Shown here: piece by piece, positions 1 through 64,000 of the stretch
How positions within the stretch are numbered: the first letter of the stretch is position 1
How the letters are laid out: each line of letters starts with the position of its first letter
NCBI GenBank assembly: GCA_947495685.1
Contig: CANLZY010000004.1
Coordinates: 62,001-126,000 of the forward strand
Length of the DNA stretch: 64,000 bases
Source of the DNA: an uncultured Tropicimonas sp.
Lineage (GTDB): Bacteria; Pseudomonadota; Alphaproteobacteria; Rhodobacterales; Rhodobacteraceae
Reading direction: 5' to 3'
Position numbers and translations under genes: made by a program
The notes under the pieces: model-generated
Database searches by the model: none
What the model was told of the DNA's origin: nothing
What the model saw: the letters and a program-made list of their open reading frames with translations, nothing else

Positions 1-543
1 AGGATCGCCCAGATGCAAGACATCCGCGGATTGTGCCTCGGTCGCCGTCCGCAACGACATTGGCGCATCCACCGTGATGGTGCGTGACGCGTGTTTCCAG
101 ACCTCCAGATCCGCCGGGTTGTCGCCGGCGTAGTCAAACGCCGCTTCGCCATAATGCTCGATCAGGAAGTTGGCCTTGGCTGTCCCCTTCAGGTTGAGAT
201 CACCGTCTGACGCGTGGACCTCGTCAAAGACCCCAAGGTGGTCGGCAACCTGTTGGGCAAGCCTGCGATCTGTTGCGGTGACAAGCGCCACTCGACCGCC
301 GGCCTTTCGATGCTGCTCGATCAGGTCGAGCACCTCGGGATTGTATGGCAGGCTGGCCGGATCGACCATGGACTCACGGGCCAGGACTTCCTTGAAGGCC
401 GCCTTGCCGCGGGGCAGGGCGAGCAAGGCCCGTGCCGCAGCAAGGGCGTTGCCGGAGGCGACATTCCACCAGCTTTCCAGCAGCATATCGCTCCTGATCA
501 GGGTCCCGTCCAGATCGACGGCCAATAGTCTGGTGTGTGACAT
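1..543 (-). CDS. HAD-family hydrolase domain, probable N-terminus of a HAD-UbiA prenyltransferase (partial)
   Basis: The reading frame starts at the ATG at 543 and runs off the left edge without a stop, so only about 181 residues are visible. The N-terminus has the HAD nucleophile motif VDLDGTL near residues 9-15. A helical cap region follows, then a VALVTAT stretch (motif II, the Thr/Ser) and FDYAGDNPADLEVW (motif IV, acidic metal ligands). This spacing, opening with a DLDGTLIRSDML pattern, is typical of the HAD module fused in front of UbiA-type membrane prenyltransferases in alphaproteobacteria. That family is often found near exopolysaccharide genes. The UbiA part is inferred because it would lie outside the window. 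A free-standing HAD phosphatase is the alternative. Confidence 0.75.
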   Translation of the reverse strand, partial: MSHTRLLAVDLDGTLIRSDMLLESWWNVASGNALAAARALLALPRGKAAFKEVLARESMVDPASLPYNPEVLDLIEQHRKAGGRVALVTATDRRLAQQVADHLGVFDEVHASDGDLNLKGTAKANFLIEHYGEAAFDYAGDNPADLEVWKHASRTITVDAPMSLRTATEAQSADVLHLGDP

Positions 544-814
544 TGTTCTGACTATCCTGCTGACCGGACCCTGAACGGGCGGGTCTTGAAACCGGACCGA
601 TCCCGGGTGGTCAGCGCCGGGATGGGTTTGAAATGAGGCACCTTGGTCTTTCTGCTCGTCGAAATCGTCTGCTTGTCTTGCCGGGAAACGTCATTCTATT
701 CCCCGGGCGGTTTCGTTGGAGTCTGACCGTTTCCCGTATTGGTGGCAAAGCGTCGGGAGCGACCTGGACGGATTTTTGCGACAATGGTGGTGTGGGCGTC
801 ACAATGCGGCGGGT
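544..814. other. Intergenic region, 271 bases, no gene recognised
   Basis: The stretch lies between the HAD gene, transcribed leftward, and the end of the PHP gene, also transcribed leftward. It should therefore contain the promoter of the HAD gene. Short frames exist on both strands but their translations are rich in Arg, Pro and Cys and look like nothing coding. No clear hairpin terminator with a T-run was found. Confidence 0.5.
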
Positions 815-1546
815 CTAACTCCTCCGAAGCAGCCTGATGCCATTGCGACGCGCGCGTTCCAGTCGATCATGAACGCCGGTTCTGGGTTGTCCGTCCGGAG
901 CCAACAGGCTTTCATACAGCGCCTCCGGCACAATCGCTCCATCCCTGAGGCCAGCGACAAGTGCGGTTTCCAGAGGCAGGTCACCTGCCACGGAGACACG
1001 GTTGAACAGCGGGTAGACGTGGCGCATGCGATGAAAGTCGATGCCCACCGTCGCCGGCAGGCCGGTGTCCCTGATCAGGTCGCGCGCCTCCCGACCGATG
1101 GTCAGCCCGTCGGATTTCCGGTTCCACAGTTCGATAGCCGAAAGGTACGGGACCCACGCCGGGTCGAACAGGTCATAGGCGTTCCGTCGAACGGGGTGGG
1201 CAAAGACCGCAACCCCGTTGCTGGAACGGACCGCCTCAAGGGTTTCCATCACGGGGTGATGTTCCGACAGGAACCGGTCAAGCCCCCATGTCAGGATGTG
1301 GACGTCGTTGTCGGGGCAGGAATACTCGATACCGGGAACGATCCGGCAGAGTCGGGTCGAGGCCTGGGCACAGGCTGCCCTGTATTCATCGTAGCGGTCT
1401 GGCGAAAACCCTGTGTCATGCTCCGTCATCATCACCGCACGGGCTCCCATGGCCCCGAACAACCGGGCGATTTTGGCAAGCGACCAGTGGCCATCATAGG
1501 ACCAGGTCGAATGGGCATGCAGGACGGCGCGAACCGTTCGGGTCAT
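815..1546 (-). CDS. PHP-domain metal-dependent phosphoesterase
   Basis: A 243-residue protein with a full PHP metal-ligand set in order: H10 and H12 (LHAHST), D18, E42-H43 (TEHDTG), E74 (PGIEYS), H83, H117 (FAHPVR) and D170/H172 (GIDFHR). PHP domains hydrolyse phosphate esters with a trinuclear metal site. This one is free-standing rather than part of a DNA polymerase. Its ATG overlaps the stop of the ATP-grasp gene by ATGA, so the two are translationally coupled, and it is the last gene of a three-gene operon with the deacetylase. The substrate is unknown. The neighbourhood suggests a phosphorylated sugar or peptide intermediate in surface-polymer assembly. Family assignment is firm, role is inference. 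Confidence 0.85.
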   Translation of the reverse strand: MTRTVRAVLHAHSTWSYDGHWSLAKIARLFGAMGARAVMMTEHDTGFSPDRYDEYRAACAQASTRLCRIVPGIEYSCPDNDVHILTWGLDRFLSEHHPVMETLEAVRSSNGVAVFAHPVRRNAYDLFDPAWVPYLSAIELWNRKSDGLTIGREARDLIRDTGLPATVGIDFHRMRHVYPLFNRVSVAGDLPLETALVAGLRDGAIVPEALYESLLAPDGQPRTGVHDRLERARRNGIRLLRRS

Positions 1547-2724
1547 GAGCGGGCCTTTCCAATCGTCTTGCGGACCGTGTGGAGGGCATCGCGGATGTAG
1601 TATCGTGGAAACTCAGGATCGAAATTGTAAAAACCGGGTCCGCGTCCGGGACGCAGCGCACCGGTGACCGCACTTGAAAGGCTGGGCCAGTCCTGTCGGT
1701 GAAAGTCGCTCTTGGGGCCGCGCAACGTGAACAGAACCTGCAACAGGTCGCGCCCGAGGTGACGCACTTCCAAGGGCACCTCGGAGCGGGCCGGAACCGT
1801 CGGTTTGAATGTCGGGTCCTGCGCCAACTCGACCGCCCAGGCCGGATACTCCAACCCTTGCCGGCGGGCCAGGGCAAGCGAGCCCCACATCCGGCCATTC
1901 AGCTCCATGAACCAGTCGGTTCCGTCCGCATCGGTCAGGAACTCCATCATGAACGGGCCACGCCAGCCGATGACCTGCAGGAACAGAGACACGCCTTCAC
2001 GCAGGTCAGGCTCGGTTTGCCGGGCGCGACAGGCGGACGAGCCGGAACCATGCGGGTTCATCATCCGCAGGCGTTCATGCCCACTCCACGCGACAACGCC
2101 ATCCTCGGTACAAAGGCCAAAGATCCCTGTCCCACGTCCCCGGATCAACGGTTGAACCAGCATCGGTGCCATATCGGATGTCAGACGCGCGACCAGCGAG
2201 TCGCGATCCGATGCGTTGGCCAGAAAATGCGTGTCTCCCTTGGACAGCTTGCCGCCCACATCCGCCAGCGCCAGCGAGGGCTTGGCGATTGCCGGAAAGA
2301 CGTTTGCCCGCGTCAGATCCTCGGGCCGGGTCACGACGAGCGTGTCCGGGACGGCCAAACCTGCCTGTCGCGCCGCATCGATCTGTTGCCTTTTGTCGAG
2401 CGCGATCCGTGCCGGCGCACCCGTTGCGCCAGCCGAGATCATTCGCCCGGTCAGGGCCGTATCGGCAAGCCACAGCCCGGGGTCATCCAGTGGGAGCACT
2501 AGGTCCGCCGACCTTGCCAGCGTCTGCATTGCCGCAACGGCTGCGGGCAGGTCCGTTTCAGGCGCCGGAATGCGATGCACGTTCTGGACCGGCAGGTGCC
2601 GCGTCAGCGGCAGGGTGCTGGTGTCGCGCTGAAAGACCGATACCGTGTGACCAGCGGCGCGCAGGCTGAAGAAAACTTCGGCCGCAGGCAGGGCTTCGGC
2701 CAGCCCGATCAGGATTTCCGCCAT
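1543..2724 (-). CDS. ATP-grasp family ligase
   Basis: A 393-residue protein of the ATP-grasp fold. The N-terminal third (about 1-110) looks like a Rossmann-type pre-ATP-grasp domain. The central part has the phosphate-binding and adenine-binding strands (AIAKPSLA near 145; MLVQPLIRGRGTG near 200). The Mg-binding signature is FMMEFL followed by WFMELNGRMWGS, with the E and N metal ligands conserved. Such enzymes join a carboxylate to an amine through an acyl-phosphate. The start ATG overlaps the deacetylase stop (TGATG) and its own stop overlaps the PHP start. Coupling to a carbohydrate deacetylase, which would expose an amine, makes an amide-forming step on an amino sugar an attractive but untested idea. 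Confidence 0.85.
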   Translation of the reverse strand: MAEILIGLAEALPAAEVFFSLRAAGHTVSVFQRDTSTLPLTRHLPVQNVHRIPAPETDLPAAVAAMQTLARSADLVLPLDDPGLWLADTALTGRMISAGATGAPARIALDKRQQIDAARQAGLAVPDTLVVTRPEDLTRANVFPAIAKPSLALADVGGKLSKGDTHFLANASDRDSLVARLTSDMAPMLVQPLIRGRGTGIFGLCTEDGVVAWSGHERLRMMNPHGSGSSACRARQTEPDLREGVSLFLQVIGWRGPFMMEFLTDADGTDWFMELNGRMWGSLALARRQGLEYPAWAVELAQDPTFKPTVPARSEVPLEVRHLGRDLLQVLFTLRGPKSDFHRQDWPSLSSAVTGALRPGRGPGFYNFDPEFPRYYIRDALHTVRKTIGKARS

Positions 2725-3392
2725 CAGACTCTCCGCTTGATCGCCATGGACAGGCGTCGATGTATCTTCCGGCTGCGCGGCTCGATGCCCAGCAACAGGT
2801 TGCGGACATCGTCGATGGTCATGTTGTGGCGCATGGATGTCCTCGGGATCGGGCTCTGGCCTGCCGTCCAGCCACCTCCGTCACTTGACAATACCCGGTC
2901 ATAGCCATGCACCCTCAAGGTGCGCAAGACGCGGGCGTTGTACCGGCCAAAGGGGATCGCCGCTGACGTGATTGCATGGCCACAGATTCCGGCAAGTCGG
3001 TCGCGGGCCTCGACGAATTCGCGGGTTTCGCCGGCTGCATCCAGCCCGGTCCAGTCCACGTGGTTTGCGCCATGGGTGCCGATCTGGTGCCCAATCGACA
3101 TCAGGCGCCGAATGTCGTCCACGCCCAGCGATCCGGGGGTGTCGATCCGGGCAGACAGAACAAAGACCTCGGCGCTGTAGCCGGCCGCGGCAAGCGGTTC
3201 TGCAGCGATCGTCAGGTCCGACAGGTTGCCGTCGTCAAAGGTGAACTGCGTGTCGACGCCTTTGCGCAATTCCGCAGCCAAAGCAACGATGTCGTGGAAC
3301 ATTTCCTCGGACACCCAATAGGCCGCCTCGCCCGGTTCCTGTAATCGGAGCGGTTGGCCGATGCCATGGAAGTTGATGATGACCTGACGCAT
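2724..3392 (-). CDS. Polysaccharide deacetylase (NodB-homology, carbohydrate esterase family 4-like)
   Basis: A 222-residue protein with NodB-type motifs: TFDDGN (D53-D54, catalytic base and metal ligand) and IGTHGANHVDW (metal ligands H107 and H111). A later IPFGRYN stretch corresponds to the substrate-groove motif RxPY/FG. The family removes N- or O-acetyl groups from sugar polymers. No signal peptide is evident, so it may act in the cytoplasm on a small or lipid-linked sugar rather than on finished polymer. It is the first gene of the coupled deacetylase/ATP-grasp/PHP operon. It diverges from the glycosyltransferase genes, and the shared control region is 3393-3622. Confidence 0.85.
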   Translation of the reverse strand: MRQVIINFHGIGQPLRLQEPGEAAYWVSEEMFHDIVALAAELRKGVDTQFTFDDGNLSDLTIAAEPLAAAGYSAEVFVLSARIDTPGSLGVDDIRRLMSIGHQIGTHGANHVDWTGLDAAGETREFVEARDRLAGICGHAITSAAIPFGRYNARVLRTLRVHGYDRVLSSDGGGWTAGQSPIPRTSMRHNMTIDDVRNLLLGIEPRSRKIHRRLSMAIKRRV

Positions 3393-3468
3393 TGCTCGCC
3401 CTTCTGCTTCGGCGCCTTTATTCGCATGCGTGCCGGAAAAACGATAGGGGCTTTGGGGGCTTGTGGAC

Positions 3469-3487
3469 AGCCCGCGGCCGGCGGGCT
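3469..3487. repeat. Inverted repeat in the divergent control region
   Basis: AGCCCGC and GCGGGCT form a perfect 7-bp inverted repeat around a GGCCG loop. It lies between the divergent deacetylase and glycosyltransferase starts. It may be an operator or the leader hairpin of either transcript. There is no T-run, so a terminator is unlikely. Confidence 0.4.
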
Positions 3488-3622
3488 ATAGCGGTCGCTG
3501 TGCAAGGTTAGAGTGTGTGGCGTGGATCTGGTTGAGACAATCATGGCTGGTACAGCCTTTTGGAACAGCGTGCTGCGGTCACTTTTCAACCGTGCGCCAG
3601 ACTGAACTTGGCCGGAGATCCG

Positions 3623-4876
3623 ATGTCATCCTTGCGACGTACTCTCAAACGGACCCTGCCGGGGAATGTGAAAGGGCTTGCCCAGCCGTTGCGCGACTTC
3701 ATCCTTGGTCCCGCGATCGAAGACGAAGTGCTGCGACCGATCACATTTGAGCGGGACAGGTCCACACGGCTCCGGCTCAACTTCGTTCTCCCGAGCCTCG
3801 ACCGTGCGAAGGCCTTTGGCGGCGTGATGACGGGGGTGGAGTTGTTCCTGGAACTCGGCGAAACCCTCGCCCGGACCCATCAGGTCGACCTGCGCGTCGT
3901 GACAGAGAATCCTGTGGCCCCGGAACAGAGCGTGATCGGCTCCGACCAGGCCGAGGAACACTGTCTTCAGGCCAACGAAAACCGGTTGCCGGTGCGGTCC
4001 TCGGACCTGTTCCTTGTCTACAACTGGTGGATTGCGCTGAACCTTGAGCCTGTCCTTCGGGCGCAGGCCGAGACATTTGGCGTGCCGCCGCGACCGAAAC
4101 TCTACCTGATCCAGGAATACGAGCCGCATTTCTATCCGTTCTCCTCGGCTCACATGCTGTCGCTTCAGGCGTTCAACGGCGACTGGCCGATCTGGGGGAT
4201 TTTCAACTCCTCCGAACTGCATGGCTACTACAAGGCACAGGGCAACCGGTCCGACCGCGACTATCCGTTCGAGCCTCGGATGAACCCGTCGATCCGCCCC
4301 TTTGCCAAGGATCTGAGCGCAGCGGAGAAAACCCGCACGGTTCTGGTCTATGGCCGCCCGCAGGTGGCGCGAAACTGTTTCTCGCTGATCCGCAAGGGGC
4401 TGGACATCTGGGCCGAAACCCACGGTGCGGAGCATCCGGATTGGCGGTTCATCTCTGCCGGAGAGACCCACAAGGCGATCCCGCTGGGCCCTCACCACGC
4501 GTTGACATCGGCAGGAAAGCTGCCGCTGGAGGCCTATGGAAAGCTGCTGCGTGAAACGGCGGTTGGCGTCTCGCTCATGTCTTCGCCGCACCCCAGTTAT
4601 CCGCCGCTTGAGATGGCGCATTTTGGCGCCCGGGTCATCGGCAACAGCTACCCGCACAAGGACCTGTCCCGCCGTCACGACAACCTGCGTTCGCTGACCG
4701 ACATTCGTCCCGAAGCCATCGCCGCAGCGCTGGAACAGGAAATCCTGGCTTTCGAGCGCGACCCGGAGTCCGGGGTGCGGGCGCAAAGCCATATGCCCAA
4801 CTATATGTCGGAAACGCCGTTTGACTGTCTCGAAGCGCTGGCAAGCGACATTTCCGAGCTGATGGAAGCCACATGA
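3623..4876 (+). CDS. Glycosyltransferase, WsaF/GT4-like (rhamnosyltransferase type)
   Basis: A 417-residue predicted glycosyltransferase. The N-terminal half carries a phrase typical of WsaF-type rhamnosyltransferases (LNFVLPSLDR...AFGG). A YLIQEYEPHFYP segment and a WGIFNSSEL segment follow. The C-terminal Rossmann half has a YGRPQVARNCFSL nucleotide-sugar loop and a SSPHPSYPPLEMAHFG stretch, the usual acidic donor-binding position. I chose ATG 3623 because GGAG lies 6 bases upstream; an in-frame ATG at 3560 would add 21 unlike residues. The stop overlaps the next gene (ATGA), so the two glycosyltransferases are coupled. Sugar specificity cannot be read from sequence. Confidence 0.85.
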   Translation: MSSLRRTLKRTLPGNVKGLAQPLRDFILGPAIEDEVLRPITFERDRSTRLRLNFVLPSLDRAKAFGGVMTGVELFLELGETLARTHQVDLRVVTENPVAPEQSVIGSDQAEEHCLQANENRLPVRSSDLFLVYNWWIALNLEPVLRAQAETFGVPPRPKLYLIQEYEPHFYPFSSAHMLSLQAFNGDWPIWGIFNSSELHGYYKAQGNRSDRDYPFEPRMNPSIRPFAKDLSAAEKTRTVLVYGRPQVARNCFSLIRKGLDIWAETHGAEHPDWRFISAGETHKAIPLGPHHALTSAGKLPLEAYGKLLRETAVGVSLMSSPHPSYPPLEMAHFGARVIGNSYPHKDLSRRHDNLRSLTDIRPEAIAAALEQEILAFERDPESGVRAQSHMPNYMSETPFDCLEALASDISELMEAT

Positions 4877-5796
4877 CCGATCTCTCGATCATTGTCGTCA
4901 ATTGGAACACCCGCGAGATGACCCGCGATTGTCTGCAATCCGTCTTTGACGGTCTGGGGGATCTCGACGCCGAGGTGATCCTGGTCGACAACGCTTCCGA
5001 AGATGGCTCTGCCGATATGGTGGCGGCCGATTTCCCGCAGGCCGTCCTGATCCGCAATGACCGGAACCTTGGCTTTGCGGCTGCAAACAACCAGGCCATG
5101 AAGGTCGCGCGCGGGCGACAGATCCTGCTGTTGAACTCCGACACGCTGGTTCATGGGGCGGTGCTGCCACAGTCGGTGCAATGGCTGGATGCGCAGCCCG
5201 AGGTTGGCGCAATGGCCTGCCGGGTGATGAATACCGACGGTACCGAACAGTTGAACAACACCATTTTCCCCACGCCCTGGCGGCAATTCCTGTATCTGAG
5301 CGGCCTGTTCAAGGTGATCGGTCACGGCGCGGTGCGCGGAATCGGCCCTGAGGGTCCGGCGCAAAAGGTGGAATCCGTCGCCGGCTGCTACCTCCTGGTG
5401 CGCCGGGAGGTGATCGAGCAGGTCGGCCTTCTGGACGAGGCGTTCTTTTTCTTTGGCGAGGAAACGGACTGGTGTCGCCGGATGCGTGATGCTGGTTGGA
5501 CGCTTATGCTGGCCCCGGTCGGTGAAATCACCCATTTCCAGGGCGGTTCGGCCAAGCGGTTGAACTATCGACGCAACATCATGCTGTGTCAGGCCAATGT
5601 TCGCCTGAACCGCAAGCATGGCGGGTTGCTTGCAGCCGTTGTCTCTTATGCGATCGTTGTCGCGCACAATGCCTCGCGTGCTCTGGTCTGGTCGATTGCA
5701 GCGCTGGCCGGCTCGTCGGACCGCGCGCGTGAAAAGGCCTCGGTCTTCCGGGCGGTGCTCTGGCATTCCGGCGATATCTGGCCCGGCCCGGTCTGA
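4873..5796 (+). CDS. Glycosyltransferase family 2 (rhamnosyltransferase-like)
   Basis: A 307-residue GT-A fold enzyme. It opens with SIIVVNWNTREM, then VILVDNASEDGS (the nucleotide-binding DNxSxDGS element) and NLGFAAANNQA. LLNSDTLV supplies the DxD-like metal-binding position, and FFFFGEETDWCRRM is the ED-type catalytic region seen in rhamnosyl transferases. It follows the WsaF-like gene with a 4-base overlap. A hydrophobic C-terminal segment (about 250-280) may bring it to the membrane. It faces the polymerase-like gene with a gap of only 29 bases. It probably adds one sugar to a growing surface polysaccharide on the cytoplasmic face. Confidence 0.9.
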   Translation: MTDLSIIVVNWNTREMTRDCLQSVFDGLGDLDAEVILVDNASEDGSADMVAADFPQAVLIRNDRNLGFAAANNQAMKVARGRQILLLNSDTLVHGAVLPQSVQWLDAQPEVGAMACRVMNTDGTEQLNNTIFPTPWRQFLYLSGLFKVIGHGAVRGIGPEGPAQKVESVAGCYLLVRREVIEQVGLLDEAFFFFGEETDWCRRMRDAGWTLMLAPVGEITHFQGGSAKRLNYRRNIMLCQANVRLNRKHGGLLAAVVSYAIVVAHNASRALVWSIAALAGSSDRAREKASVFRAVLWHSGDIWPGPV

Positions 5797-5825
5797 TCCC
5801 TCGGCGACCGACCGCTGGGGTTGCG

Positions 5826-7271
5826 CTATTCCGGTGTCTTGCGCCTGTGGAACTTGGTCTGCCGGGAATACCGTGTCTGGCCGTGCTCGGACGGCTCCTG
5901 TGCGGCGTCGCCCGGTTTCGATGATTTGATTGGCGCCCGGGTCTTGCGGGTATTCCAGGTCAATGCTGTCTTTGCTTCCAATGTTTCATCATCCGTTTCC
6001 GGCGGCGCCTCTGGAGTCCGGTCCAAGGTCGACCAGACGCCAGACCCGAGCAGGAAGATGAAAAACGCATAGGACGCGTTCCAGTAGTGCACGGTGGCGC
6101 CGGCAAGGATCATGCCCCCGAGCGAAGTCAGGTAGGCGGCGCGGGAGTCCCGCTCCAGCGACGTCGCGGCGATGCGGATCGATGACTCGCGGATGATCCA
6201 GACAATTGCGCCGGCAAACATCAGAAATGCGGGCAGCCCGGAGCGCATGGCGATCAGCAGCCAGAGGTTGTCCACGCTGGAGCCCATCCACTCGGGGCGG
6301 CTCCACTCGTTGTTGCCGATGCCGAACATGATGTTGTTCATCACGCTTTCGGTGCCGTAGCGCCAGATGAGAATCCGGTTGTAGGAGGCCCCTGAATCGA
6401 ACGTCATGTTGCTGACAACGATGTGGAACGGTGTCCGGTTCGACATCAGGTCGACAGCGAAATACATGGCCAAACCGACCAGGGCGAGCACGGTCCAAGG
6501 CTTCTTGTAGGACCGGGTCAAGGCATCCCATGCCATCAGGCCCCATTGGAAGAACAGGGCCAACAGCGCACCCGCCGAGATCGAGCAGAACGCAGCGACC
6601 GTGCCGATACCGTAGTTGATCATCCTGCGGAACGGACCGAGGTTCCTGTTGATGACATAGTGGATTGGCCCGAATGCGGCAGCCGCGACGGCGCCGAACA
6701 GGATCGAATGCTCGAATACCACCTGCGCCCGGTACATGCCCATGCGGCCTCTGAAATCCACGTCCGGAAAGGTTGATCCGATCTTGCCAAACAGCTCCAG
6801 CAGGATCGGGCGCGAGGTCATGGTCTCGAACAGGGCAAAGGGCAGGAGAATGACGATGAGGCGGAAGAACAGCCGCGAAAACGCGGCAAAATCCTCGGGC
6901 GTTCGGAAATACACCCTTGCGATGATGTAGGATCCGAAGGTTTCGAGCACCAGCACCCCGGCGGGCTCCAGGCCTCGTGACAGCCCGTGGTTGTAAAAGA
7001 ACGAGAAGCCGCCCCAAAGCGCCGCACCCAGAATCATGACGTCGAAGCCCCGGATCGGTCCGGCGCGACCGCCCAGCCAGGCGGCCATGGCCGGAAAGAA
7101 CCCGATCAGGATGACAACGCGATACGGGCTCAGCCGAACGGAGCCGACCGAGAAATACAGCGGGATCAGAAGTGCGATGAGGAACATCGCCGGGAAGAGC
7201 GGGGTACGTGGGATCGTGTCCGTCACCGGCGCGGTTGTCCGGCTGGGGACCGAAGCAGAAATGTTTTGCAA
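5826..7271 (-). CDS. O-antigen ligase / polysaccharide polymerase-like membrane protein
   Basis: A 481-residue polytopic membrane protein with roughly ten hydrophobic segments between residues 29 and 420 and a long charged C-terminal tail. The pattern of N-terminal helix pairs, a large periplasmic loop near 270-320 containing RILIWRYG, and GIGNNEWSRP resembles the Wzy/WaaL (O-antigen ligase) superfamily. That family polymerises or ligates lipid-linked glycans in the periplasm. The longest frame begins with TTG 7271 (GAGGA four bases upstream). GTG 7226 or ATG 7187, just before the first membrane helix, are alternatives. It is divergent from the Asn-synthetase-like gene and convergent with the GT2 gene. 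Confidence 0.75.
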   Translation of the reverse strand: MQNISASVPSRTTAPVTDTIPRTPLFPAMFLIALLIPLYFSVGSVRLSPYRVVILIGFFPAMAAWLGGRAGPIRGFDVMILGAALWGGFSFFYNHGLSRGLEPAGVLVLETFGSYIIARVYFRTPEDFAAFSRLFFRLIVILLPFALFETMTSRPILLELFGKIGSTFPDVDFRGRMGMYRAQVVFEHSILFGAVAAAAFGPIHYVINRNLGPFRRMINYGIGTVAAFCSISAGALLALFFQWGLMAWDALTRSYKKPWTVLALVGLAMYFAVDLMSNRTPFHIVVSNMTFDSGASYNRILIWRYGTESVMNNIMFGIGNNEWSRPEWMGSSVDNLWLLIAMRSGLPAFLMFAGAIVWIIRESSIRIAATSLERDSRAAYLTSLGGMILAGATVHYWNASYAFFIFLLGSGVWSTLDRTPEAPPETDDETLEAKTALTWNTRKTRAPIKSSKPGDAAQEPSEHGQTRYSRQTKFHRRKTPE

Positions 7272-7347
7272 ACTGTCCTCGGCGGTGGTGCCTGTTTTCG
7301 CAGGCGTTGTACCGGAGAAGATCCTTCACGTCCCGAAAAATCGCTCT

Positions 7348-8877
7348 ATGCTCGACCGGGTCGGGTGGCTCGCCCGTCACAACGCAGTCTACGTGGTTGG
7401 TCTCCCTATGGTTCCGCTCTATCCGTCTGACTTTGATGGTCAGTTTGTCCTGTCCGTCAATGGTGCAACGCTGCCCGGCGGTACGCGTCACGACCTGTCC
7501 ACCGTCGAAATGTCGGTCGCGGAACATCTGGGCGTCTGCAAGGTTTTCGAAGCTTCCGGCCGCTGTATCGGCGCGCTCCTGGGGACACCGATCGACCTCG
7601 GCTCCGGCACGGTGCTTCAGGAGCGGTACGATATTCCCGCCGATCTGGACGCTGACCCGGATGCGTTCGTCGAAACCTGGATCTATGCGCTGACCGGCTT
7701 CTTCATCTTTGTATTGGATACCCCCGGTGCCCGGCGGGTGTATCTTGACGCCTGTGGGGCGTTGTCGGTGGTCTATGATCCGGAAACTGGCGCGGTAGGA
7801 TCGACGGCGCCGGCCCTGATGAGCGAGGCGGAATGTGCGCGGCGGTTCCAATCCGACCTGCACGAGGCTTTTGACGTCGCAAACATCGGCTGGTTCTCGG
7901 GAACACTCACCGCGCATCGTGGCATCCGCCGGTTGCTGCCGAACCACTTCCTCGATCTCGACGGGCTTGATACCGTGCGCCACTGGCCACGCGGCGCCAT
8001 TGCCGTCACCGACACACCCGAGGTCGCATGTGCCGATATTCTGGACGCCTCGACACAGACCATTCGGGCGCTGTTGCGGTCGGGGGCAGTTGCCCAGGCG
8101 CTGACGGCCGGGAACGAGACCCGGATGATGCTGGCCGCGGCGCGTGACATGAAGGACGAGATCGAGTTCGTCACGGTCTCAGCTGCGGTGGCGGCACTCG
8201 ATTTGCACCGTGCCAAGGAACTCAGCGCCCGGTTCGGCCTGCCGCATCGTATCATCCCGCTGCGGTTTGCAACCGACGCCCAGGCAGACGACTGGCAGGC
8301 CCGCACCGGCCAATGCGTCACCGGTCCACATGCAAGGACCCACCCGACCGTTGACGCCCTGCGGACCCGACCGTACTTCGTGGGCGGCCTTGGCGGGGAA
8401 ATCGGGCGCGCGTTTTTCTGGCGCCCGGACGATACCAACCAGACCGAGGTCACTCCGGAACTTCTGTGGACCCGCATGGGCTTTGCGCCGCATCCGCTTG
8501 GCTTGTCGGAGATGGCGGACTGGCTGGAGAGCGTGAAGGGGCTGCCGGCGCTTCTGCAACTGGACCTCGCCTACATCGAGCTCAGGATGGGGTCCTGGGG
8601 GTTCTGCCTGTCCTATTGCACCCCTCAGCCAGTGGACATTCATCCATTGATCTCACGTCGGAATTTCGCATCGATGCTGTCGTTGCCACCGGAGTGGCGG
8701 CGGCAGGCAAACGGAACCAACAGGATGATCCAGGAGGTGGTTCGGGCTGGCTGGCCGGAGGCTCTGGAGCTCCCGATCGGCCGTTTCGGCGACTACCGGG
8801 ATGTGACGTTCCGGCTCTGGCAGGTTTTGCAGGACCCCGCCGCCATCCCGCGCAAATTGCGCAAGAGATTTCTGTAG
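7348..8877 (+). CDS. Asparagine-synthetase-like protein with degenerate PP-loop
   Basis: About 509 residues from ATG 7348. The start is uncertain: ATG 7261 and ATG 7408 are also in frame and none has a good ribosome site. Residues up to about 170 resemble the class II amidotransferase fold (FFIFVLDTP, then YLDACGALSVVY) but there is no N-terminal catalytic Cys. At residue 252 onward LTAGNETRMMLAA sits where N-type ATP pyrophosphatases have SGGxDS, so every PP-loop position except one Gly is substituted, mostly conservatively. Such divergent homologues occur in polysaccharide and peptide-modification clusters. Whether it still adenylates a substrate is open. It is divergent from the polymerase-like gene and followed by a broken methyltransferase gene. 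Confidence 0.65.
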   Translation: MLDRVGWLARHNAVYVVGLPMVPLYPSDFDGQFVLSVNGATLPGGTRHDLSTVEMSVAEHLGVCKVFEASGRCIGALLGTPIDLGSGTVLQERYDIPADLDADPDAFVETWIYALTGFFIFVLDTPGARRVYLDACGALSVVYDPETGAVGSTAPALMSEAECARRFQSDLHEAFDVANIGWFSGTLTAHRGIRRLLPNHFLDLDGLDTVRHWPRGAIAVTDTPEVACADILDASTQTIRALLRSGAVAQALTAGNETRMMLAAARDMKDEIEFVTVSAAVAALDLHRAKELSARFGLPHRIIPLRFATDAQADDWQARTGQCVTGPHARTHPTVDALRTRPYFVGGLGGEIGRAFFWRPDDTNQTEVTPELLWTRMGFAPHPLGLSEMADWLESVKGLPALLQLDLAYIELRMGSWGFCLSYCTPQPVDIHPLISRRNFASMLSLPPEWRRQANGTNRMIQEVVRAGWPEALELPIGRFGDYRDVTFRLWQVLQDPAAIPRKLRKRFL

Positions 8878-8946
8878 CGGGGCTCGGGCACAATCGGCAA
8901 CGGACCGGTCGTTGTCCGGGGCGATGATATGCCATGATCTTGTGAG

Positions 8947-9455
8947 ATGCTGATCTTGCTGCGGAGGGGCTGCTCTCATGACGTCCACGCAGTTGAACCC
9001 GATCCCTGGAAGTCTGAAGAGCTGGCCCGCCGGGATGGCCCCCTCGAATTCGTCACCTTGCATCAGGCCGGGGTCGGTGTCGGGGCGGAAGCAGAGGATA
9101 TGCCTCGGGCGCGAGGATTTAAACAGGATCCTGCCACCCTGTCCATCCAGACATCGATCAACAAATTCACGTCCTCGCGAGATGTCGGCGAAAGCATCAA
9201 GGTCCTCCAAATAGACCGTGCCAGATTCCTGCGGGACCTTGCCCGCCCAGGGGACCCTGTGAAAACCGAGATCGAAGGGGCCGAGATTGCCGTGCGCCCC
9301 CCTGTCTCGACACCCCCGCCAAGCCGGTCATCGGCGCGATGTTCGTTCAGACGCAAGAGGTCGAACTGCCGGAGCTGCGTCCGGATGTCTGTGCACCACG
9401 CAAACGCATCAAGGTCGACGGGAATGATTGGATCACCCTCGTCTGGCCATCGGAC
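8947..9455 (+). pseudogene. FkbM-family methyltransferase remnant (N-terminally truncated, frameshifted)
   Basis: From 8983 the frame reads VHAVEPDPW and later VKTEIEGAEI, which match the acidic ribose-binding strand and the K-x-D/E-IEGAE motif of FkbM O-methyltransferases. At a C6 run (9297-9302) the match moves to the -1 frame and continues as IGAMFVQTQEVELPELRP, typical of the family C-terminus, ending near 9450. One missing base in the C run would restore the frame. The glycine-rich SAM motif that should precede VHAVEP is absent. So the gene lacks its N-terminus and is broken. FkbM genes commonly decorate surface polysaccharides, which fits the location. Confidence 0.7.
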
Positions 9456-9533
9456 TCCCCACAGGCGGGCGTCGCCGGTGGGCGGTTGGTTCTTGACTGG
9501 CTTGCGGCGGAGGACCTGACGCGCAGAGCGGCG

Positions 9534-10442
9534 TCAGCGTTCGGCGCCGAGATGCAGTTCGCCACGACGTTTGGCAAGGGCGATCTGTTTTTGCCGCTCG
9601 CGAAAGCGCATCCGGTCGGAATCGGACAACGCGTCGATGCAATGCGGGCAGGACACGCCAGCCTCGTACGTGGGCGCGGCCATGTCGTCGGGCGAGATCG
9701 GGCGGCGGCAGGCGTGGCACATCTGGTGCGTTCCGCGCTCCAGCCCATGGGTCAGAGAAACCCGCTGGTCGAACACGAAGCACTCGCCGTTCCACTGGCT
9801 GTCTGTTTCGGCAACGTCTTCGAGGTATTTCAAGATGCCACCCTTGAGGTGATAGACGTCCTGTTCGCCCAGCCCCAGCAGGTAGTTCGTCGACTTTTCG
9901 CAACGGATGCCGCCAGTGCAGAACATTGCGATCCGCTTGTTGTGAAAACGGGCCTGGTTCGCCTCCCACCACGCCGGAAAGTCGCGGAAGGTGCGGATGC
10001 CCGGATCGATGGCGCCCTGGAAGGTGCCGATGGCGACTTCGTAGTCGTTGCGCGTATCAATCACCACAACGTCGGGGGCCGAGATCAGCTCGTTCCACTC
10101 TGCCGCATCGACGTAATTGCCAACAGCCGACAGCGGATCGACCTGCGGTTGGCCCATGGTGACGATTTCGCGCTTAAGCTTTACCTTCATACGGCCAAAG
10201 GGCATCGTCTCGGCGCTGCTTTCCTTCCACTCCAGATCGGCACAGCCGGGCAGCGCGCGCAGATGCGCCAGAACCCGCGCAATGCCCGCGGCAGGGCCGG
10301 CAATGGTGCCATTGATGCCCTCGGCGGCAATCAGCAGGCTCCCCTTGACCTGTTCTGCCTCGCACAGCGCGAGCAAAGGCGCCCGCAGGGCAGCGGGGGT
10401 GGAAAATCGGGTGAAGTGATAGAGTGCGGCGACTGTCAACAT
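9534..10442 (-). CDS. trhO: tRNA uridine(34) hydroxylase TrhO (rhodanese-domain, UPF0176)
   Basis: A 302-residue protein from ATG 10442 (MLTVAALYHFT); longer in-frame starts upstream add unlike residues. An N-terminal acylphosphatase-like half (VKGSLLIAAEGINGT) is followed by a rhodanese domain (VVIDTRNDYE near 150; active-site loop MFCTGGIRCEKS). A small Cys-rich C-terminal element (CHACRRP...CPHC) comes last. TrhO adds the oxygen for 5-hydroxyuridine at tRNA position 34, the first step toward cmo5U/mo5U. The length and three-part order match the family. It is divergent from pncA with about 90 bases between starts. Confidence 0.92.
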   Translation of the reverse strand: MLTVAALYHFTRFSTPAALRAPLLALCEAEQVKGSLLIAAEGINGTIAGPAAGIARVLAHLRALPGCADLEWKESSAETMPFGRMKVKLKREIVTMGQPQVDPLSAVGNYVDAAEWNELISAPDVVVIDTRNDYEVAIGTFQGAIDPGIRTFRDFPAWWEANQARFHNKRIAMFCTGGIRCEKSTNYLLGLGEQDVYHLKGGILKYLEDVAETDSQWNGECFVFDQRVSLTHGLERGTHQMCHACRRPISPDDMAAPTYEAGVSCPHCIDALSDSDRMRFRERQKQIALAKRRGELHLGAER

Positions 10443-10531
10443 GCTTGTCACTAGGCCGGATTGCTGGGTCGGGACAAGCCTCCATTGACCCGGCGCGCGT
10501 GCTTGCCTAGCCATGTCGCAGGAGGTGGCCC

Positions 10532-11131
10532 ATGACCCAAGCCCTGATCGTGATCGATGTCCAAAAAGATTTCTGCCCCGGCGGCGCTCTGGCCGTGCCC
10601 GGTGGTGACGAGGTCGTGCCGCTGGTCAATGCCATGCTTGGTGACTTTCCCGTTCGGGTCTTCACCCAGGATTGGCACCCGGCCGGGCATTCGTCATTTG
10701 CCAGCCAGCATCCGGGCAAGGGGCCGTTCGAAATGATCGAAATGCCCTATGGCCCGCAGGTGCTCTGGCCGGACCATTGTGTGCAAGGCTCGGACGGTGC
10801 GCAGTTCCATGGCGACCTGAACACGGACCCGGCGGATCTGATTGTTCGCAAGGGGTTCCGGGGTGAGGTTGACAGCTATTCCGCCTTTTTCGAGAACGAT
10901 CACCGCACGCCGACCGGGTTGGAAGGCTATCTGCGCACGCGTGGGGTGGAGCGCCTGGTGCTGGTTGGCCTGGCGACCGATTTCTGTGTTCACTATTCCG
11001 CCGTGGATGCGGCCCGGCTGGGGTTCGACGTGTCGGTTTGCCTGCCTGCGTGTCGTGCGATAGACCTCGACGGCTCGCTGGCCGCAGCGCTTGAGGCAAT
11101 GCGGGTCGAGGGCGTCTCTGTGACAACATGA
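10532..11131 (+). CDS. pncA: Nicotinamidase
   Basis: A 199-residue isochorismatase-fold amidase that converts nicotinamide to nicotinate in NAD salvage. The catalytic triad is visible as D9 (IVIDVQKDF), K107 (IVRKGF) and C152 (ATDFCVHYSA). The metal site is D47 and H49 (QDWHP) with H82 (WPDHC). A strong AGGAGGTGG ribosome site precedes ATG 10532. Its product is the substrate of the nicotinate phosphoribosyltransferase encoded at 13588, with a sensor kinase gene between them on the same strand. Confidence 0.95.
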   Translation: MTQALIVIDVQKDFCPGGALAVPGGDEVVPLVNAMLGDFPVRVFTQDWHPAGHSSFASQHPGKGPFEMIEMPYGPQVLWPDHCVQGSDGAQFHGDLNTDPADLIVRKGFRGEVDSYSAFFENDHRTPTGLEGYLRTRGVERLVLVGLATDFCVHYSAVDAARLGFDVSVCLPACRAIDLDGSLAAALEAMRVEGVSVTT

Positions 11132-11224
11132 TTTCGGCGTCGTTAATTCGTCCGGAAGAGTTTTTTGCTTTGACTTAACGGAAGGTCCTGGGGTGTCCCG
11201 CGATCTGACCGGACGGAGCAGACC

Positions 11225-13516
11225 ATGGACCCCACGACCGAGGCCGCCGACAGAGCGCTGGATGCTTTCCGCGCAAGCCGCACCGTTGAAGGTCGGTTCT
11301 TGTCCTATTGCCGGGGACGGTCGCGACATTTCTGGACGCGTCAGGCTCTCATTCTCATCTTCGCCCCGCTGTTCTTGATCTTTGCTGACTGGGAATTGAC
11401 CCTCGCGATGGCGTTGACGGTTTTCCTTGGGGAAGCGTTGGATTGCCTTGTGCTCGCACGTCTGGGAGCTTCTCGGAACCTGTCAGACAAACTCCACCTG
11501 GCAATCGGAATAACGACGCTGACGGGTGCAATCCAGGCAGCCACGATCTGCGTCTTCGTTGCGTTCGTGGCGACGATCGGGGGCGAGGAAACGCGGTCCC
11601 TGGCAGGGGCAATCTTTCTTGCTGCGCTACTGGATGCCGCCTTGTTGTACGGCGTGCACCGTGGCGCCGCCGTCGTCCGGATCATTTTGTACCTGCTGGC
11701 CCTGTTCGTATTGTCCCTACAGGGGTGGCTGCATTTCGAGGGAACCGACCGAAAGCTGGTTGCCGATGTCGTGGGCACCATCCTGCTGCTATATGTTGGC
11801 TGGTCGGTCATTCGCCATGATCAGAAATATCGCAACCGCAGGAGCGCGGCCCAGCTCGCGCTGCTTGAGGGGACGCGGACCCTGGCCCACACGAATGACG
11901 CGCTGGAGCAATCCCGCCAGACAACCAAGCGGCTTGCGATGGTCGCGGAGCGGGCAAACGACAGCGTCATCATCACCGATGCGGATGGAAATATCACCTG
12001 GGTGAACCGGGCGTTCACCCGAGCGACGGGGTACTCGTTTTCCGAGGTGGTCGGGCGCAGTGTGGATCTGCTTGACGGGCCGCAAACCCAGAAAGACGCC
12101 AGCGCAAGGCTGGTCGCGGCACGTCGGGATCAGCGGCCCATCCGGCTTGAGATCATCAACCACCGCAAGGACGGCGCGCCGATCTGGGTCGAGGTCAGCA
12201 TGACGCCGGTGTTTGGCGAACACGGCGAGCTGATGAACATGGTGAGCGTAGAGCGTGACATCAGCGAGGCCAAGGAGAGGGAACATGCACTCGCCGAGGC
12301 CCGCCGCGTGGCGGAGGATGCGGTTCGGGCCCGGCACACGTTCCTGGCGACCATGAGCCACGAAATCCGCACGCCGATGAACGGTGTGATCGGGATGGCC
12401 GACCTGCTGCTCGATACGGATCTCGATCCGATGCAGCGATCCTGTGTCCGCACCATCAATTCGTCGGGCGAGGCGCTGCTGGCAATCATCAACGATATCC
12501 TCGACTTCTCCAAACTCGGCGCGGGTGGTGTCGAGATTGCCTCCGAGCCGTTTTCTCCCCGCGCCTGTTTCCAGGGAGTCATGGATCTCGTGCAGCCTCT
12601 GGCCGAGACCAAGGACCTCGAGCTGCACCTGGTGCTTCCCGCCAGCTTGCCAGAATGGGTTCGCGGCGATCAGGGGCGGCTTCGGCAGGTCCTGCTCAAT
12701 CTGCTGGGCAACGCCATCAAGTTCACCGAACGCGGATCCGTGCGGGTCGAGGTTGCGATCCGGCTGGACGGCGACGATTGCCACCTGATGATGTCGGTGC
12801 GCGATACCGGCATCGGCATTGCGCCCGAACAACTGGAAAGGGTGTTCGACTTTTTCACCCAGGCCGATGCCACCGTGGCCGAGCGATTTGGCGGAACCGG
12901 TCTTGGCCTGTCCATCTCCAAGGCTCTGGTCGAAGCCATGGGCGGCGAAATCTCCGCAGCCTCCAGGCCGGGGGAGGGCGCCGTCTTTCACGTCTCGGTG
13001 ACGCTTCCCCTGGCCAGCGTGGCCGCGTCGGGAACCGGCGACCCGGAGGGGAAGCTGGCTCATTCGCGTCTCGTGGAGCGTCTGAGCGGCCTGCGGATGC
13101 TGATTGCCGAGGACAACCGAACCAACACCCTGTTGCTGGAACGAATGTTGGCAGCGACGGGCGCGCAGCTTTCCTTTGCCATGAACGGCCGAGAGGCGAT
13201 CGATCTGTTTCGCGAGCATGCGCCTGTTGTCGTGCTGATGGATGTGCACATGCCGATCCTCGATGGGCTGGAGGCGACCCGGGAAATTCGTCGGCTTGAA
13301 GCAACCGCGGGCCTTGGGGCAACGCCGATCATTGCCATTACCGCCAATGCCTTTCCCGAAGATCGGGACCTGTGCAAGGAGGCGGGCATGACCGATTTCG
13401 TGACCAAGCCGTTCCGGAAGCTCGAACTGTTTGCGGCGATCCGGGCCTGCCTGGATGCCGAAAGCCAGGAGAGCGTCGGGCCGCCTCGGGATGAGCCTCG
13501 GCGAAAGATCGGCTGA
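11225..13516 (+). CDS. Membrane-bound hybrid sensor histidine kinase with PAS and receiver domains
   Basis: A 763-residue protein. A short cytoplasmic N-terminus leads to a membrane region of about six hydrophobic segments (about 38-195) with little periplasmic loop. Next come a PAS domain (about 235-345, VIITDADGNITWVNRA) and a HisKA domain with phospho-acceptor H379 (ATMSHEIRTP). The HATPase domain shows N-box LGNAIKFT, G1 DTGIGI and G2 GGTGLGLS. A C-terminal receiver has D673 as phospho-acceptor (VLMDVHMP), the AEDN acidic pair and the TKPF lysine. No partner regulator is adjacent, so output probably goes to a distant phosphotransferase. GGAG lies 7 bases before ATG. Its place between pncA and pncB is notable. 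Confidence 0.9.
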   Translation: MDPTTEAADRALDAFRASRTVEGRFLSYCRGRSRHFWTRQALILIFAPLFLIFADWELTLAMALTVFLGEALDCLVLARLGASRNLSDKLHLAIGITTLTGAIQAATICVFVAFVATIGGEETRSLAGAIFLAALLDAALLYGVHRGAAVVRIILYLLALFVLSLQGWLHFEGTDRKLVADVVGTILLLYVGWSVIRHDQKYRNRRSAAQLALLEGTRTLAHTNDALEQSRQTTKRLAMVAERANDSVIITDADGNITWVNRAFTRATGYSFSEVVGRSVDLLDGPQTQKDASARLVAARRDQRPIRLEIINHRKDGAPIWVEVSMTPVFGEHGELMNMVSVERDISEAKEREHALAEARRVAEDAVRARHTFLATMSHEIRTPMNGVIGMADLLLDTDLDPMQRSCVRTINSSGEALLAIINDILDFSKLGAGGVEIASEPFSPRACFQGVMDLVQPLAETKDLELHLVLPASLPEWVRGDQGRLRQVLLNLLGNAIKFTERGSVRVEVAIRLDGDDCHLMMSVRDTGIGIAPEQLERVFDFFTQADATVAERFGGTGLGLSISKALVEAMGGEISAASRPGEGAVFHVSVTLPLASVAASGTGDPEGKLAHSRLVERLSGLRMLIAEDNRTNTLLLERMLAATGAQLSFAMNGREAIDLFREHAPVVVLMDVHMPILDGLEATREIRRLEATAGLGATPIIAITANAFPEDRDLCKEAGMTDFVTKPFRKLELFAAIRACLDAESQESVGPPRDEPRRKIG

Positions 13517-13587
13517 CGCTCTCCCCCTTTTCTTCGTTGTCCCGGACAGATAGCTTGAACCGTGCTGCACTCAGGAAGGGCCGGTTC

Positions 13588-14880
13588 ATGGTCGATATCG
13601 CCACGCGTGTCTGGAATCACAAATGGAAGATCGATCCGATCGTCCGATCCATGATCGATACGGACTTCTACAAGCTTCTCATGTGTCAATCTGTGTTTCG
13701 GTACAAACCGGAGGCCCGTGTCACGTTCTCGCTGATCAACCGGAGCAAGGACATCCGCCTGGCAGAGCTGATCGACGAGGTCGAATTGCGCGAACATCTC
13801 GATTACATCCGCTCGCTCTCCCTGAGCCGTGGCGAAAGCACCTGGCTGCGCGGCAACACGTTCTACGGAAAACGCCAGATGTTCCGCCCCGATTTCATGG
13901 AGTGGTTCGAGAACATGCGTTTGCCCGACTATCATCTCGAAAAGCGGGACGGACAGTACGAACTGACGTTTGAAGGCACTTGGCCCGAGGTCATGTTGTG
14001 GGAGATCCCGGCCCTGACCGTGCTGATGGAGCTGCGCGGGCGGTCGGTGCTGAACCGAATGGAACGGTTTGAGCTTCAGGTTCTCTATGCCCGTGCGATG
14101 ACCCAACTCTGGGAAAAGGTGGAACAGCTGCGCAAGGTTCCGGAGCTGCGGATCGCGGATTTCGGCACGCGCCGGAGGCACTCGTTCCTGTGGCAGGACT
14201 GGTGCGTGCAGGCCATGATCGAAGGCCTGGGAAAGTCATTTATCGGCACGTCAAACTGTCTGATCGCCATGCGCCAGGAAGTCGAAGCGATCGGGACCAA
14301 CGCGCACGAACTGCCGATGGTCTATGCCGCCCTTGCCAAGAACGACGCGGAACTGGCGCAGGCGCCTTACCAGGTGCTGGAGGATTGGCAGGAAGAACAC
14401 GACGGCAACCTGCGGATCATCCTGCCCGACACCTACGGCACCGAGGGATTTCTGCGAAAGGCACCGCACTGGTTGGCTGGCTGGACCGGGATCCGGATCG
14501 ACAGCGGTGACCCGGCAACCGGGGCCGAGAGCGCCATCGCATGGTGGAAGTCCCGCGGCGAGGACCCTCGCCGCAAGCTGGTGATCTTTTCGGACGGGCT
14601 GGACGTGGACAAGATCCTTGAACTGCACAAGCAATTCGATGGGCGGGTGCGGGTCAGCTTTGGCTGGGGTACGTTGCTGACCAACGACTTCCGAGGCTTG
14701 GTCCCGGATGATGCGCTTCGTCCGTTTTCGCTTGTCTGCAAGGCGGTCGCTGTCGATGGGCACCCGACGGTCAAACTGTCGGACAATCCGAACAAGTCGA
14801 TGGGGCCGGCGGACCAGGTCGCTCGCTACAAGCGGGTCTTCGGAGTCGGCGAACAGCAGGCGATGGAGGTCGTTGTCTGA
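13588..14880 (+). CDS. pncB: Nicotinate phosphoribosyltransferase
   Basis: A 430-residue protein; I chose ATG 13588 because AGGAAGG lies just upstream and the next segment matches the family N-terminus (MIDTDFYKLLMCQ). It condenses nicotinate with PRPP to nicotinate mononucleotide, using ATP. Family marks are the RSxLNRMERFEL region, the catalytic His in FGTRRRHSFLWQ, FIGTSNCLIA and the C-terminal IRIDSGDP and FSDGLDVDKI phosphate-binding strands. Together with pncA it makes a nicotinamide-to-NAMN salvage route. It converges on the kinase-like gene at 14884 with a three-base gap. Confidence 0.95.
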   Translation: MVDIATRVWNHKWKIDPIVRSMIDTDFYKLLMCQSVFRYKPEARVTFSLINRSKDIRLAELIDEVELREHLDYIRSLSLSRGESTWLRGNTFYGKRQMFRPDFMEWFENMRLPDYHLEKRDGQYELTFEGTWPEVMLWEIPALTVLMELRGRSVLNRMERFELQVLYARAMTQLWEKVEQLRKVPELRIADFGTRRRHSFLWQDWCVQAMIEGLGKSFIGTSNCLIAMRQEVEAIGTNAHELPMVYAALAKNDAELAQAPYQVLEDWQEEHDGNLRIILPDTYGTEGFLRKAPHWLAGWTGIRIDSGDPATGAESAIAWWKSRGEDPRRKLVIFSDGLDVDKILELHKQFDGRVRVSFGWGTLLTNDFRGLVPDDALRPFSLVCKAVAVDGHPTVKLSDNPNKSMGPADQVARYKRVFGVGEQQAMEVVV

Positions 14881-14883
14881 GAC

Positions 14884-15822
14884 CTAGCTAGCCAGGTACA
14901 ACCGGGCCGCCGACAAGGCGCGCTCGGCATAGTGGCGCAAGCGCGGGTCTCCCGAGGGAACGCGGGGCACGACCCAGCCAGCGGTGGCCATGCCCCGAAG
15001 CGCCGTGAACACGCCGATATGTGCAAGGGTGTCGCCGCTCTCCGGTCGCGCCTCAAGGTACCCGGCGCCGAGCGCAGCCTGAAGGACGGGCAGTCGCGGC
15101 GAGGCGACTGACTGGACAAGAGCCGTGGCCAAATCATACCCGCGATAGCCCCAACCGCTGTCGTCGAAATCGATCAGCCACAGGCGCGCGCCGTCATCCA
15201 GCACGTTTTCGGCCAGCGGGTCGGCGTGTATCAAGCCGACATCGGGATGTGGAATCCGTGACAGGTCCCGCTGCGCGGTTTCTCGCACGTCTTGCAAGAA
15301 CGCTGCTTCGGGTCGCGTCAGGGCGGGATTGTCGTCGAACAGACCCCATCGTGGCGCCGCGCCTGTCAGGTCGGTGGCTTTCCAGGTGCGACGCGGCACC
15401 GGGCACAACCCGATGCGGTCTGCTGCGGCGTGAAGGGACCCGAGGCATTGGCCAAGCCGGTGGTACAGGCGTTCCGAGGGGGCTGGTGCGTCGGCAATCG
15501 GGGTGGCGTCGATCCAACGAACGACGGAGGCCGCCCGCCCACCCATCACGGTCTCGACCAACCGCCCGTGCACAGACCGAAGTGGCTCGGGACAGGCGAT
15601 ACCAGCCGCTGCCAGGGCGTCGGTCCAGGCGAGTTCAGTCTCGATCGCAGCCATGTCGAGGTATCCGGGGCGATGCAGCCGAATCGCGACCGTTTCCCCC
15701 TGCCGGAGCCGCGCCCGAAAAACGGCATTCTCCCGTTCGGCAACGAGCACTGGAGGCGCGTCACAGCCGCCCCAGAGGTCAGCGGCAGCCAAGGCGAGAT
15801 CGACAGTCGATTGCCGCGTCAC
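14884..15822 (-). CDS. APH-fold kinase, hydroxylysine-kinase-like phosphotransferase
   Basis: A 312-residue aminoglycoside-phosphotransferase-fold protein. The catalytic loop is GLIHADPLAENVL, the variant of HxDxxxxN seen in this family. The metal motif is LIDFDDSGWGYRGYDLA, and an upstream AIRLHRPGY region supplies the ATP-anchoring Arg/Lys. It starts with GTG 15822, overlapping the stop of the phospho-lyase-like gene by GTGA, so the two proteins are made together. In animals the same pairing is hydroxylysine kinase with a PLP phospho-lyase, and in bacteria related domains are often fused. I infer it phosphorylates a hydroxylated amine or amino acid that the neighbour then cleaves. Homoserine-kinase-like or choline-kinase-like activity is the alternative. 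Confidence 0.75.
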   Translation of the reverse strand: MTRQSTVDLALAAADLWGGCDAPPVLVAERENAVFRARLRQGETVAIRLHRPGYLDMAAIETELAWTDALAAAGIACPEPLRSVHGRLVETVMGGRAASVVRWIDATPIADAPAPSERLYHRLGQCLGSLHAAADRIGLCPVPRRTWKATDLTGAAPRWGLFDDNPALTRPEAAFLQDVRETAQRDLSRIPHPDVGLIHADPLAENVLDDGARLWLIDFDDSGWGYRGYDLATALVQSVASPRLPVLQAALGAGYLEARPESGDTLAHIGVFTALRGMATAGWVVPRVPSGDPRLRHYAERALSAARLYLAS

Positions 15823-17087
15823 GCCGCCATCCCGGCAAGAACATCCGCCAGCGTGCCGACAGCCTGTTCTGCATTGTCGCGGGAAAATGGCATTGGCGGT
15901 CGCATTTTCAGGATGTTCATGTGGCGCCCGATTCGGTTGAGCAGGACACCCCGTTCCCGCATTTTTTCGACCACCTCGGCGGCAAAGGCGGTTGCCGGCG
16001 CCTCGCTGTCGGGGTCAATGAATTCGACCCCGAAAAACAATCCTTGTCCGCGACATTCCGCGATCATGGGGTGGGACAGTTGCTGCATCAGGTCCAGCGC
16101 GTGGTTCCCGACGGTGCGGGCATTGTCGATCAGCCCCTCGTCCTCCAGCACCTCAAGTGTCGCGAGCGCTGCCGCTGCCGAGACGGGATTGCCGCCGAAG
16201 GTGTTGAAGTACCCGAAGGCTTTTCGGAACGCGGCCATCACGTCGGGTCGGCAGACGACGGCGGCGACCGGGTGGCCGTTGGCCATCGGTTTGCCCAAGG
16301 TGACCACGTCCGGCGCGATCCCCAGAACCTCGTGGCCCCACCACGCGGTTCCCAATCGGCCGAACCCGGGTTGCACCTCGTCGCACAGGATCAGCCCACC
16401 GGCCTTGCGCACCGCCAGCACGGTCGGGTCGAGGAAACCCCGTTCCAGCACCGGAAGCCCCTCCATGGTGAAGGCCGGGCACAACATCAGCCCGGCAAAC
16501 CCGTGGCCCGAGGCTTCGAGGTCGGCAATGGCGGCTCGCACGTTGGCGGCAAAGCTCTCGGCCTGCGCGGCGCGGCTGCCGCCCAACGGGTGCAGGCTGT
16601 CGGGGGCGGGCACCAGGCGTATGTGATCCGGATAGCCGCCGATCGGCGGGCGCCGGGTCGACAATTGGCTGACGGCCTTGGTGTTGCCGTGATAGGTATT
16701 GTCGGTGGCGATGATCCCGGTGCGTCCGGTCACCGCTTCGGCCATCCGCAACGCGATGTCGTTGGCTTCCGAGCCGGTGCAGACCATGATCATCTGGCTC
16801 AGGCCGTGGCCCATCCGGGCGGTCAACCGTTCCGCGTAATCCATAACGCCTTCGTGCAGGTACCGGGTATGGGTGTTCAGGCGGGCGGCCTGCCGCGCGA
16901 TGGCCTCGACGACCCTGGGGTGGCAATGTCCGACGTGCGGAACGTTGTTGTAACAGTCCAGAAAGCGCTGCCCGTGGGAATCCCAGAGCCAGACGCCCTC
17001 GCCACGCACGATGTGCACCGGATCGCGGTAAAAGGTCGGGACGTTCTCGCCCAACAGCCGGCGGCGTCGCTCCATCAGGCGTTCCAC
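15819..17087 (-). CDS. Class III PLP enzyme, ethanolamine-phosphate / phosphohydroxylysine phospho-lyase-like
   Basis: About 422 residues from GTG 17087, chosen because AGGAG sits 8 bases upstream inside the end of arfB; ATG 17075 is the alternative. The class III aminotransferase fold shows CTGSEANDIALRMA, TYHGNT, the ILCDEVQPGFGR region (PLP Asp) and TLGKPMANGHP (Schiff-base Lys). The N-terminal LDCYNNVPHVGHCHP block closely resembles the vertebrate AGXT2L phospho-lyases, which remove phosphate and ammonia from phosphoethanolamine or phosphohydroxylysine. Its overlap with an APH-type kinase gene supports that reading over plain transamination. The exact substrate remains unproven. It is translationally coupled to the kinase downstream. 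Confidence 0.78.
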   Translation of the reverse strand: MERLMERRRRLLGENVPTFYRDPVHIVRGEGVWLWDSHGQRFLDCYNNVPHVGHCHPRVVEAIARQAARLNTHTRYLHEGVMDYAERLTARMGHGLSQMIMVCTGSEANDIALRMAEAVTGRTGIIATDNTYHGNTKAVSQLSTRRPPIGGYPDHIRLVPAPDSLHPLGGSRAAQAESFAANVRAAIADLEASGHGFAGLMLCPAFTMEGLPVLERGFLDPTVLAVRKAGGLILCDEVQPGFGRLGTAWWGHEVLGIAPDVVTLGKPMANGHPVAAVVCRPDVMAAFRKAFGYFNTFGGNPVSAAAALATLEVLEDEGLIDNARTVGNHALDLMQQLSHPMIAECRGQGLFFGVEFIDPDSEAPATAFAAEVVEKMRERGVLLNRIGRHMNILKMRPPMPFSRDNAEQAVGTLADVLAGMAA

Positions 17088-17092
17088 GTGGC

Positions 17093-17515
17093 TCACTCCT
17101 CTCCGGTGACCTTGCCGCGCGTTGCCTTGACACCGCTGCGGCGGGTCTTGGCGTCGAGGCGACGCCGTTTTGACCCGAGAGTGGGGCGGGTGGCGATACG
17201 GCGCTTGGGAGTATGGGTGGCCTGGAGAATCAGCTCGGCGAGCCGTTCGCGGGCGATCTCGCGGTTCCGGGCCTGGCTTCGGGTATCTTCGACCCGCAGG
17301 ATCAAGGCGCCCTCGCTGGTCCACTTTCGACCCGCGAGACGTTTCAGGCGCGCCTTGACCGGGCCGGACAGGTTGGGGCTGCGCGCGGCCTCGAACCGCA
17401 ATTCCACTGCCGTTGACACCTTGTTGACGTTCTGCCCACCCGGCCCCGAAGAGCGCGTGAACTGCTCTGTTACCTCCCAGTCCTCGATCGTGATGTCGTC
17501 GTTGACCTGTATCAT
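17093..17515 (-). CDS. arfB: Alternative ribosome-rescue factor / peptidyl-tRNA hydrolase ArfB (YaeJ)
   Basis: A 140-residue protein from ATG 17515 (MIQVNDDITIEDW). The release-factor GGQ motif is RSSGPGGQNVNKV near residue 23, followed by family residues such as ALILRVEDTRSQARN. The Arg/Lys-rich C-terminal tail (about 105-140) is what ArfB threads into the empty mRNA channel of stalled ribosomes. It hydrolyses peptidyl-tRNA on non-stop complexes. Its 3' end contains the ribosome site of the phospho-lyase gene. Upstream, 68 bases before the ATG, is a strong intrinsic terminator belonging to a structured leader RNA, which suggests attenuation. Confidence 0.93.
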   Translation of the reverse strand: MIQVNDDITIEDWEVTEQFTRSSGPGGQNVNKVSTAVELRFEAARSPNLSGPVKARLKRLAGRKWTSEGALILRVEDTRSQARNREIARERLAELILQATHTPKRRIATRPTLGSKRRRLDAKTRRSGVKATRGKVTGEE

Positions 17516-17582
17516 GGCCCCGGCCTCGTTTCGTTGCGGACCCTGCATAGGCCGGAAACGGGCGGTTTCGCCAGACAAAAGG

Positions 17583-17619
17583 TCAAAATGAAAGGGCCGC
17601 CCCTTGCGGAGCGACCCTT
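17583..17619 (-). terminator. Rho-independent terminator before arfB
   Basis: On the minus strand AAGGGTCGCTCC pairs with GGGGCGGCCCTT over 12 bp (G-U pairs included) around a GCAA tetraloop, and TCATTTTG follows. The strong stem, GNRA loop and following T-rich stretch make a convincing intrinsic terminator. It sits between the short leader frame and arfB. Confidence 0.8.
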
Positions 17620-17687
17620 CGAGTTCATGGAGGTGAGGTCTCTTGGACCCATAAGTCCTTCGGGAGGCATATGCCTCAAGGGCTGCC

Positions 17688-17744
17688 TTATCGGCGCGCC
17701 GTCCCGATTAGTTTGATACCTCGCTCCAGCATGACTCTCGACAC
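17688..17744 (-). CDS. Putative 18-residue leader peptide
   Basis: GTG start with AAAGGAGG at 6-base spacing, ending in TAA; the peptide reads MSRVMLERGIKLIGTARR. The ribosome site is the best in the neighbourhood, which argues that the frame is translated even though it is short. The peptide ends in two Arg residues just before the stop and overlaps the first hairpins of the leader RNA, as in attenuator peptides. It is not a known leader that I can name. Independent micropeptide function is the alternative. Confidence 0.5.
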   Translation of the reverse strand: MSRVMLERGIKLIGTARR

Positions 17745-17802
17745 TGGCCACCTCCTTTCGCTTGTTGCGGTTGTCCTCAGAGTGACACAGATCCGCTAAC
17801 TG

Positions 17803-18435
17803 TCAATTAATTTCGGCAGACCTCGTTGTCAGGCGCATGACGATCAGGCGGAACGGGATCAGCGCGACCAATGCCAACGACAGCTTCACCGTCCAGTCGG
17901 CGACGGCCAGCGAGACCCAAAGCGCGGCCTGCGGCCCGGCCCCCAGAAGCGGCAGGACCTCCTGTGCCCAGATCGGTGTGTTGCCCGGTTCCAACCCGTT
18001 CAACGCGGCCGAAAAGGCGATGGTGAAGAAGATGGCAGTGTCCAGCGTCGAGCCGATCAGCGTGGACGCCAAAGGTGCCCGCCACCAGGCACCGCCGCGC
18101 AGGCGGTCGAAAATGGCGATGTCCATCAGCTGCGCGACCAGAAACGCCATGCCGGAGGCCATGGCGACCCGCAGCGTGACCAGTGGCCCGTACTCGCCGA
18201 TGATCTGGGTGCCGATCAAGGAACAGATGACGCCCACGACAAAACCGGCCAGCACCACGCGACGGGCCGGTCCGGGGCCATACAGGCGGTTCATCAAGTC
18301 GGTGACCAGGAAGGCAAAAGGATAGGTCAGCGCGCCCCAGGTGAGCCATTGGCCCAACAGGTGTTGCACGAGGATGTTGGAGGCCACCACGATGATGGCC
18401 ATGGCAAGGATGCCGGGAAGATGTCTGCGTGTCAT
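17803..18435 (-). CDS. Queuosine-precursor transporter (YhhQ/VUT family)
   Basis: A 210-residue membrane protein with about six hydrophobic helices (about 8-30, 37-55, 60-80, 88-110, 120-140, 170-200). The family signature LVTDLMNRLYGPGPAR follows the second helix, and VAQLMDIAIFDRLR resembles the second conserved block. These proteins import queuosine precursors such as preQ0/preQ1 across the inner membrane. ATG 18435 is the only good start. No preQ1 riboswitch consensus was seen upstream. The end of the gene lies directly before the arfB leader RNA on the same strand. Confidence 0.88.
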   Translation of the reverse strand: MTRRHLPGILAMAIIVVASNILVQHLLGQWLTWGALTYPFAFLVTDLMNRLYGPGPARRVVLAGFVVGVICSLIGTQIIGEYGPLVTLRVAMASGMAFLVAQLMDIAIFDRLRGGAWWRAPLASTLIGSTLDTAIFFTIAFSAALNGLEPGNTPIWAQEVLPLLGAGPQAALWVSLAVADWTVKLSLALVALIPFRLIVMRLTTRSAEIN

Positions 18436-18528
18436 GGTTCAGGTGCCCGTTTTGACAAGGTTGCGGCGACTTGCCCGCAGCACTGCGGGGAAGCGCGGCT
18501 CATAGCCCCAGACGGGGTGCAAGGCAAG

Positions 18529-19419
18529 TCATTCGGGCAGGATCACCTCGACGATCTCGTTGCGCTGTAGCCGGTAGTAGTTGTCATCCGAGATCATCAC
18601 CGCCCGTATGAACCCGTCGTCATCTTTCCAGATGCCAATTCCTTCGAGATTGCCGTGTCGCCCCAGCGGCGAGCGGTACAGTACGTCACCCGTCAAAATG
18701 CCAGCCGCGCCTGTCAGGTCGAATCGGCGGACCTGGCTGATGAAGCCGACGCCCAGGAACTGGCGCTCCAGCAGGTACAATCGGCCGTCCGGGCCAAAAT
18801 CCGCCCCGACCGCCCGCCAGAAGCCCTTGCGTTCGAGCGCAAAGGGTTGGTCCCAGCCTGTGCCATCATAGCGAAACATCGGATAGCTGTGACCGTCGCC
18901 ATCAGCCAGCTCGGGCAGGGTAAAGATAACGCCGTCCGCGTCGACCGCCACGGCCTCGAGGCTGGAATTGGGTCCGAGGGGTTGGAAGGCCTGGGTCCCG
19001 GGAATGCGTTCGGCAAAAGCTCGCCAGTCTGCGTGGTGCCAGACCCGATGAAAGCCCTCGTAAGAGACGACCATGCTTTCGTCGGGCTGAATCGACAGGC
19101 CTTCGGCGTCGAATCCCGAATACAGGTTGAGCCTGGTGGACTCTCCCTTGACCCAGCGTGGGGCCGTCGCGTTCACGCCGACCAGCTGCCCATGCTCTCG
19201 CAACAGGGTGCCGGTGGTGATGGTGGCGGAATCGCTCAGCGCCCAGAAACGATTGCCGTCGGCCGAGACGTCGATGCCCGACCAGCCACCGAAACCGTTG
19301 ATGTCGATGTTCCACAGAATGCCGCTGACGCCTGGTGGGGTGTTGGTGCGGGCTGCCAATCCTGCAGCCCCCGCCAACCCCAGCAGGAACGTCAGCGCGA
19401 GGACAGTACGGCGCCGCAT
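18529..19419 (-). CDS. Esterase-like activity of phytase family protein, secreted
   Basis: A 296-residue protein from ATG 19419 (MRRRTVLALTFLLGLAGAAGLAA), a clear signal peptide of twin-Arg-like or Sec type. The body has repeated beta-propeller-like blocks: GGWSGIDVSADGNRFWALSDSA, FDAEGLSIQ, NSSLEAVAVDADGVIF, GADFGPDGRLYLLER and GNLEGIGIW. This matches the family called esterase-like activity of phytase, common in alphaproteobacteria, with periplasmic location. Its true substrate is not established. The start overlaps the end of mepA by 28 bases, so it is the third gene of an overlapping operon. Confidence 0.8.
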   Translation of the reverse strand: MRRRTVLALTFLLGLAGAAGLAARTNTPPGVSGILWNIDINGFGGWSGIDVSADGNRFWALSDSATITTGTLLREHGQLVGVNATAPRWVKGESTRLNLYSGFDAEGLSIQPDESMVVSYEGFHRVWHHADWRAFAERIPGTQAFQPLGPNSSLEAVAVDADGVIFTLPELADGDGHSYPMFRYDGTGWDQPFALERKGFWRAVGADFGPDGRLYLLERQFLGVGFISQVRRFDLTGAAGILTGDVLYRSPLGRHGNLEGIGIWKDDDGFIRAVMISDDNYYRLQRNEIVEVILPE

Positions 19420-20294
19420 TGGTTCGGCAGATCCGCCATTGTGAAGTCCCGCGCGCCGCGTTTTTTCGGCGCAGGCTTGGCCGGTTTGGCCGGCCTGGTC
19501 GATTTCGGTGGGTTCAGGTAGTCGGTGACCCACCATTGCAGGGTGGAATCGCACCCCGAGCCGCCCTTGGACAACTCATTGACCGTCGGGCTTTGCTTGA
19601 CGCATCCCCGGCTGCCCTTCGGGCATTTCAGACGAACATGGAAATGATAGTTGTGCCCATAGATCGGTCGGATCTTCTGAAGCCATTTGCGGTCGCTTTT
19701 CTTGGCGGTCTTGCAAAGCTCGATCTTGACCGGCGGCGTTACAAAGACCCGGTCGACCCGCCGATCCGACGCAGCTTTCTTCAGGATCCTGGCGTGTGTC
19801 GGGGTCCAGTTGCTGTTGACCGACTTCTGGCTTTCGGCGCGGACGTTGATCGAGCTGATCTTTTCCCGGTCGCGGCGGCTCAGGTTCAGCTTCGTCGCGG
19901 GTTTCATCCAGATATCCGCGTCCAATCCGATCTGGTGAGAAGCGTGCCCGGATGTCATCGGTCCGCCGCGTGGTTGCGAAATGTCGCCGATATACAGACC
20001 CCTCCAGCCGACGCTGGCGGCATAGGCGCTGAGATCCTTGAGGAAATCTATCATCACCGGCTGGCCCCAGTTGCGGTTCCGCGACAGGCGCATGGCCTGC
20101 CAGGTCGGGCCGGTTTCGGGCAATTCCACATTCCCGGCGGCGCAGCCCTTGGAATAGAAACCAATTGGTTGCGACTTTTGCTGTGACGCGGTGGGCTTGC
20201 TGCCAAACAGTTGATTGGCCTTGGTTTCCGCCATGGACGGAAGGGCCAGCAGGCAGATCAAACCTGCTGCTAAGGTCGTTCTGAAGATGGACAC
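19392..20294 (-). CDS. mepA: Penicillin-insensitive murein endopeptidase
   Basis: About 300 residues from GTG 20294, with GGAGAG upstream; ATG 20324 is the alternative. A signal peptide (LAAGLICLLALPSMAE) comes first. The LAS metallopeptidase motifs follow: GHASHQIGLDADIWM (zinc His and Asp) and GHNYHFHVRLKCP (HxH). Paired Cys residues fit a periplasmic enzyme with disulfides. MepA cuts D-Ala-mDAP cross-links in peptidoglycan. The C-terminal tail is rich in Lys, Pro and Ala (about 270-290). The start lies inside the end of the MFS gene and its end overlaps the phytase-like gene. Confidence 0.93.
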   Translation of the reverse strand: MSIFRTTLAAGLICLLALPSMAETKANQLFGSKPTASQQKSQPIGFYSKGCAAGNVELPETGPTWQAMRLSRNRNWGQPVMIDFLKDLSAYAASVGWRGLYIGDISQPRGGPMTSGHASHQIGLDADIWMKPATKLNLSRRDREKISSINVRAESQKSVNSNWTPTHARILKKAASDRRVDRVFVTPPVKIELCKTAKKSDRKWLQKIRPIYGHNYHFHVRLKCPKGSRGCVKQSPTVNELSKGGSGCDSTLQWWVTDYLNPPKSTRPAKPAKPAPKKRGARDFTMADLPNQCGAVLSSR

Positions 20295-21631
20295 GCTGCT
20301 CTCTCCCCATCGGGTTTTACCCATTTTAGCAGCACCAGGCCCAACAAAAAAAGAACAATCAACGGTATGATTCCCATTTGCTGACTTCCCGTCAGATCGG
20401 TGGTCACGCCAATGGACAACGGCGCCAGGAATGACGTTGCCTTTCCGGCCAGTGCATAGAGGCCAAAGCCCTGTGTCATGCGCTCCGGATCGCCCTGACG
20501 GCACATCATCGTCCGGCTGGCCGACTGCAATGCGCCACCAGCGGCACCGATCCCCGCACCCATGGCGTAGAACATGATGTCGGGAAGGCGCGAGTCCGAT
20601 GGAACCGGAAATCCAAGCACGGAGTCGCGCGACACGAAGACGACGGCCATGCAGATCGTGGTCAGCACGACGACACACAGGACGATCACCGGTTTCGGGC
20701 CGAACCGGCTGTCGGCCTTGCCGCCGAGCCAGGCAAACAAGGCCGCTGTCACGACTGCGAGGATGCCGAAGATGCCCGTATCGATCACGCCCCAGCCCAG
20801 TACGCCCGCTGCGTAGAGGCCGCCAAAGACGTAGAACCCGTTCAGGGCATCCCGGTACAGCATCGACGAGGCAAGGAAGGCAAAGAGAGACGGCGTGCGC
20901 GGCAACAGCCGCAGGGTATTCTTCAACTCCGGCCATGCATCGCGCGCCGCCGCTCGCAGCGGTTCGCTGGTGCGGTCGCGCGGCTCCCGCACCCACAGGA
21001 AGAACGGGATCATGAAAACGATGTACCACACCGCAGTGAAGGGCCCGACGAACCGGGTGCCCTCGCGGGCGGTCGGATCCAGCCCAAAGACCGGCGAACG
21101 CCCCAGAAGCGTCGTGCCGGTGGCGTTCTCGGCAAAAAAGAACAGCACCAGCACCAGCGAAACGAGGCCGCCGACGTATCCAAAGGCCCAGCCACTGCCG
21201 GAAATCCCGCCGATTTCGTCATGGGTGCCAAGGTCAGGCAGCATGGAGTTGGTGAAGATCGTCGCGAATTCCATCCCGATCACGCCCAGCCCGAACAGGA
21301 AGAGGACAAGAATCAGGTTGAACCCCGCCGGATCGGCCATCCAGACGCTGCTCGCGCCCAGGACATACAGAACGGAAAAAACCCAAACCCAGCCAACACG
21401 GTGGCCGCCCTTGTCTGCCATGGCTCCCAGAAACGGTGCCAACAACGCGATGACTGCGCCCGCCGTGCCGATGGTGTACCCCCAGGCAGCCTGGGCACGT
21501 GCACCGTCGTCGAAAAGTTCCTTGATGTAGGGACCAAAGATGAAGGTCAGGAGCAGGGTGTTGTAAGGTTGGCTGGCCCAATCGAAGAAAAACCACCCCC
21601 AGATCCGTTTTCTGCGGGATATTTCTGCCAT
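20270..21631 (-). CDS. MFS transporter, UMF1 / Atg22-like family
   Basis: A 453-residue protein from ATG 21631 (MAEISRRKRIWGWFFFDWASQPYNT), which is the characteristic UMF1/Atg22 N-terminus. Around twelve hydrophobic helices are visible, with the cytoplasmic-loop phrase APFLGAMADKGGHR matching the MFS loop 2-3 signature. Atg22 in yeast exports amino acids from the vacuole; the substrate of bacterial members is mostly unknown. It is first in an operon with mepA and the phytase-like gene, and shares 25 bases with mepA. Coupling to a peptidoglycan hydrolase hints at a cell-wall-derived solute, which is only inference. Confidence 0.85.
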   Translation of the reverse strand: MAEISRRKRIWGWFFFDWASQPYNTLLLTFIFGPYIKELFDDGARAQAAWGYTIGTAGAVIALLAPFLGAMADKGGHRVGWVWVFSVLYVLGASSVWMADPAGFNLILVLFLFGLGVIGMEFATIFTNSMLPDLGTHDEIGGISGSGWAFGYVGGLVSLVLVLFFFAENATGTTLLGRSPVFGLDPTAREGTRFVGPFTAVWYIVFMIPFFLWVREPRDRTSEPLRAAARDAWPELKNTLRLLPRTPSLFAFLASSMLYRDALNGFYVFGGLYAAGVLGWGVIDTGIFGILAVVTAALFAWLGGKADSRFGPKPVIVLCVVVLTTICMAVVFVSRDSVLGFPVPSDSRLPDIMFYAMGAGIGAAGGALQSASRTMMCRQGDPERMTQGFGLYALAGKATSFLAPLSIGVTTDLTGSQQMGIIPLIVLFLLGLVLLKWVKPDGERAACPSSERP

Positions 21632-21747
21632 TTTGACCGCGCCTCTGATTTTGTCGTTGCATTGAGCATGACATGGCATGGCGCGGCAAGGCGGTGTGGA
21701 CTCAAACCGAATGGGGGGACAAGGGGGATGCCCTTGTCAGGAGCGCG

Positions 21748-21969
21748 TTACTGGTTTCCCGCAACAAACGTCGCAAGCGCCAACTGTTCTGCGGGAGGCG
21801 GAGCCGGGACCGGCCCGAGATCCGCACCCAGAACCGCTGCAAGGGTGTACATGACCGTTGCGTGCTGCTCAGGCGCGACATGCGGCCCAAAGCGAACAGC
21901 ACAAGCGAGTATGCCGGCGATCAGGGTCACGGTGGCGGCGGTGTTTCGGATCAGCGTCAGAGTGGTCAT
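21748..21969 (-). CDS. Small predicted membrane or exported protein, unknown
   Basis: A 73-residue frame starting at ATG 21969. Residues about 8-28 (ATVTLIAGILACAVRF) form one hydrophobic segment that could be a signal peptide or membrane anchor. The remainder is Ala/Pro-rich with no motif. Only a weak GAGG precedes the start. The frame fits the spacing between neighbouring minus-strand genes better than the plus-strand alternatives. Not recognised; could be spurious. Confidence 0.45.
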   Translation of the reverse strand: MTTLTLIRNTAATVTLIAGILACAVRFGPHVAPEQHATVMYTLAAVLGADLGPVPAPPPAEQLALATFVAGNQ

Positions 21970-22107
21970 GGTGGCCTCGTCGATGTTGGCTTAACCAGTT
22001 TCTCCCATGACGCTTCGGCGGTTTTGCGGCGCTATCGGGGCATTTGAGGCGTCTTCTTGCACCGTGTCGTCACATGGCGGCCCCAATTCACCGGATGCGA
22101 TTGCCCG

Positions 22108-22452
22108 TCAGTCGTAAAACGGCGTCATCTGCGCCACGATCACCGAGTTTTCCGCCAGGGCCCGGTCCATCAACTCGCGTTCTTCCTCGCCGACGTCGTG
22201 TCCATCCTCCTGGCGTTCCTGAAGCGTGCCGTAGCCGGTTACGTCCAGCGGTGCCATGTCTGCCTGCTTGAGAATTGCCACGGTTTCGCGGACGGCCTCG
22301 GCTTCGTCAATGCCCGAGGCATAGCACATCAGCGCCGCGCCCGTGGCGGTGTCCGGCAGGCCGTCGCTTTCGTGTCGGCCGACTTCAACCAGCAAGGTAT
22401 AGACTTGCTGGCGGGATTTCTTCTTCGGGGGGGGGGTATCGCTGTCGCTCAT
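22108..22452 (-). CDS. Conserved-looking hypothetical protein with C10 tract at its N-terminus
   Basis: A 114-residue, acidic, mainly helical protein starting at ATG 22452 (MSDSDTPPPKKKSRQQ). I do not recognise a domain. After the charged start comes a helical stretch (QQVYTLLVEVG, AALMCYASGIDEAEAVRETVAIL) and a Glu/Asp-rich C-terminal half. The three Pro codons are part of ten consecutive C residues (minus strand, 22436-22427). Slippage there would switch the protein off within ten residues. It lies 40 bases downstream of the 326-residue hypothetical gene and is probably co-transcribed with it. Confidence 0.7.
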   Translation of the reverse strand: MSDSDTPPPKKKSRQQVYTLLVEVGRHESDGLPDTATGAALMCYASGIDEAEAVRETVAILKQADMAPLDVTGYGTLQERQEDGHDVGEEERELMDRALAENSVIVAQMTPFYD

Positions 22453-22492
22453 GACGCCGCACTTAGGCGCTTGTGACCGGGTTGCCAAGCCT

Positions 22493-23473
22493 CTAGCCGA
22501 CCCGCGCGCCGGAATTTCCCCCGGTATAGCTGGCGTCCAGCACCGGAAGCAGCGGGATGGCGGCGGCCTGTTTCGGATTGGCCCTGCGGTCCTGGGCGGG
22601 CGCCCAGTGCGGATCGGATTCGTACAGATGGCGAAGGCCCGCCAGGATGACACGCCCGGTCCGGTTGTCCAAAGCCAGCCATTCATTGATCCTGTCGGCC
22701 CAGAGTGTCACTGCAAACCAGCCTTCGGAATCCCCCGACGCGACGGCCTCGGCCAACAGCAAGGCCGTTGCCGCGATGTGGACCGGGTGCCCGGGTGTGC
22801 TGGCCAGCGACAACAACGGTGCAAAGACCGGGTCATCCCCCGTCAGCGCCCGATATCCGGTTCCCGCCAGCAGGGAGCGCATGTGCCGGGACGACAGGGT
22901 CGATGTCACGTCGTCCATCGTTTCGGTCACAGCGGACGTCAAGGCGGTTCCGTCGCGGGCGGCAAGCGCCCGCAAGTCAGATTGTACCTCGTCGCCAGAC
23001 TCCGTTGTCCGTTCGGGCAGTGGAAGTGTCAACGTGGCACCTTCGGCGTGTGCCACGGCGAGGAATCCCTGAACGATGGCGCTGCGATCATGGGCATCAA
23101 GGTCGAAATAGGTGCTGCGAAAGCTGTCCCAAAAGGTGGCAAGATCCGCAGTCAGCAACCCATGTTGCAGCCGGTCTGCCAACAGGATGGCGGTTGCGCA
23201 GACAAAGGCAGGCAGGTTCGCATGTGGTTGGGACGCCGCCAGTTGCAGCGCGTCCGCCAATGGCAGGTCCGCGGTGTGCTCCAGCCGGGCGCCCTGTCGA
23301 ACGATCAGCCGCGCAAGTGCCTGCGCATCGGCGCCCCGTTCACGATCAGTGGGCGGGACAAGGGCAACAATTCCGCGAATGGCAAGCTGCGGTTGCCGTC
23401 CGGCAGTGGCGCGAAGGTCCATCACGGCCTGTAGGGCTCGGAAACCGAGCATGGGAACATCGGGTACTAACAT
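22493..23473 (-). CDS. Hypothetical protein, all-helical, unknown
   Basis: A 326-residue protein with no motif I can name. It is Ala/Leu-rich with many predicted helices, in a pattern resembling an alpha-alpha repeat, and has no signal peptide or membrane segment. Codon use fits real coding sequence, and the frame is free of the Arg/Pro-rich look of shadow frames. ATG 23473 and ATG 23452 are both possible. The A+T-rich stretch upstream (23480-23600) may hold its promoter. It is followed closely by the C10-tract gene. Confidence 0.65.
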   Translation of the reverse strand: MLVPDVPMLGFRALQAVMDLRATAGRQPQLAIRGIVALVPPTDRERGADAQALARLIVRQGARLEHTADLPLADALQLAASQPHANLPAFVCATAILLADRLQHGLLTADLATFWDSFRSTYFDLDAHDRSAIVQGFLAVAHAEGATLTLPLPERTTESGDEVQSDLRALAARDGTALTSAVTETMDDVTSTLSSRHMRSLLAGTGYRALTGDDPVFAPLLSLASTPGHPVHIAATALLLAEAVASGDSEGWFAVTLWADRINEWLALDNRTGRVILAGLRHLYESDPHWAPAQDRRANPKQAAAIPLLPVLDASYTGGNSGARVG

Positions 23474-23479
23474 GGGTAC

Positions 23480-23600
23480 CAGACATGCCGGACAAATTTG
23501 CCGGAAAAGTGGCAGATAATTTATTGAAAATGTTCATTTTTAGCGGGCCATCTTCGACTTGCCACGATTGGGAAACAATCCGGACAATTTCTGCGAAATT
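23480..23600. promoter_or_regulatory. A+T-rich intergenic segment, probable promoter of the 326-residue gene
   Basis: This stretch is clearly richer in A and T than its surroundings, with ATAATTTATTGAAAATG on the plus strand. It lies upstream of the minus-strand hypothetical gene. No exact -35/-10 pair could be fixed by eye. Confidence 0.35.
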
Positions 23601-23628
23601 GACCACACTGCCGCCGCAAGACTGAACG

Positions 23629-23672
23629 GCCCACCGAATGGCGGGCCGTTTCAGGCGGCCCTCCGGCCGCCG
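23629..23672. terminator. Two adjacent GC-rich hairpins behind the AbiU2-like gene
   Basis: AACGGCCC...GGGCCGTT encloses a short loop, and immediately after it GGCGGCC-CTCC-GGCCGCC forms a second perfect 7-bp stem. They lie directly downstream of the minus-strand AbiU2-like gene and before the promoter region of the next gene. Transcription termination is the likely role. Confidence 0.55.
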
Positions 23673-23681
23673 AGGCGAGAA

Positions 23682-24311
23682 TCAGTTTTCCGGCATTTTG
23701 TCGAACCCGGCTGAAACCCTAAGGATATGAATCAGGGAGTGCACATCACCCTCGCCCGGCAGGAAAGCGAAATTCAACGGGTCTTTTCCCAACGCCGTTC
23801 CGGCCCGATCGGTGAACCGGTTGAGGTCTATGAAAAACTGTTCGTAAGCTTCCAGGGTATGGACGCCGATCGTTAGGGCAGATCGTGAATGTGGAAGATC
23901 TCGGTGCGCAATCAGTTTTCGTCGGGGATCCACAATAACGTCTCGATAGGCGTCTAGCCGAGATTTCAGGTTATTGAGATCCGCCGAGGTTTGATCGTCG
24001 ATGTCGAGCTTCTTGAGTTCCATGACGAAAAACTCGACAGTCAGGTTCCTGTTCGAGCCTTGTCGGGCAGGGTCGAGCAAACGGGCACAATAGAGGAAGT
24101 AGAGATCCCGGAGCCACTTGTGAAGGTCGTCAAAGAAACGTGGCGCCGTCGCGCGCAGGACGCGCTGGGTCTCGGGGCCATCTTCGCCCACGAACCGATC
24201 GCAATCCTTGTCGTACAGGTATTCGAACACGTATTGCAGGTTCCGGGTTCTGATGCAGTCTTCCCGGAACCTTACAAAATCATCGATCAGCCGTTCAGAT
24301 GGCGCCCGCAA
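23682..24311 (-). CDS. AbiU2-like HEPN-domain protein
   Basis: A 209-residue all-helical protein. The block RFFDDLHKWLRDLYFLYCARLLDPARQG followed by NLTVEF matches the AbiU2-type HEPN family. The HEPN R-x4-H signature is present as RKLIAHRD (about residue 135). The C-terminal GDVHSLIHIL also fits. HEPN proteins of this kind are often RNases in abortive-infection or toxin systems. The frame opens with TTG 24311, one base after the dapD stop; no ATG or GTG start fits, so it may be read by coupling to dapD. Codon use is less G+C-rich than dapD, suggesting acquisition. No antitoxin-like partner gene is visible. Confidence 0.7.
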   Translation of the reverse strand: MRAPSERLIDDFVRFREDCIRTRNLQYVFEYLYDKDCDRFVGEDGPETQRVLRATAPRFFDDLHKWLRDLYFLYCARLLDPARQGSNRNLTVEFFVMELKKLDIDDQTSADLNNLKSRLDAYRDVIVDPRRKLIAHRDLPHSRSALTIGVHTLEAYEQFFIDLNRFTDRAGTALGKDPLNFAFLPGEGDVHSLIHILRVSAGFDKMPEN

Positions 24312-24312
24312 G

Positions 24313-25152
24313 TTAGTCTCGCAGCAACTCGTTGATGCCGGTCTTCGAGCGGGTCTGCGCGTCGACGCGTTTCACGATCACGGCACAGTACAGGTGGATG
24401 CCGTTTTTGGACGGCATGGAGCCCGACACGACCACCGAATAGGGCGGCACCTCGCCGAATGTCACTTCACCGGTTTCGCGGTCGACGATCTTGGTGGACT
24501 TGCCGATGAAGACACCCATGCCGAGCACCGAGCCTTCGCGGACAATGCAGCCCTCGACCACTTCGGAGCGGGCACCGATGAAGCAGTTGTCTTCGATGAT
24601 GGTGGGGCCGGCCTGCATCGGCTCCAGCACGCCGCCAATGCCGACGCCGCCCGACAGGTGCACATTCTTGCCGATCTGGGCACAGGAGCCGACGGTGGCC
24701 CAGGTATCGACCATGGTGCCTTCGTCAACATAGGCGCCGAGGTTCACGAAGGACGGCATCAGCACCACGCCCGGTGCGACAAAGGCCGACTTTCGGACGA
24801 TGGCGTTCGGCACGGCGCGAAAGCCCGCGGCCTTCCATTCATTGTCGCCCCAGCCCTTGAACTTGCTGTCGACCTTGTCCCACCAGTGGCCACCCTGCGG
24901 GCCGCCGTCCTGTTGTTCCATGTCCTTGACGCGGAAGCCCAGCAGTACGGCCTTTTTCGCCCACTGGTTCACATGCCAGGAGCCGTCGTCCTGTTTTTCG
25001 GCCACCCGCAGGTGGCCGCTGTCGAGTGCGGCGAGCGTGTCCTCGATGGCTTCCAGGGTCTCGCCGCCGGTGTGCGGGTTGATGGTATCCCGGATTTCCC
25101 AGGCGGCTTCGATCGCAGCTTCGAGCTGTGCGTTGGTCTGAGCGGTGGACAT
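24313..25152 (-). CDS. dapD: 2,3,4,5-tetrahydropyridine-2,6-dicarboxylate N-succinyltransferase
   Basis: A 279-residue protein from ATG 25152. It transfers succinyl from succinyl-CoA to tetrahydrodipicolinate on the lysine/meso-DAP pathway in the cytoplasm. The N-terminal helical domain is followed by left-handed beta-helix hexapeptide repeats ([32 protein letters not shown], then [16 protein letters not shown]). The length matches the family. Longer in-frame starts (25221) add unlike residues. The partner enzyme dapE is at 60019. An AbiU2-like gene follows with a one-base gap. Confidence 0.95.
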
Positions 25153-25221
25153 GGGCGGCCCCTTCCCGTTGGTCATATGCGTTCCGGCCGAGCCTATACG
25201 TGGCGGCGGCCCCTGAAGCAA

Positions 25222-26145
25222 TCACCCGAGCGGGTCGGGGGCCGGGTTGGCACCACAGAGCAGCACCGCCACTCGTTCGCCCGGCTCTGGCCGATAGGCG
25301 CCGCTGGTCAGGGCTGCAAGGGCCGTTGCCCCTGCCGGCTCAACCAGTTGCCGCAGTTCCTGCCACAGGTGTCGTTGCGCATCGAGGATCGCATCGTCGG
25401 TCACGGTGAGGGCTTCTATCCCCTGCGCGACGGCCAGATCGTGACAGATCCGACCGATCCGGCGAGCCCCAAGCGCGTTGGCCGCCACGCCGGACACCTC
25501 GATTTCGGTGTCCGGACCCTGGGCGAGGGCTGTCTTGAGGGTCGCGCAGCCCTCGGATTCGACCGCCACGACCTTTCGGTGCCCCTGCAGCCACGCCATC
25601 GCCCCGGCAATCAGGCCACCGCCGCCCACGGCGATCAGCACCGTGTCGGCCTCCAGCCCCTGCGACTCCCATTCCCGCATCAGGGTGCCCTGGCCCTCGA
25701 CGGTCGCCGGGGCGTCATAGGCATGCACCTGCATCGCACCGGTCCCGGCCTCGTGCGCGCGGGCGGCCTCCAACGCGTTGGAATAGGCGCCAGGCACCAC
25801 TTGCAGGTCGGCACCGGTGCGGTCGATCAGGGAGATCTTGGCCGGTCCGGCCAGCTCTGGCACATAGATGCGGGCGCGATGCCCCAGCCGGCGCGCGGCA
25901 TGGGCGACCGCCGCACCGTGGTTGCCCCCCGAGGCCGCGACCACGCCGGCCGGTGGCACCGGTTGTGACAGGAGCGTGTTGAACGCGCCGCGCGCCTTGA
26001 AGCTGCCGGTGTGCTGCATCTGCTCCAGTTTCAGCTCGATCGGTTTGGCCAGACCGAACGCCCGCGTGGTCAGCGTGGGTGTCCGGCGCACATGGGGTGC
26101 GATCCGTTCGGCCGCCGCATCGATCCGTTCTCTCCAGGCGTTCAT
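25222..26145 (-). CDS. PLP-dependent threonine/serine dehydratase-like enzyme
   Basis: A 307-residue fold-type II PLP protein. The Schiff-base Lys is in GSFKARGA (near 50), the phosphate loop is ASGGNHG (near 74) and the Gly-rich cofactor loop is VGGGGLIAG (near 170). It lacks the C-terminal ACT-like regulatory domain of biosynthetic IlvA, so a catabolic or promiscuous threonine/serine dehydratase or racemase is more likely. ATG 26145 is well placed. It is divergent from the LOG-family gene. Confidence 0.85.
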   Translation of the reverse strand: MNAWRERIDAAAERIAPHVRRTPTLTTRAFGLAKPIELKLEQMQHTGSFKARGAFNTLLSQPVPPAGVVAASGGNHGAAVAHAARRLGHRARIYVPELAGPAKISLIDRTGADLQVVPGAYSNALEAARAHEAGTGAMQVHAYDAPATVEGQGTLMREWESQGLEADTVLIAVGGGGLIAGAMAWLQGHRKVVAVESEGCATLKTALAQGPDTEIEVSGVAANALGARRIGRICHDLAVAQGIEALTVTDDAILDAQRHLWQELRQLVEPAGATALAALTSGAYRPEPGERVAVLLCGANPAPDPLG

Positions 26146-26211
26146 TTGGCTTTCTTCCTCTCCATCGGCAGTCTAGCGTCGGGAAACCACCAAACCACAG
26201 GGACACGCGCG

Positions 26212-27060
26212 ATGAAAGACGACCTCTCCAAACGCTCCTTCCGTGATGCGCAAGAGGACATTCGAACCTCGGAGGAGGTGCCTGAAACCGCACAGACCCG
26301 GTCGCCGGCCTATCGTCTTGCCTACGACGACCTGGATTTCATCCTGCGGGATCAGTTGCGCCCGGTGCGGTTGCAGCTGGAGCTTTTGAAGCCCGAGATC
26401 ATGATGAAGGAGCAGGGGGTGGAATCGACCATCGTGCTGTTCGGCGGGGCGCGGATCAGGCCACCGGAAGAGGCCGCCGAGGCCGCCACGTCAGAGATCG
26501 CGGCGATGAGCCGGTTCTACGAAGAGGCGCGCAAGTTCGCCCGGATCATGACCGAACGCAGTCTGGCCGACAGCGGTTGCGACGACATCATCATCACCGG
26601 CGGCGGTCCCGGCGTGATGGAGGCCGGCAACCGAGGTGCATCGGAGGCGGGCGGCAAGTCCATCGGGCTGAACATTGTGCTGCCGCACGAGCAGGCCCCC
26701 AACGCCTATGTCACGCCAGAGCTGTGTTTCAACTTTCACTATTTCGGCATCCGCAAGATGCACTTCCTGATGCGCGCCCGGGCCATCGCCATCTTCCCTG
26801 GCGGGTTCGGGACCATGGATGAGCTGTTCGAGGCGTTGACGCTGATCCAGACCGGGCGGATGAAACAGGTGCCGTTCCTGCTGTTCGGGCGGGATTTCTG
26901 GTCGCGCGTGATCAATTTCGAGGTTCTGGCCGAGGTTGGCACGATCAGCCCCGAAGATCTGGACCTGTTCAAGATCGTCGAAACCGCCGAAGAGGCAGTC
27001 GCCGCTATCGACAGCTGGGAAGGCGCGGGCGTGAAGCGGGGGACCGTTCCCGGGCGCTAG
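26212..27060 (+). CDS. LOG family protein (TIGR00730-like)
   Basis: A 282-residue protein starting at ATG 26212. The lysine-decarboxylase-like fold shows TGGGPGVMEAGNRGA (about 125) and FPGGFGTMDELFEAL (about 195), the PGGxGTxxE signature. Family members cleave the phosphoribosyl bond of cytokinin-type nucleotides or other nucleoside monophosphates. This longer type with an extended N-terminus (about 1-70) is common in alphaproteobacteria and its physiological substrate is unclear. It is divergent from the dehydratase gene. Confidence 0.88.
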   Translation: MKDDLSKRSFRDAQEDIRTSEEVPETAQTRSPAYRLAYDDLDFILRDQLRPVRLQLELLKPEIMMKEQGVESTIVLFGGARIRPPEEAAEAATSEIAAMSRFYEEARKFARIMTERSLADSGCDDIIITGGGPGVMEAGNRGASEAGGKSIGLNIVLPHEQAPNAYVTPELCFNFHYFGIRKMHFLMRARAIAIFPGGFGTMDELFEALTLIQTGRMKQVPFLLFGRDFWSRVINFEVLAEVGTISPEDLDLFKIVETAEEAVAAIDSWEGAGVKRGTVPGR

Positions 27061-27170
27061 GGACCGGGAACGGCGGACATGTCGGCGTGCGACCCTGGCG
27101 GAGTGGGACGAGACCGCACCGACAGATGATATACGGCCTGATGATGACAAAAACGTGATATATTTCTTGT

Positions 27171-27180
27171 CCCACGTGGG
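27171..27180. promoter_or_regulatory. CCCACGTGGG palindrome upstream of hdeD
   Basis: A perfect 10-bp palindrome 46 bases before the HdeD start, next to an A+T-rich stretch with TATATT at 27159-27164 that could be a -10 box. The position suits an operator overlapping or just downstream of the promoter. The binding factor is unknown. Confidence 0.35.
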
Positions 27181-27225
27181 CAAAAGGCGCAGCAGTAGCG
27201 TGTGGGAACAGAAGGAGGAACAAGA

Positions 27226-27747
27226 ATGACAAATCGAATACTGTGGATCCTCATGGGTATACTGGCCATCGCCGGTGGGTTTTTCGCCTTGGCGAACCCG
27301 TTCGCAGCGAGCATTGCTGCAACGACAATCGCTGCCTGGATGTTCTTGTTTCTTGGGGGGCTTCAGATCTTCGCCGGTTTCCGTGTGGAAGGGACCGGCG
27401 CCAAGATCTGGACCATCCTGCTGGGTGCGCTGGCGATCTATCTCGGCATCACGATCCTCGGTCATCCGCTGAAGGGCATGATGGCGTTGACGACGATGAT
27501 CGCGATCCTGTTCCTGGGCGGGGGTATCGCCAAGGTGATCCTGGCCTTCTCGCTTGAGGACAAGACATTCTTCTGGGTTGTGCTTCTGTCTGGCGTGGCA
27601 TCGGTGATCCTCGGTGTGATCATCTTTGCCAACTGGCCGGTTTCGGCCGTGACGGCCTTGGGGATCCTGTTGGGCGTCGAGCTGTTGTCGGACGGTATCT
27701 CGGCACTGGCGATGGCCTTTAGCCGGGACAGCGAAGAAGCCGCCTGA
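27226..27747 (+). CDS. HdeD family membrane protein (DUF308)
   Basis: A 173-residue protein from ATG 27226, preceded by AGGAGG. It consists of six hydrophobic helices in pairs (FLGGLQIFAGF, GALAIYLGITIL, FLGGGIAKVILAF, LLSGVASVILGVIIF). The repeated small-residue helix pattern is that of HdeD/DUF308. Members are linked to acid and membrane stress tolerance, but the mechanism is unknown. It stands as a single gene with its own upstream control region. Confidence 0.9.
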   Translation: MTNRILWILMGILAIAGGFFALANPFAASIAATTIAAWMFLFLGGLQIFAGFRVEGTGAKIWTILLGALAIYLGITILGHPLKGMMALTTMIAILFLGGGIAKVILAFSLEDKTFFWVVLLSGVASVILGVIIFANWPVSAVTALGILLGVELLSDGISALAMAFSRDSEEAA

Positions 27748-27777
27748 CACGCGTCTTCAATGTCTGAAACATGGAGC

Positions 27778-27806
27778 GCCGCTGCCCTTTCAAGGGTGGC
27801 GTCGCC
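27778..27806. terminator. Hairpin between convergent hdeD and DsbA-like genes
   Basis: GCGCC and CCCTT pair with AAGGG and GGCGT across a two-base loop in the 73-base gap between the two gene ends. Its position between convergent genes suggests a bidirectional terminator. T-runs are weak. Confidence 0.45.
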
Positions 27807-27820
27807 TCTGCGTTGAAGGG

Positions 27821-28528
27821 CTATTCAGCCTCCATCCGGATCAGGCGGCGCAGGTCGCGTCGCTTGATTTCGCCCAGGACAAGGGTCTTTCCAACGACCA
27901 ATGCGGGGGTTCCGTAGATCCCGAACAGGTTTGCCAACCCGGCGCTGGCCTCAAGCCGCGCGGTGACCTGCGGCCCCTCCATGTCCCGCAGCAGGCGTTC
28001 CGGGTCGAGCCCCAGGCCGTCCGCCACCGTTTCCAGATAGGCGGCGTTTGGCCGGAACCGGCTTTTCATCAGGCGCTGGTGAAACGGCAGGTAGGCATCC
28101 TGAAGACCGGCGGCGAGTGTGGCCCGGGCGGCAATGACCGAGTTCGGTCCAAGCAGGGGCAGTTCATGCCAGGTGACAGCAATCGTGCCGGTGTCCGCCT
28201 CTTCGATCACCAGCTTTGTCAGAACCCTGCAATAGGGACAATTGTAGTCCGAGAACGCGGCAACCGGCACCTGGCCCGTTGACTGGGGCGCGGTAAACAG
28301 GTCCGCCAGATTTCCCCTGGGGCGCGGCGCGGCGCCGTCCAGCCCGAAAAACGGGTCCGGTCTGGCACCCGAGAGCGTGCCGCTCGACAGATAGCGAAAG
28401 CCGGGAACCGCCGTCATCGGACGGGTTTCAAGACCGCCACCGCGTTGACGTAGAAGCCCGGATATGCCCGACGCCATCAATGCCCCGACCAGAAAGACAC
28501 CAAGGGCCTGCCTGCGCGAGGTCGCCAT
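27821..28528 (-). CDS. DsbA-family thioredoxin-fold protein
   Basis: A 235-residue protein with a twin-Arg-like or Sec signal (ATSRRQALGVFLVGALMASG). The thioredoxin domain has active-site NCPYCRV (CxxC), and the cis-Pro lies in YGTPALVVG. An inserted helical domain separates them, as in DsbA. It probably works in the periplasm as a thiol oxidase or isomerase. The start lies just past the rlmN stop on the same strand, so the two may be co-transcribed. Confidence 0.85.
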   Translation of the reverse strand: MATSRRQALGVFLVGALMASGISGLLRQRGGGLETRPMTAVPGFRYLSSGTLSGARPDPFFGLDGAAPRPRGNLADLFTAPQSTGQVPVAAFSDYNCPYCRVLTKLVIEEADTGTIAVTWHELPLLGPNSVIAARATLAAGLQDAYLPFHQRLMKSRFRPNAAYLETVADGLGLDPERLLRDMEGPQVTARLEASAGLANLFGIYGTPALVVGKTLVLGEIKRRDLRRLIRMEAE

Positions 28529-28531
28529 GTG

Positions 28532-29719
28532 TCAGCCGGCCTGGCCCGTCTCGGCAGCGATCTGCGCGCGGCTCTTGCGGGCGCGTTCGGTGGCCGATTT
28601 CAACTGACCACAGGCGGCCATGATGTCTTCGCCGCGAGGGGTGCGAATGGGGCTGGCATAGCCGGCCTTGTAAATGATGTCGGCAAAGCTCTTGATCCGT
28701 TTCTGATCAGAACGTTCGTAGGGCGATCCGGGCCATTCGTTGAACGGGATCAGGTTGATCTTAGCGGGAATGCCCTGGATCAGCTTGACCAGCCGCCGCG
28801 CGTCCGCGTCACTGTCGTTCACGCCCTTCAGCATCACGTATTCGAAGGTGATGCGCTCGGAGTTCGACAGTTTCGGATAGGCGCGCAGAGTGTCCAGAAG
28901 TTCCGCGATGTTCCACTTCTTGTTGATCGGGACCAGCGTGTCGCGCACCTCGTCGGTGGTGGCATGAAAGCTGACGGCCAGCAGGCAGCCGATCTCTTCG
29001 GCGGTCTTGGCGATCTCCGGCACAACGCCACTGGTCGACAGGGTGATCCGGCGGCGGCTGAGCGAAATGCCTTCGCCATCCATAACGATCTTCATCGCGT
29101 CGCGCACCGCGTCGAAATTATAGAGCGGCTCGCCCATGCCCATCAGCACGACATTGCTGAGCAGTCGGGCTTCGTCCTTGGGGGCGCGGCCAGGCTCGGG
29201 CCACTCGCCAAGGTCGTCCCGCGCCACCATCACCTGTCCGACGATCTCGGCGGGCGTCAGGTTTCGCACCAGCTTCTGCGTGCCGGTGTGGCAGAACGAA
29301 CAGGTCAGCGTGCAGCCGACCTGCGAGGAGATGCACAGCGTGCCGCGCCCCTCTTCGGGGATATAGACGGTCTCCACCTCGTGACCACCGGCGATCCGCA
29401 CCAGGTATTTCCGGGTGCCGTCGGCGCTGACCTGTTTCGAAACAACCTCGGGAACCTCCACGACGAACTTTTCCGCCAGCTCCGCCCGGTAACCCTTGGC
29501 GAGGTTGGTCATCGTGTCGAACTCGCGGACACCTTTCTGATAGATCCACTGCCAGATCTGCCCAACCCGCATCTTTGCCTGTTTCTCGGGCGTGCCGTTC
29601 GCGACAAGTGTCTCGAGCAGTTGCGCACGTGTCAGGCCGACCAGGTTGATCCGGTCGGTTTCAGGCAGCTTTCGGGCAATCGTGACGACGTCCTGCGTGA
29701 TCGGCGCGCTGGCGGTCAT
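28532..29719 (-). CDS. rlmN: 23S rRNA (adenine2503-C2)-methyltransferase / tRNA methyltransferase RlmN
   Basis: A 395-residue radical-SAM enzyme. I favour ATG 29719 because AAGGA lies 7 bases upstream; ATG 29725 overlaps that site. The 4Fe-4S cluster motif is CTLTCSFC (about residues 136-143) and the second mechanistic Cys is in DIMAACGQL (about 370). It methylates A2503 of 23S rRNA and A37 of some tRNAs. [12 protein letters not shown] and [10 protein letters not shown] are also family-typical. A hairpin (CGGGG/CCCCG) lies in its leader. Confidence 0.96.
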
Positions 29720-29883
29720 GGGCATATCCTTCGGGGTTGAAGCCCCGATATACAGACTGTCCGTACGATTTCCAAGGGCTGCACGGGTCTCGCCGGATTT
29801 CAGGGGGCAGCAGCAATGTCGGCCACTGCGGCAGAGCCGGCGGCCGTCCTATCCTTGGTGCGATTCTCCCAACAGCCGCCCGG

Positions 29884-30411
29884 TCAGTTGGTGCAGCGTT
29901 TTCCGGCTTCTTCCATGGCGGCGGTGAAGCCCATCAATGAAAACGTGTCCTTGGTCTGTGTGCCCCGCGCCGAACGCGCGGTCAGCGTGGCTTCGGCACC
30001 GCGTTTCAGGGCGGTGACCAGTTTGGCATCGTCATCGGCAGACGCCGGCCAGGCCCATTCGCCCTCGGTGAACAGCTCGAACGTGTTGGTCCCGACCGAA
30101 ATCGAAACCGTCGAGCCACCAGCAAAGGGATAGCCGCCGGTAAAAGACACCTCGCCCGACGTCGCGCCACCGGGGCGGAAGGTCACGAACAAGAGGATGT
30201 CACCCCGGTTCACCGACACCAGCTTTCCATCCCGGGTGTTGGCCGTGCTCTTTGGCGATGAAACGCCCCAGCATTCTGTCGGATTGTCTTCGACGAAGAC
30301 ACTCCAGTCCGTCTTGGCGGCTACGCGGTTCGTGGATTCCTGTGCCACAAGCGCGCTCCCCGCGAGAAGGATAGCGCCGGTCGCAAAACCAGTTTTGATC
30401 CAGGAGTTCAT
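29884..30411 (-). CDS. Invasion-associated locus B (IalB) family protein
   Basis: A 175-residue exported protein from ATG 30411. The signal peptide is residues 1-23 (ILLAGSALVAQE). The core reads TDWSVFVEDNPTECWGVSSP and, near the end, GFTAAMEEAGKRC; the two Cys residues probably form the family disulfide. IalB proteins are periplasmic, common in alphaproteobacteria, and of uncertain molecular function despite the name. It is divergent from the asparaginase gene. Confidence 0.88.
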   Translation of the reverse strand: MNSWIKTGFATGAILLAGSALVAQESTNRVAAKTDWSVFVEDNPTECWGVSSPKSTANTRDGKLVSVNRGDILLFVTFRPGGATSGEVSFTGGYPFAGGSTVSISVGTNTFELFTEGEWAWPASADDDAKLVTALKRGAEATLTARSARGTQTKDTFSLMGFTAAMEEAGKRCTN

Positions 30412-30577
30412 GTCTGTCACAGCCTCCAGCTGTATCTGCCTCATTTGTTCCGCTTGCGGTCCTTTGTCGGACTCTCCGGAAAGCGGATCGAATTACAACC
30501 TGCTACGACCTATGGTAACGCAGTTTTGCCGGGCGGGTGAAGCCCTCCCGGCGGAAAATTGCCGGAGAGGTGGCGAG

Positions 30578-31579
30578 ATGTCCGCAGTTACTATGGTTGA
30601 AATCTGGCGAGGGGGTTTTCTTGAGTCCATTCACCGGGGTCATGCGGTTGTGTGTGACATGTCCGGGCAGATCGTGCAGGCATGGGGCGACCCTGACAAG
30701 GTCGTGTTGCCGAGGTCTTCGTCCAAGATGGTGCAGGCCTTGCCATTGATCGAAAGCGGCGCGGCGGATGCCTTTGGCCTGACGGCCGAACAGCTTGCCC
30801 TGGCCTGTGCGAGCCACAACGGCGCGGCCATTCACACCGACCGGGTGTCCCGGTGGTTGTCCGACCTTGGGTTGACGGATGACGACCTGCGCTGTGGTCC
30901 GCAGGACCCGGCCGATCCGCCGGCGCACAAGCACCTGCTCTGTACCGACAGCAGCCCTTGTCAGTGGCACAATAACTGCTCTGGCAAGCATTCCGGGTTT
31001 CTGACCCTGGCGAAACATCTTGGTGCTGGCCCTGAGTACATCGACATTGACCACCCCGTGCAAAAGTCGGTTCTGGCCGCCTGGGAAGACGTCACCGGAG
31101 AGACCAGTCCGGGATACGGCATCGACGGTTGCTCGGCGCCAAACTTTGCCAGCTCTCTTGCGGGCGCGGCGCGGGCCATGGCCGCCTTTGCCGGTGCCCG
31201 CGAGGGGCAAGGCACCCGCCCGACGGCGCAGGCGCGTCTGGTCCAGGCGATGATCGCGCATCCGGACCTTGTTGCGGGCGAGGGGCGTGCCTGCACGGAC
31301 CTGATGCGGGCGATGGAGGGTCGCGCGGCGGTCAAGACAGGCGCCGAGGCGTTCTTTGTCGCTATCCTGCCCGATCAGGGGCTGGGCGTGGCCCTGAAGA
31401 TCGAAGACGGCGCCACCCGGGCGAGCGAATGTGCGATTGCTGCGATTCTGGTGCAACTCGGTGTGCTTGATCCGGCACATCCGGTGGCAGCGCGGTACCT
31501 TGATGCGCCAATCCGGAACCGGCGCGATCTGGTGACCGGTGTCATGCGGGCCTCGTCCGCGCTGACCGGGGCGCGGTAG
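30578..31579 (+). CDS. Asparaginase (Rhizobium-type, AnsA/asparaginase II family)
   Basis: A 333-residue protein from ATG 30578, with GGAGAGG upstream. It matches the thermolabile rhizobial asparaginase family, unrelated to the E. coli enzymes. Marks are RSSSKMVQALPLIESGAAD (the SxxK-like active-site segment), CASHNGAAIHT, WHNNCSGKHSGFL and YGIDGCSAPNF. It hydrolyses asparagine to aspartate and ammonia in the cytoplasm. The coding sequence has no signal peptide. It is divergent from the IalB gene. Confidence 0.88.
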   Translation: MSAVTMVEIWRGGFLESIHRGHAVVCDMSGQIVQAWGDPDKVVLPRSSSKMVQALPLIESGAADAFGLTAEQLALACASHNGAAIHTDRVSRWLSDLGLTDDDLRCGPQDPADPPAHKHLLCTDSSPCQWHNNCSGKHSGFLTLAKHLGAGPEYIDIDHPVQKSVLAAWEDVTGETSPGYGIDGCSAPNFASSLAGAARAMAAFAGAREGQGTRPTAQARLVQAMIAHPDLVAGEGRACTDLMRAMEGRAAVKTGAEAFFVAILPDQGLGVALKIEDGATRASECAIAAILVQLGVLDPAHPVAARYLDAPIRNRRDLVTGVMRASSALTGAR

Positions 31580-31765
31580 CAGGGCGCTGGGGGTCACGTG
31601 TGAGGCGCAGCGAAATCAGAGGCGGTGATACACCGAACCTTGATGCCATACGCGATGTCACGACCGCGGATGGCCGTGTTTCCAGTGAATTAACCCCATA
31701 ATACTGTTGAAACATTGGGCCTTCCGTCAAGGGGGCGTGTTGTGCTGGGTCCCGCGGCCGCGTGC

Positions 31766-31800
31766 CAGCGGAGAGAGGCCGGAACGCCTCTGTACCGCTG
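31766..31800 (+). promoter_or_regulatory. Strong hairpin in the leader of the MsrB-like gene
   Basis: CAGCGG pairs with CCGCTG, and inside it AGAGGC pairs with GCCTCT around CGGAAC. The two-part stem ends 62 bases before the start codon. It may be a regulatory leader or the terminator of the asparaginase transcript, although no T-run follows. The rest of the 283-base gap holds nothing recognised. Confidence 0.45.
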
Positions 31801-31862
31801 ACATTCAATGCCGATGGGGTGGCGGTCCGGCGCAACTGGAACGCAACAAAGGATAGTTCCCA

Positions 31863-32572
31863 ATGAATACCGTTAACTCATTTGCCTTGGCCGCTGCGAT
31901 GATGACGTCGGCCACCACGTTCGCCTCTGCCACGTCCGACGATGAGAGCATCTCCATGGGCCGTTCGATGTTGACCGGTGCGGTGTACAACAGCCTGGTC
32001 TCGCGGGGGGACGATCCCGCGTCGATCGACAACCTGACGCTTGGGGAAATCGCCCAACTGAACAGCTTGCTGCACTCGGGTGAGATGAAGACGTCGCAGG
32101 TGGACGGGCAGGACAATCTGCTTCTGGATCGCGCAGACAGCTTTGCTTACGAAGTCTGCCGAACCGAGGCCGAGTGGCGCGCCATGCTGGACCCGCAGGC
32201 GTTTGCGATCCTGCGCCGGGGCGCGACCGAAATGCCGAAATCGCACCCATTGTGGGAGTCGACCAGTGCCGGGTCCTACAGCTGTCGCGGCTGCGAACTG
32301 CCCCTGTACGATGCCATATGGAAATCGGTTCTGGACATGGGGTGGCTGTTCTTCAGCCACGGCTATCCCAACGCGCATCTTTTCGGGATCGACAGGCCGG
32401 AACCGAAGGAGCGCGAGGCAGCCACTTCCGAGGTTCTCGACCACCTAGCCTTGGTTGAAACCCATTGCCGCCGATGCGCGGTAGCCACCTTGGTCACATC
32501 GTCACCGTCGAAGGCCGTGTGTTGCATTGTATCAACGGCGCCGCGATGAGTTTTGCGGCGGTTGACGGGTAG
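31863..32572 (+). pseudogene. MsrB-like (methionine-R-sulfoxide reductase) gene with C-terminal frameshift
   Basis: The frame from ATG 31863 (AAAGGA upstream) encodes an N-terminal extension with a signal-like start, then MsrB elements: LDPQAFAILRRGATE, the zinc CxxC in YSCRGCELPLYD, a divergent GWLFFSHGYP in place of GWPSF, and VETHCRRCA. After about 32480 the family match moves to the -1 frame: HLGHI, then LHCINGAAMSF carrying the catalytic Cys, ending at TAG 32572. One missing base near GCGGTAGCC explains the shift. As written, the in-frame product (228 residues, ending at 32549) lacks the catalytic Cys. A sequencing error or programmed shift is possible. Confidence 0.65.
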
Positions 32573-32595
32573 GGGCGCCGTCTGACCCGGACGCA

Positions 32596-32626
32596 AACGG
32601 CCGGTGCCGCGTGGCAGCCGGCCGTT
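32596..32626. terminator. Bidirectional hairpin between convergent genes
   Basis: AACGGCCGG and CCGGCCGTT form a perfect 9-bp outer stem enclosing GCC/GGC with a GCGT loop. It lies between the MsrB-like gene and the convergent YciI-like gene. A very stable hairpin at this place is most simply a two-way terminator. Confidence 0.6.
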
Positions 32627-32644
32627 CCCGCGATCCGGGAAGGA

Positions 32645-32962
32645 TCACATGATCTCGAAGGTCTCGGCAACCTCGACCGACCCGCTTCCATCCTGTACCA
32701 TTGGACAGCCCTTGGCATGCGCGATGGCGGCTTGGATGTCGGAGGCCTCGATCAGGGAATAACCCGACAACGGGTTTGGCCCGCCATCCTCTGTCACGCC
32801 GTCCGTTTTGACCGTCCAGGATTGGCCAACAGGGTTGCCGCCGTCCACGACCGCAGCGCCCATACCGGTGTACCAGGCGTTCCACGCGGCCATGACCTGT
32901 GCACCTTCCTCGGCGCTCTCCGGTTTCTTGCCGCCATGATATGCAAAAACGTATTTGGGCAT
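32645..32962 (-). CDS. YciI-like (DGPF domain) protein
   Basis: A 105-residue ferredoxin-like-fold protein of the YCII family. It opens MPKYVFAYHGG and contains MAAWNAWYTGMGAAVVDGGNP and LSGYSLIEASD, the positions of the family His/Asp pocket. Function in this subgroup is unknown. AGGAAA precedes ATG 32962. It lies 45 bases downstream of the AHSA1 gene on the same strand, a common trio with an ArsR repressor. Confidence 0.85.
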   Translation of the reverse strand: MPKYVFAYHGGKKPESAEEGAQVMAAWNAWYTGMGAAVVDGGNPVGQSWTVKTDGVTEDGGPNPLSGYSLIEASDIQAAIAHAKGCPMVQDGSGSVEVAETFEIM

Positions 32963-33007
32963 CTCGGTTTCCTTTCCTGTAAAGACGCGGGTTGAAAATC
33001 GTGTGGC

Positions 33008-33445
33008 TCAGACCGCCAGGCGTTCCAGCTTGCCCACCGAGGATGTCCAGCCCCGGGTGTGGTTCTCGGCGGCGTCGGCATCCGGCAAGCCGCGGTGGTC
33101 GATCACGAGGTGCGCGCCACGATCCGTTGCGGTGACGGTCAGGGTGACGTGGCTTTCAAAGCCACGCGTGTCGGTATCGTCGTGCCAAGCCCAGGTGAAT
33201 CCGACCGATTTGGGCGGGTCGACATGGGTCACATGGCCCGACACCTTGAAACGCTGGCCGTCGGGATTGGTCATGACCGAGAACCACGGTCCCTTGCGTG
33301 AAAAATCGAGATCGTGTTCGGGCACGGTCATCCCCTCGGGACCCCACCATTGGGTCAACCCCTCGGGCGTGCTGACAAAGCGGAACAAGGTTTCTGGCGA
33401 GACGGGAAATTCACGCTCCAACCGCACATCGACCCCGGGGCTCAT
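33008..33445 (-). CDS. AHSA1/SRPBCC-family protein
   Basis: A 145-residue START/Bet v1-type fold protein. Typical phrases are REFPVSPETLFRFVSTPEGLTQWWGPEG and GWTSSVGKLERL at the C-terminus. Such proteins bind small hydrophobic ligands in a cavity. Its ATG overlaps the stop of the ArsR gene (ATGA), so the two are coupled. The ligand is unknown; the ArsR partner probably controls the operon in response to it. Confidence 0.88.
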   Translation of the reverse strand: MSPGVDVRLEREFPVSPETLFRFVSTPEGLTQWWGPEGMTVPEHDLDFSRKGPWFSVMTNPDGQRFKVSGHVTHVDPPKSVGFTWAWHDDTDTRGFESHVTLTVTATDRGAHLVIDHRGLPDADAAENHTRGWTSSVGKLERLAV

Positions 33446-33768
33446 TGTCCGGGCTCCGATGCTTTCAACGCCTGTTCCAGCCGATCCAGACTACCCTCCC
33501 AAAAGGCCCGGTGGCTGATCGTCCATGCCGAGATCGCCTGCATGGCATCCGGGCGGACGGAATAGATTCGTCGCGCACCGGAGACGGTCTGTTGGATCAC
33601 GCCGGCCTCGCGCAGCACCCGCAAGTGCCGCGAGATTGCCGGCGCCGAGATCGGTGCCGCGTCGGACAGATCCCCTGCCGTGCAGGCGCCATCCGTCATC
33701 AGGCGCTCGACGATGGCGAAACGGGTATCGTCCGAAAGGGCTGCAAATGTTGTGGGCAGATGTGTCAT
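33442..33768 (-). CDS. ArsR-family transcriptional regulator
   Basis: A 108-residue winged-helix protein. FAALSDDTRFAIVERLM starts the fold, and the recognition helix is in ISAPAISRHLRVLREAGVI. The wing is GARRIYSVRP. No metal-binding Cys pair is visible in the recognition helix, so it is not a classic metal sensor. It belongs to the subgroup paired with AHSA1 proteins and probably represses this operon. The A+T-rich stretch just upstream (33790-33820) should hold the promoter and operator. Confidence 0.9.
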   Translation of the reverse strand: MTHLPTTFAALSDDTRFAIVERLMTDGACTAGDLSDAAPISAPAISRHLRVLREAGVIQQTVSGARRIYSVRPDAMQAISAWTISHRAFWEGSLDRLEQALKASEPGQ

Positions 33769-33844
33769 GCCTTGACCTTGCGGCAGGTAGTAAATTAACT
33801 CAATTGTTAATTAGCTGAAGTGCGAACACATCCTCGTGATCGAG

Positions 33845-34600
33845 CTATCCGGCCCACATCAACCGCAACGCCAGGACAAGAGACACACCAATCAAGAGGG
33901 GCTTGATCAGCCGTGCGCCCGCTTTCATCGCCAGCGAGGCACCGAGGCGTGCGCCGCCGATCTGTGCGACAGCCATGACCAGGCCGGTCATCCACCAGAT
34001 ATCCCCCAGCACCGCAAACAGCAAAAGTGCGCCCAGATTGGAGGCGAGGTTCAGCAGTTTCGTATGCGCCGTCGCCTTCAGGATGCCCTGTCCGGCCAGA
34101 AAGACGAACGCCAGCATGAAGAAGCTGCCGGTTCCGGGGCCAAGAAGACCGTCGTAAAAGGCGATCAATGGCACGGCCGTCACCATGAAGGTGGTGGCGG
34201 CCATGCGCGGTGTCCGGTCCAGGTCGCTGAGCCCCGGGCGTAGCGCAAAGAATCCGGCAATTGCGATCAGCAGCCACGGCAGGAAGCCGCGGACCCCGTC
34301 GGTGGGCAGTATGGTGATCAGGGCCGCCCCGCAGATCGAGGCGACAAAGGCGATCAACGCCGACCATCGCTGGCTCCACAGGTCGACGTGGCCGGCGCGC
34401 CCATAGGCAAGCGCGGCGGTCGCGGCGCCAAAGGTCCCCTGGAGCTTGTTGGTGCCAAGCGCCTGGACCGGGGTCGCGCCGGCCAGCAGCATCACCGGCA
34501 AGGCGATCAGCCCGCCGCCCCCGGCGATCGAATCGACAAACCCCGCCGCAAAGGCCGCTGCGACCAGCAGTGCCACCAGTTCTGGCGCGACTTCAAACAC
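33845..34600 (-). CDS. TSUP-family permease (TauE/SafE sulfite/sulfonate exporter)
   Basis: A 251-residue membrane protein with about eight hydrophobic helices. The N-terminal repeat has GFVDSIAGGGGLIALPVMLLAG and LGTNKLQGTFGA, and the second half repeats the pattern as YDGLLGPGTGSFF and ATAHTKLLNLASN. These are the TSUP duplicated motifs. The family moves small sulfur or organic anions; the substrate here is unknown. It starts with GTG 34600, overlapping the end of serB by 8 bases, so it is coupled to serB. Confidence 0.9.
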   Translation of the reverse strand: MFEVAPELVALLVAAAFAAGFVDSIAGGGGLIALPVMLLAGATPVQALGTNKLQGTFGAATAALAYGRAGHVDLWSQRWSALIAFVASICGAALITILPTDGVRGFLPWLLIAIAGFFALRPGLSDLDRTPRMAATTFMVTAVPLIAFYDGLLGPGTGSFFMLAFVFLAGQGILKATAHTKLLNLASNLGALLLFAVLGDIWWMTGLVMAVAQIGGARLGASLAMKAGARLIKPLLIGVSLVLALRLMWAG

Positions 34601-35471
34601 CCCGGAACTCGTCGTGCGAATACCCTTGGATATAGAGCAAGGCAGTCAGGTCGCCGTGGTTGATCCGGATGTCGCACTGCGCCGCCACGCTTGGCTTGGC
34701 GTGAAGCGCGACCCCTGCACCGGCGAGCTCCAGCATCCCGAGGTCATTCGCGCCGTCGCCCACGGCCAGAACGTCGGCCGCACTCAGACCCAATCGCGCC
34801 GTGATCTGCTTCAAGGCCGATACCTTGGCTTCCCGCCCCAGAATCGGGTCCGCCGCGATTCCTGTCAGCTTTCCATCCGTTGTCAGCAGCGTATTGGCAC
34901 GGTGTTCGTCAAACCCCAACCGGGCCGCAACCGAGGCCGTAAAGGCCGTGAACCCGCCCGACACCAGCGCCGCATAGCCGCCATCGGCCTTCATCGTCGC
35001 GATCAGTTCTTTCCCGCCCGGGGTCAGGGTGATCCGTTCGGCCAGCACCTTTTCGATCACCTCGACCGGCAGGCCTTTCAACAGCCCGACCCGCTCCCGC
35101 AGGGCGCCGTCGAACCCCAGTTCGCCATTCATCGCCCGCGCCGTGATGTCCTTCACCCGCGAGCCGACACCGGCTTCGTCGGCCAGTTCATCGATGCATT
35201 CCTGCTCGATCATCGTGCTGTCCATGTCCGCCAGCAGCATCTTCTTGCGGCGGCCATCAAGAGGCTGCACCACCAGGTCGATTCCGAGACCCTGCATGTC
35301 CTCCCACACCTGCCAGCGATTGGAGGGCAGGTGCTGCATCGCGAATTCGGCCGCGACATCCGGGGCCAGCCAATTTGCATCTCCGCCGCCCCAGGCGTTG
35401 CGCAGCGCCTCCACACCGGCGGCCTCCAGACAGGGCGTGGCGGGGTTGGTCAAAAGCGTCGTCACAAACAT
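34593..35471 (-). CDS. serB: Phosphoserine phosphatase
   Basis: A 292-residue HAD phosphatase. The nucleophile motif is LADMDSTMIEQE (near 80), motif II is ALVSGGFTAF, and motif IV is AVGDGANDLGML. The N-terminal about 75 residues resemble the degenerate ACT-like domain of SerB. It makes L-serine from phosphoserine, the last step of the pathway whose other two enzymes (serC, serA) lie divergently next door. The TSUP permease gene overlaps its end. Confidence 0.94.
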   Translation of the reverse strand: MFVTTLLTNPATPCLEAAGVEALRNAWGGGDANWLAPDVAAEFAMQHLPSNRWQVWEDMQGLGIDLVVQPLDGRRKKMLLADMDSTMIEQECIDELADEAGVGSRVKDITARAMNGELGFDGALRERVGLLKGLPVEVIEKVLAERITLTPGGKELIATMKADGGYAALVSGGFTAFTASVAARLGFDEHRANTLLTTDGKLTGIAADPILGREAKVSALKQITARLGLSAADVLAVGDGANDLGMLELAGAGVALHAKPSVAAQCDIRINHGDLTALLYIQGYSHDEFRGV

Positions 35472-35775
35472 GGGCCGGTCCGGGTCTGGTTGATGTCGGC
35501 TGCATTAAGCAGGATCCGTCGGCAATCGCCAGCCCCGGCGCCGGACGAAACGGCTCCCGGTTTCTTCCCGGATCAAATTCGCCTGACAGAGGCACGCAAC
35601 AGCCACAAATGTCGAGCGGCCGAGTTTCCGATAGTGGACACTCAAGCCGCAATTTCTCCGGACGCGGCGGGCATGGGCGGAATTTGCCTGTTGCCTAAGC
35701 TGGTCCGCCCGCTTTATGAGCGGAGGCGGGACACCCCTCCCCAACGAGGGGCAGATATCTGTAAGGATACCAGCA
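35472..35775 (+). promoter_or_regulatory. serB-serC intergenic region with structured serC leader (serC-motif-like)
   Basis: This 304-base gap separates divergent serB and serC. Near serC, GTCCGCC...GGCGGGAC with inner CCGCT/AGCGG makes one stem-loop, and CCCCTC/GAGGGG around CCCAAC makes a second, ending about 20 bases before the ribosome site AAGGA. Two hairpins directly before serC recall the serC RNA motif described for alphaproteobacteria. I could not check its consensus. The left part of the region holds nothing recognised. Confidence 0.5.
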
Positions 35776-36930
35776 ATGGCTATTCAAGCTCCGGCCACGC
35801 GGCCGATGAACCCGCGTTTTTCCTCCGGCCCCTGTGCCAAACCTCCCTCATTCACACTCGATGCACTCAAGGACGCCGCGCTTGGTCGCTCGCACCGTGC
35901 CGCCATTGGCAAGACCAAGCTGAAGGACGCCATCGAGACGACCCGCGACGTGCTCGGCATCCCCGCCGACTACCGTATCGGCATCGTGCCCGCCTCCGAC
36001 ACTGGCGCCATGGAAATGGCCATGTGGTCGCTTCTGGGCGAGCGCCCGGTCGAGATGCTGGCCTGGGAAAGCTTCGGCGCCGGCTGGGTGACGGATGTCG
36101 TCAAGCAGCTCAAACTTGATGCCGAGGTCAAGATCGCCGGCTACGGCGAGATCGTCGATTTCGCCACCGTCGACTTCGACCGTGATGTCGTTTTCACCTG
36201 GAACGGGACGACTTCGGGCGTGCGGCTGCCAAGTGGCGACGCGATCCCGGCCGACCGCGCCGGCCTCACAATCTGCGATGCGACCTCTGCCGCCTTTGCG
36301 GTGGACCTGCCGTGGGACAAGCTCGATGTCACCACCTTTTCCTGGCAGAAAGTGCTGGGTGGCGAGGCAGCCCACGGGATGCTGATCCTCAGCCCCCGCG
36401 CCGTAGAACGGCTGGAAAGCTATACCCCCGCCTGGCCGCTGCCCAAGATCTTTCGCATGACCAAGGGCGGCAAGCTGATCGAAGGCATCTTCCGCGGCGA
36501 GACGATCAACACGCCGTCGATGCTGGCGGTCGAGGATTACCTGTTTGCGCTTGACTGGGCCAAGTCGGTTGGCGGTTTGCCGGGTATGATCGCCCGGGCC
36601 GACGCCAACACCGCTGTCATCGGGCACCTCGTGGCTGAAAACGATTGGATCGACTTCCTTGCCGCCGACCCGGCGATCCGGTCGAACACCTCCGTTTGCC
36701 TGAAGTTCACCGACGACCGCATCGTGGATGGCGCTTCCTTTGCAAAGGCGATCGCCAAGCGGCTGGAGGCCGAGGGCGTTGCGCTCGATATCGGTGCCTA
36801 TCGCGACGCGCCTGCGGGTTTGCGCATCTGGTGCGGTGCGACGGTCGAAACCTCGGACCTCGAGGCGCTGGCGCCCTGGTTGGTCTGGGCGTTCGAAACC
36901 GAGATTGCTGCCCAACTGGCAACTGCCTGA
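35776..36930 (+). CDS. serC: Phosphoserine aminotransferase
   Basis: A 384-residue class V PLP enzyme from ATG 35776 (AAGGA upstream). It converts 3-phosphohydroxypyruvate plus glutamate to phosphoserine. It opens with the family N-terminus [12 protein letters not shown], and the Schiff-base Lys lies in [17 protein letters not shown]. This is the longer alphaproteobacterial SerC type of about 380-390 residues. serA follows after 82 bases on the same strand. Confidence 0.95.
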
Positions 36931-37012
36931 TCCCCTTGGCAGACCCGGTTGGCGCCGGGTTTGTGCCCCCACAGATCCCGTATCTCAGCATATTCAGCCA
37001 AAGGAGCTTCCA

Positions 37013-38608
37013 ATGGCCCCCAAAGTACTCGTTTCCGACAAGCTCAGCGAAACCGCCGTCCAGATCTTCCGTGACAATGGCATCGAGGTGGATTTCGAAC
37101 CCGCCCTCGGCAAGGACAAGGAAAAGCTGGCCGAAGTCATCGGCAAATACGATGGCCTTGCTATCCGGTCTGCCACAAAGGCCACGGAAAAGCTGATCCA
37201 GAAGGCAACCAACCTGAAGGTTATCGGCCGGGCCGGCATCGGCGTCGACAATGTCGACATCAAGGCCGCTTCCAAGAAGGGCATCATCGTGATGAACACG
37301 CCCTATGGCAACATGATCACGACGGCGGAACATGCCATCGCGATGATGTTCGCCGTGGCGCGCCAGATCCCCGAAGCCAGCGCCTCGACCCACGCTGGCA
37401 AGTGGGAGAAGTCCAAGTTCATGGGGGTCGAACTGACCAGCAAGACGCTGGGCGTGATCGGTGCCGGCAACATCGGCGGCATCGTCTGCGACCGCGCGGT
37501 CGGGCTGAAGATGAAGGTCATTGCCTACGATCCCTTCCTGTCCGATGAACGGGCGGCCAAGCTCAACGTGACCAAGGTGGAACTGGACGAGCTTCTGAAA
37601 CGGTCCGATTTCATCACCCTGCACGTTCCCTTTACCGAGAAGACCGCGAACATCCTGTCCCGCGAGAACCTCGCCAAGACCAAGAAGGGCGTGCGCATCA
37701 TCAACTGTGCCCGCGGCGGTCTGGTGGACGAACAGGCCGTGGCCGATCTGCTGAAATCGGGTCACATAGCCGGCGCTGCCTTCGACGTTTTCGCCAAGGA
37801 ACCGGCCACCGAAAACCCTTTGTTCGGCCTGCCCAACGTTGTCTGCACGCCACACCTTGGCGCCTCGACCACGGAAGCACAGGAAAACGTGGCCCTGCAG
37901 GTGGCGGAACAGATGTCCGCCTATCTGAACACGGGTGCAGTGGAAAACGCGCTCAACATGCCGTCGGTGACCGCCGAGGAGGCCAAGGTGATGGGCCCGT
38001 GGCTGAAGCTGGTGGAACACCTGGGGGCCTTCATCGCCCAGATGACCGCCGAACCGATCAAGGCAATCAACATCCTGTACGATGGCACGGTCGCCAACAT
38101 GAACCTCGATGCGCTGGGCTGTTCGGCAATCGCGGGGGTCATGAAAGCCTCCAATCCGGATGTGAACCTGGTGTCGGCACCGGTCCAGGCTGCCGAGCGC
38201 GGGATCAAGATTTCGCGGACGACACAGGCGAAATCCGGTGTGTTTGATGCCTATATCAAGCTGACCGTGGTCACCGAAGACCGCGAACGTTCCATCGCCG
38301 GGACAGTGTTCACCGACGGCAAGCCGCGGTTCATCCAGATCAAGGGCATCAATATCGACGCCGAGATCGGCGAGCACATGCTCTATACCACCAACGAGGA
38401 CGTGCCGGGGATCATCGGGACGCTGGGCCAGACCCTGGGCACGAACGGCGTGAACATCGCCAACTTCACGCTGGGCCGGAGCGAACCAGGAAAGGATGCA
38501 ATCGCGTTGCTGTATGTCGATGCGCCGGTCGACCCGGCCGTCATCGCCAAGCTGAAGGCAACGGGACTCTTCCGCACTGTCAGCCCGCTGGAGTTCAACG
38601 TCGGCTGA
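37013..38608 (+). CDS. serA: D-3-phosphoglycerate dehydrogenase
   Basis: A 531-residue protein from ATG 37013, with AAGGAG upstream. The catalytic and NAD domains show VIGAGNIGGIV (dinucleotide loop), NCARGGLVDE (catalytic Arg region), the Glu in FDVFAKEP and CTPHLGAST (catalytic His). The C-terminal part, about 320-531, adds the intervening ASB-type domain and a final ACT domain (DVPGIIGTLGQTLG), so this is the long type. It catalyses the first step of serine synthesis and may be feedback-controlled by serine. An intrinsic terminator follows. Confidence 0.96.
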   Translation: MAPKVLVSDKLSETAVQIFRDNGIEVDFEPALGKDKEKLAEVIGKYDGLAIRSATKATEKLIQKATNLKVIGRAGIGVDNVDIKAASKKGIIVMNTPYGNMITTAEHAIAMMFAVARQIPEASASTHAGKWEKSKFMGVELTSKTLGVIGAGNIGGIVCDRAVGLKMKVIAYDPFLSDERAAKLNVTKVELDELLKRSDFITLHVPFTEKTANILSRENLAKTKKGVRIINCARGGLVDEQAVADLLKSGHIAGAAFDVFAKEPATENPLFGLPNVVCTPHLGASTTEAQENVALQVAEQMSAYLNTGAVENALNMPSVTAEEAKVMGPWLKLVEHLGAFIAQMTAEPIKAINILYDGTVANMNLDALGCSAIAGVMKASNPDVNLVSAPVQAAERGIKISRTTQAKSGVFDAYIKLTVVTEDRERSIAGTVFTDGKPRFIQIKGINIDAEIGEHMLYTTNEDVPGIIGTLGQTLGTNGVNIANFTLGRSEPGKDAIALLYVDAPVDPAVIAKLKATGLFRTVSPLEFNVG

Positions 38609-38629
38609 AGAGGCGCCTGAACGATCCCG

Positions 38630-38656
38630 AAAGGCCCGCCATTGCGCGGGCCTTTT
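38630..38656 (+). terminator. Rho-independent terminator of serC-serA
   Basis: AAAGGCCCGC and GCGGGCCTTT form a perfect 10-bp stem around CATTGC, with a T following. It lies 21 bases after the serA stop. This is a clear intrinsic terminator. Confidence 0.85.
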
Positions 38657-38721
38657 GCATTGCGCTTGTCCGGGGTTTGCCATCCTGATCAATTGCAGGT
38701 GCCGCAAGGAAGGAAAGCGCA

Positions 38722-39285
38722 ATGATCGCAGGACATGTCTTTATCGCAACGAGCCTGGACGGGTTCATCGCGCGCGCCGACAACTCTCTCGACTGGCTGA
38801 TGAAACAGGATTCCGGGTCCGGTGGCGATTTCGAGACATTCATGGACAGTGTCGACGGCCTTGTCATGGGCGCCGGAACCTTTCGGACAGTTCTCGGTTT
38901 CGGGGAATGGGTCTACAGGAAGCCGGTTGTCGTGTTGAGTCGGAGCATGACCACGAACGACATACCGGGCGACCTGAAAGAAAAGGTGCGTCTGAGCACC
39001 GCTGCTCCACAGGAAGTGATGGCCGAGCTGGAAGCCGAAGGCTGGCGCAACGTCTATGTCGATGGCGGGAGGGTGATCCAGTCGTTCCTGAGGGAGGGGT
39101 TGATCGAGACGCTCACGGTGACCCTCGCTCCGGTACTGATTGGAGACGGAATCCCGCTTTTTGCCTCGCTGCCGGCCGATATCGACCTGGATCTGGTCAG
39201 CGCGGAGCGTTTGGGTGCGAATATGCTGAAAACGCAGTATCGAGTTCGAACACAGTTTGCGCGCCCCGACGACCGAGCGAAGTAG
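38722..39285 (+). CDS. RibD C-terminal / dihydrofolate-reductase-fold family protein
   Basis: A 187-residue protein with the DHFR-like fold of the RibD C-terminal family. Marks are FIATSLDGFIARADNSLDWL, VDGLVMGAGTFRTVL, and YVDGGRVIQSFLREGLIETLTV, the NADPH-binding GG segment. Family members of this size are stand-alone reductases with unknown substrates. GGAAGGAAA precedes ATG 38722. Single gene between the serA terminator and the convergent hmgA. Confidence 0.85.
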   Translation: MIAGHVFIATSLDGFIARADNSLDWLMKQDSGSGGDFETFMDSVDGLVMGAGTFRTVLGFGEWVYRKPVVVLSRSMTTNDIPGDLKEKVRLSTAAPQEVMAELEAEGWRNVYVDGGRVIQSFLREGLIETLTVTLAPVLIGDGIPLFASLPADIDLDLVSAERLGANMLKTQYRVRTQFARPDDRAK

Positions 39286-39386
39286 TGTCCTCGGAAGGCC
39301 ACCTTTCGGACCTTGCGGTTTTTCTGCTGGCCTGCTTCGCGGGTCCGTCCGATCGCTTGGGTCGTACCTTCGGCGAGGGTATCTTC

Positions 39387-39464
39387 AGAAAGGAAGAAGT
39401 GAGTAGCGCGCTCGATTCTTCTTTCTTTCCGAAGTATCTTGGAAGTTTGGGGCAAAGTCCCCAA
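39387..39464. terminator. Hairpins between convergent reductase-like gene and hmgA
   Basis: Two inverted repeats lie in this 205-base gap. The first pairs AGAAAGGAAGAA (39387) with a TTCTTCTTTCT run, one mismatch. The second is TTGGGG/CCCCAA around CAAAGT (39447-39464). Both suit terminators for the convergent transcripts. No gene is seen in the gap. Confidence 0.45.
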
Positions 39465-39490
39465 TGGGCGTTATCGGCTCGAAATGGCCC

Positions 39491-40852
39491 TCATTTCTTG
39501 CCCGGAGTTCCGTCGAACTTCTTGTCGATGCTGTCCCAGCAGTCGATATAATCGTCCTGCAATGGCGCTTCCTTTCCGGCGAAGGTCGTCAGGTGCTGCG
39601 GGAATCTGGTCTCGAACATGAAGGACATCGTGTTGTCCAGCTTCTCAGGTTTCAGATCGGCGTTTGAGGCCGCTTCGAAGGCCGTCTTGTCCGGTCCGTG
39701 CGGGATCATCATGTTGTGGAGCGACATGCCGCCCGGCACGAACCCTTGTGGTTTGGCGTCGTACTGGCCGTAGATGTTGCCCATCAGTTCGGACATGATG
39801 TTCTTGTGATACCAGGGCGGGCGGAAGGTGTCTTCCATGGTCATCCAACGTTCGCGGAACAGCACGAAGTCGATATTTGCGGTTCCGGGCACGCCCGAGG
39901 CCGCCGTCAGCACGGTGAAGATCGACGGGTCCGGATGGTCGAACAGGATCGCGCCCACCGGGCAATAGGTGCGCAGGTCGTATTTCACCGGTGCATAATT
40001 GCCATGCCAGGCCACGACGTCGAGCGGCGAGTGCCCGATTTCACAGAGGTGGAACTGGCCGCACCACTTGATGGTCACGGTCGAGGCCGCGTCACGGTCC
40101 TCGAAGGCGGCGACGGGGGATTTGAAATCGCGCCGATTCGCCATGCAATTGGCGCCGATCGGACCACGCCCCGGAAGCTCGAATTTCTGGCCGTAGTTCT
40201 CGCAGACAAAGCCGCGCGCCGGCCCGTCGAGCACTTCCACCCGGTACAGCAACCCGCGCGGGATGATGGCGATCTCTTTCGGCTCCAGGTCGATTATGCC
40301 GAGCTCAGTGGCAAAGCGCAGGCGGCCTTCCTGCGGGACGATCAGCAGCTCGGAATCGGCCGAGAAAAAGTAATCGTCCGTCATCGACTCGGTCACCAGG
40401 TAGATGTGACTGGCCATGCCGACCTGGGTGTTCACGTCACCGGCGGTGGTCATCGTGCGCATGCCGGTGATCCAGGTCAGGGGGGTATCGGTGTGGGGGA
40501 CCGGATCCCAGCGGTATTGGCCCAGGCTGAGAACGTCTTCGATGACATTGGGCGCCGATTTCCAGTACGGCACGTCGATCCTTTCGTAGCGGCTGGAGTG
40601 CTTGACCGACGGGCGAATGCGATAGCACCAGGTGCGTTCGTTCTGGTGACTGGGCGCGGTAAAAGCGGTGCCGGTCAGTTGCTCTCCGTACAGGCCATAG
40701 TTGCATTTCTGCGGGGAGTTCATGCCCTGGGGCAGCGCGCCCGGAAGGGCCTCGGTTTCGAAATCATTGCCGAAACCGGGCATGTAGCCTTCGTGTGGGC
40801 CGGCGATGGAAGCGGCACGGATCATGCCTTGCGGAAGGTCGTGTCGGGTCAT
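39491..40852 (-). CDS. hmgA: Homogentisate 1,2-dioxygenase
   Basis: A 453-residue cupin-type non-heme iron dioxygenase of tyrosine/phenylalanine breakdown, opening homogentisate to maleylacetoacetate. [20 protein letters not shown] is the family N-terminus. The iron-site region includes [14 protein letters not shown] (His/Glu) and the C-terminal [12 protein letters not shown] (His). AGGAGG lies just before ATG 40852; the long upstream extension in the same frame is not family-like. It stands alone here, since maleylacetoacetate isomerase and fumarylacetoacetase genes are not adjacent in the window. Confidence 0.95.
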
Positions 40853-41063
40853 CTGGTCATCCTCCTGTGGCGCCGAACTCGCATCTCGCGCCTCGGTTTC
40901 GAATATCGTTGCGACTGCAACGAAGTCAACCCCCGCCCAGCCGAGGCAACGATGGTGGCTTTTCGCCCATGCGGCAGGGCGTCGCGGATTTTCATGGTGC
41001 CAGGCAGGGCGGGCGGGTAGGGTCCGCGGAACCACAAACAACAGACAGCAACAGGACCCACCC

Positions 41064-41903
41064 ATGCGAACCCTTTTTCTGCTTCTCACCGTCGCACTTG
41101 GGCTGGCCACGCCCAGCTTCGCCCAGACCATTGATCGCATTCGCGAAACCGGCGAACTGAAACTCGGCTACCGGCAAGACGCGGCCCCTCTTTCAAGCGA
41201 GAATGCAGAGGGCAACGCGACGGGGTATTCGCCGCTTGTGTGTGTGGGTGTCGCAAAGGCCGTGGCCAAGCAATTGGGCATGGACGACCTCGCGGTCAGC
41301 TTCCACCCCGTCACGACCGAGGACAGGTTCGAGAAAATCTCCAACGGCGAGATCGACCTGCTCTGTGGTGCGGCCACGATCACGCTTGAGCGGCGCAAGA
41401 TTGTCGATTTTTCGGTGCCAACCTATGTCGATGGCAGCGTTGTGCTGCTGCCGCGCGATGCCAGTTCATCGTTCAAGGCGCTGGACGGCAAGCGCATCGG
41501 TGTGCGCAGCGGCACCACGACGTCGACCATGCTGGACAACACGATCGAAGAGATCGGCATTTCGGCCGAACAGGTGCCGTTCGAGAGCCATGACGTAGGC
41601 GTAGAGGCGCTCAGGAAGGGCGAGATCGACGCCTATTTCGGTGACCAATCCATCCTCGTCTATCAGTTCCTGACCAAGAAACTGGAAGGCGAGCTTCAGA
41701 TCACCAACAAGCTGCTGACGATCGAACCGCAAGGGCTTGCCATGGCGCGTGGCGATTCCAACTTCCGCCTGTTGGTCGATGCCATCCTCTCGAACATGTA
41801 CAGAACCGGGGCGATGCAGCGTGCCTACGAACAGACCTTGCCGGGCATTCAGCCAGGTCAGGCGATGAAGGCCATGCATGTGATCGCACCGATCCTGCCA
41901 TGA
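41064..41903 (+). CDS. Amino-acid ABC transporter solute-binding protein (family 3)
   Basis: A 279-residue periplasmic binding protein with signal peptide 1-20 ([16 protein letters not shown]). The type-II binding fold shows [19 protein letters not shown], the family-3 region [22 protein letters not shown] (solute-binding Arg/Asp) and [13 protein letters not shown]. No permease or ATPase gene is adjacent, so it is an orphan and must share a transporter. The ligand is probably a polar amino acid. It is divergent from hmgA and convergent with tdh. Confidence 0.88.
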
Positions 41904-41923
41904 TCCGGGCCGCGCGGCGGGGA

Positions 41924-42961
41924 TCAGGTCCAGTCCAGGACGATCTTGCCTGAAGACCCGCCGCGCATGGTCTCGAAGCCGGTGCGAAAATCATCAACCG
42001 GCAGCCGGTGGGTGATGACATTGCGGACGTTAAGTCCGTTTTGCAGCATGGCGATCATCTTGTACCAGGTCTCGAAGATTTCGCGGCCATAGACCCCCTT
42101 GATGGTGATCGCCTTGAACACGATGCGCGACCAGTCGACCGGGGATTTGCCAGGCGGAATCCCGAGCAGCGCGATACGCCCGCCCATGGTCAGTGCCTCG
42201 ACCATCTGATCGAGCGCCGCCTGATTGCCGGACATTTCCAACCCGACGTCAAAGCCCTGTTTCATCCCGAGTTCGGCGATCACGTCCTGCAGGGATTCGG
42301 TGGCGACATTGACCGGGCGCAGGTCGGTGACCGTCTGCGCCAGAGCCAGTCGGTCCGGGTTGATGTCGGTGATCACCACGTGACGGGCACCGACGTGACG
42401 GGCGACGGCCGCGGCCATGATCCCGATCGGGCCAGCGCCGGTGATCAGCACGTCCTCGCCCACCAGATCGAAGCTGAGCGCCGTGTGCACGGCGTTGCCC
42501 AACGGGTCGAGGATGGCGCCGATCTCATCGTCGATCTCGTCGGGCAGGGGCACGACGTTGAAGGCCGGCAGGCAGAGGTATTCGGCAAAGGCACCCGGCT
42601 CGTTTACGCCGATGCCACGCGTCGCCGGATCAAGGTGGAATTTTCCGGCGCGGGACTGGCGGGATTGGTGGCCGATCAGGTGGCCCTCGCCCGAGCAGCG
42701 TTGACCGACGTGCAGGCCCTCGACCCGGCGCCCGATCTCGACGATCTCGCCAGCGAACTCGTGGCCGGTGACCAATGGCACCGGAACCGTTTTCTGCGCC
42801 CACTCGTCCCAGTTCCAGATATGGATGTCCGTGCCACAGATTCCGGTCTTGTTGATCCGGATCAACACATCGTCGGGGCCGATCTCGGGCACCGGCACCC
42901 GCTCCATCCAGAGGCCGATTTCGGGTTTGGCCTTCACCAGCGCCTTCATCTGGTTGCTCAT
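41924..42961 (-). CDS. tdh: L-threonine 3-dehydrogenase
   Basis: A 345-residue zinc-type alcohol dehydrogenase. The catalytic zinc ligands are C42 ([10 protein letters not shown]) and H67-E68 (TGHEFAGE). The NAD loop is [12 protein letters not shown]. Residues 90-112, where most Tdh enzymes bind structural zinc with four Cys, read [19 protein letters not shown], so all four Cys are absent. It oxidises threonine to 2-amino-3-ketobutyrate. The start overlaps the kbl stop (ATGA), the usual kbl-tdh pair. Confidence 0.94.
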
Positions 42962-44151
42962 GACAGCACTCCTGTTTCGCGCCCGGCCGTGCCGAAGGCC
43001 TCCAGCGCGCGGTCAAGGTCATCGCGGGTCAGGGCGGCGTTCATCTGGGTGCGGATGCGGGCCTTGCCCTTCGGCACGACCGGGAAGAAGAACCCGGCGA
43101 CGTAAACGCCATGTTCGTACAGGCGGGCCGCCATGTCCTGGCTCAACCGGGCCTCGCCCAGCATGACCGGGATGATGGGGTGTTCGCCAGGCAACAGATC
43201 GAACCCCAGCGAGTGCAGGCCCGCGCGCCAGTAGGCCGCGTTGTCAAACAGGTGCGTGCGCAGGTCGTCGCCCGCCTCGACGAGTTTCAGCGCCTCCAGC
43301 CCTGCGGCGACCACCGAGGGCGGCAGGGAATTGGAGAACAGGTAGGGCCGCGCGCGCTGCCGCAGCAGGTCGACCACCGTCTGTGGTCCGGCGATATAGC
43401 CACCAATGGCCCCGCCAAGCGCCTTGCCCAGCGTGCCCGTCAGCACGTCGACCTTGTGGGCCACGCCGTGATGATGCGGCGTGCCACGCCCTTGTGGCCC
43501 GATGAAACCGGTTGCGTGGCAATCGTCGACCATGACAAGCGCCTCGTAGCGCTCGGCCAGGGCGGTGATATCGGGCAGGTTTGCCAGGTAGCCATCCATG
43601 CTGAACACGCCATCGGTGGCGATCATGATGTGCCGGGCGCCACCGGCCCGCGCGGCCTTCAGTTGAGCCTCAAGGTCGTCCATGTCGGAATTGGCATAGC
43701 GATAGCGGCGCGCCTTGCAGAGCCGTACCCCGTCGATGATGGAGGCATGGTTCAGTGCATCCGAGATGATCGCATCCTCCGGCCCCAGCAACGGTTCGAA
43801 CAGCCCGCCATTGGCGTCAAAACATGCCGCGAACAGGATCGCGTCGTCCTTGCCCAGAAACGCGGCCAATGCCTGCTCCAGATCGCGGTGCATCGGCTTG
43901 GTCCCACAGATGAAGCGGACCGAGGCCATCCCGAAACCGTCGCGTTCCAGCGAGTCCCGCGCGGCGGCGATCAAACGGGGATGATCGGCCAGACCGAGGT
44001 AATTGTTGGCGCAGAGGTTCAACATGTCGCGTCCGTCGACCCTGACGTGCCCCCCCTGGGGCGAGGCAATCGGGCGTTCGCGTTTCATCAACCCTTGCGC
44101 GTCGATGTCCGCGAGGGTGTCCGCAAGGTGCCGGGAAAAATCTGGGGTCAT
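42958..44151 (-). CDS. kbl: Glycine C-acetyltransferase (2-amino-3-ketobutyrate CoA ligase)
   Basis: A 397-residue alpha-oxoamine synthase from ATG 44151, with AGGAG five bases upstream. It splits 2-amino-3-ketobutyrate with CoA into glycine and acetyl-CoA. [35 protein letters not shown] and the PLP-Lys segment [14 protein letters not shown] are all present. Translation is coupled to tdh. A MarR-family gene begins 129 bases away on the other strand and is a good candidate regulator. Confidence 0.95.
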
Positions 44152-44280
44152 GGGGGCTCCTGTGTTGATCGGGCCATGATGCCGCGACCATACGCCGATG
44201 ATCGTCAGAAACCGACCCCGGTTGACGAAAACCCCGCATTGGCCCAGCAATGGCCCATCTGAAACGATCCTGGTGCCTTT

Positions 44281-44712
44281 GTGAACGACTTCGATCTCGA
44301 CAGCTTCATCCCCTATCGCCTGGCGGTTCTGACAGGCCGGATCAGCCGGGAATTCTCGCAACGCTACTCCGAACAGTTCGGGATCAGCCGTCCCGAGTGG
44401 CGGGTCGTGGCGCATCTGGCCAATTCCGGCCCAGCCAGCGTCGGCGAGATCCACCGCAAGGTCGATATGGAAAAATCCCGGGTGTCCCGCGCCGCCACCC
44501 GGCTTGAGGCCGCAGGTTATGTTCACAAGGAAGAGCACCCGACCGACGGACGACTGGTAAAGCTGTCGCTGACCGCGACGGGTCAGGCGATGATGGCCGA
44601 ACTGGCGATCATGGCGAATGCCTACCAGCAGGAACTTCTGCAACGGTTGGGCGGAGATGCTGGTAATGTCCTGTCGGCGATGGAACAGCTGAATGCCGGA
44701 TCAGACGGATGA
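44281..44712 (+). CDS. MarR-family transcriptional regulator
   Basis: A 143-residue winged-helix protein starting with GTG 44281. [16 protein letters not shown] and [28 protein letters not shown] form the helix-turn-helix. The wing is [16 protein letters not shown], with the family D-x-R. It is divergent from kbl-tdh, and the 129-base gap between them should carry the shared operator. The thiolase gene follows 72 bases downstream on the same strand and may belong to the same regulon. Confidence 0.9.
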
Positions 44713-44784
44713 CACGACGCCACGTCCCGGAGGCGCAGTGATCCGAAACCGGCTAAGGCTGAGACAAAGGACAGGGAGAGAGTC

Positions 44785-45960
44785 ATGGAAGATATCGTCA
44801 TTCTGGGCGGTGCCCGCACCGCCATCGGCACCTTTGGCGGGTCGTTGGCCGGGGTTGCGCCGATCGACCTTGGCGCGCTGGTCGCGCGTGAAGCGATGCA
44901 GCGATCCGGGGTCGCGCCAGGGCAGATCGGCACCGTTGTCTTCGGCCATATCATCAACACCGAGCCGCGCGACATGTATCTCAGCCGCGTGGCCGCGATG
45001 CAGGCGGGCGTGCCCGACACGATCCCGGCGATGAACGTCAACCGGCTGTGCGGATCGGGTGTGCAGGCGCTGGTGTCTGCGGCGCAGGCCCTGATGCTGG
45101 GGGATGCCGATTTTGCGTTGGCCGGAGGCGCCGAGTGCATGAGCCGCTCGCCCTACATCCTGCCGGCCTCCCGTTGGGGGGCCAAGATGGGCGATGTGGC
45201 CGCACAGGACATGATGCTGGGGGCGCTGAACTGTCCGTTCGGCACCGGACACATGGGCATCACGGCTGAGAACGTCGCCAGCGAACACGCTGTCAGCCGC
45301 GATGAACAGGATGCCTTTGCTCTGGACAGCCAGCAGCGGGCGGCGCGGGCCATCGACGACGGTCGGTTCGACAGCCAGATCGTGCCGGTCGAGGTGAAGG
45401 TCCGCCGTGAAACCGTTGCCTTTGCCCGGGACGAGCACCCCAAGGCAACGACGTTGGACAAGCTGTCCGGCCTGCGCCCGGCCTTTCAAAAGGACGGCAC
45501 CGTGACTGCGGGCAATGCCAGCGGCATCAACGACGGCGCGGCGGCGCTGGTTCTGGCGCGGGCGGGTGCGGCCAATGCTGCCGGGTTGACCCCGCGTGCG
45601 CGTATCCTCGGCTATGCCCATGCTGGCGTTCGCCCCGAGGTCATGGGCATCGGCCCTGTGCCGGCGGTAGAGGCGCTCTGCCAGCGCACCGGCCTGTCGG
45701 TGTCGGATTTCGACGTGATCGAATCCAACGAGGCCTTTGCGGCACAGGCGCTGGCGGTGAACAAGGCGCTGGGTCTCGATCCGGCGCGGGTCAATCCGAA
45801 CGGTGGGGCCATCGCGTTGGGCCACCCGGTGGGGGCGACCGGTGCGATCCTGACCGTCAAGGCGCTGTACGAGCTGGAGCGGACCGGTGGAACGAAGGCG
45901 CTGATCACCATGTGTATCGGTGGCGGTCAGGGGATTGCGCTGGCCATCGAACGGATCTGA
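44785..45960 (+). CDS. Acetyl-CoA acetyltransferase (beta-ketothiolase, BktB/PhaA type)
   Basis: A 391-residue thiolase II. The nucleophile is C89 in NRLCGSGVQAL, followed by GGAECMSRSPY. The catalytic His lies in ALGHPVGATGA and the second active Cys in MCIGGGQG. NEAFAAQALAVNK is the family loop. It reversibly condenses acetyl-CoA or cleaves beta-ketoacyl-CoA. Next to the kbl-tdh pair, which yields acetyl-CoA, it could serve threonine use or polyhydroxyalkanoate synthesis. Assignment between phaA, bktB and atoB is not possible here. Confidence 0.92.
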   Translation: MEDIVILGGARTAIGTFGGSLAGVAPIDLGALVAREAMQRSGVAPGQIGTVVFGHIINTEPRDMYLSRVAAMQAGVPDTIPAMNVNRLCGSGVQALVSAAQALMLGDADFALAGGAECMSRSPYILPASRWGAKMGDVAAQDMMLGALNCPFGTGHMGITAENVASEHAVSRDEQDAFALDSQQRAARAIDDGRFDSQIVPVEVKVRRETVAFARDEHPKATTLDKLSGLRPAFQKDGTVTAGNASGINDGAAALVLARAGAANAAGLTPRARILGYAHAGVRPEVMGIGPVPAVEALCQRTGLSVSDFDVIESNEAFAAQALAVNKALGLDPARVNPNGGAIALGHPVGATGAILTVKALYELERTGGTKALITMCIGGGQGIALAIERI

Positions 45961-46007
45961 TCCACGTCGGGAGACCGTTGCGGCGAGCCCTGCGGCGACG
46001 GTCGGCG

Positions 46008-48041
46008 TCACTCCAGCCTGACGGACACCCGCGCGGCCCGGCCGTCGGCATCGATGACCGAAAGGTCCAGGAACCCTCGCCCCGGATGCTCCAGGTAGCT
46101 TTCGCGGCTGCGGGTCCGAAGGATCACGGGGGCACCGTTGGCCAGCCAGGTGAACGGCGGCGTCCCGTCCCGCACCTTCAACGTCAGGCCATCGGCTGCC
46201 TCCACGGTGGCGCCGTCTGGTGGAAACGCCAGCTTTGGTGCATCCGGGGTGGCCTCGAAGATGGCGTTTCGGGATCGGAACTGCCGAAGCGGCAAGGGCA
46301 GTTCCGCGGACGAGGCGAGCAACGCGGCGGAGGGCGGCGGCGGCAACGGGTCGGTGCGGGGCTTCAACCGCCCGAATGCCTGGAACAGTACCGGCGCGGC
46401 GATCCCTCCGCCAAAGGCACCGGGCACCGGTGTGCCGTCAGGGCGCCCGATCCAGACGCCGGCCACGTGGCGCCCGTCATAACCGATCGCCCAGGCATCC
46501 CGATGCCCATAGCTGGTGCCGGTCTTGTAGGCGAGCTTGACCCGCGCGGCATGGGGCGGCGGCGCGATGCCCGCCAGGATATGCCCGACATGCCACGCAG
46601 ACTCGGTCGACAGCACCCGGTTGCCCGGCAGCGGCGGCGTGTCGCCATAGGTCAGCGGCATCGGCTGGCCGCCGCGCGCCAGGGCGCCATACAGCCGGAT
46701 CAGATCCTCCAGCGTCATGCCAACACCGCCCAGGGCGACCGCCAGTCCCGGCGTGTCATTGGGGATGACCGGCGACACGCCCGCCCTTCGCAGATGTGCG
46801 ATCAGCTTTGCCGGGCCGATTGCCTCGGTCAGCGCGACGACGGGAATGTTCAGTGACAACTGCAAGGCGCGGCGCACCTGCAACGTGCCCCGAAAGGTGC
46901 CATCGAAATTGGCGGGCGCATAGCGGCCAAACGCCGTCGGGCGGTCATCAATCAAGGTTTCCGGATGGGCCAGCCCGGCGTCGAAGGCCAGCCCGTAGAC
47001 CAACGGCTTCAGGGTCGAACCGGGGGAGCGCAGGGCGCGGGTCATGTCGACCCAACCCTCGCGGTCGTCCGCCAGGTACCCCGCCGAGCCGACACTGGCC
47101 AGAACCTCGCCGGTTGTGTGATCGGCTACGATGATTGCCGCCGACAAATGGTCGCCCACGCCACTTGCTGCATCGGCGGCCAGTGTCTCCAGCTCGGCCT
47201 GCAGGTCGCGGTCGATGGTGGTCAGGTGGACGCTGCGCAAGGGATGTTCGCGGACGAGCCGTTCGGCCAGATGCGGGGCAAATGCCGGAAAGCTGCGTCG
47301 CACCTCCGGCACCGGGGTGGTTCGGGCGGCGCGGGCGGTATCCTGCGCCAGTACCCCGGCCGTGACCATCCGCGACAGCACCCGGTTGCGCGCCGTGGTG
47401 GCATTGGCGTTGTCCCGGTCGGGACGGCGGGTTTCTGGCGATTGCGGCAGGGCCACCAGCAGCGCGGCCTCGGCCGGGGTCAGCCGGCGCGGTTCCTTGC
47501 CGAAATAGGCCAGGGTCGCGGCCCGGACCCCTTCGAGGTTGCCGCCAAACGGCGCGCGGTCGAAATAGAGCGCGAGGATCTGGGCCTTGGACAATTTCCG
47601 TTCCAACGCCAAGGCCAGCCGCAACTGGCGCAGCTTGCCCTTCATCTGCCCGGTGGTTCCATCCTCCAGCAGGCGTGCAACCTGCATTGTCAGCGTGGAG
47701 CCGCCCGAGATGACCCGCCCGTTGCGCAGGGCCTGCGTCACCGCGCGGGTCATGGCGACCCAGTCGACGCCGTGGTGGCGATAGAAACGTTTGTCCTCGA
47801 AGCCGATCAGCATCGCCGGATAGATTGTATCCACCTGATCCGGGCGGGCAGGCAAACGCCACCGACCGTCGGCCACGGTAAAGGCCCGCAACAGTCGCCC
47901 GTCCCGGTCCAGCACCTCCACCGAGGTGTCGATTACAAGAACGGGCAGGTCCGTTGCATCGACCCAGTCGTCAACAGCATCCCGCGCCGCCGCAGCAACG
48001 AACAGGAGCGTTGCCAGCAGCAGGAGCGCGACGCGTCTCAC
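46008..48041 (-). CDS. pbpC: Penicillin-binding protein 1C (bifunctional peptidoglycan glycosyltransferase/transpeptidase)
   Basis: A 677-residue protein starting with GTG 48041, overlapping the alpha-2-macroglobulin stop. An N-terminal signal-anchor is followed by the glycosyltransferase domain (FEDKRFYRHHGVDW, then GGSTLTMQVARLLE). The transpeptidase domain has SxxK in SPGSTLKPLVYGL, SxN in SLNIP and KTG in KTGTSYGHRDAW. The C-terminal biPBP domain, typical of PBP1C, begins near 590. It works on the periplasmic face in cell-wall synthesis or repair, paired with the next gene as in E. coli. Confidence 0.95.
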   Translation of the reverse strand: MRRVALLLLATLLFVAAAARDAVDDWVDATDLPVLVIDTSVEVLDRDGRLLRAFTVADGRWRLPARPDQVDTIYPAMLIGFEDKRFYRHHGVDWVAMTRAVTQALRNGRVISGGSTLTMQVARLLEDGTTGQMKGKLRQLRLALALERKLSKAQILALYFDRAPFGGNLEGVRAATLAYFGKEPRRLTPAEAALLVALPQSPETRRPDRDNANATTARNRVLSRMVTAGVLAQDTARAARTTPVPEVRRSFPAFAPHLAERLVREHPLRSVHLTTIDRDLQAELETLAADAASGVGDHLSAAIIVADHTTGEVLASVGSAGYLADDREGWVDMTRALRSPGSTLKPLVYGLAFDAGLAHPETLIDDRPTAFGRYAPANFDGTFRGTLQVRRALQLSLNIPVVALTEAIGPAKLIAHLRRAGVSPVIPNDTPGLAVALGGVGMTLEDLIRLYGALARGGQPMPLTYGDTPPLPGNRVLSTESAWHVGHILAGIAPPPHAARVKLAYKTGTSYGHRDAWAIGYDGRHVAGVWIGRPDGTPVPGAFGGGIAAPVLFQAFGRLKPRTDPLPPPPSAALLASSAELPLPLRQFRSRNAIFEATPDAPKLAFPPDGATVEAADGLTLKVRDGTPPFTWLANGAPVILRTRSRESYLEHPGRGFLDLSVIDADGRAARVSVRLE

Positions 48042-51000
48042 TTGACCACCGTCACCCGGCCTTCTTCGGTGCGAGCGCGAAATTGCGGCCGGTACATGTC
48101 TTCGACGCTTGCGGCGGGGTGGTGATACTGCCCGGGCGAAACGGCCCGCACGATATAGGCCAGCCGGAACGGCTCCTTTGAGCGCCAGTCGACCGCGGCG
48201 AGGAACCGTTCCTGCCGGAATTCGGCGGTGCGGGTCTCTGCCGTCTTCAACCAGCCAAGTTGCGCGATGTCACCGGCGCGCACCAGGCTCGGGTTGTCGA
48301 TCTCGAAGCCCGCAGGCAGCGGATCATCCACCATCAGGCGGGCCTCGGAATAGGCGAACGGGGTGACCGTCAGCACGGTCACCAGCCGGGTGCCCTGTGC
48401 CACGCGGGCCGGGTTGGCCACGTCGCCCTCCATGGTGAAGTAGGCTCGTTCCAGCGCGTAGCCATAGCTGCGGCTGTCCTCTGGTTGGGATGGAATGCCA
48501 AAGGTCGTCAGCGTCAGCTGGGTTTCCTGCCCGGTGGCATTCGTGATGACCATGGGCGCGGCGTCGGCCCGATCTTCCAGCACCCGAACAAGCGGCCCGT
48601 CAGCCGGGGCACCGTCGATCAGGAAGCCCTGTCCGGTCGGGTTGTCGATCAGCGCGTTGGCGGCCAGCAATGACCAGACGGACTCCTGGGTGGAGCGCGC
48701 CCGGGTGCTGCCGGCGATCCGGTCGATCAGCACCTGACGGTCAAAGACCTCGCTTCCGGCCTCCACGGCCAGCGTCAGCACGGCGGCGGAATCGCGCAGG
48801 TTGGTGCCATAGTCAGCCCGCCAGAGCGGTTCATCCTCGTCCCCGAGCCGTTGGAACAATGCGCCGGCGGCCCGGCGGAACATGGCATCGGCGCGCGGTT
48901 GGTCGCCATACATCGCCAGCGCCGAGCCGATCTGGGCCATTGCCAGCGGTGTACCGAAATCGCCCCCCTTCACGTCGGCATAGTAGCGCAGATCGCCAAT
49001 CGGGGCGGCGCCTTCGCGGGCCAGCACCAGCAGCGCATAGGCCAGATCCTCGCCGCCCTCGGTGAAGTCGGCGGCATAGTTCAGCCGGTTGCGCAGGTTG
49101 TCCATCGACTGGGCAAAGGCGCGTTCGGGCACGGAATGCCCCTGTGCCTTGGCCCGGCTGAGGAAATCGGTGACGTAGGAATCGAGCCAGAGATCGCCGT
49201 CGTACGGCCCCCACAGGCCGAACCCGCCCGAACTGGACTGCCGGGACAGGATGATGTCGATCGCGTGGGTGATCCGGTCGGATGTTGAGGCCTGATCCGC
49301 CAGCCCCATGACGCTGGCCACCTGGTCGAAATAGAGCAGGGGCAGCGCCTGGCTGGTGACCTGTTCGGTGCAGCCATAGGGGTAACGGTCCAGTGCGGAC
49401 AGAAGGCCGGGTGCATCCAGTTGCCCCAAAGGGCCAAGCGCCAGCGTTGCCGACCCTGTGCCCGGGCGCAGGCTGGCAAAGACATCGCCAGACAGGGTGA
49501 AGCTGTCGCCGGCAGCAAGGGTGAACCGCGATGTGCTGGCGATTTCCGGGTCGTTGACCTGCACCGGCAGCGAGAGCGACTTGTCCAGCCGCCTGCCATC
49601 CGGTGTGACCAGTGTCAGGTCGATCCGGGCGAGCCCGGTTGCACTGGCCACCACCGGAACAGTCAGCACGGACGTGCCCTGTTCAGTCAGGGTCACCGTC
49701 GATGGCAGGGCGCCGGTGTCCAGCGTCAGGCCGGTTGCGCTGGCCTCCAGGGCCATCTCGCCGGAAGGGCCGTTGGCATGGACCAGTTCCAGCCGCAGGC
49801 GACTGGAATCGCCCGGAGCGAGGAAACGCGGCAGCGATGCGGTGACCACCACCGGATCGCGGACCAGAACGTCGGCCTGCGCCGCGCCCACCGCAGTGTC
49901 GGACCAGACGACGGCCATCAGTTTTACCTGACCGTTGAAGCTGGGCATATCGAACCTGGCCCGGGCAATGCCGTCTGCGCCGACCTCGATCGGACCACTG
50001 AAATAGGCGACAAGTTCTTCGGTCGGCGGCGGGGTTTGCATCCGCATTTCGGCCCCTGCATCGCCACCGGACCGGATCTGCCCACGGGCACCGGTCTGGC
50101 CGTCGATCAACCGGCCATAGATATCGCGCAGCCCCATGCCCAGCTTGCGCTGTCCAAAGTAGTGTCCGGGGGCGTCGGGCGCTGCAAAGCCGGTCAGGTT
50201 CAGGATGCCCTGGTCCACGGCGGCAATTGTTGCAAAGGCGGTGTCTCCGGGGGCGATGCCCTCGACCTTCAACGCGACGTCAAGCGGTGTACGGGGGGCC
50301 GAAGAGGCCGGAACGTCGAATGTGGCCGACAGGCGGGCGGGGCCGGGATCCACGGCGGCATGGGTCAGGCCGAGCGCGCGCGCCGGGTTGTGCCCTGCCG
50401 CGGTGTCCATTGGGCGGATCAGCGTGGCGGTGACATATGCGCCCGCACCCCAGGCCTCGGTGACCGGCAGGTCGATCACGGTTTCACCCTTGGGCAGGTC
50501 GAGCATTTTCATGTCGATCAGGTGGTTCGAGACCACGGTGATCAGCGCCCTTCCGGGGTCACGCGGCACCACCCGCAACCGGGCCGTTTCGCCGGGCAGG
50601 TAAGCATCCTTGTCCAGAGAGACCTCCAGAAGGTCGGGCGAAGCGCTGGCATCGGCCGATGCATACCAGCCAGCATCGAAATCCACCGATGAGGCCGCAT
50701 AGCTGCCGTCGATCCGCTCGACGACCAGCTCGTAGCGGCCCCAGGTCACCGGAGCCGCAACCTGCGCCGGTGTGCCGTCCAGACGGATCTCGCCGCTGGT
50801 GATCCGCTGGCGGCGGGTGACTGGTTCCCACTCCCAACTTCCGTAGGCGGAATACCATTGGTATCGCGTCTCGATCCGATTGAGCGCCCATTTCACCCGC
50901 ATCTGTTGCGGGGATTGGTCCGGCCCCAGTCCGATCACTTCAAACGCGGCCTCGCTGCCTTCGCCCAGCACACCGTCAAACAGCGGGCGGATGCCGATCA

Positions 51001-53485
51001 TCGGGGTGGACGGGGTCAGCGCGCGGGTCAGACGGCGTTCGACCGGGCGGCCCGAACCTTCGGACACCCGCACCGTCAGGCGGGCTTCCAGCGGATGCGA
51101 TGTTTCGCCCGCGTCCGGGAACTCCACGGCGAGGATGGCCGTGCCGTTCTCATCCGTGCGTGCAGGCTCCAGCACATTCAGGCGCGGTTCGAACGGGTCG
51201 TCATGCAGCCCGAAGCTGTAGCCCGGGAAACTGGCGAGCCCGTCGGCGGCGCTGATCTGAATCTCTCCCTCGACGGGCAGGTCACCACCCGGCGCGCCAA
51301 ACAGGTATTTCGCCGCGATCCACAGCGGAGGTGTATCGTCCAGCCGGATCTCGGTTTCGGGCAACGCCAGGTCGACATCGATGCGTTCCGGCAGGAAGTC
51401 CTCGACCAGAACGGTGCTGGTGGCCAGGGCGGGGGCGTCGGGGTCGGCGTGGATCGCCAGTTTCCAGGTGCCACGTGGCACCGTGCCACCCACTGGCAGC
51501 GCAAAGACATGCCCACCGGCCACGCCGCCGTCACTGACAAGGCGGGTGTATTCAACCCCGTCTGGCCGGGTCAGGATTGCCGTCAGGGGAAGGCCCCCGA
51601 TGGCCTGTGCCGTCGCGTCTCGCGCCAGCACGGTGGCGTGAATGGTCTCGCCGGCCCGATAGGCCCCGCGATCGGTCGCGATGAAGGCGTCAATTGGTCC
51701 GGCGGCGGGGCGGCCCTCGACGCCGCGATCCGACAGGTCGAATTCCGGGCCGGTCAGCGACAGGAAGCCCATGTCGATGTCGCCATTCCGGGCCAGCACC
51801 AGCCCCGGCGCGGCGCCGCCACGCCCGAGCGCGAGACCAGGGTCAAAGGCGGCATAGCCATTTGCATCGGTCTGCGTTGTTCCCAGCACCCGGTTCGACC
51901 GCGAGATCAGCGACAGTTCGATCCCTTCGACCGGGTCGGCCGAGGCCAGGCTGCGGGCAAAAACATGCAGCCCGTCGGTGCCGCTCATGCTGGCCAGGCC
52001 GATGTCGGAAATCACGAACCATTGGGTCGCCGGCGGCAATTCATAGGGGTCCGCGCCCCGGATCGACGCCTGCAAGGCATACAGACCCGGCGGCAGATCG
52101 CCAATCGCCTCGGCCATGGGCAGCAAGGTCGTGACGTCTTGATTGAGGGTGGTTTCGAGGGCACCGGTGCCGGTCCAGACCTCCTCGCCCAGCGAGTTTT
52201 TCAACTCGCGGTCCTCCCACTCGGACAGTTGCTGGCCGAACAGGTTCTGCTGGATCGTCTGCATCAGGTTGCGGTCACCGACCCGGCGCAAGGCAAGGTC
52301 CACCTCGGACAGGTTGGTGGTGACGATCGGCAAGGTGACTTCGGGCGTGCGTGGCAGCACATAGGCGCGACCGGGGAACCGCACCGAAGGCGAGCGATCG
52401 CGGACATAGACCGACAATGGCACGTCCTTGACCATGCCTTCGCCCGACTCCGCCGGAAGCCCGGCGCGGAAGGTCATCTGGTAGCGCGCGCCGTGGGCGA
52501 GGCCCTCGACGCACAGGTCCCGGTCTTGTGTTTCGACCGAGAAGCCGGTGCCGGGAAGCTGCACATACGGCTCGAAGTCGACGCCCTTGGCCAGATCCTC
52601 GCTGAAAGTCACACAGATGCGGGGCGTTGCGGGGTCGCTGTCGACGCGGTGATCGACAATCCGGAAGCCGTATTTCCCGATGGCGCTGGTCAGTGCGGCG
52701 GTGACCTGTGGGCCGGGCGCGATGCTGTCGGCCAGGCGCAGGACGGGCACGGTGTCGCGGCCCCGGTTGGCGGTTTCCAGCGCTCGGGCCATCATCAGCA
52801 GGGACGCGCCTTGAAGCTCGACCGTGTCGGCGCGCAGGTAGGCGTTGATCGCGGCGGGCAAGGCCCGGGCGCGCAGGTTGCGGGTTGCATCGGCGGTCTC
52901 GCCGGTGGCGTTGCTGGCGCTGTCGGCATAATCGCGCCACAGGTCGCTGCGGTCGGACAGGACAATGGCCGCGCCGATCCACCGCAGGGCGACGGCGTGG
53001 TCCCCCCGCGCGCGGGAATCGTTTGCCCCCTGCAGCAGGTCCTGCATCTGCCAGCCGCCGGCAAGGTGGCGCCGCGGCAGGGCAAGGGATTCGTCGCGGG
53101 CCGCGTTCAGATCAGCCTGGGACAGGAAGCCCAGCTCCGAGGCGCGCTGATGCCCGATGGCGAGTTGCTGGGGCGGAGTCCTGATGACCACGGCGGACAG
53201 TGCGCCCTCGTAGGGTTCGCGCCGGGTCACTTCGCGCTTGGGAAAACAGGCGTTTGAGCGGGTGTTGAAGGTGAACGCCCCGCAATTCGGGTCGGTCAGG
53301 CAGGCGGTTCTACAAGCCTCGTAGGTGGTGTCGAAGACGGATCGCAGATCGGCACCGTAGTAGTCCATGTCGCGCTCGACGATCAGTCGCTGTTCCGGGA
53401 TCGGGCTGTCGGTCTGTTGCGCAAGGCCGGGGGCCGCCAATCCAATGGCGGCAAGCAGGGCAAGGTGTTTCAGAACGCGGCGCAT
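48038..53485 (-). CDS. Bacterial alpha-2-macroglobulin (YfhM-like) with N-terminal PAN/apple-like domain
   Basis: A 1815-residue exported protein from ATG 53485 (AAGGAG upstream) with signal peptide 1-22. Residues about 35-95 form a Cys-rich PAN/apple-like module (YEACRTACLTDPNCGAFTFN). A long run of MG beta-domains, a bait-like region and the thioester-domain motif YGCTEQ (C1372) follow, then an alpha/alpha-barrel and receptor-binding-like end. Such proteins trap proteases in the periplasm and are thought to protect the envelope while PBP1C repairs peptidoglycan. No lipobox Cys was seen after the signal. It overlaps pbpC by GTGA. Confidence 0.93.
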   Translation of the reverse strand: MRRVLKHLALLAAIGLAAPGLAQQTDSPIPEQRLIVERDMDYYGADLRSVFDTTYEACRTACLTDPNCGAFTFNTRSNACFPKREVTRREPYEGALSAVVIRTPPQQLAIGHQRASELGFLSQADLNAARDESLALPRRHLAGGWQMQDLLQGANDSRARGDHAVALRWIGAAIVLSDRSDLWRDYADSASNATGETADATRNLRARALPAAINAYLRADTVELQGASLLMMARALETANRGRDTVPVLRLADSIAPGPQVTAALTSAIGKYGFRIVDHRVDSDPATPRICVTFSEDLAKGVDFEPYVQLPGTGFSVETQDRDLCVEGLAHGARYQMTFRAGLPAESGEGMVKDVPLSVYVRDRSPSVRFPGRAYVLPRTPEVTLPIVTTNLSEVDLALRRVGDRNLMQTIQQNLFGQQLSEWEDRELKNSLGEEVWTGTGALETTLNQDVTTLLPMAEAIGDLPPGLYALQASIRGADPYELPPATQWFVISDIGLASMSGTDGLHVFARSLASADPVEGIELSLISRSNRVLGTTQTDANGYAAFDPGLALGRGGAAPGLVLARNGDIDMGFLSLTGPEFDLSDRGVEGRPAAGPIDAFIATDRGAYRAGETIHATVLARDATAQAIGGLPLTAILTRPDGVEYTRLVSDGGVAGGHVFALPVGGTVPRGTWKLAIHADPDAPALATSTVLVEDFLPERIDVDLALPETEIRLDDTPPLWIAAKYLFGAPGGDLPVEGEIQISAADGLASFPGYSFGLHDDPFEPRLNVLEPARTDENGTAILAVEFPDAGETSHPLEARLTVRVSEGSGRPVERRLTRALTPSTPMIGIRPLFDGVLGEGSEAAFEVIGLGPDQSPQQMRVKWALNRIETRYQWYSAYGSWEWEPVTRRQRITSGEIRLDGTPAQVAAPVTWGRYELVVERIDGSYAASSVDFDAGWYASADASASPDLLEVSLDKDAYLPGETARLRVVPRDPGRALITVVSNHLIDMKMLDLPKGETVIDLPVTEAWGAGAYVTATLIRPMDTAAGHNPARALGLTHAAVDPGPARLSATFDVPASSAPRTPLDVALKVEGIAPGDTAFATIAAVDQGILNLTGFAAPDAPGHYFGQRKLGMGLRDIYGRLIDGQTGARGQIRSGGDAGAEMRMQTPPPTEELVAYFSGPIEVGADGIARARFDMPSFNGQVKLMAVVWSDTAVGAAQADVLVRDPVVVTASLPRFLAPGDSSRLRLELVHANGPSGEMALEASATGLTLDTGALPSTVTLTEQGTSVLTVPVVASATGLARIDLTLVTPDGRRLDKSLSLPVQVNDPEIASTSRFTLAAGDSFTLSGDVFASLRPGTGSATLALGPLGQLDAPGLLSALDRYPYGCTEQVTSQALPLLYFDQVASVMGLADQASTSDRITHAIDIILSRQSSSGGFGLWGPYDGDLWLDSYVTDFLSRAKAQGHSVPERAFAQSMDNLRNRLNYAADFTEGGEDLAYALLVLAREGAAPIGDLRYYADVKGGDFGTPLAMAQIGSALAMYGDQPRADAMFRRAAGALFQRLGDEDEPLWRADYGTNLRDSAAVLTLAVEAGSEVFDRQVLIDRIAGSTRARSTQESVWSLLAANALIDNPTGQGFLIDGAPADGPLVRVLEDRADAAPMVITNATGQETQLTLTTFGIPSQPEDSRSYGYALERAYFTMEGDVANPARVAQGTRLVTVLTVTPFAYSEARLMVDDPLPAGFEIDNPSLVRAGDIAQLGWLKTAETRTAEFRQERFLAAVDWRSKEPFRLAYIVRAVSPGQYHHPAASVEDMYRPQFRARTEEGRVTVVK

Positions 53486-53655
53486 CGGATGAAACTCCTT
53501 CGACAATCAATATCTCCAAAGGTGCCATACGGGGTCGTTGCTTTGCAAGGATTCCCCCGGGAGGGCGGGTTGGATTAAGTCGATGTTCACCGGCTCAGGT
53601 CAGGATGTTTTCAGAAATCCCCGACCCGAGGGAACGAGCCTGGAGACACCGCGAG

Positions 53656-55884
53656 ATGAGCCTGACCGACAAACTCGCATCCGAGCGGAGGGCCCGGCTC
53701 GCGGCCGAACGCCTGCTCGAACTAAAAAGTCGTGAGCTGTTTGAGGCCAACCGCAAATTGTCCGTGCATGCACTGAAGCTGACGGATCAGATCGTCGAGC
53801 AGCGCGAGGTGGTACAACTGGCGCGCAGCGAGGCGGAAACGCTGAAGGACCGCAATCTCCAGACAATGGCGGAACTGGAACGGGCCGAGAAACAGGTCGG
53901 GATCGTCGAGCGCCGACTTTGGGATTCGGTTGAAACGGTCTCCAACGGGTTTGCGGTGTTCGACCAGCAGGATCGGTTGATCGCGGCCAATTCGGCGTGG
54001 TTGGCGCTGTTCGACTATTCTGACGTCATTCAGCCCGGAATCCCCTACATCGAGCTGATACGGTTTGCGGCCGAACAAGGCATCTTCGATCTGGGTGAAC
54101 AGGCCCCGAGCAACTGGATCAGCGATATGCTGGATCGGTGGGATCAGGCATCGATCCCCGAGGTCACATTGCTGTTGTGGAACGGGCAATACATGCGGTT
54201 TCTCGACCGGCGGTCTCGCGATGGCGACATGGTCTGCCTGGCGTTCGACATCACCGACATGAAAACGCGCGAAGAAGAACTGCGCGATGCCCGTTCGCGG
54301 GCGGAAGCCGCGAACCGGGCCAAATCCGCCTTTCTGGCGAATATGAGCCACGAGTTGCGAACTCCGATGAATGGCGTCGTGGCGATGACCGATCTTTTGC
54401 TCGAAGGGGATCTGGATGAAGAGCAGCAGCTCTATATCCGCACGATTCGCAGTTCGGGCGAGGCCTTGCTGGGTATCATCAACGACGTTCTCGATTTCTC
54501 AAAGCTGGAGGCGGAAAAGTTTGTCCTGCGGCCGGAACCCTTTGATCTGGAACGCATGTTGCACGAGGTTCTGACGCTGGTTGCGCCCATGGCGCGGGAC
54601 AAGGCGCTGGATCTGCATGTCGACTACGATCTGTTCCTGCCCACCCGATTGATCGGCGATCCGGGTCGCACGCGGCAGGTGCTGACCAACCTCATCGGCA
54701 ATGCGGTCAAGTTCACGTTGACGGGGCACGTTCTCGTGCGTGTTGTCGGAATGGAAACCGACGACAATTCCTGCAAGATCCACGTCACGATAGAGGATAC
54801 GGGAATCGGCATCGACGCCAACATGCAGGAGCATATCTTCGATTCCTTCGCCCAGGTGGAGCAGGACCAGAACCGCAACTTCGAGGGAACGGGGCTGGGG
54901 CTCGCCATCAGCCGGGAGATCATCGAGGTGATGGGCGGTCAGATCTGGGTCGAGTCCGAAAGGGGGCGCGGCTCGTGCTTCGGGTTCCGTGTCACGTTGC
55001 CCTGTGCCGACGAACAGCGCCCTCCGCCACGCGGACTCGAGGCTGGGTTGGTGAAGGCAATGATGGTGGGCGGCGGCGATCTCGACCAGGAAATCCTGTC
55101 CAAGCAGTTGCGACAATTGGGGATGGAGGTCTGCTGCGTTCGAAACGGCAGCGAGGCGCTATCGCGGGTCAATTCCGGTTTTACGCCACAGATCGTCCTG
55201 ATCGACGAGCGGCTTGCCGACGCCGAAGGCACGGATCTTGCAGCGGCCCTGCGGCAGGCCGGGCTGATGTCGGCGACGGTTTTGCTGTGCGCGGACCCAC
55301 ACCATGCACCGTCACCCTCGGTCCGGGCCTCGGTCGATGCGGTGCTGTCCCGCCCGATCCTTCGCAGCGACCTGTTTCGGACACTGGCCAGCCTGGCGGA
55401 ACACCGCCGTGCTGCACAAGGCGAGGGGCAGGCGGCCTTTGCGTCGCGCCGCGATCATCCGGCCAGGCCCCGGCAGATGCGGGTTCTCGCCGCAGAGGAC
55501 AACCGCACCAACCAGTTCGTGTTTCGAAAGATCGTCAAGGATCTCGACATCGACCTTGTCTTTGCCGCCAACGGACTCGAGGCCGTGGACCTGTTCTGCT
55601 CGTTTCGGCCGGATCTGGTGTTCATGGACATCTCGATGCCGGAGATGGACGGCAAGCAGGCGACCAGCGAGATCCGCAGACTGGAAGGCGCGTCGGGCCA
55701 CGTTCCGATCGTCGCGATGACGGCGCATGCGATGTCCGGAGACAAGGAAGAGATCCTAGCCGCGGGCCTGGACCAATACCTGACAAAGCCGATGAAAAAA
55801 GGTCTGATCACCGAGTTGATCGTCGCGGCCTGTCCGGCGGAATGCGTTTCTCCTGTGGTCAAGGAGGTCGTGGCCGCCCAGTGA
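53656..55884 (+). CDS. Soluble hybrid sensor histidine kinase with coiled coil, PAS and two receivers
   Basis: A 742-residue protein from ATG 53656. Residues about 1-95 form a charged coiled coil. A PAS-like domain (about 100-205, VSNGFAVFDQQDRLIAANSAW) precedes HisKA with H232 (ANMSHELRTP). The HATPase has IGNAVKFT, DTGIGI and EGTGLGLA. The first receiver (about 475-585) is degenerate: its start reads VGGGDLD and the conserved Lys position is Arg (SRP). The last receiver is complete, with AEDN, D658 (VFMDIS) and TKPM. No membrane segment is visible, so it senses something in the cytoplasm. No response regulator gene is adjacent. Confidence 0.88.
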   Translation: MSLTDKLASERRARLAAERLLELKSRELFEANRKLSVHALKLTDQIVEQREVVQLARSEAETLKDRNLQTMAELERAEKQVGIVERRLWDSVETVSNGFAVFDQQDRLIAANSAWLALFDYSDVIQPGIPYIELIRFAAEQGIFDLGEQAPSNWISDMLDRWDQASIPEVTLLLWNGQYMRFLDRRSRDGDMVCLAFDITDMKTREEELRDARSRAEAANRAKSAFLANMSHELRTPMNGVVAMTDLLLEGDLDEEQQLYIRTIRSSGEALLGIINDVLDFSKLEAEKFVLRPEPFDLERMLHEVLTLVAPMARDKALDLHVDYDLFLPTRLIGDPGRTRQVLTNLIGNAVKFTLTGHVLVRVVGMETDDNSCKIHVTIEDTGIGIDANMQEHIFDSFAQVEQDQNRNFEGTGLGLAISREIIEVMGGQIWVESERGRGSCFGFRVTLPCADEQRPPPRGLEAGLVKAMMVGGGDLDQEILSKQLRQLGMEVCCVRNGSEALSRVNSGFTPQIVLIDERLADAEGTDLAAALRQAGLMSATVLLCADPHHAPSPSVRASVDAVLSRPILRSDLFRTLASLAEHRRAAQGEGQAAFASRRDHPARPRQMRVLAAEDNRTNQFVFRKIVKDLDIDLVFAANGLEAVDLFCSFRPDLVFMDISMPEMDGKQATSEIRRLEGASGHVPIVAMTAHAMSGDKEEILAAGLDQYLTKPMKKGLITELIVAACPAECVSPVVKEVVAAQ

Positions 55885-55938
55885 TCCTTGGTCGGCGTCC
55901 GAAACGCCCCGTTGAACGTCGGGTCAGGATACCGACCA

Positions 55939-55951
55939 CATGCAGTGCATG
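55939..55951. repeat. Short palindrome CATGCA-G-TGCATG
   Basis: A perfect 6-bp inverted repeat around one G in the gap between the convergent kinase and yaaA genes. Role unknown; too short to call a terminator. The rest of this 117-base gap shows nothing else. Confidence 0.3.
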
Positions 55952-56001
55952 CCCGATCCGGCTTGTCGAAACCGGTCATTTTCCTGGGCACCGGGGGAGG
56001 G

Positions 56002-56787
56002 TTAGATCGATGTCCGAGGGTCGGACCCCCGCAGGAATACCGGGCGTTCCGGCGACGACAGCTCCTTCTGATAGCTGTATCCGCCGGTGTCGAACGCGGT
56101 TATCGTTACCGGGTCTGTCAGGCGATGCTGTATGATATAGCGAGCCATGGCGCCGCGAGCCTTCTTGGCAAAGAAACTCACGATCTTGGGGCCGCCGGGA
56201 CGGTCTTCCAGAAAGACGGGCGTCACGACGCGCAGGCCGTGCCCGTCTGCAGGGACCGCGCCGAAGTATTCCTGGCTTGCGCAATTTATCAACACATCCG
56301 TGCCAAGTGCCTGCGCGTCCCGCTCCAGCGTTCTGGCCAGCCTGTCCGACCAGTAGGCGTAGAGCGAGGGTCCCACGCGGGTCTTCAACCGGCTTCCCAT
56401 TTCCAGGCGATATGGCTGGATCGCATCCAGCGGGCGCAGAAGGCCGTAGAGGCCTGACAGGATCCGCAGGTGGTCCTGCGCCCAGGCCAGTTCGTCCAAG
56501 TCGAGCGATCCCGCCTCCAGCCCAGCATAGGTGTCGCCGGCAAAGGCCCTGGCGGCGGGGCGTTCGTCGATTGCATCGGGGGTGTCCCGAAATGCCGCAA
56601 AGCGATCCTTGTTCAGCTTTGCCAGATCTGGGCTGATGCTCATCAGCGCCTGCAACCTTGGTTTGGAGAGCTTTCCGGCGACGCCGGCCAGATAGGTCGC
56701 ATCCTGCTGGAACTCGGGGCGGGTGGTGGTGATTCCATCGACGGCGGACCAGTCGAGCCGCTTGGCGGGCGAGATGACGACCAACAT
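56002..56787 (-). CDS. yaaA: Peroxide stress protein YaaA (DUF328/UPF0246)
   Basis: A 261-residue protein from ATG 56787. The N-terminus MLVVISPAKRLDW is the family signature. Other conserved blocks are YGLLRPLDAIQPYRLEMGSRL, LINCASQEYF and VSFFAKKARGAMARY. In E. coli YaaA limits free iron and DNA damage during peroxide stress. GGAGA lies upstream. It is downstream of recQ on the same strand with a 68-base gap. Confidence 0.94.
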   Translation of the reverse strand: MLVVISPAKRLDWSAVDGITTTRPEFQQDATYLAGVAGKLSKPRLQALMSISPDLAKLNKDRFAAFRDTPDAIDERPAARAFAGDTYAGLEAGSLDLDELAWAQDHLRILSGLYGLLRPLDAIQPYRLEMGSRLKTRVGPSLYAYWSDRLARTLERDAQALGTDVLINCASQEYFGAVPADGHGLRVVTPVFLEDRPGGPKIVSFFAKKARGAMARYIIQHRLTDPVTITAFDTGGYSYQKELSSPERPVFLRGSDPRTSI

Positions 56788-56854
56788 CGGCGAGGTCTCC
56801 TGTTTGGCTATTTGCCGCGGCACCATAGTGATTTCGTCGGTGGCCGCCAGCCCG

Positions 56855-58906
56855 TCAGGATGCCTGTGCGAGCACGGCCAGGAATGCCGATCCGAAGCGT
56901 TCGGCCTTCTGCTCCGTCATGCCCGGTACACGGGCAATATCGTCGATGGAGCCGGGTTTGCGTTCTGCGATGTGGCGCAGGGTCGAATGGGTGCAACTGA
57001 GGTACTTGTCGATCCCGGAGGGGCCGCGGGCGAGGTCCACCTGAACCTGTTGCAGTTGGTCGAACAACACGCCGCCATCTCGTCCGGCCAACTGGCGGCG
57101 AGCCGGGTGCATCGCTTCGCCGGCGCCGGTGATGACCGCAAGGAAGTCCGCGCCGTAGCGTTCCAGCTTGGTCGCGCCCACGCCGTTGATCCGGGCGATT
57201 CCGTCGAGGCTGTCCGGGCGCGTCTGTGCCATCTCGATCAGGGTCCGGTCGTTGAACACCATGTAGGCTGGTAGTCCCGCCGCCTCGGAAAGGGCGCGCC
57301 GCTTGGCCTTGAGCGCCGAGAGCAGCGGGGCATCTTCCTCGCCCACCAGCTCCTTCGCGGCGGGGCGCCCCTTGGCGCGCACGACGCTGTCCTTGCGCAG
57401 GGTGATCGTCGCTTCGTCACGCAGGATCGGCCGCGCCGCTTCGGTCATCCGCAGCGCGCCGTGGCGTTCCGGGTCCGGGCGGATCAGGTCGTGCCCCATC
57501 ATCTGGCGAAAGACGGCCTGCCATTGGCGGCGGTCATATTCGGTGCCGACGCCGAATGTCGGCAGGCTGTCGTGCCCGCGATCAAGGATCTTCTGGGTGT
57601 TTTGGCCAAGAAGAATGTCGATGAGGTGCCCGGAACCGAAGTATTCGCCAGTGCGCAGAATCGCCGACAGCGCCTTGCGCACGGCCGTCGTGCCGTCAAA
57701 GGTTTCGGGTGGGCGTTCGCAGAGGTCACAGTGACCGCAGGGGTCTGCCTGTTCACCGAAATACCCCAGCAGGATCTGTCGTCGGCAGCCGAGCGACTCG
57801 GCCAGCCCGAGAAGGGCGTTCAGGCGCGCGTGGTCGGCGGACTTGCGCTCGGGCGGGGCCAGGCCCTCGTCGATTTGCGTTCGGCGCAGGCGAATGTCGT
57901 CGGGACCATACAACGTCAGTGTTTCAGCCGGCGCACCATCGCGACCGGCCCGTCCGATTTCCTGATAGTAGGACTCGATGGATTTGGGCAGGTCGGCATG
58001 GGCGACCCAGCGAATGTCGGGCTTGTCCACGCCCATTCCGAAGGCCACGGTGGCAACGACGATCAACCCATCCTCGGTCTGGAAGCGGTGTTCGACGGTG
58101 CGCCGGTCGTCGGCATCCATGCCTCCATGGTAATGACAGGCCAGATGGCCGCCCTCGCGCAGCGCCTGCGCCAGGGATTCGGTCTTGGCGCGCGTGCCGC
58201 AGTACACGATCCCCGACCGGCCTTTGCGCGCCGCCGCGAAGTACAGGATCTGGGTGCGCGGAGAATTCTTGGCCTCGAAGGCCAGGTGCAGGTTTGGTCG
58301 GTCAAAGCCGTGCAGGAAGGTGCGGGGTGCCACGCCATCGAACAGGCGGGTGACGATTTCCTCGCGGGTTTCTTCGTCCGCCGTCGCGGTGAAGGCGGCA
58401 AGCGGTACCCCGAGCGCCTGGCGCAACTCGCCGATGCGCAAGTAGTCGGGGCGAAAGTCGTGCCCCCACTGGCTGACGCAATGCGCCTCGTCCACGGCGA
58501 TCATCGAGACGCCGACCCGGCGCAGCATGCCGACGGCGGCGCCGGACGCCAACCGTTCCGGCGCCATGTAGAGCAATTTCAACTGTCCCTCTGCGAGTGC
58601 GGCAAAGACCGCGTCGGTTTCGTCCTGCGTGTTGCCGGATGTCAGGGCTCCTGCTGTGACCCCGGCGGCCCGCAAGGCGCGCACCTGGTCGCGCATCAGG
58701 GCAATCAGCGGCGAAATGACCACCGTGACACCGTCCCGGCACAGTGCCGGCAACTGGAAGCAGAGCGACTTACCGCCGCCTGTCGGCATGATGGCGAGCG
58801 TGTTTTCGCCGGCTGTCACGGCCTCCACGATCTCGGCCTGTCCGGGCCGAAAGGACGCGAAACCGAATACGGAGGAAAGTAGCTCTTGCGGCGCGGGCGC
58901 GGCCAT
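56855..58906 (-). CDS. recQ: ATP-dependent DNA helicase RecQ
   Basis: A 683-residue superfamily 2 helicase. Walker A is MPTGGGKSLCFQLP (about 40-53), the DEAH box is AVDEAHCVSQWGHDFRPDY, and motif VI is YYQEIGRAGRDG. The RecQ zinc site is CRRQILLGYFGE...CGHCDLC. A winged-helix region and two HRDC-like modules follow: one around ARINGVGATKLERYG and a C-terminal one around ARVPGMTEQKAERFG. It unwinds DNA 3' to 5' in recombination and repair. Confidence 0.95.
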   Translation of the reverse strand: MAAPAPQELLSSVFGFASFRPGQAEIVEAVTAGENTLAIMPTGGGKSLCFQLPALCRDGVTVVISPLIALMRDQVRALRAAGVTAGALTSGNTQDETDAVFAALAEGQLKLLYMAPERLASGAAVGMLRRVGVSMIAVDEAHCVSQWGHDFRPDYLRIGELRQALGVPLAAFTATADEETREEIVTRLFDGVAPRTFLHGFDRPNLHLAFEAKNSPRTQILYFAAARKGRSGIVYCGTRAKTESLAQALREGGHLACHYHGGMDADDRRTVEHRFQTEDGLIVVATVAFGMGVDKPDIRWVAHADLPKSIESYYQEIGRAGRDGAPAETLTLYGPDDIRLRRTQIDEGLAPPERKSADHARLNALLGLAESLGCRRQILLGYFGEQADPCGHCDLCERPPETFDGTTAVRKALSAILRTGEYFGSGHLIDILLGQNTQKILDRGHDSLPTFGVGTEYDRRQWQAVFRQMMGHDLIRPDPERHGALRMTEAARPILRDEATITLRKDSVVRAKGRPAAKELVGEEDAPLLSALKAKRRALSEAAGLPAYMVFNDRTLIEMAQTRPDSLDGIARINGVGATKLERYGADFLAVITGAGEAMHPARRQLAGRDGGVLFDQLQQVQVDLARGPSGIDKYLSCTHSTLRHIAERKPGSIDDIARVPGMTEQKAERFGSAFLAVLAQAS

Positions 58907-58993
58907 GGCCGATCCTGTCGGGTCTGTTTCAACTGCTCGTTATTGCGCGCAACATCCCATAACTGGAATCGGCGAACAAGCCCGTCGGCGGGA

Positions 58994-59281
58994 TCAGCGC
59001 AGGCCGAACAGGGTCGGCAGGATGATGTCGCGCAGCGCGATGATCAGGACAAAGGTCACCAGCGGCGCCAGATCCAGCGGGCGCGTATCGGGCAGAAACC
59101 CTCGGATCGGCCGATAGACCGGCTCCAGCAGCCGGTTCAGCCCGTCCCAGATGCCCCGAACCGTCGGTTGGCCGTAGTTCAGCACGTTGAAGTTCAGCAG
59201 CCAGCTCATGATGATATGCGCAATCATGATGAAGAAGGCGACGTCCAGGATCAGCCGCAGAATGTCGTAGATCGCCAGCAT
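58994..59281 (-). CDS. YggT family membrane protein
   Basis: A 95-residue protein from ATG 59281 with GAGGAG upstream. Two hydrophobic segments (ILDVAFFIMIAHIIMSWLL and LVTFVLIIALRDIIL) flank a conserved loop LNRLLEPVYRPIRGFLP, the YggT signature. These small inner-membrane proteins are linked to cell division and osmotic shock in other bacteria. It lies between recQ and the divergent thioesterase gene. Confidence 0.9.
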   Translation of the reverse strand: MLAIYDILRLILDVAFFIMIAHIIMSWLLNFNVLNYGQPTVRGIWDGLNRLLEPVYRPIRGFLPDTRPLDLAPLVTFVLIIALRDIILPTLFGLR

Positions 59282-59413
59282 TGTGGTCTCCTCGATCGTC
59301 GGTTCCGGTTGCATTTAGGCGGCGCTGGCGCGCGGCGCAACCGTTGTGCCGCGATGTTCTTATTGACGTGAACGTAAACATCGGGTTGACGAGGGGCCAA
59401 AAGGAAGCCGCCC

Positions 59414-59977
59414 ATGTACCCAGTCGTTCGCCTGATCAAGGAAGTCCTCCGCCATCGAAAGGCGCCGCCGCTGCCGATGACGGGAACCCATGTTGCAACC
59501 CATATCTGTTGGCCCTGGGACATCGACGTCTGGATGGAGCTCAACAACGGGCGGACCCTGACGCTGTACGACCTTGGCCGGATCGTGTTGTTTCAACGGC
59601 TTGGGATTGTGCCGGTGATGAAACAGAACCGCTGGGGCGGCACCGTGGCGGGCTCGTCGGTGCGCTATCGCAAACGCGTTCGCATGTTCGACCGGTACGA
59701 GTTGCGCACCCGGATGATCGGGTGGGACGACAAGTTTTTCTACGCCGAGCAATCCATGTGGCGGAAGGGTGACTGCGCCTCGCACGGCCTGTTGCGCATG
59801 GCGATCACCGACGCCAGGGGGCTGGTCACCAGCGACCGCGTGATGGCCGCGATGGAAGGGGCCCCCGAAAGCCCGCCGCTGCCGGACTGGGTCGTCGCCT
59901 GGATCGATGCCGAAAATCGGCGCCCATGGCCGCCGATGCAGGACGTGGCGCAGGCACCTGCAATTGCGGCGGAGTAG
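59414..59977 (+). CDS. Thioesterase-like (hotdog-fold) protein
   Basis: A 187-residue protein of the acyl-CoA thioesterase/4HBT type. [24 protein letters not shown] is the helix-and-active-site segment (D, N and E positions), and [25 protein letters not shown] forms the central strands. AAGGAAG precedes ATG 59414. The substrate is unknown. It runs in the direction of dapE, which begins 41 bases later. Confidence 0.82.
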
Positions 59978-60018
59978 CAAACCGGATAGGTCATTTCGAT
60001 GCCGCCGAAGGACCTGAC

Positions 60019-61158
60019 ATGACCGACCCCGTTGCCTTGACCGCCGAGCTGATCCGCTGCCCTTCCGTGACCCCGGAAGACGGCGGTGCGCTTGTCCTTC
60101 TGGAACATCTGCTGAGCGACGCAGGGTTCGCCTGCACCCGGGTCGACCGCAACGGAACGGTCAATCTGTTTGCCCGGTGGGGCGCGCGCGGCCATGCGCG
60201 GACCTTTGGCTTCAATGGCCACACCGACGTGGTGCCGGTCGGCGATGCTGCCGCCTGGACGGTCGCCCCGTTTGGCGGCGACCAGGAGGATGGGTTCCTG
60301 TGGGGACGCGGCGCGACCGACATGAAATCCGGTGTGGCAGCCTTTGCGGCGGCGGCGATCGATTTCGTCCGGGATACCCCGCCCGACGGGGCCATCGTCC
60401 TGACCATCACCGGCGACGAGGAAGGCCCTGCAACGGACGGCACCGTTGCCCTGCTCGACTGGATGCAGGGCGCACAGGAGGCGATGTCGGTCTGTCTGGT
60501 CGGAGAGCCGACCTGCCCCGATACGATGGGTGAGATGATGAAGATCGGCCGGCGTGGGTCGATCTCGGGCTGGTTCACCGCGCGTGGTCAGCAGGGGCAC
60601 GTTGCCTATCCGCACAGGGCGCGCAACCCGGTGGCGGCGATCGCCCGGCTGGTCACCCACCTGACAGAACAGATTCTGGACGATGGAACCGCACATTTTG
60701 ATGCCTCCACCCTGGCCGTGACCACCATCGATACGGGCAACCCGGCGACCAACGTGATCCCGGCGACCTGCACCGCCACCGTGAACATCCGTTTCAACGA
60801 TCTGCACACGGGCGCCAGTCTGGCCGGCTGGCTGCGACAGCAGGCCGATGCCATCGCGGCTGACACCGGGGTCGAGATCGAAACGGAAACCCGCGTGTCC
60901 GGCGAAAGTTTCCTGACACCGCCCGGCGCGCTTTCGGATCTGGTGGCGCGCGCAGTGCAGGCCGAAACCGGTGTGCAACCACAGATGTCCACCTCCGGGG
61001 GCACATCGGACGCGCGCTTCGTCAAGGATCACTGCCCGGTCGTCGAATTCGGCCTGGTCGGGCGAACAATGCATCAGGTCGACGAGAGGGTCGAGATTGA
61101 GCAGATCCATCAACTCAAAGCGGTCTATTCCCGCATCCTGCAAGAGTATTTCGCCTGA
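60019..61158 (+). CDS. dapE: Succinyl-diaminopimelate desuccinylase
   Basis: A 379-residue zinc metallopeptidase-like enzyme from ATG 60019. Metal ligands lie in FNGHTDVVP (His, near 70), [10 protein letters not shown] (bridging Asp), the catalytic ITGDEEGPA and the C-terminal [12 protein letters not shown] (His). It releases succinate from N-succinyl-LL-DAP, completing the route started by dapD at 24313. Longer in-frame starts upstream run through the end of the thioesterase gene. Confidence 0.95.
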
Positions 61159-61249
61159 TCCAACGCGCCGTTGCCGTTAGGGCCCGGCCCGCCGGGTCCG
61201 GGTTCTTTCCGATGGTGACAGCCTTCTGTGGCCGTGCTACCTCGCGAAT

Positions 61250-63508
61250 ATGGCAGATCTTCCCACCAAGGCGCAGGTCCTCGACTGGATCGCCGAGAAC
61301 CCCACCCAGACATCCAAACGCGATATCGCCAGGGCCTTCGGGGTCAAGGGCGCAGCGCGGATCGACCTGAAGCGGCTCCTCAAGGAGCTCGAGGCCGAGG
61401 GCAACCTGCAAAAGGCGGGCAAGCACTACCGCGACCCGGACAAGCTCCCTCCCGTTTCCGTTCTTCAGATGCTGGCACCCGACGCCAACGGCGATCTCTA
61501 TGCCCGACCGCTGGAATGGCAGGGCGAAGGACCGGAGCCGCGTGTTCTTTACGTTGCGCGTGGAACCGATGCAGCGTTGGGCGACGGCGATCGCATCCTT
61601 GGTCGGTTGACCGAGGTTCGGGCGGACGATCACCAGTACGAAGCGCGCCTGATCCGCAGGATCGGTCACAATCCGCACAAGATCCTTGGCGTCTATCGCA
61701 AGCGGACCGAGGGCGGTCGTATCACCCCGATCGACAAGGGGGCCGACCGGGAATGGCAGGTTCCCATCGGTGCCACCCATGGCGCACAAGACGGCGAACT
61801 GGTCGAGGCGGAACAGGCCAGCGCCCGTGGCAAGCTCGGCCTGCCCACGGCAAGGATCATCGCGCGGCTGGGCGATCCTTCGGCCCCCAAGGCGGTCTCG
61901 CTGATTGCCATCCACCAGCACGGGATCCCAGACGATTTTCCCGACAAGGTGATTGTAGAGGCCGATGAAATGAAGCCCGCCGGCCTGTCGGGCCGCGAGG
62001 ACATGCGCGACCTGCCGCTGATCACCATCGATCCGGCCGATGCCCGCGACCACGATGATGCCGTCTATGCCCATGCCGACGATGACCCGAAGAATGTCGA
62101 CGGCCACGTCGTCTGGGTGGCCATCGCCGATGTCGCGCACTACGTCACACCCGGGACGGCGCTGGATTTCGAGGCCAGGACCCGGGGCAACTCCACCTAT
62201 TTCCCCGACCGGGTGGTGCCGATGCTGCCGGACCGGCTGTCCGGCGATTTGTGCTCGCTGCACGAAGGCGTTCCGCGGGCCTGCATCGCGGTCCGGATGC
62301 GGTTTGACGAGCACGGTCAGAAGATCGGGCATTCGTTCCACCGGGGCCTGATGCGCTCCCTTGCATCGCTGAATTACCAAGAGGTTCAGGACGCCCTGGA
62401 CGGCGCGCCGAATGATGCCTGTGCGCCGATCCTGGACGAGGTTCTGAAACCGTTGCATGCCGCCTATCTGGCGGTGGCGCGGGCCCGCGACCTGCGCCAA
62501 CCGCTGGATCTGGATCTGCCGGAGCGGCGCATCGAGCTGTCCGAAGCGGGCGATGTCACCTCGGTCAACTTTCGTGAAAGACTGGTCGCCCATCGGCTGA
62601 TCGAAGACTTCATGGTGCTGGCCAACGTGTGTGCCGGCGAAACCCTTGCCGCCAAACGCCAGCCGCTGCTGTACCGGGTGCACGAGGAACCGCCCCCGGA
62701 AAAGCTCGACTCCTTGCGCGAGACGGCTCAGGCGAGTGGCCTGACGTTGGCCAAGGGGCAGGTCCTGCAAACCCGTCACCTGAACAAGCTGTTGAACGAC
62801 GCCGCCGGCACCGACGTGGCCGAGATGATCAACCTCAGCACGCTGCGGTCGATGACACAGGCCTATTACAGCCCCGAGAACTTTGGCCATTTTGGCCTGG
62901 CGCTCAAGACCTACGCCCATTTCACCTCGCCCATCCGCCGCTATTCCGACCTGATCGTGCATCGCGGCCTGATTTCTGCGCACGGCTGGGGCAAGGACGG
63001 GCTGTCGGTTGGTGACATCGAGCGGCTGGACCGCACTGCCGAACATATCTCCGAGACCGAGCGCCGCTCGATGGCGGCTGAACGGGACACGACCGACCGT
63101 TACCTTGCCGCCTATCTGTCGGAGCGGGTCGGCAACGAGTTCACCGGCCGGATCAGTGGCATCGCCCGGTTCGGGGTGTTCGTGAAACTGGATGAAACCG
63201 CCGCCGACGGGTTGATTCCGATCCGGTCCCTCGGGTCCGAATTCTTCCATTATGACCGCGAGGCACAGACCCTGATGGGGTCGGACACTGGGCGCGTGAT
63301 TTCGCTGGGCCAACGCGTGACCGTGCGCCTGACCGAAGCGGTGCCGGTCACCGGCGGGCTGATGCTGGAACTGCTGGAAATCGAGGGCGATCAGGTGAAA
63401 CCCAACACGCAGACGCGTGGACGGGGCAAACCGGTGCGACGCAAACCCGGTCAGGCAAAAGCGCACGCTGGCAAGACCGCCCGGAAGGTGTCGCGCCGTC
63501 GCAAGTGA
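61250..63508 (+). CDS. rnr: Ribonuclease R
   Basis: A 752-residue 3'-5' exoribonuclease from ATG 61250. It opens with a winged-helix domain (about 1-65) and cold-shock-type OB folds, followed by the RNB catalytic domain. The catalytic acidic cluster is DPADARDHDD (D264, D267, D269, D270), and the S1 domain is in FTGRISGIARFGVFVKLDE. The Lys/Arg-rich tail (about 725-752) is typical of RNase R. It degrades structured RNA. Normal length and complete. Confidence 0.96.
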   Translation: MADLPTKAQVLDWIAENPTQTSKRDIARAFGVKGAARIDLKRLLKELEAEGNLQKAGKHYRDPDKLPPVSVLQMLAPDANGDLYARPLEWQGEGPEPRVLYVARGTDAALGDGDRILGRLTEVRADDHQYEARLIRRIGHNPHKILGVYRKRTEGGRITPIDKGADREWQVPIGATHGAQDGELVEAEQASARGKLGLPTARIIARLGDPSAPKAVSLIAIHQHGIPDDFPDKVIVEADEMKPAGLSGREDMRDLPLITIDPADARDHDDAVYAHADDDPKNVDGHVVWVAIADVAHYVTPGTALDFEARTRGNSTYFPDRVVPMLPDRLSGDLCSLHEGVPRACIAVRMRFDEHGQKIGHSFHRGLMRSLASLNYQEVQDALDGAPNDACAPILDEVLKPLHAAYLAVARARDLRQPLDLDLPERRIELSEAGDVTSVNFRERLVAHRLIEDFMVLANVCAGETLAAKRQPLLYRVHEEPPPEKLDSLRETAQASGLTLAKGQVLQTRHLNKLLNDAAGTDVAEMINLSTLRSMTQAYYSPENFGHFGLALKTYAHFTSPIRRYSDLIVHRGLISAHGWGKDGLSVGDIERLDRTAEHISETERRSMAAERDTTDRYLAAYLSERVGNEFTGRISGIARFGVFVKLDETAADGLIPIRSLGSEFFHYDREAQTLMGSDTGRVISLGQRVTVRLTEAVPVTGGLMLELLEIEGDQVKPNTQTRGRGKPVRRKPGQAKAHAGKTARKVSRRRK

Positions 63509-63587
63509 GCGCCAAAGGACGCGCTATGTCCGGAACGGCCGTTCGTCGACTTGAACGTGGCCAGAAACATCAGTGCTCGGAAGAGAC

Positions 63588-63941
63588 ATGCTCGCCTCGT
63601 CCATTCGCAGATTTGGTCTGTTGCGCGGTCAGAAGACCACGCCATAGGCCCTCACAGCAGCGTTGTTGCCTCCTTCGCAGGTTGCCGTGACCAAGGGCCT
63701 GCCGGAAGACGTCCGCGTTGATGATCAGGGCAACCTGCCGGATATCAGTCACTATTGCTAGAAGGTTCCAGACCTGATGGTAGATCGGCTGTCCATCATG
63801 ATTGGTGCAGATCTGGAGCTGCCGCGAGTGAATGTATCGCCACGGCTCGATCCATCGGTGTACCAGTTGGGTGATCCGGAACGATTCGATCGGCTCAATC
63901 GGACGATCGCCGTCTATGAAACGATCCGGTTCCAGGGTTGA
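63588..63941 (+). pseudogene. Degraded coding remnant with two in-frame TAG codons
   Basis: One frame from ATG 63588 reads like protein but is interrupted by TAG twice. Phrases such as KGLPEDVRVDDQGNLPD, then after the second stop DRLSIMIGADLELPRVNVSPR and DRLNRTIAVYETIRF, have natural composition and end at TGA 63941. The last part (63777-63941) is open for 54 codons. It may be the 3' part of a decayed enzyme gene. I cannot name the family with confidence. Confidence 0.4.
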
Positions 63942-64000
63942 CGACGTTCGGCTGACCGGGTCGGCGGGTTCCTGACCATCCGGGAGCAGGGCGCTTGGAT
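63942..64000. other. Window end, nothing recognised
   Basis: The last 59 bases contain no frame, hairpin or promoter that I can support. Any gene starting here would be cut by the window edge. Confidence 0.4.

Follow-up and report, generated by a model that had tools for sequence, protein, structure and literature searches.

The window analyzed here, a stretch of 64,000 nucleotides of DNA from an uncultured Tropicimonas sp. (Rhodobacteraceae), carries on its minus strand a predicted RNA of 176 nt (17767-17592) that is, as judged from covariance matching and alignment, a divergent relative of the Caulobacter small RNA family CC2171 (Rfam RF01867). The element is best read, at a rough probability of 0.55, as an autonomous, translated and self-masking sRNA gene, with arfB probably added as a read-through cistron in Rhodobacteraceae. 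The RNA appears to be an old gene in its own right, so far unstudied.

The ends of the RNA were predicted, the 5' side from a full-length RF01867 match and the 3' side from a terminator stem; all features that follow lie on the minus strand. Its upstream neighbor is a vut/yhhQ-like queuosine precursor transporter gene (18435-17803), and a -35-like promoter box, TTGACA (17806-17801), overlaps the stop codon of that gene. The ribosome site AAAGGAGG (17758-17751), read from the sequence, is part of an extended Shine-Dalgarno sequence of 11 nt, GAAAGGAGGTG (17759-17749), complementary to the 3' end of 16S rRNA. A micro-ORF follows, also read from the sequence, with a GTG start and 18 codons plus TAA (MSRVMLERGIKLIGTARR, 17744-17688). 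Downstream of the frame were found a hairpin, GGAC-TTATGG-GTCC (17658-17645), that covaries among relatives, and an anti-ribosome-site segment, TCACCTCC (17636-17629), that resembles the 16S 3' end; its CACCTCC (17635-17629), the mask, pairs with GGAGGTG at 17755-17749. The intrinsic terminator has a 12-bp stem (17619-17608 / 17603-17592) with a GCAA loop and is followed by TCATTTT. The next gene is arfB, encoding a ribosome-rescue hydrolase (17515-17093, ATG at 17515; NCBIfam ArfB, 176.7 bits, cut-off 100).

A sequence-only reading of the window had placed the promoter box, ribosome site, 18-codon GTG frame, CACCTCC and terminator where they were found here, and its picture of a real leader-like RNA with a translated-looking micro-ORF, a self-masking ribosome site and a terminator was confirmed by sequence analysis. 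Its 68 bases from terminator to arfB became 76 when recounted to the arfB ATG (about 75-76 nt from the last base of the stem). The GAGGCAT/ATGCCTC palindrome that it singled out is indeed perfect but peculiar to this genome; aligned relatives back other hairpins, such as GGAC-GTCC / GGGC-GCCC, with double changes.

TTGAC was present 49-51 nt 5' of the ribosome site in 18 of 30 Rhodobacteraceae loci (the family sample) and anywhere within 75 nt in 20/30, against 3/30 for a control window. A consensus scan found no sigma-70 pair, or matching -10, at the TTGACA box. Terminator-like sites in the window, scanned in the same manner, were not above chance (3 vs 3.3 in shuffles, the terminator of the RNA being among the 3). 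The sole match at gathering score in the Rfam scan of the window was a serC leader (RF00517; 35724-35775, plus strand; 70.2 bits, over its cut-off). Matches to BjrC68 and suhB/mmgR were dropped because they lay below their cut-offs; the BjrC68 match spans only the 3' half.

RF01867 matched the RNA with 35.5 bits over model positions 1-159 of 159, short of the curated gathering cut-off of 75, and with a genome-wide E-value of 1.6e-5 was the sole match in this genome at E<=0.001. Matches at E<=0.001 were obtained in 26 of 142 class genomes, and in 5/142 the gathering cut-off was exceeded. In the alignment, the 5' block CAACAA..CGAAAGGAGGUG..CCAGUGUC is nearly identical in the two RNAs, which have in common this block with the extended ribosome site, the GUGUC start and a terminator. 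The CC2171 consensus also contains long-range pairing between the start region and a pre-terminator segment, and pairing in the window RNA is likewise long-range. In the consensus, however, a helix UCAUUGU/ACAAUGG, absent in Rhodobacteraceae, joins the first codons to the pre-terminator segment, whereas the Rhodobacteraceae helix (GGAGGUG/CACCUCC or similar) places the mask on the ribosome site itself. Because the masking helix differs from the consensus, the Rhodobacteraceae RNA is regarded as a related variant and not as a strict member of RF01867. CC2171 was reportedly discovered by tiling array. Its Rfam line names no micro-ORF, and its neighbors differ from those of the window RNA. In the portions of the literature available it appears as table entries, in an Rfam table and in a list of Mesorhizobium huakuii sRNAs. 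Two genomes (G047 and G074) had two RF01867 matches each, the second weak; these may be second copies.

Relatives were found by DNA similarity in 16 of 60 genomes, the window's own included. An exact start-site motif, AAAGGAGGTGRTCCNRTGTC, was present in 59 of 385 class genomes, with one copy each, and its 19-base family version in 133 of 198 family genomes, with a single copy per row shown; the reversed controls gave 0 in both searches. The motif thus usually occurs once per genome. The genome of the window has a variant of the motif that is one base shorter and so falls outside both counts, which are lower bounds because the motif is exact. Because a locus had to contain the ribosome site, RTG and TC to be picked up by the motif searches, Ser at codon 2 and GRTCC are present by construction in the loci so found. 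Of 19 loci found by the Rfam model, 2 (L017 and L033) failed the motif filter; the genome of L017 does have the exact motif, so that the failure there comes from where it lies within a shorter locus. Contigs of named genomes, when scanned, gave at least 118 stretches with the motif. Among 80 titles listed, 76 were Alphaproteobacteria or groups that we place there, 3 were given only as Proteobacteria and 1 as Gemmatimonadota; the groups among the matches listed include Rhodobacteraceae, Sphingomonadales, Bradyrhizobium, Methylobacterium, Bosea, Mesorhizobium, Acetobacteraceae and Caulobacterales, with others. The record titled Gemmatimonadota (L069, CP070812.1) carries the motif, and L154 falls in the same flanking-gene clusters; mis-binning, transfer or a true second phylum may account for this.

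The ribosome site of the RNA is unusually long. The 16S gene ends in CUGGAUCACCUCCUUUCU in three genomes, and because of this end the GAAAGGAGGUGAUCCAG of many relatives forms a perfect complement of 17 nt that runs into the start codon. The extended Shine-Dalgarno sequence is contiguous over 11 nt in the window and over 17 nt (GAAAGGAGGTGATCCAG) in many relatives; relative to the 17-nt form, the spacer of the window RNA has lost one base. At loci with GGUCC the complement to 16S continues via a G-U. The 14-mer core AAAGGAGGTGATCC had 12 matches in 14 genomes (9 genomes with matches, 5 without), of which 9 were at the RNA loci and 3 antisense to 16S. A 16S copy was not seen in most of these drafts, so that repeats may be missing from them, and the 16S end of the window's own genome was not found. 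In Caulobacter a Shine-Dalgarno site is reported for 24.6% of genes only (Schrader et al., PMC4117421, in the part of the text available), and against that background, in which most genes go without one, the strong ribosome site of the RNA stands out. A published case of long Shine-Dalgarno pairing toward the start codon is alike in reach and has small ORFs among its sites; as far as the available text goes, it is a general feature of initiation, whereas here, in the 14 genomes, the only places with the 14-mer core were the RNA loci and the antisense strand of 16S.

Such a complement could in principle serve to grip the 16S 3' end, so that the RNA would trap ribosomes and deplete the 30S pool, or report free 30S, through competition with a built-in mimic of the 16S tail. 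The run of the complement through the spacer into the start codon speaks for it: pairing within the start codon cannot persist once that codon occupies the P site. The spacer GRUCC was also found in 15 of the 17 loci recovered by the Rfam model and not by the motif (the model consensus itself has GRUCC), and in the window the mask has UCACCUCC in common with the 16S end. A single gene copy could hardly titrate 30S, however, the spacer of the window RNA is short by one base, and the mask resembles 16S in just part of the Rhodobacteraceae loci. We regard trapping as an unlikely explanation.

The 18-codon frame was present in 14 of 14 loci of the DNA-similarity set, taken without a length filter; a fifteenth (L009) was recovered with an 18-codon frame by a relaxed pattern and an 18-codon filter, and L016 of the same set was left unaligned. 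In a frame-length test, likewise without length filter and with loci of less than 210 nt past the start dropped (30/30, 29/30 and 114/118 kept), a frame of 14-35 codons was found in 30/30 family, 28/29 class and 112/114 contig loci (170/173 in all). In dinucleotide shuffles the corresponding proportions were 34%, 29% and 31%; in the remaining two frames they were 30-38%. The family sample (n = 30) had 24 frames of 18 codons, 3 of 20, 1 of 24 and 2 of 26. The open frame is, on these counts, maintained by selection, as expected of a dual-function sRNA.

It is less clear that the peptide matters. A functional micropeptide of 18 codons would account for a frame that is held open and short and for first codons that are closely alike within the family. 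In 44 Rhodobacteraceae frames the synonymous share of single changes was also highest in frame (0.41, with 0.34 and 0.19 for the other two), so that some selection on the peptide is possible there. Against this, the in-frame share was lowest in 22 distinct Sphingomonadales frames (0.29 vs 0.33 and 0.56), and the same was true of 13 MSHC-type frames (0.22 vs 0.44 and 0.23, with few changes). Mean entropy at codon positions 1/2/3 was 0.77/0.78/0.84 in Rhodobacteraceae, a slight third-position excess, 0.75/0.86/0.54 in Sphingomonadales and 0.83/0.95/0.78 in the MSHC type; across these three groups neither a consistent synonymous excess nor a clear third-position peak was found. The sets used for codon variation were chosen at fixed frame length, and their internal-stop counts were left unused because that choice biases them. 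Between orders the peptides are unalike (for example MSRVILERGVGTVRGAVA, MSHGSAERSVQSRARHYR and MSYTKRCHLAGIAR), and the conserved Sphingomonadales codons sit in a long-range helix, so that their conservation is explicable without a peptide. Selection on the peptide was thus unseen outside Rhodobacteraceae and is at most slight, and not clear, within. A micropeptide gene is the least likely of the readings weighed here. Seven loci (L066, L093, L104, L110, L114, L137 and L147) have a 14-codon frame whose end is KRCHLAG(I/A)AR or nearly so; no other peptide seen in the RNA family is as conserved, and 4 of the 5 loci with listed titles are Bradyrhizobium. This may be a case in which, exceptionally, the peptide itself counts. 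In MSS-type loci (L064, L028, L202), GAGCAGCCT near the end of the frame recalls GGCAGCCCTT just past the Rhodobacteraceae stop. A type I toxin mRNA was considered because the start region is masked, and was rejected when inspection by eye showed no hydrophobic or common peptide.

A fold of -77 kcal/mol was predicted for the 176-nt RNA, in which the ribosome site and CACCTCC pair and thereby enclose the frame; the probabilities of this pairing were about 0.92 for five pairs and 0.87 and 0.38 for the next two. A region of 211 nt had a z-score of -2.89, and 0 of 200 shuffles were as stable. The self-masking site of the sequence-only reading holds as a helix conserved in 15 aligned family loci, present in 15/15 at six of its eight pairs and in 13/15 at two, but in the minimum-energy fold of the 211-nt region the 3' flank takes the place of the mask as partner of the ribosome site, which is unpaired in the centroid. 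One pair of the masking helix (A-U to G-C) was altered on both sides in 5 of these sequences, and double changes were seen in 19 of the 40 pairs of the whole consensus. In a group fold of 44 family loci, chosen at fixed length, the masking pairs were held in 41-44 of 44, with one-sided changes only. In Sphingomonadales (15 loci), a near-invariant helix of 16 pairs joins codons 3-10 to the pre-terminator segment. The group folds of MSHC-/CC2171-like and MSS-type loci lacked a masking helix and contained only terminators or local hairpins.

Single-sequence tests gave a weaker signal. Pairing of the start region beat shuffles at p<=0.05 in 11 of 93 loci (median p 0.30), and over 92 loci the mean probability of pairing with the part after the frame was 0.25 for the ribosome site and 0.30 for codons 2-7. 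A permissive duplex test with swapped partners gave a median rank of 0.38, with 8/102 at <=0.05. Own and shuffled duplexes compared as -23.3 vs -18.5 in Rhodobacteraceae and -22.9 vs -20.2 in Sphingomonadales, were nearly equal in the MSHC type (-19.5 vs -19.0) and were weaker than shuffled in the MSS type (-15.8 vs -16.7). Terminators were assigned in 144 of 162 loci, some of them plainly wrong hairpins, and the duplex, group-fold, antiterminator, start-region and pairing-probability tests used subsets selected by hairpin energy. Column-shuffle z-scores of the group folds were set aside as not meaningful, two having zero variance. As modeled, masking of the start site is well supported in two groups only, Rhodobacteraceae and Sphingomonadales; in the latter (15 loci) the helix is conserved, not covarying. 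For loci of the CC2171 type, masking is retained tentatively, from the Rfam consensus only.

The sequence-only reading had interpreted the locus as a translation-dependent attenuator, in which the behavior of ribosomes on the micro-ORF would open the terminator and raise ArfB. The gene order is in its favor: in the family sample, with flanks of up to about 1.5 kb, the transporter was upstream in 25 of 30 loci and arfB downstream in 23/30, so that the order vut-RNA-arfB is common in the family. Among 193 loci of all kinds (a set in which one genome can appear more than once, with L015 = L207 as a certain case), 49 had a same-strand arfB whose start lay no more than 330 nt from the ribosome site; in another 7 the distance was 356 nt to about 1.6 kb. 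A hairpin of -19 kcal/mol or better was present in 26 of the 49 rows, and in 10 of these 26 arfB began no more than 38 nt past the hairpin, which leaves no room for a promoter of its own between them; arfB there must therefore be reached by read-through or have a promoter that lies within the RNA. Among the 10, L015 and L207 are the same locus, and L108 has its hairpin farther downstream than is usual.

The linkage was not seen beyond the family type, and within the family arfB is out of reach in 7/30 loci, so that the RNA is not followed by a consistent regulated gene as expected of an attenuator. When both proteins were searched at 148 loci, 32 had a match, and the sole one of non-family type (L099) had arfB upstream on the opposite strand; outside the family type arfB was not downstream. 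At the other 117 loci (L099 included), which had no match of the family kind, the strand of the next crude ORF was the same in 54 and the opposite in 56, with no such ORF in 7. Crude ORFs were those of at least 80 aa, and 11 of 31 family-type loci were called opposite strand, some over a known arfB. Neighbors differ between orders, and no strand preference was seen outside the family type. The sequence-only reading had named consistent separation of the RNA from arfB as evidence against itself; the RNA is parted from arfB elsewhere, which tells in part against that reading. As relatives are often found away from arfB, the RNA appears to be an independent gene and not a switch devoted to arfB.

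An ungapped pairing test for an antiterminator against the terminator arm, compared with shuffles, reached p<=0.05 in 3 of 94 loci (median p 0.43). The segment GCAGCCCTT after the stop codon, by eye like the 3' arm of the terminator, was dropped when the shuffle test gave nothing. With no antiterminator above chance, regulated termination is unsupported, and there is no sign of a ribosome opening the terminator. The masking segment and the terminator do not overlap, and inspection of the frames by eye found neither a shared C-terminal motif nor a common codon pattern resembling a stalling motif; codon 3 is AGA in 39 of the 44 family frames. Since arfB is not a general target and no antiterminator was detected, attenuation of arfB is improbable; a better fit is the alternative that the sequence-only reading had mentioned in passing, a free small RNA or micropeptide gene, though the peptide is not clearly conserved as a protein. 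A narrow literature search, which included the available part of PMC8012679, gave no case of arfB controlled by a leader. The E. coli gene arfA (PMC10107115) is a rescue factor gene tied to the state of the ribosome, as arfB may be here; in the available text its control works through an mRNA without stop codon and trans-translation, known here for arfA only.

Other small RNAs offer partial parallels, as far as the accessible text of each source goes. UpsM of Rhodobacter sphaeroides (PMC5089854) is comparable as a small RNA of Rhodobacteraceae that arises by termination of transcription, at an intrinsic terminator within the 5' leader of the gene that follows. It is described as non-coding, however, and precedes mraZ/dcw, whereas the window RNA has a translated-looking frame and its relatives also occur without the downstream gene. 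The rnTrpL/peTrpL system of Sinorhizobium meliloti (PMC10117765) is alike in combining an attenuator-derived small RNA with a translated short frame (14 aa); it is, however, a tryptophan attenuator with a leaderless frame, whereas the window RNA has an exceptionally long ribosome site and showed no antiterminator. SEP1 of S. meliloti (23 aa) had the highest translation efficiency among 54 new frames (PMC10117765), and two formerly predicted Caulobacter ncRNAs are translated (Schrader et al., PMC4117421); in the text available these are leads only, as candidates for kin of the window RNA.

For the preferred reading, an autonomous translated sRNA, the following course of events can be envisaged. 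A 30S subunit or ribosome would load onto the nascent RNA before its 3' part exists; once the RNA is completed, the 3' segment could close over the start site, so that loading during transcription would compete with closure. The key variable would then be the presence of a ribosome on the frame and not the peptide produced. Occupancy, which we infer to be what the RNA is for, would depend on free 30S and would decide between a closed and an open RNA, and in the open RNA the freed 3' segment might become available for cutting or for binding other RNAs. In Rhodobacteraceae, arfB would have settled downstream and would receive some basal read-through past the terminator. A bolder extension, which we consider doubtful, is a class-wide ribosome gauge: the RNA would weigh the free 16S tail against its own lid, translation of a disposable peptide being the measurement and the freed 3' segment the output, and in Rhodobacteraceae this gauge would have been placed before arfB.

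A class-wide RNA with a long perfect match to the 16S end and an open frame whose amino acids drift suggests that selection sees the act of translation. The RNA is a nameable and testable target in well-studied organisms, and it would connect the supply of ribosomes with RNA control and perhaps, in Rhodobacteraceae, with ribosome rescue.
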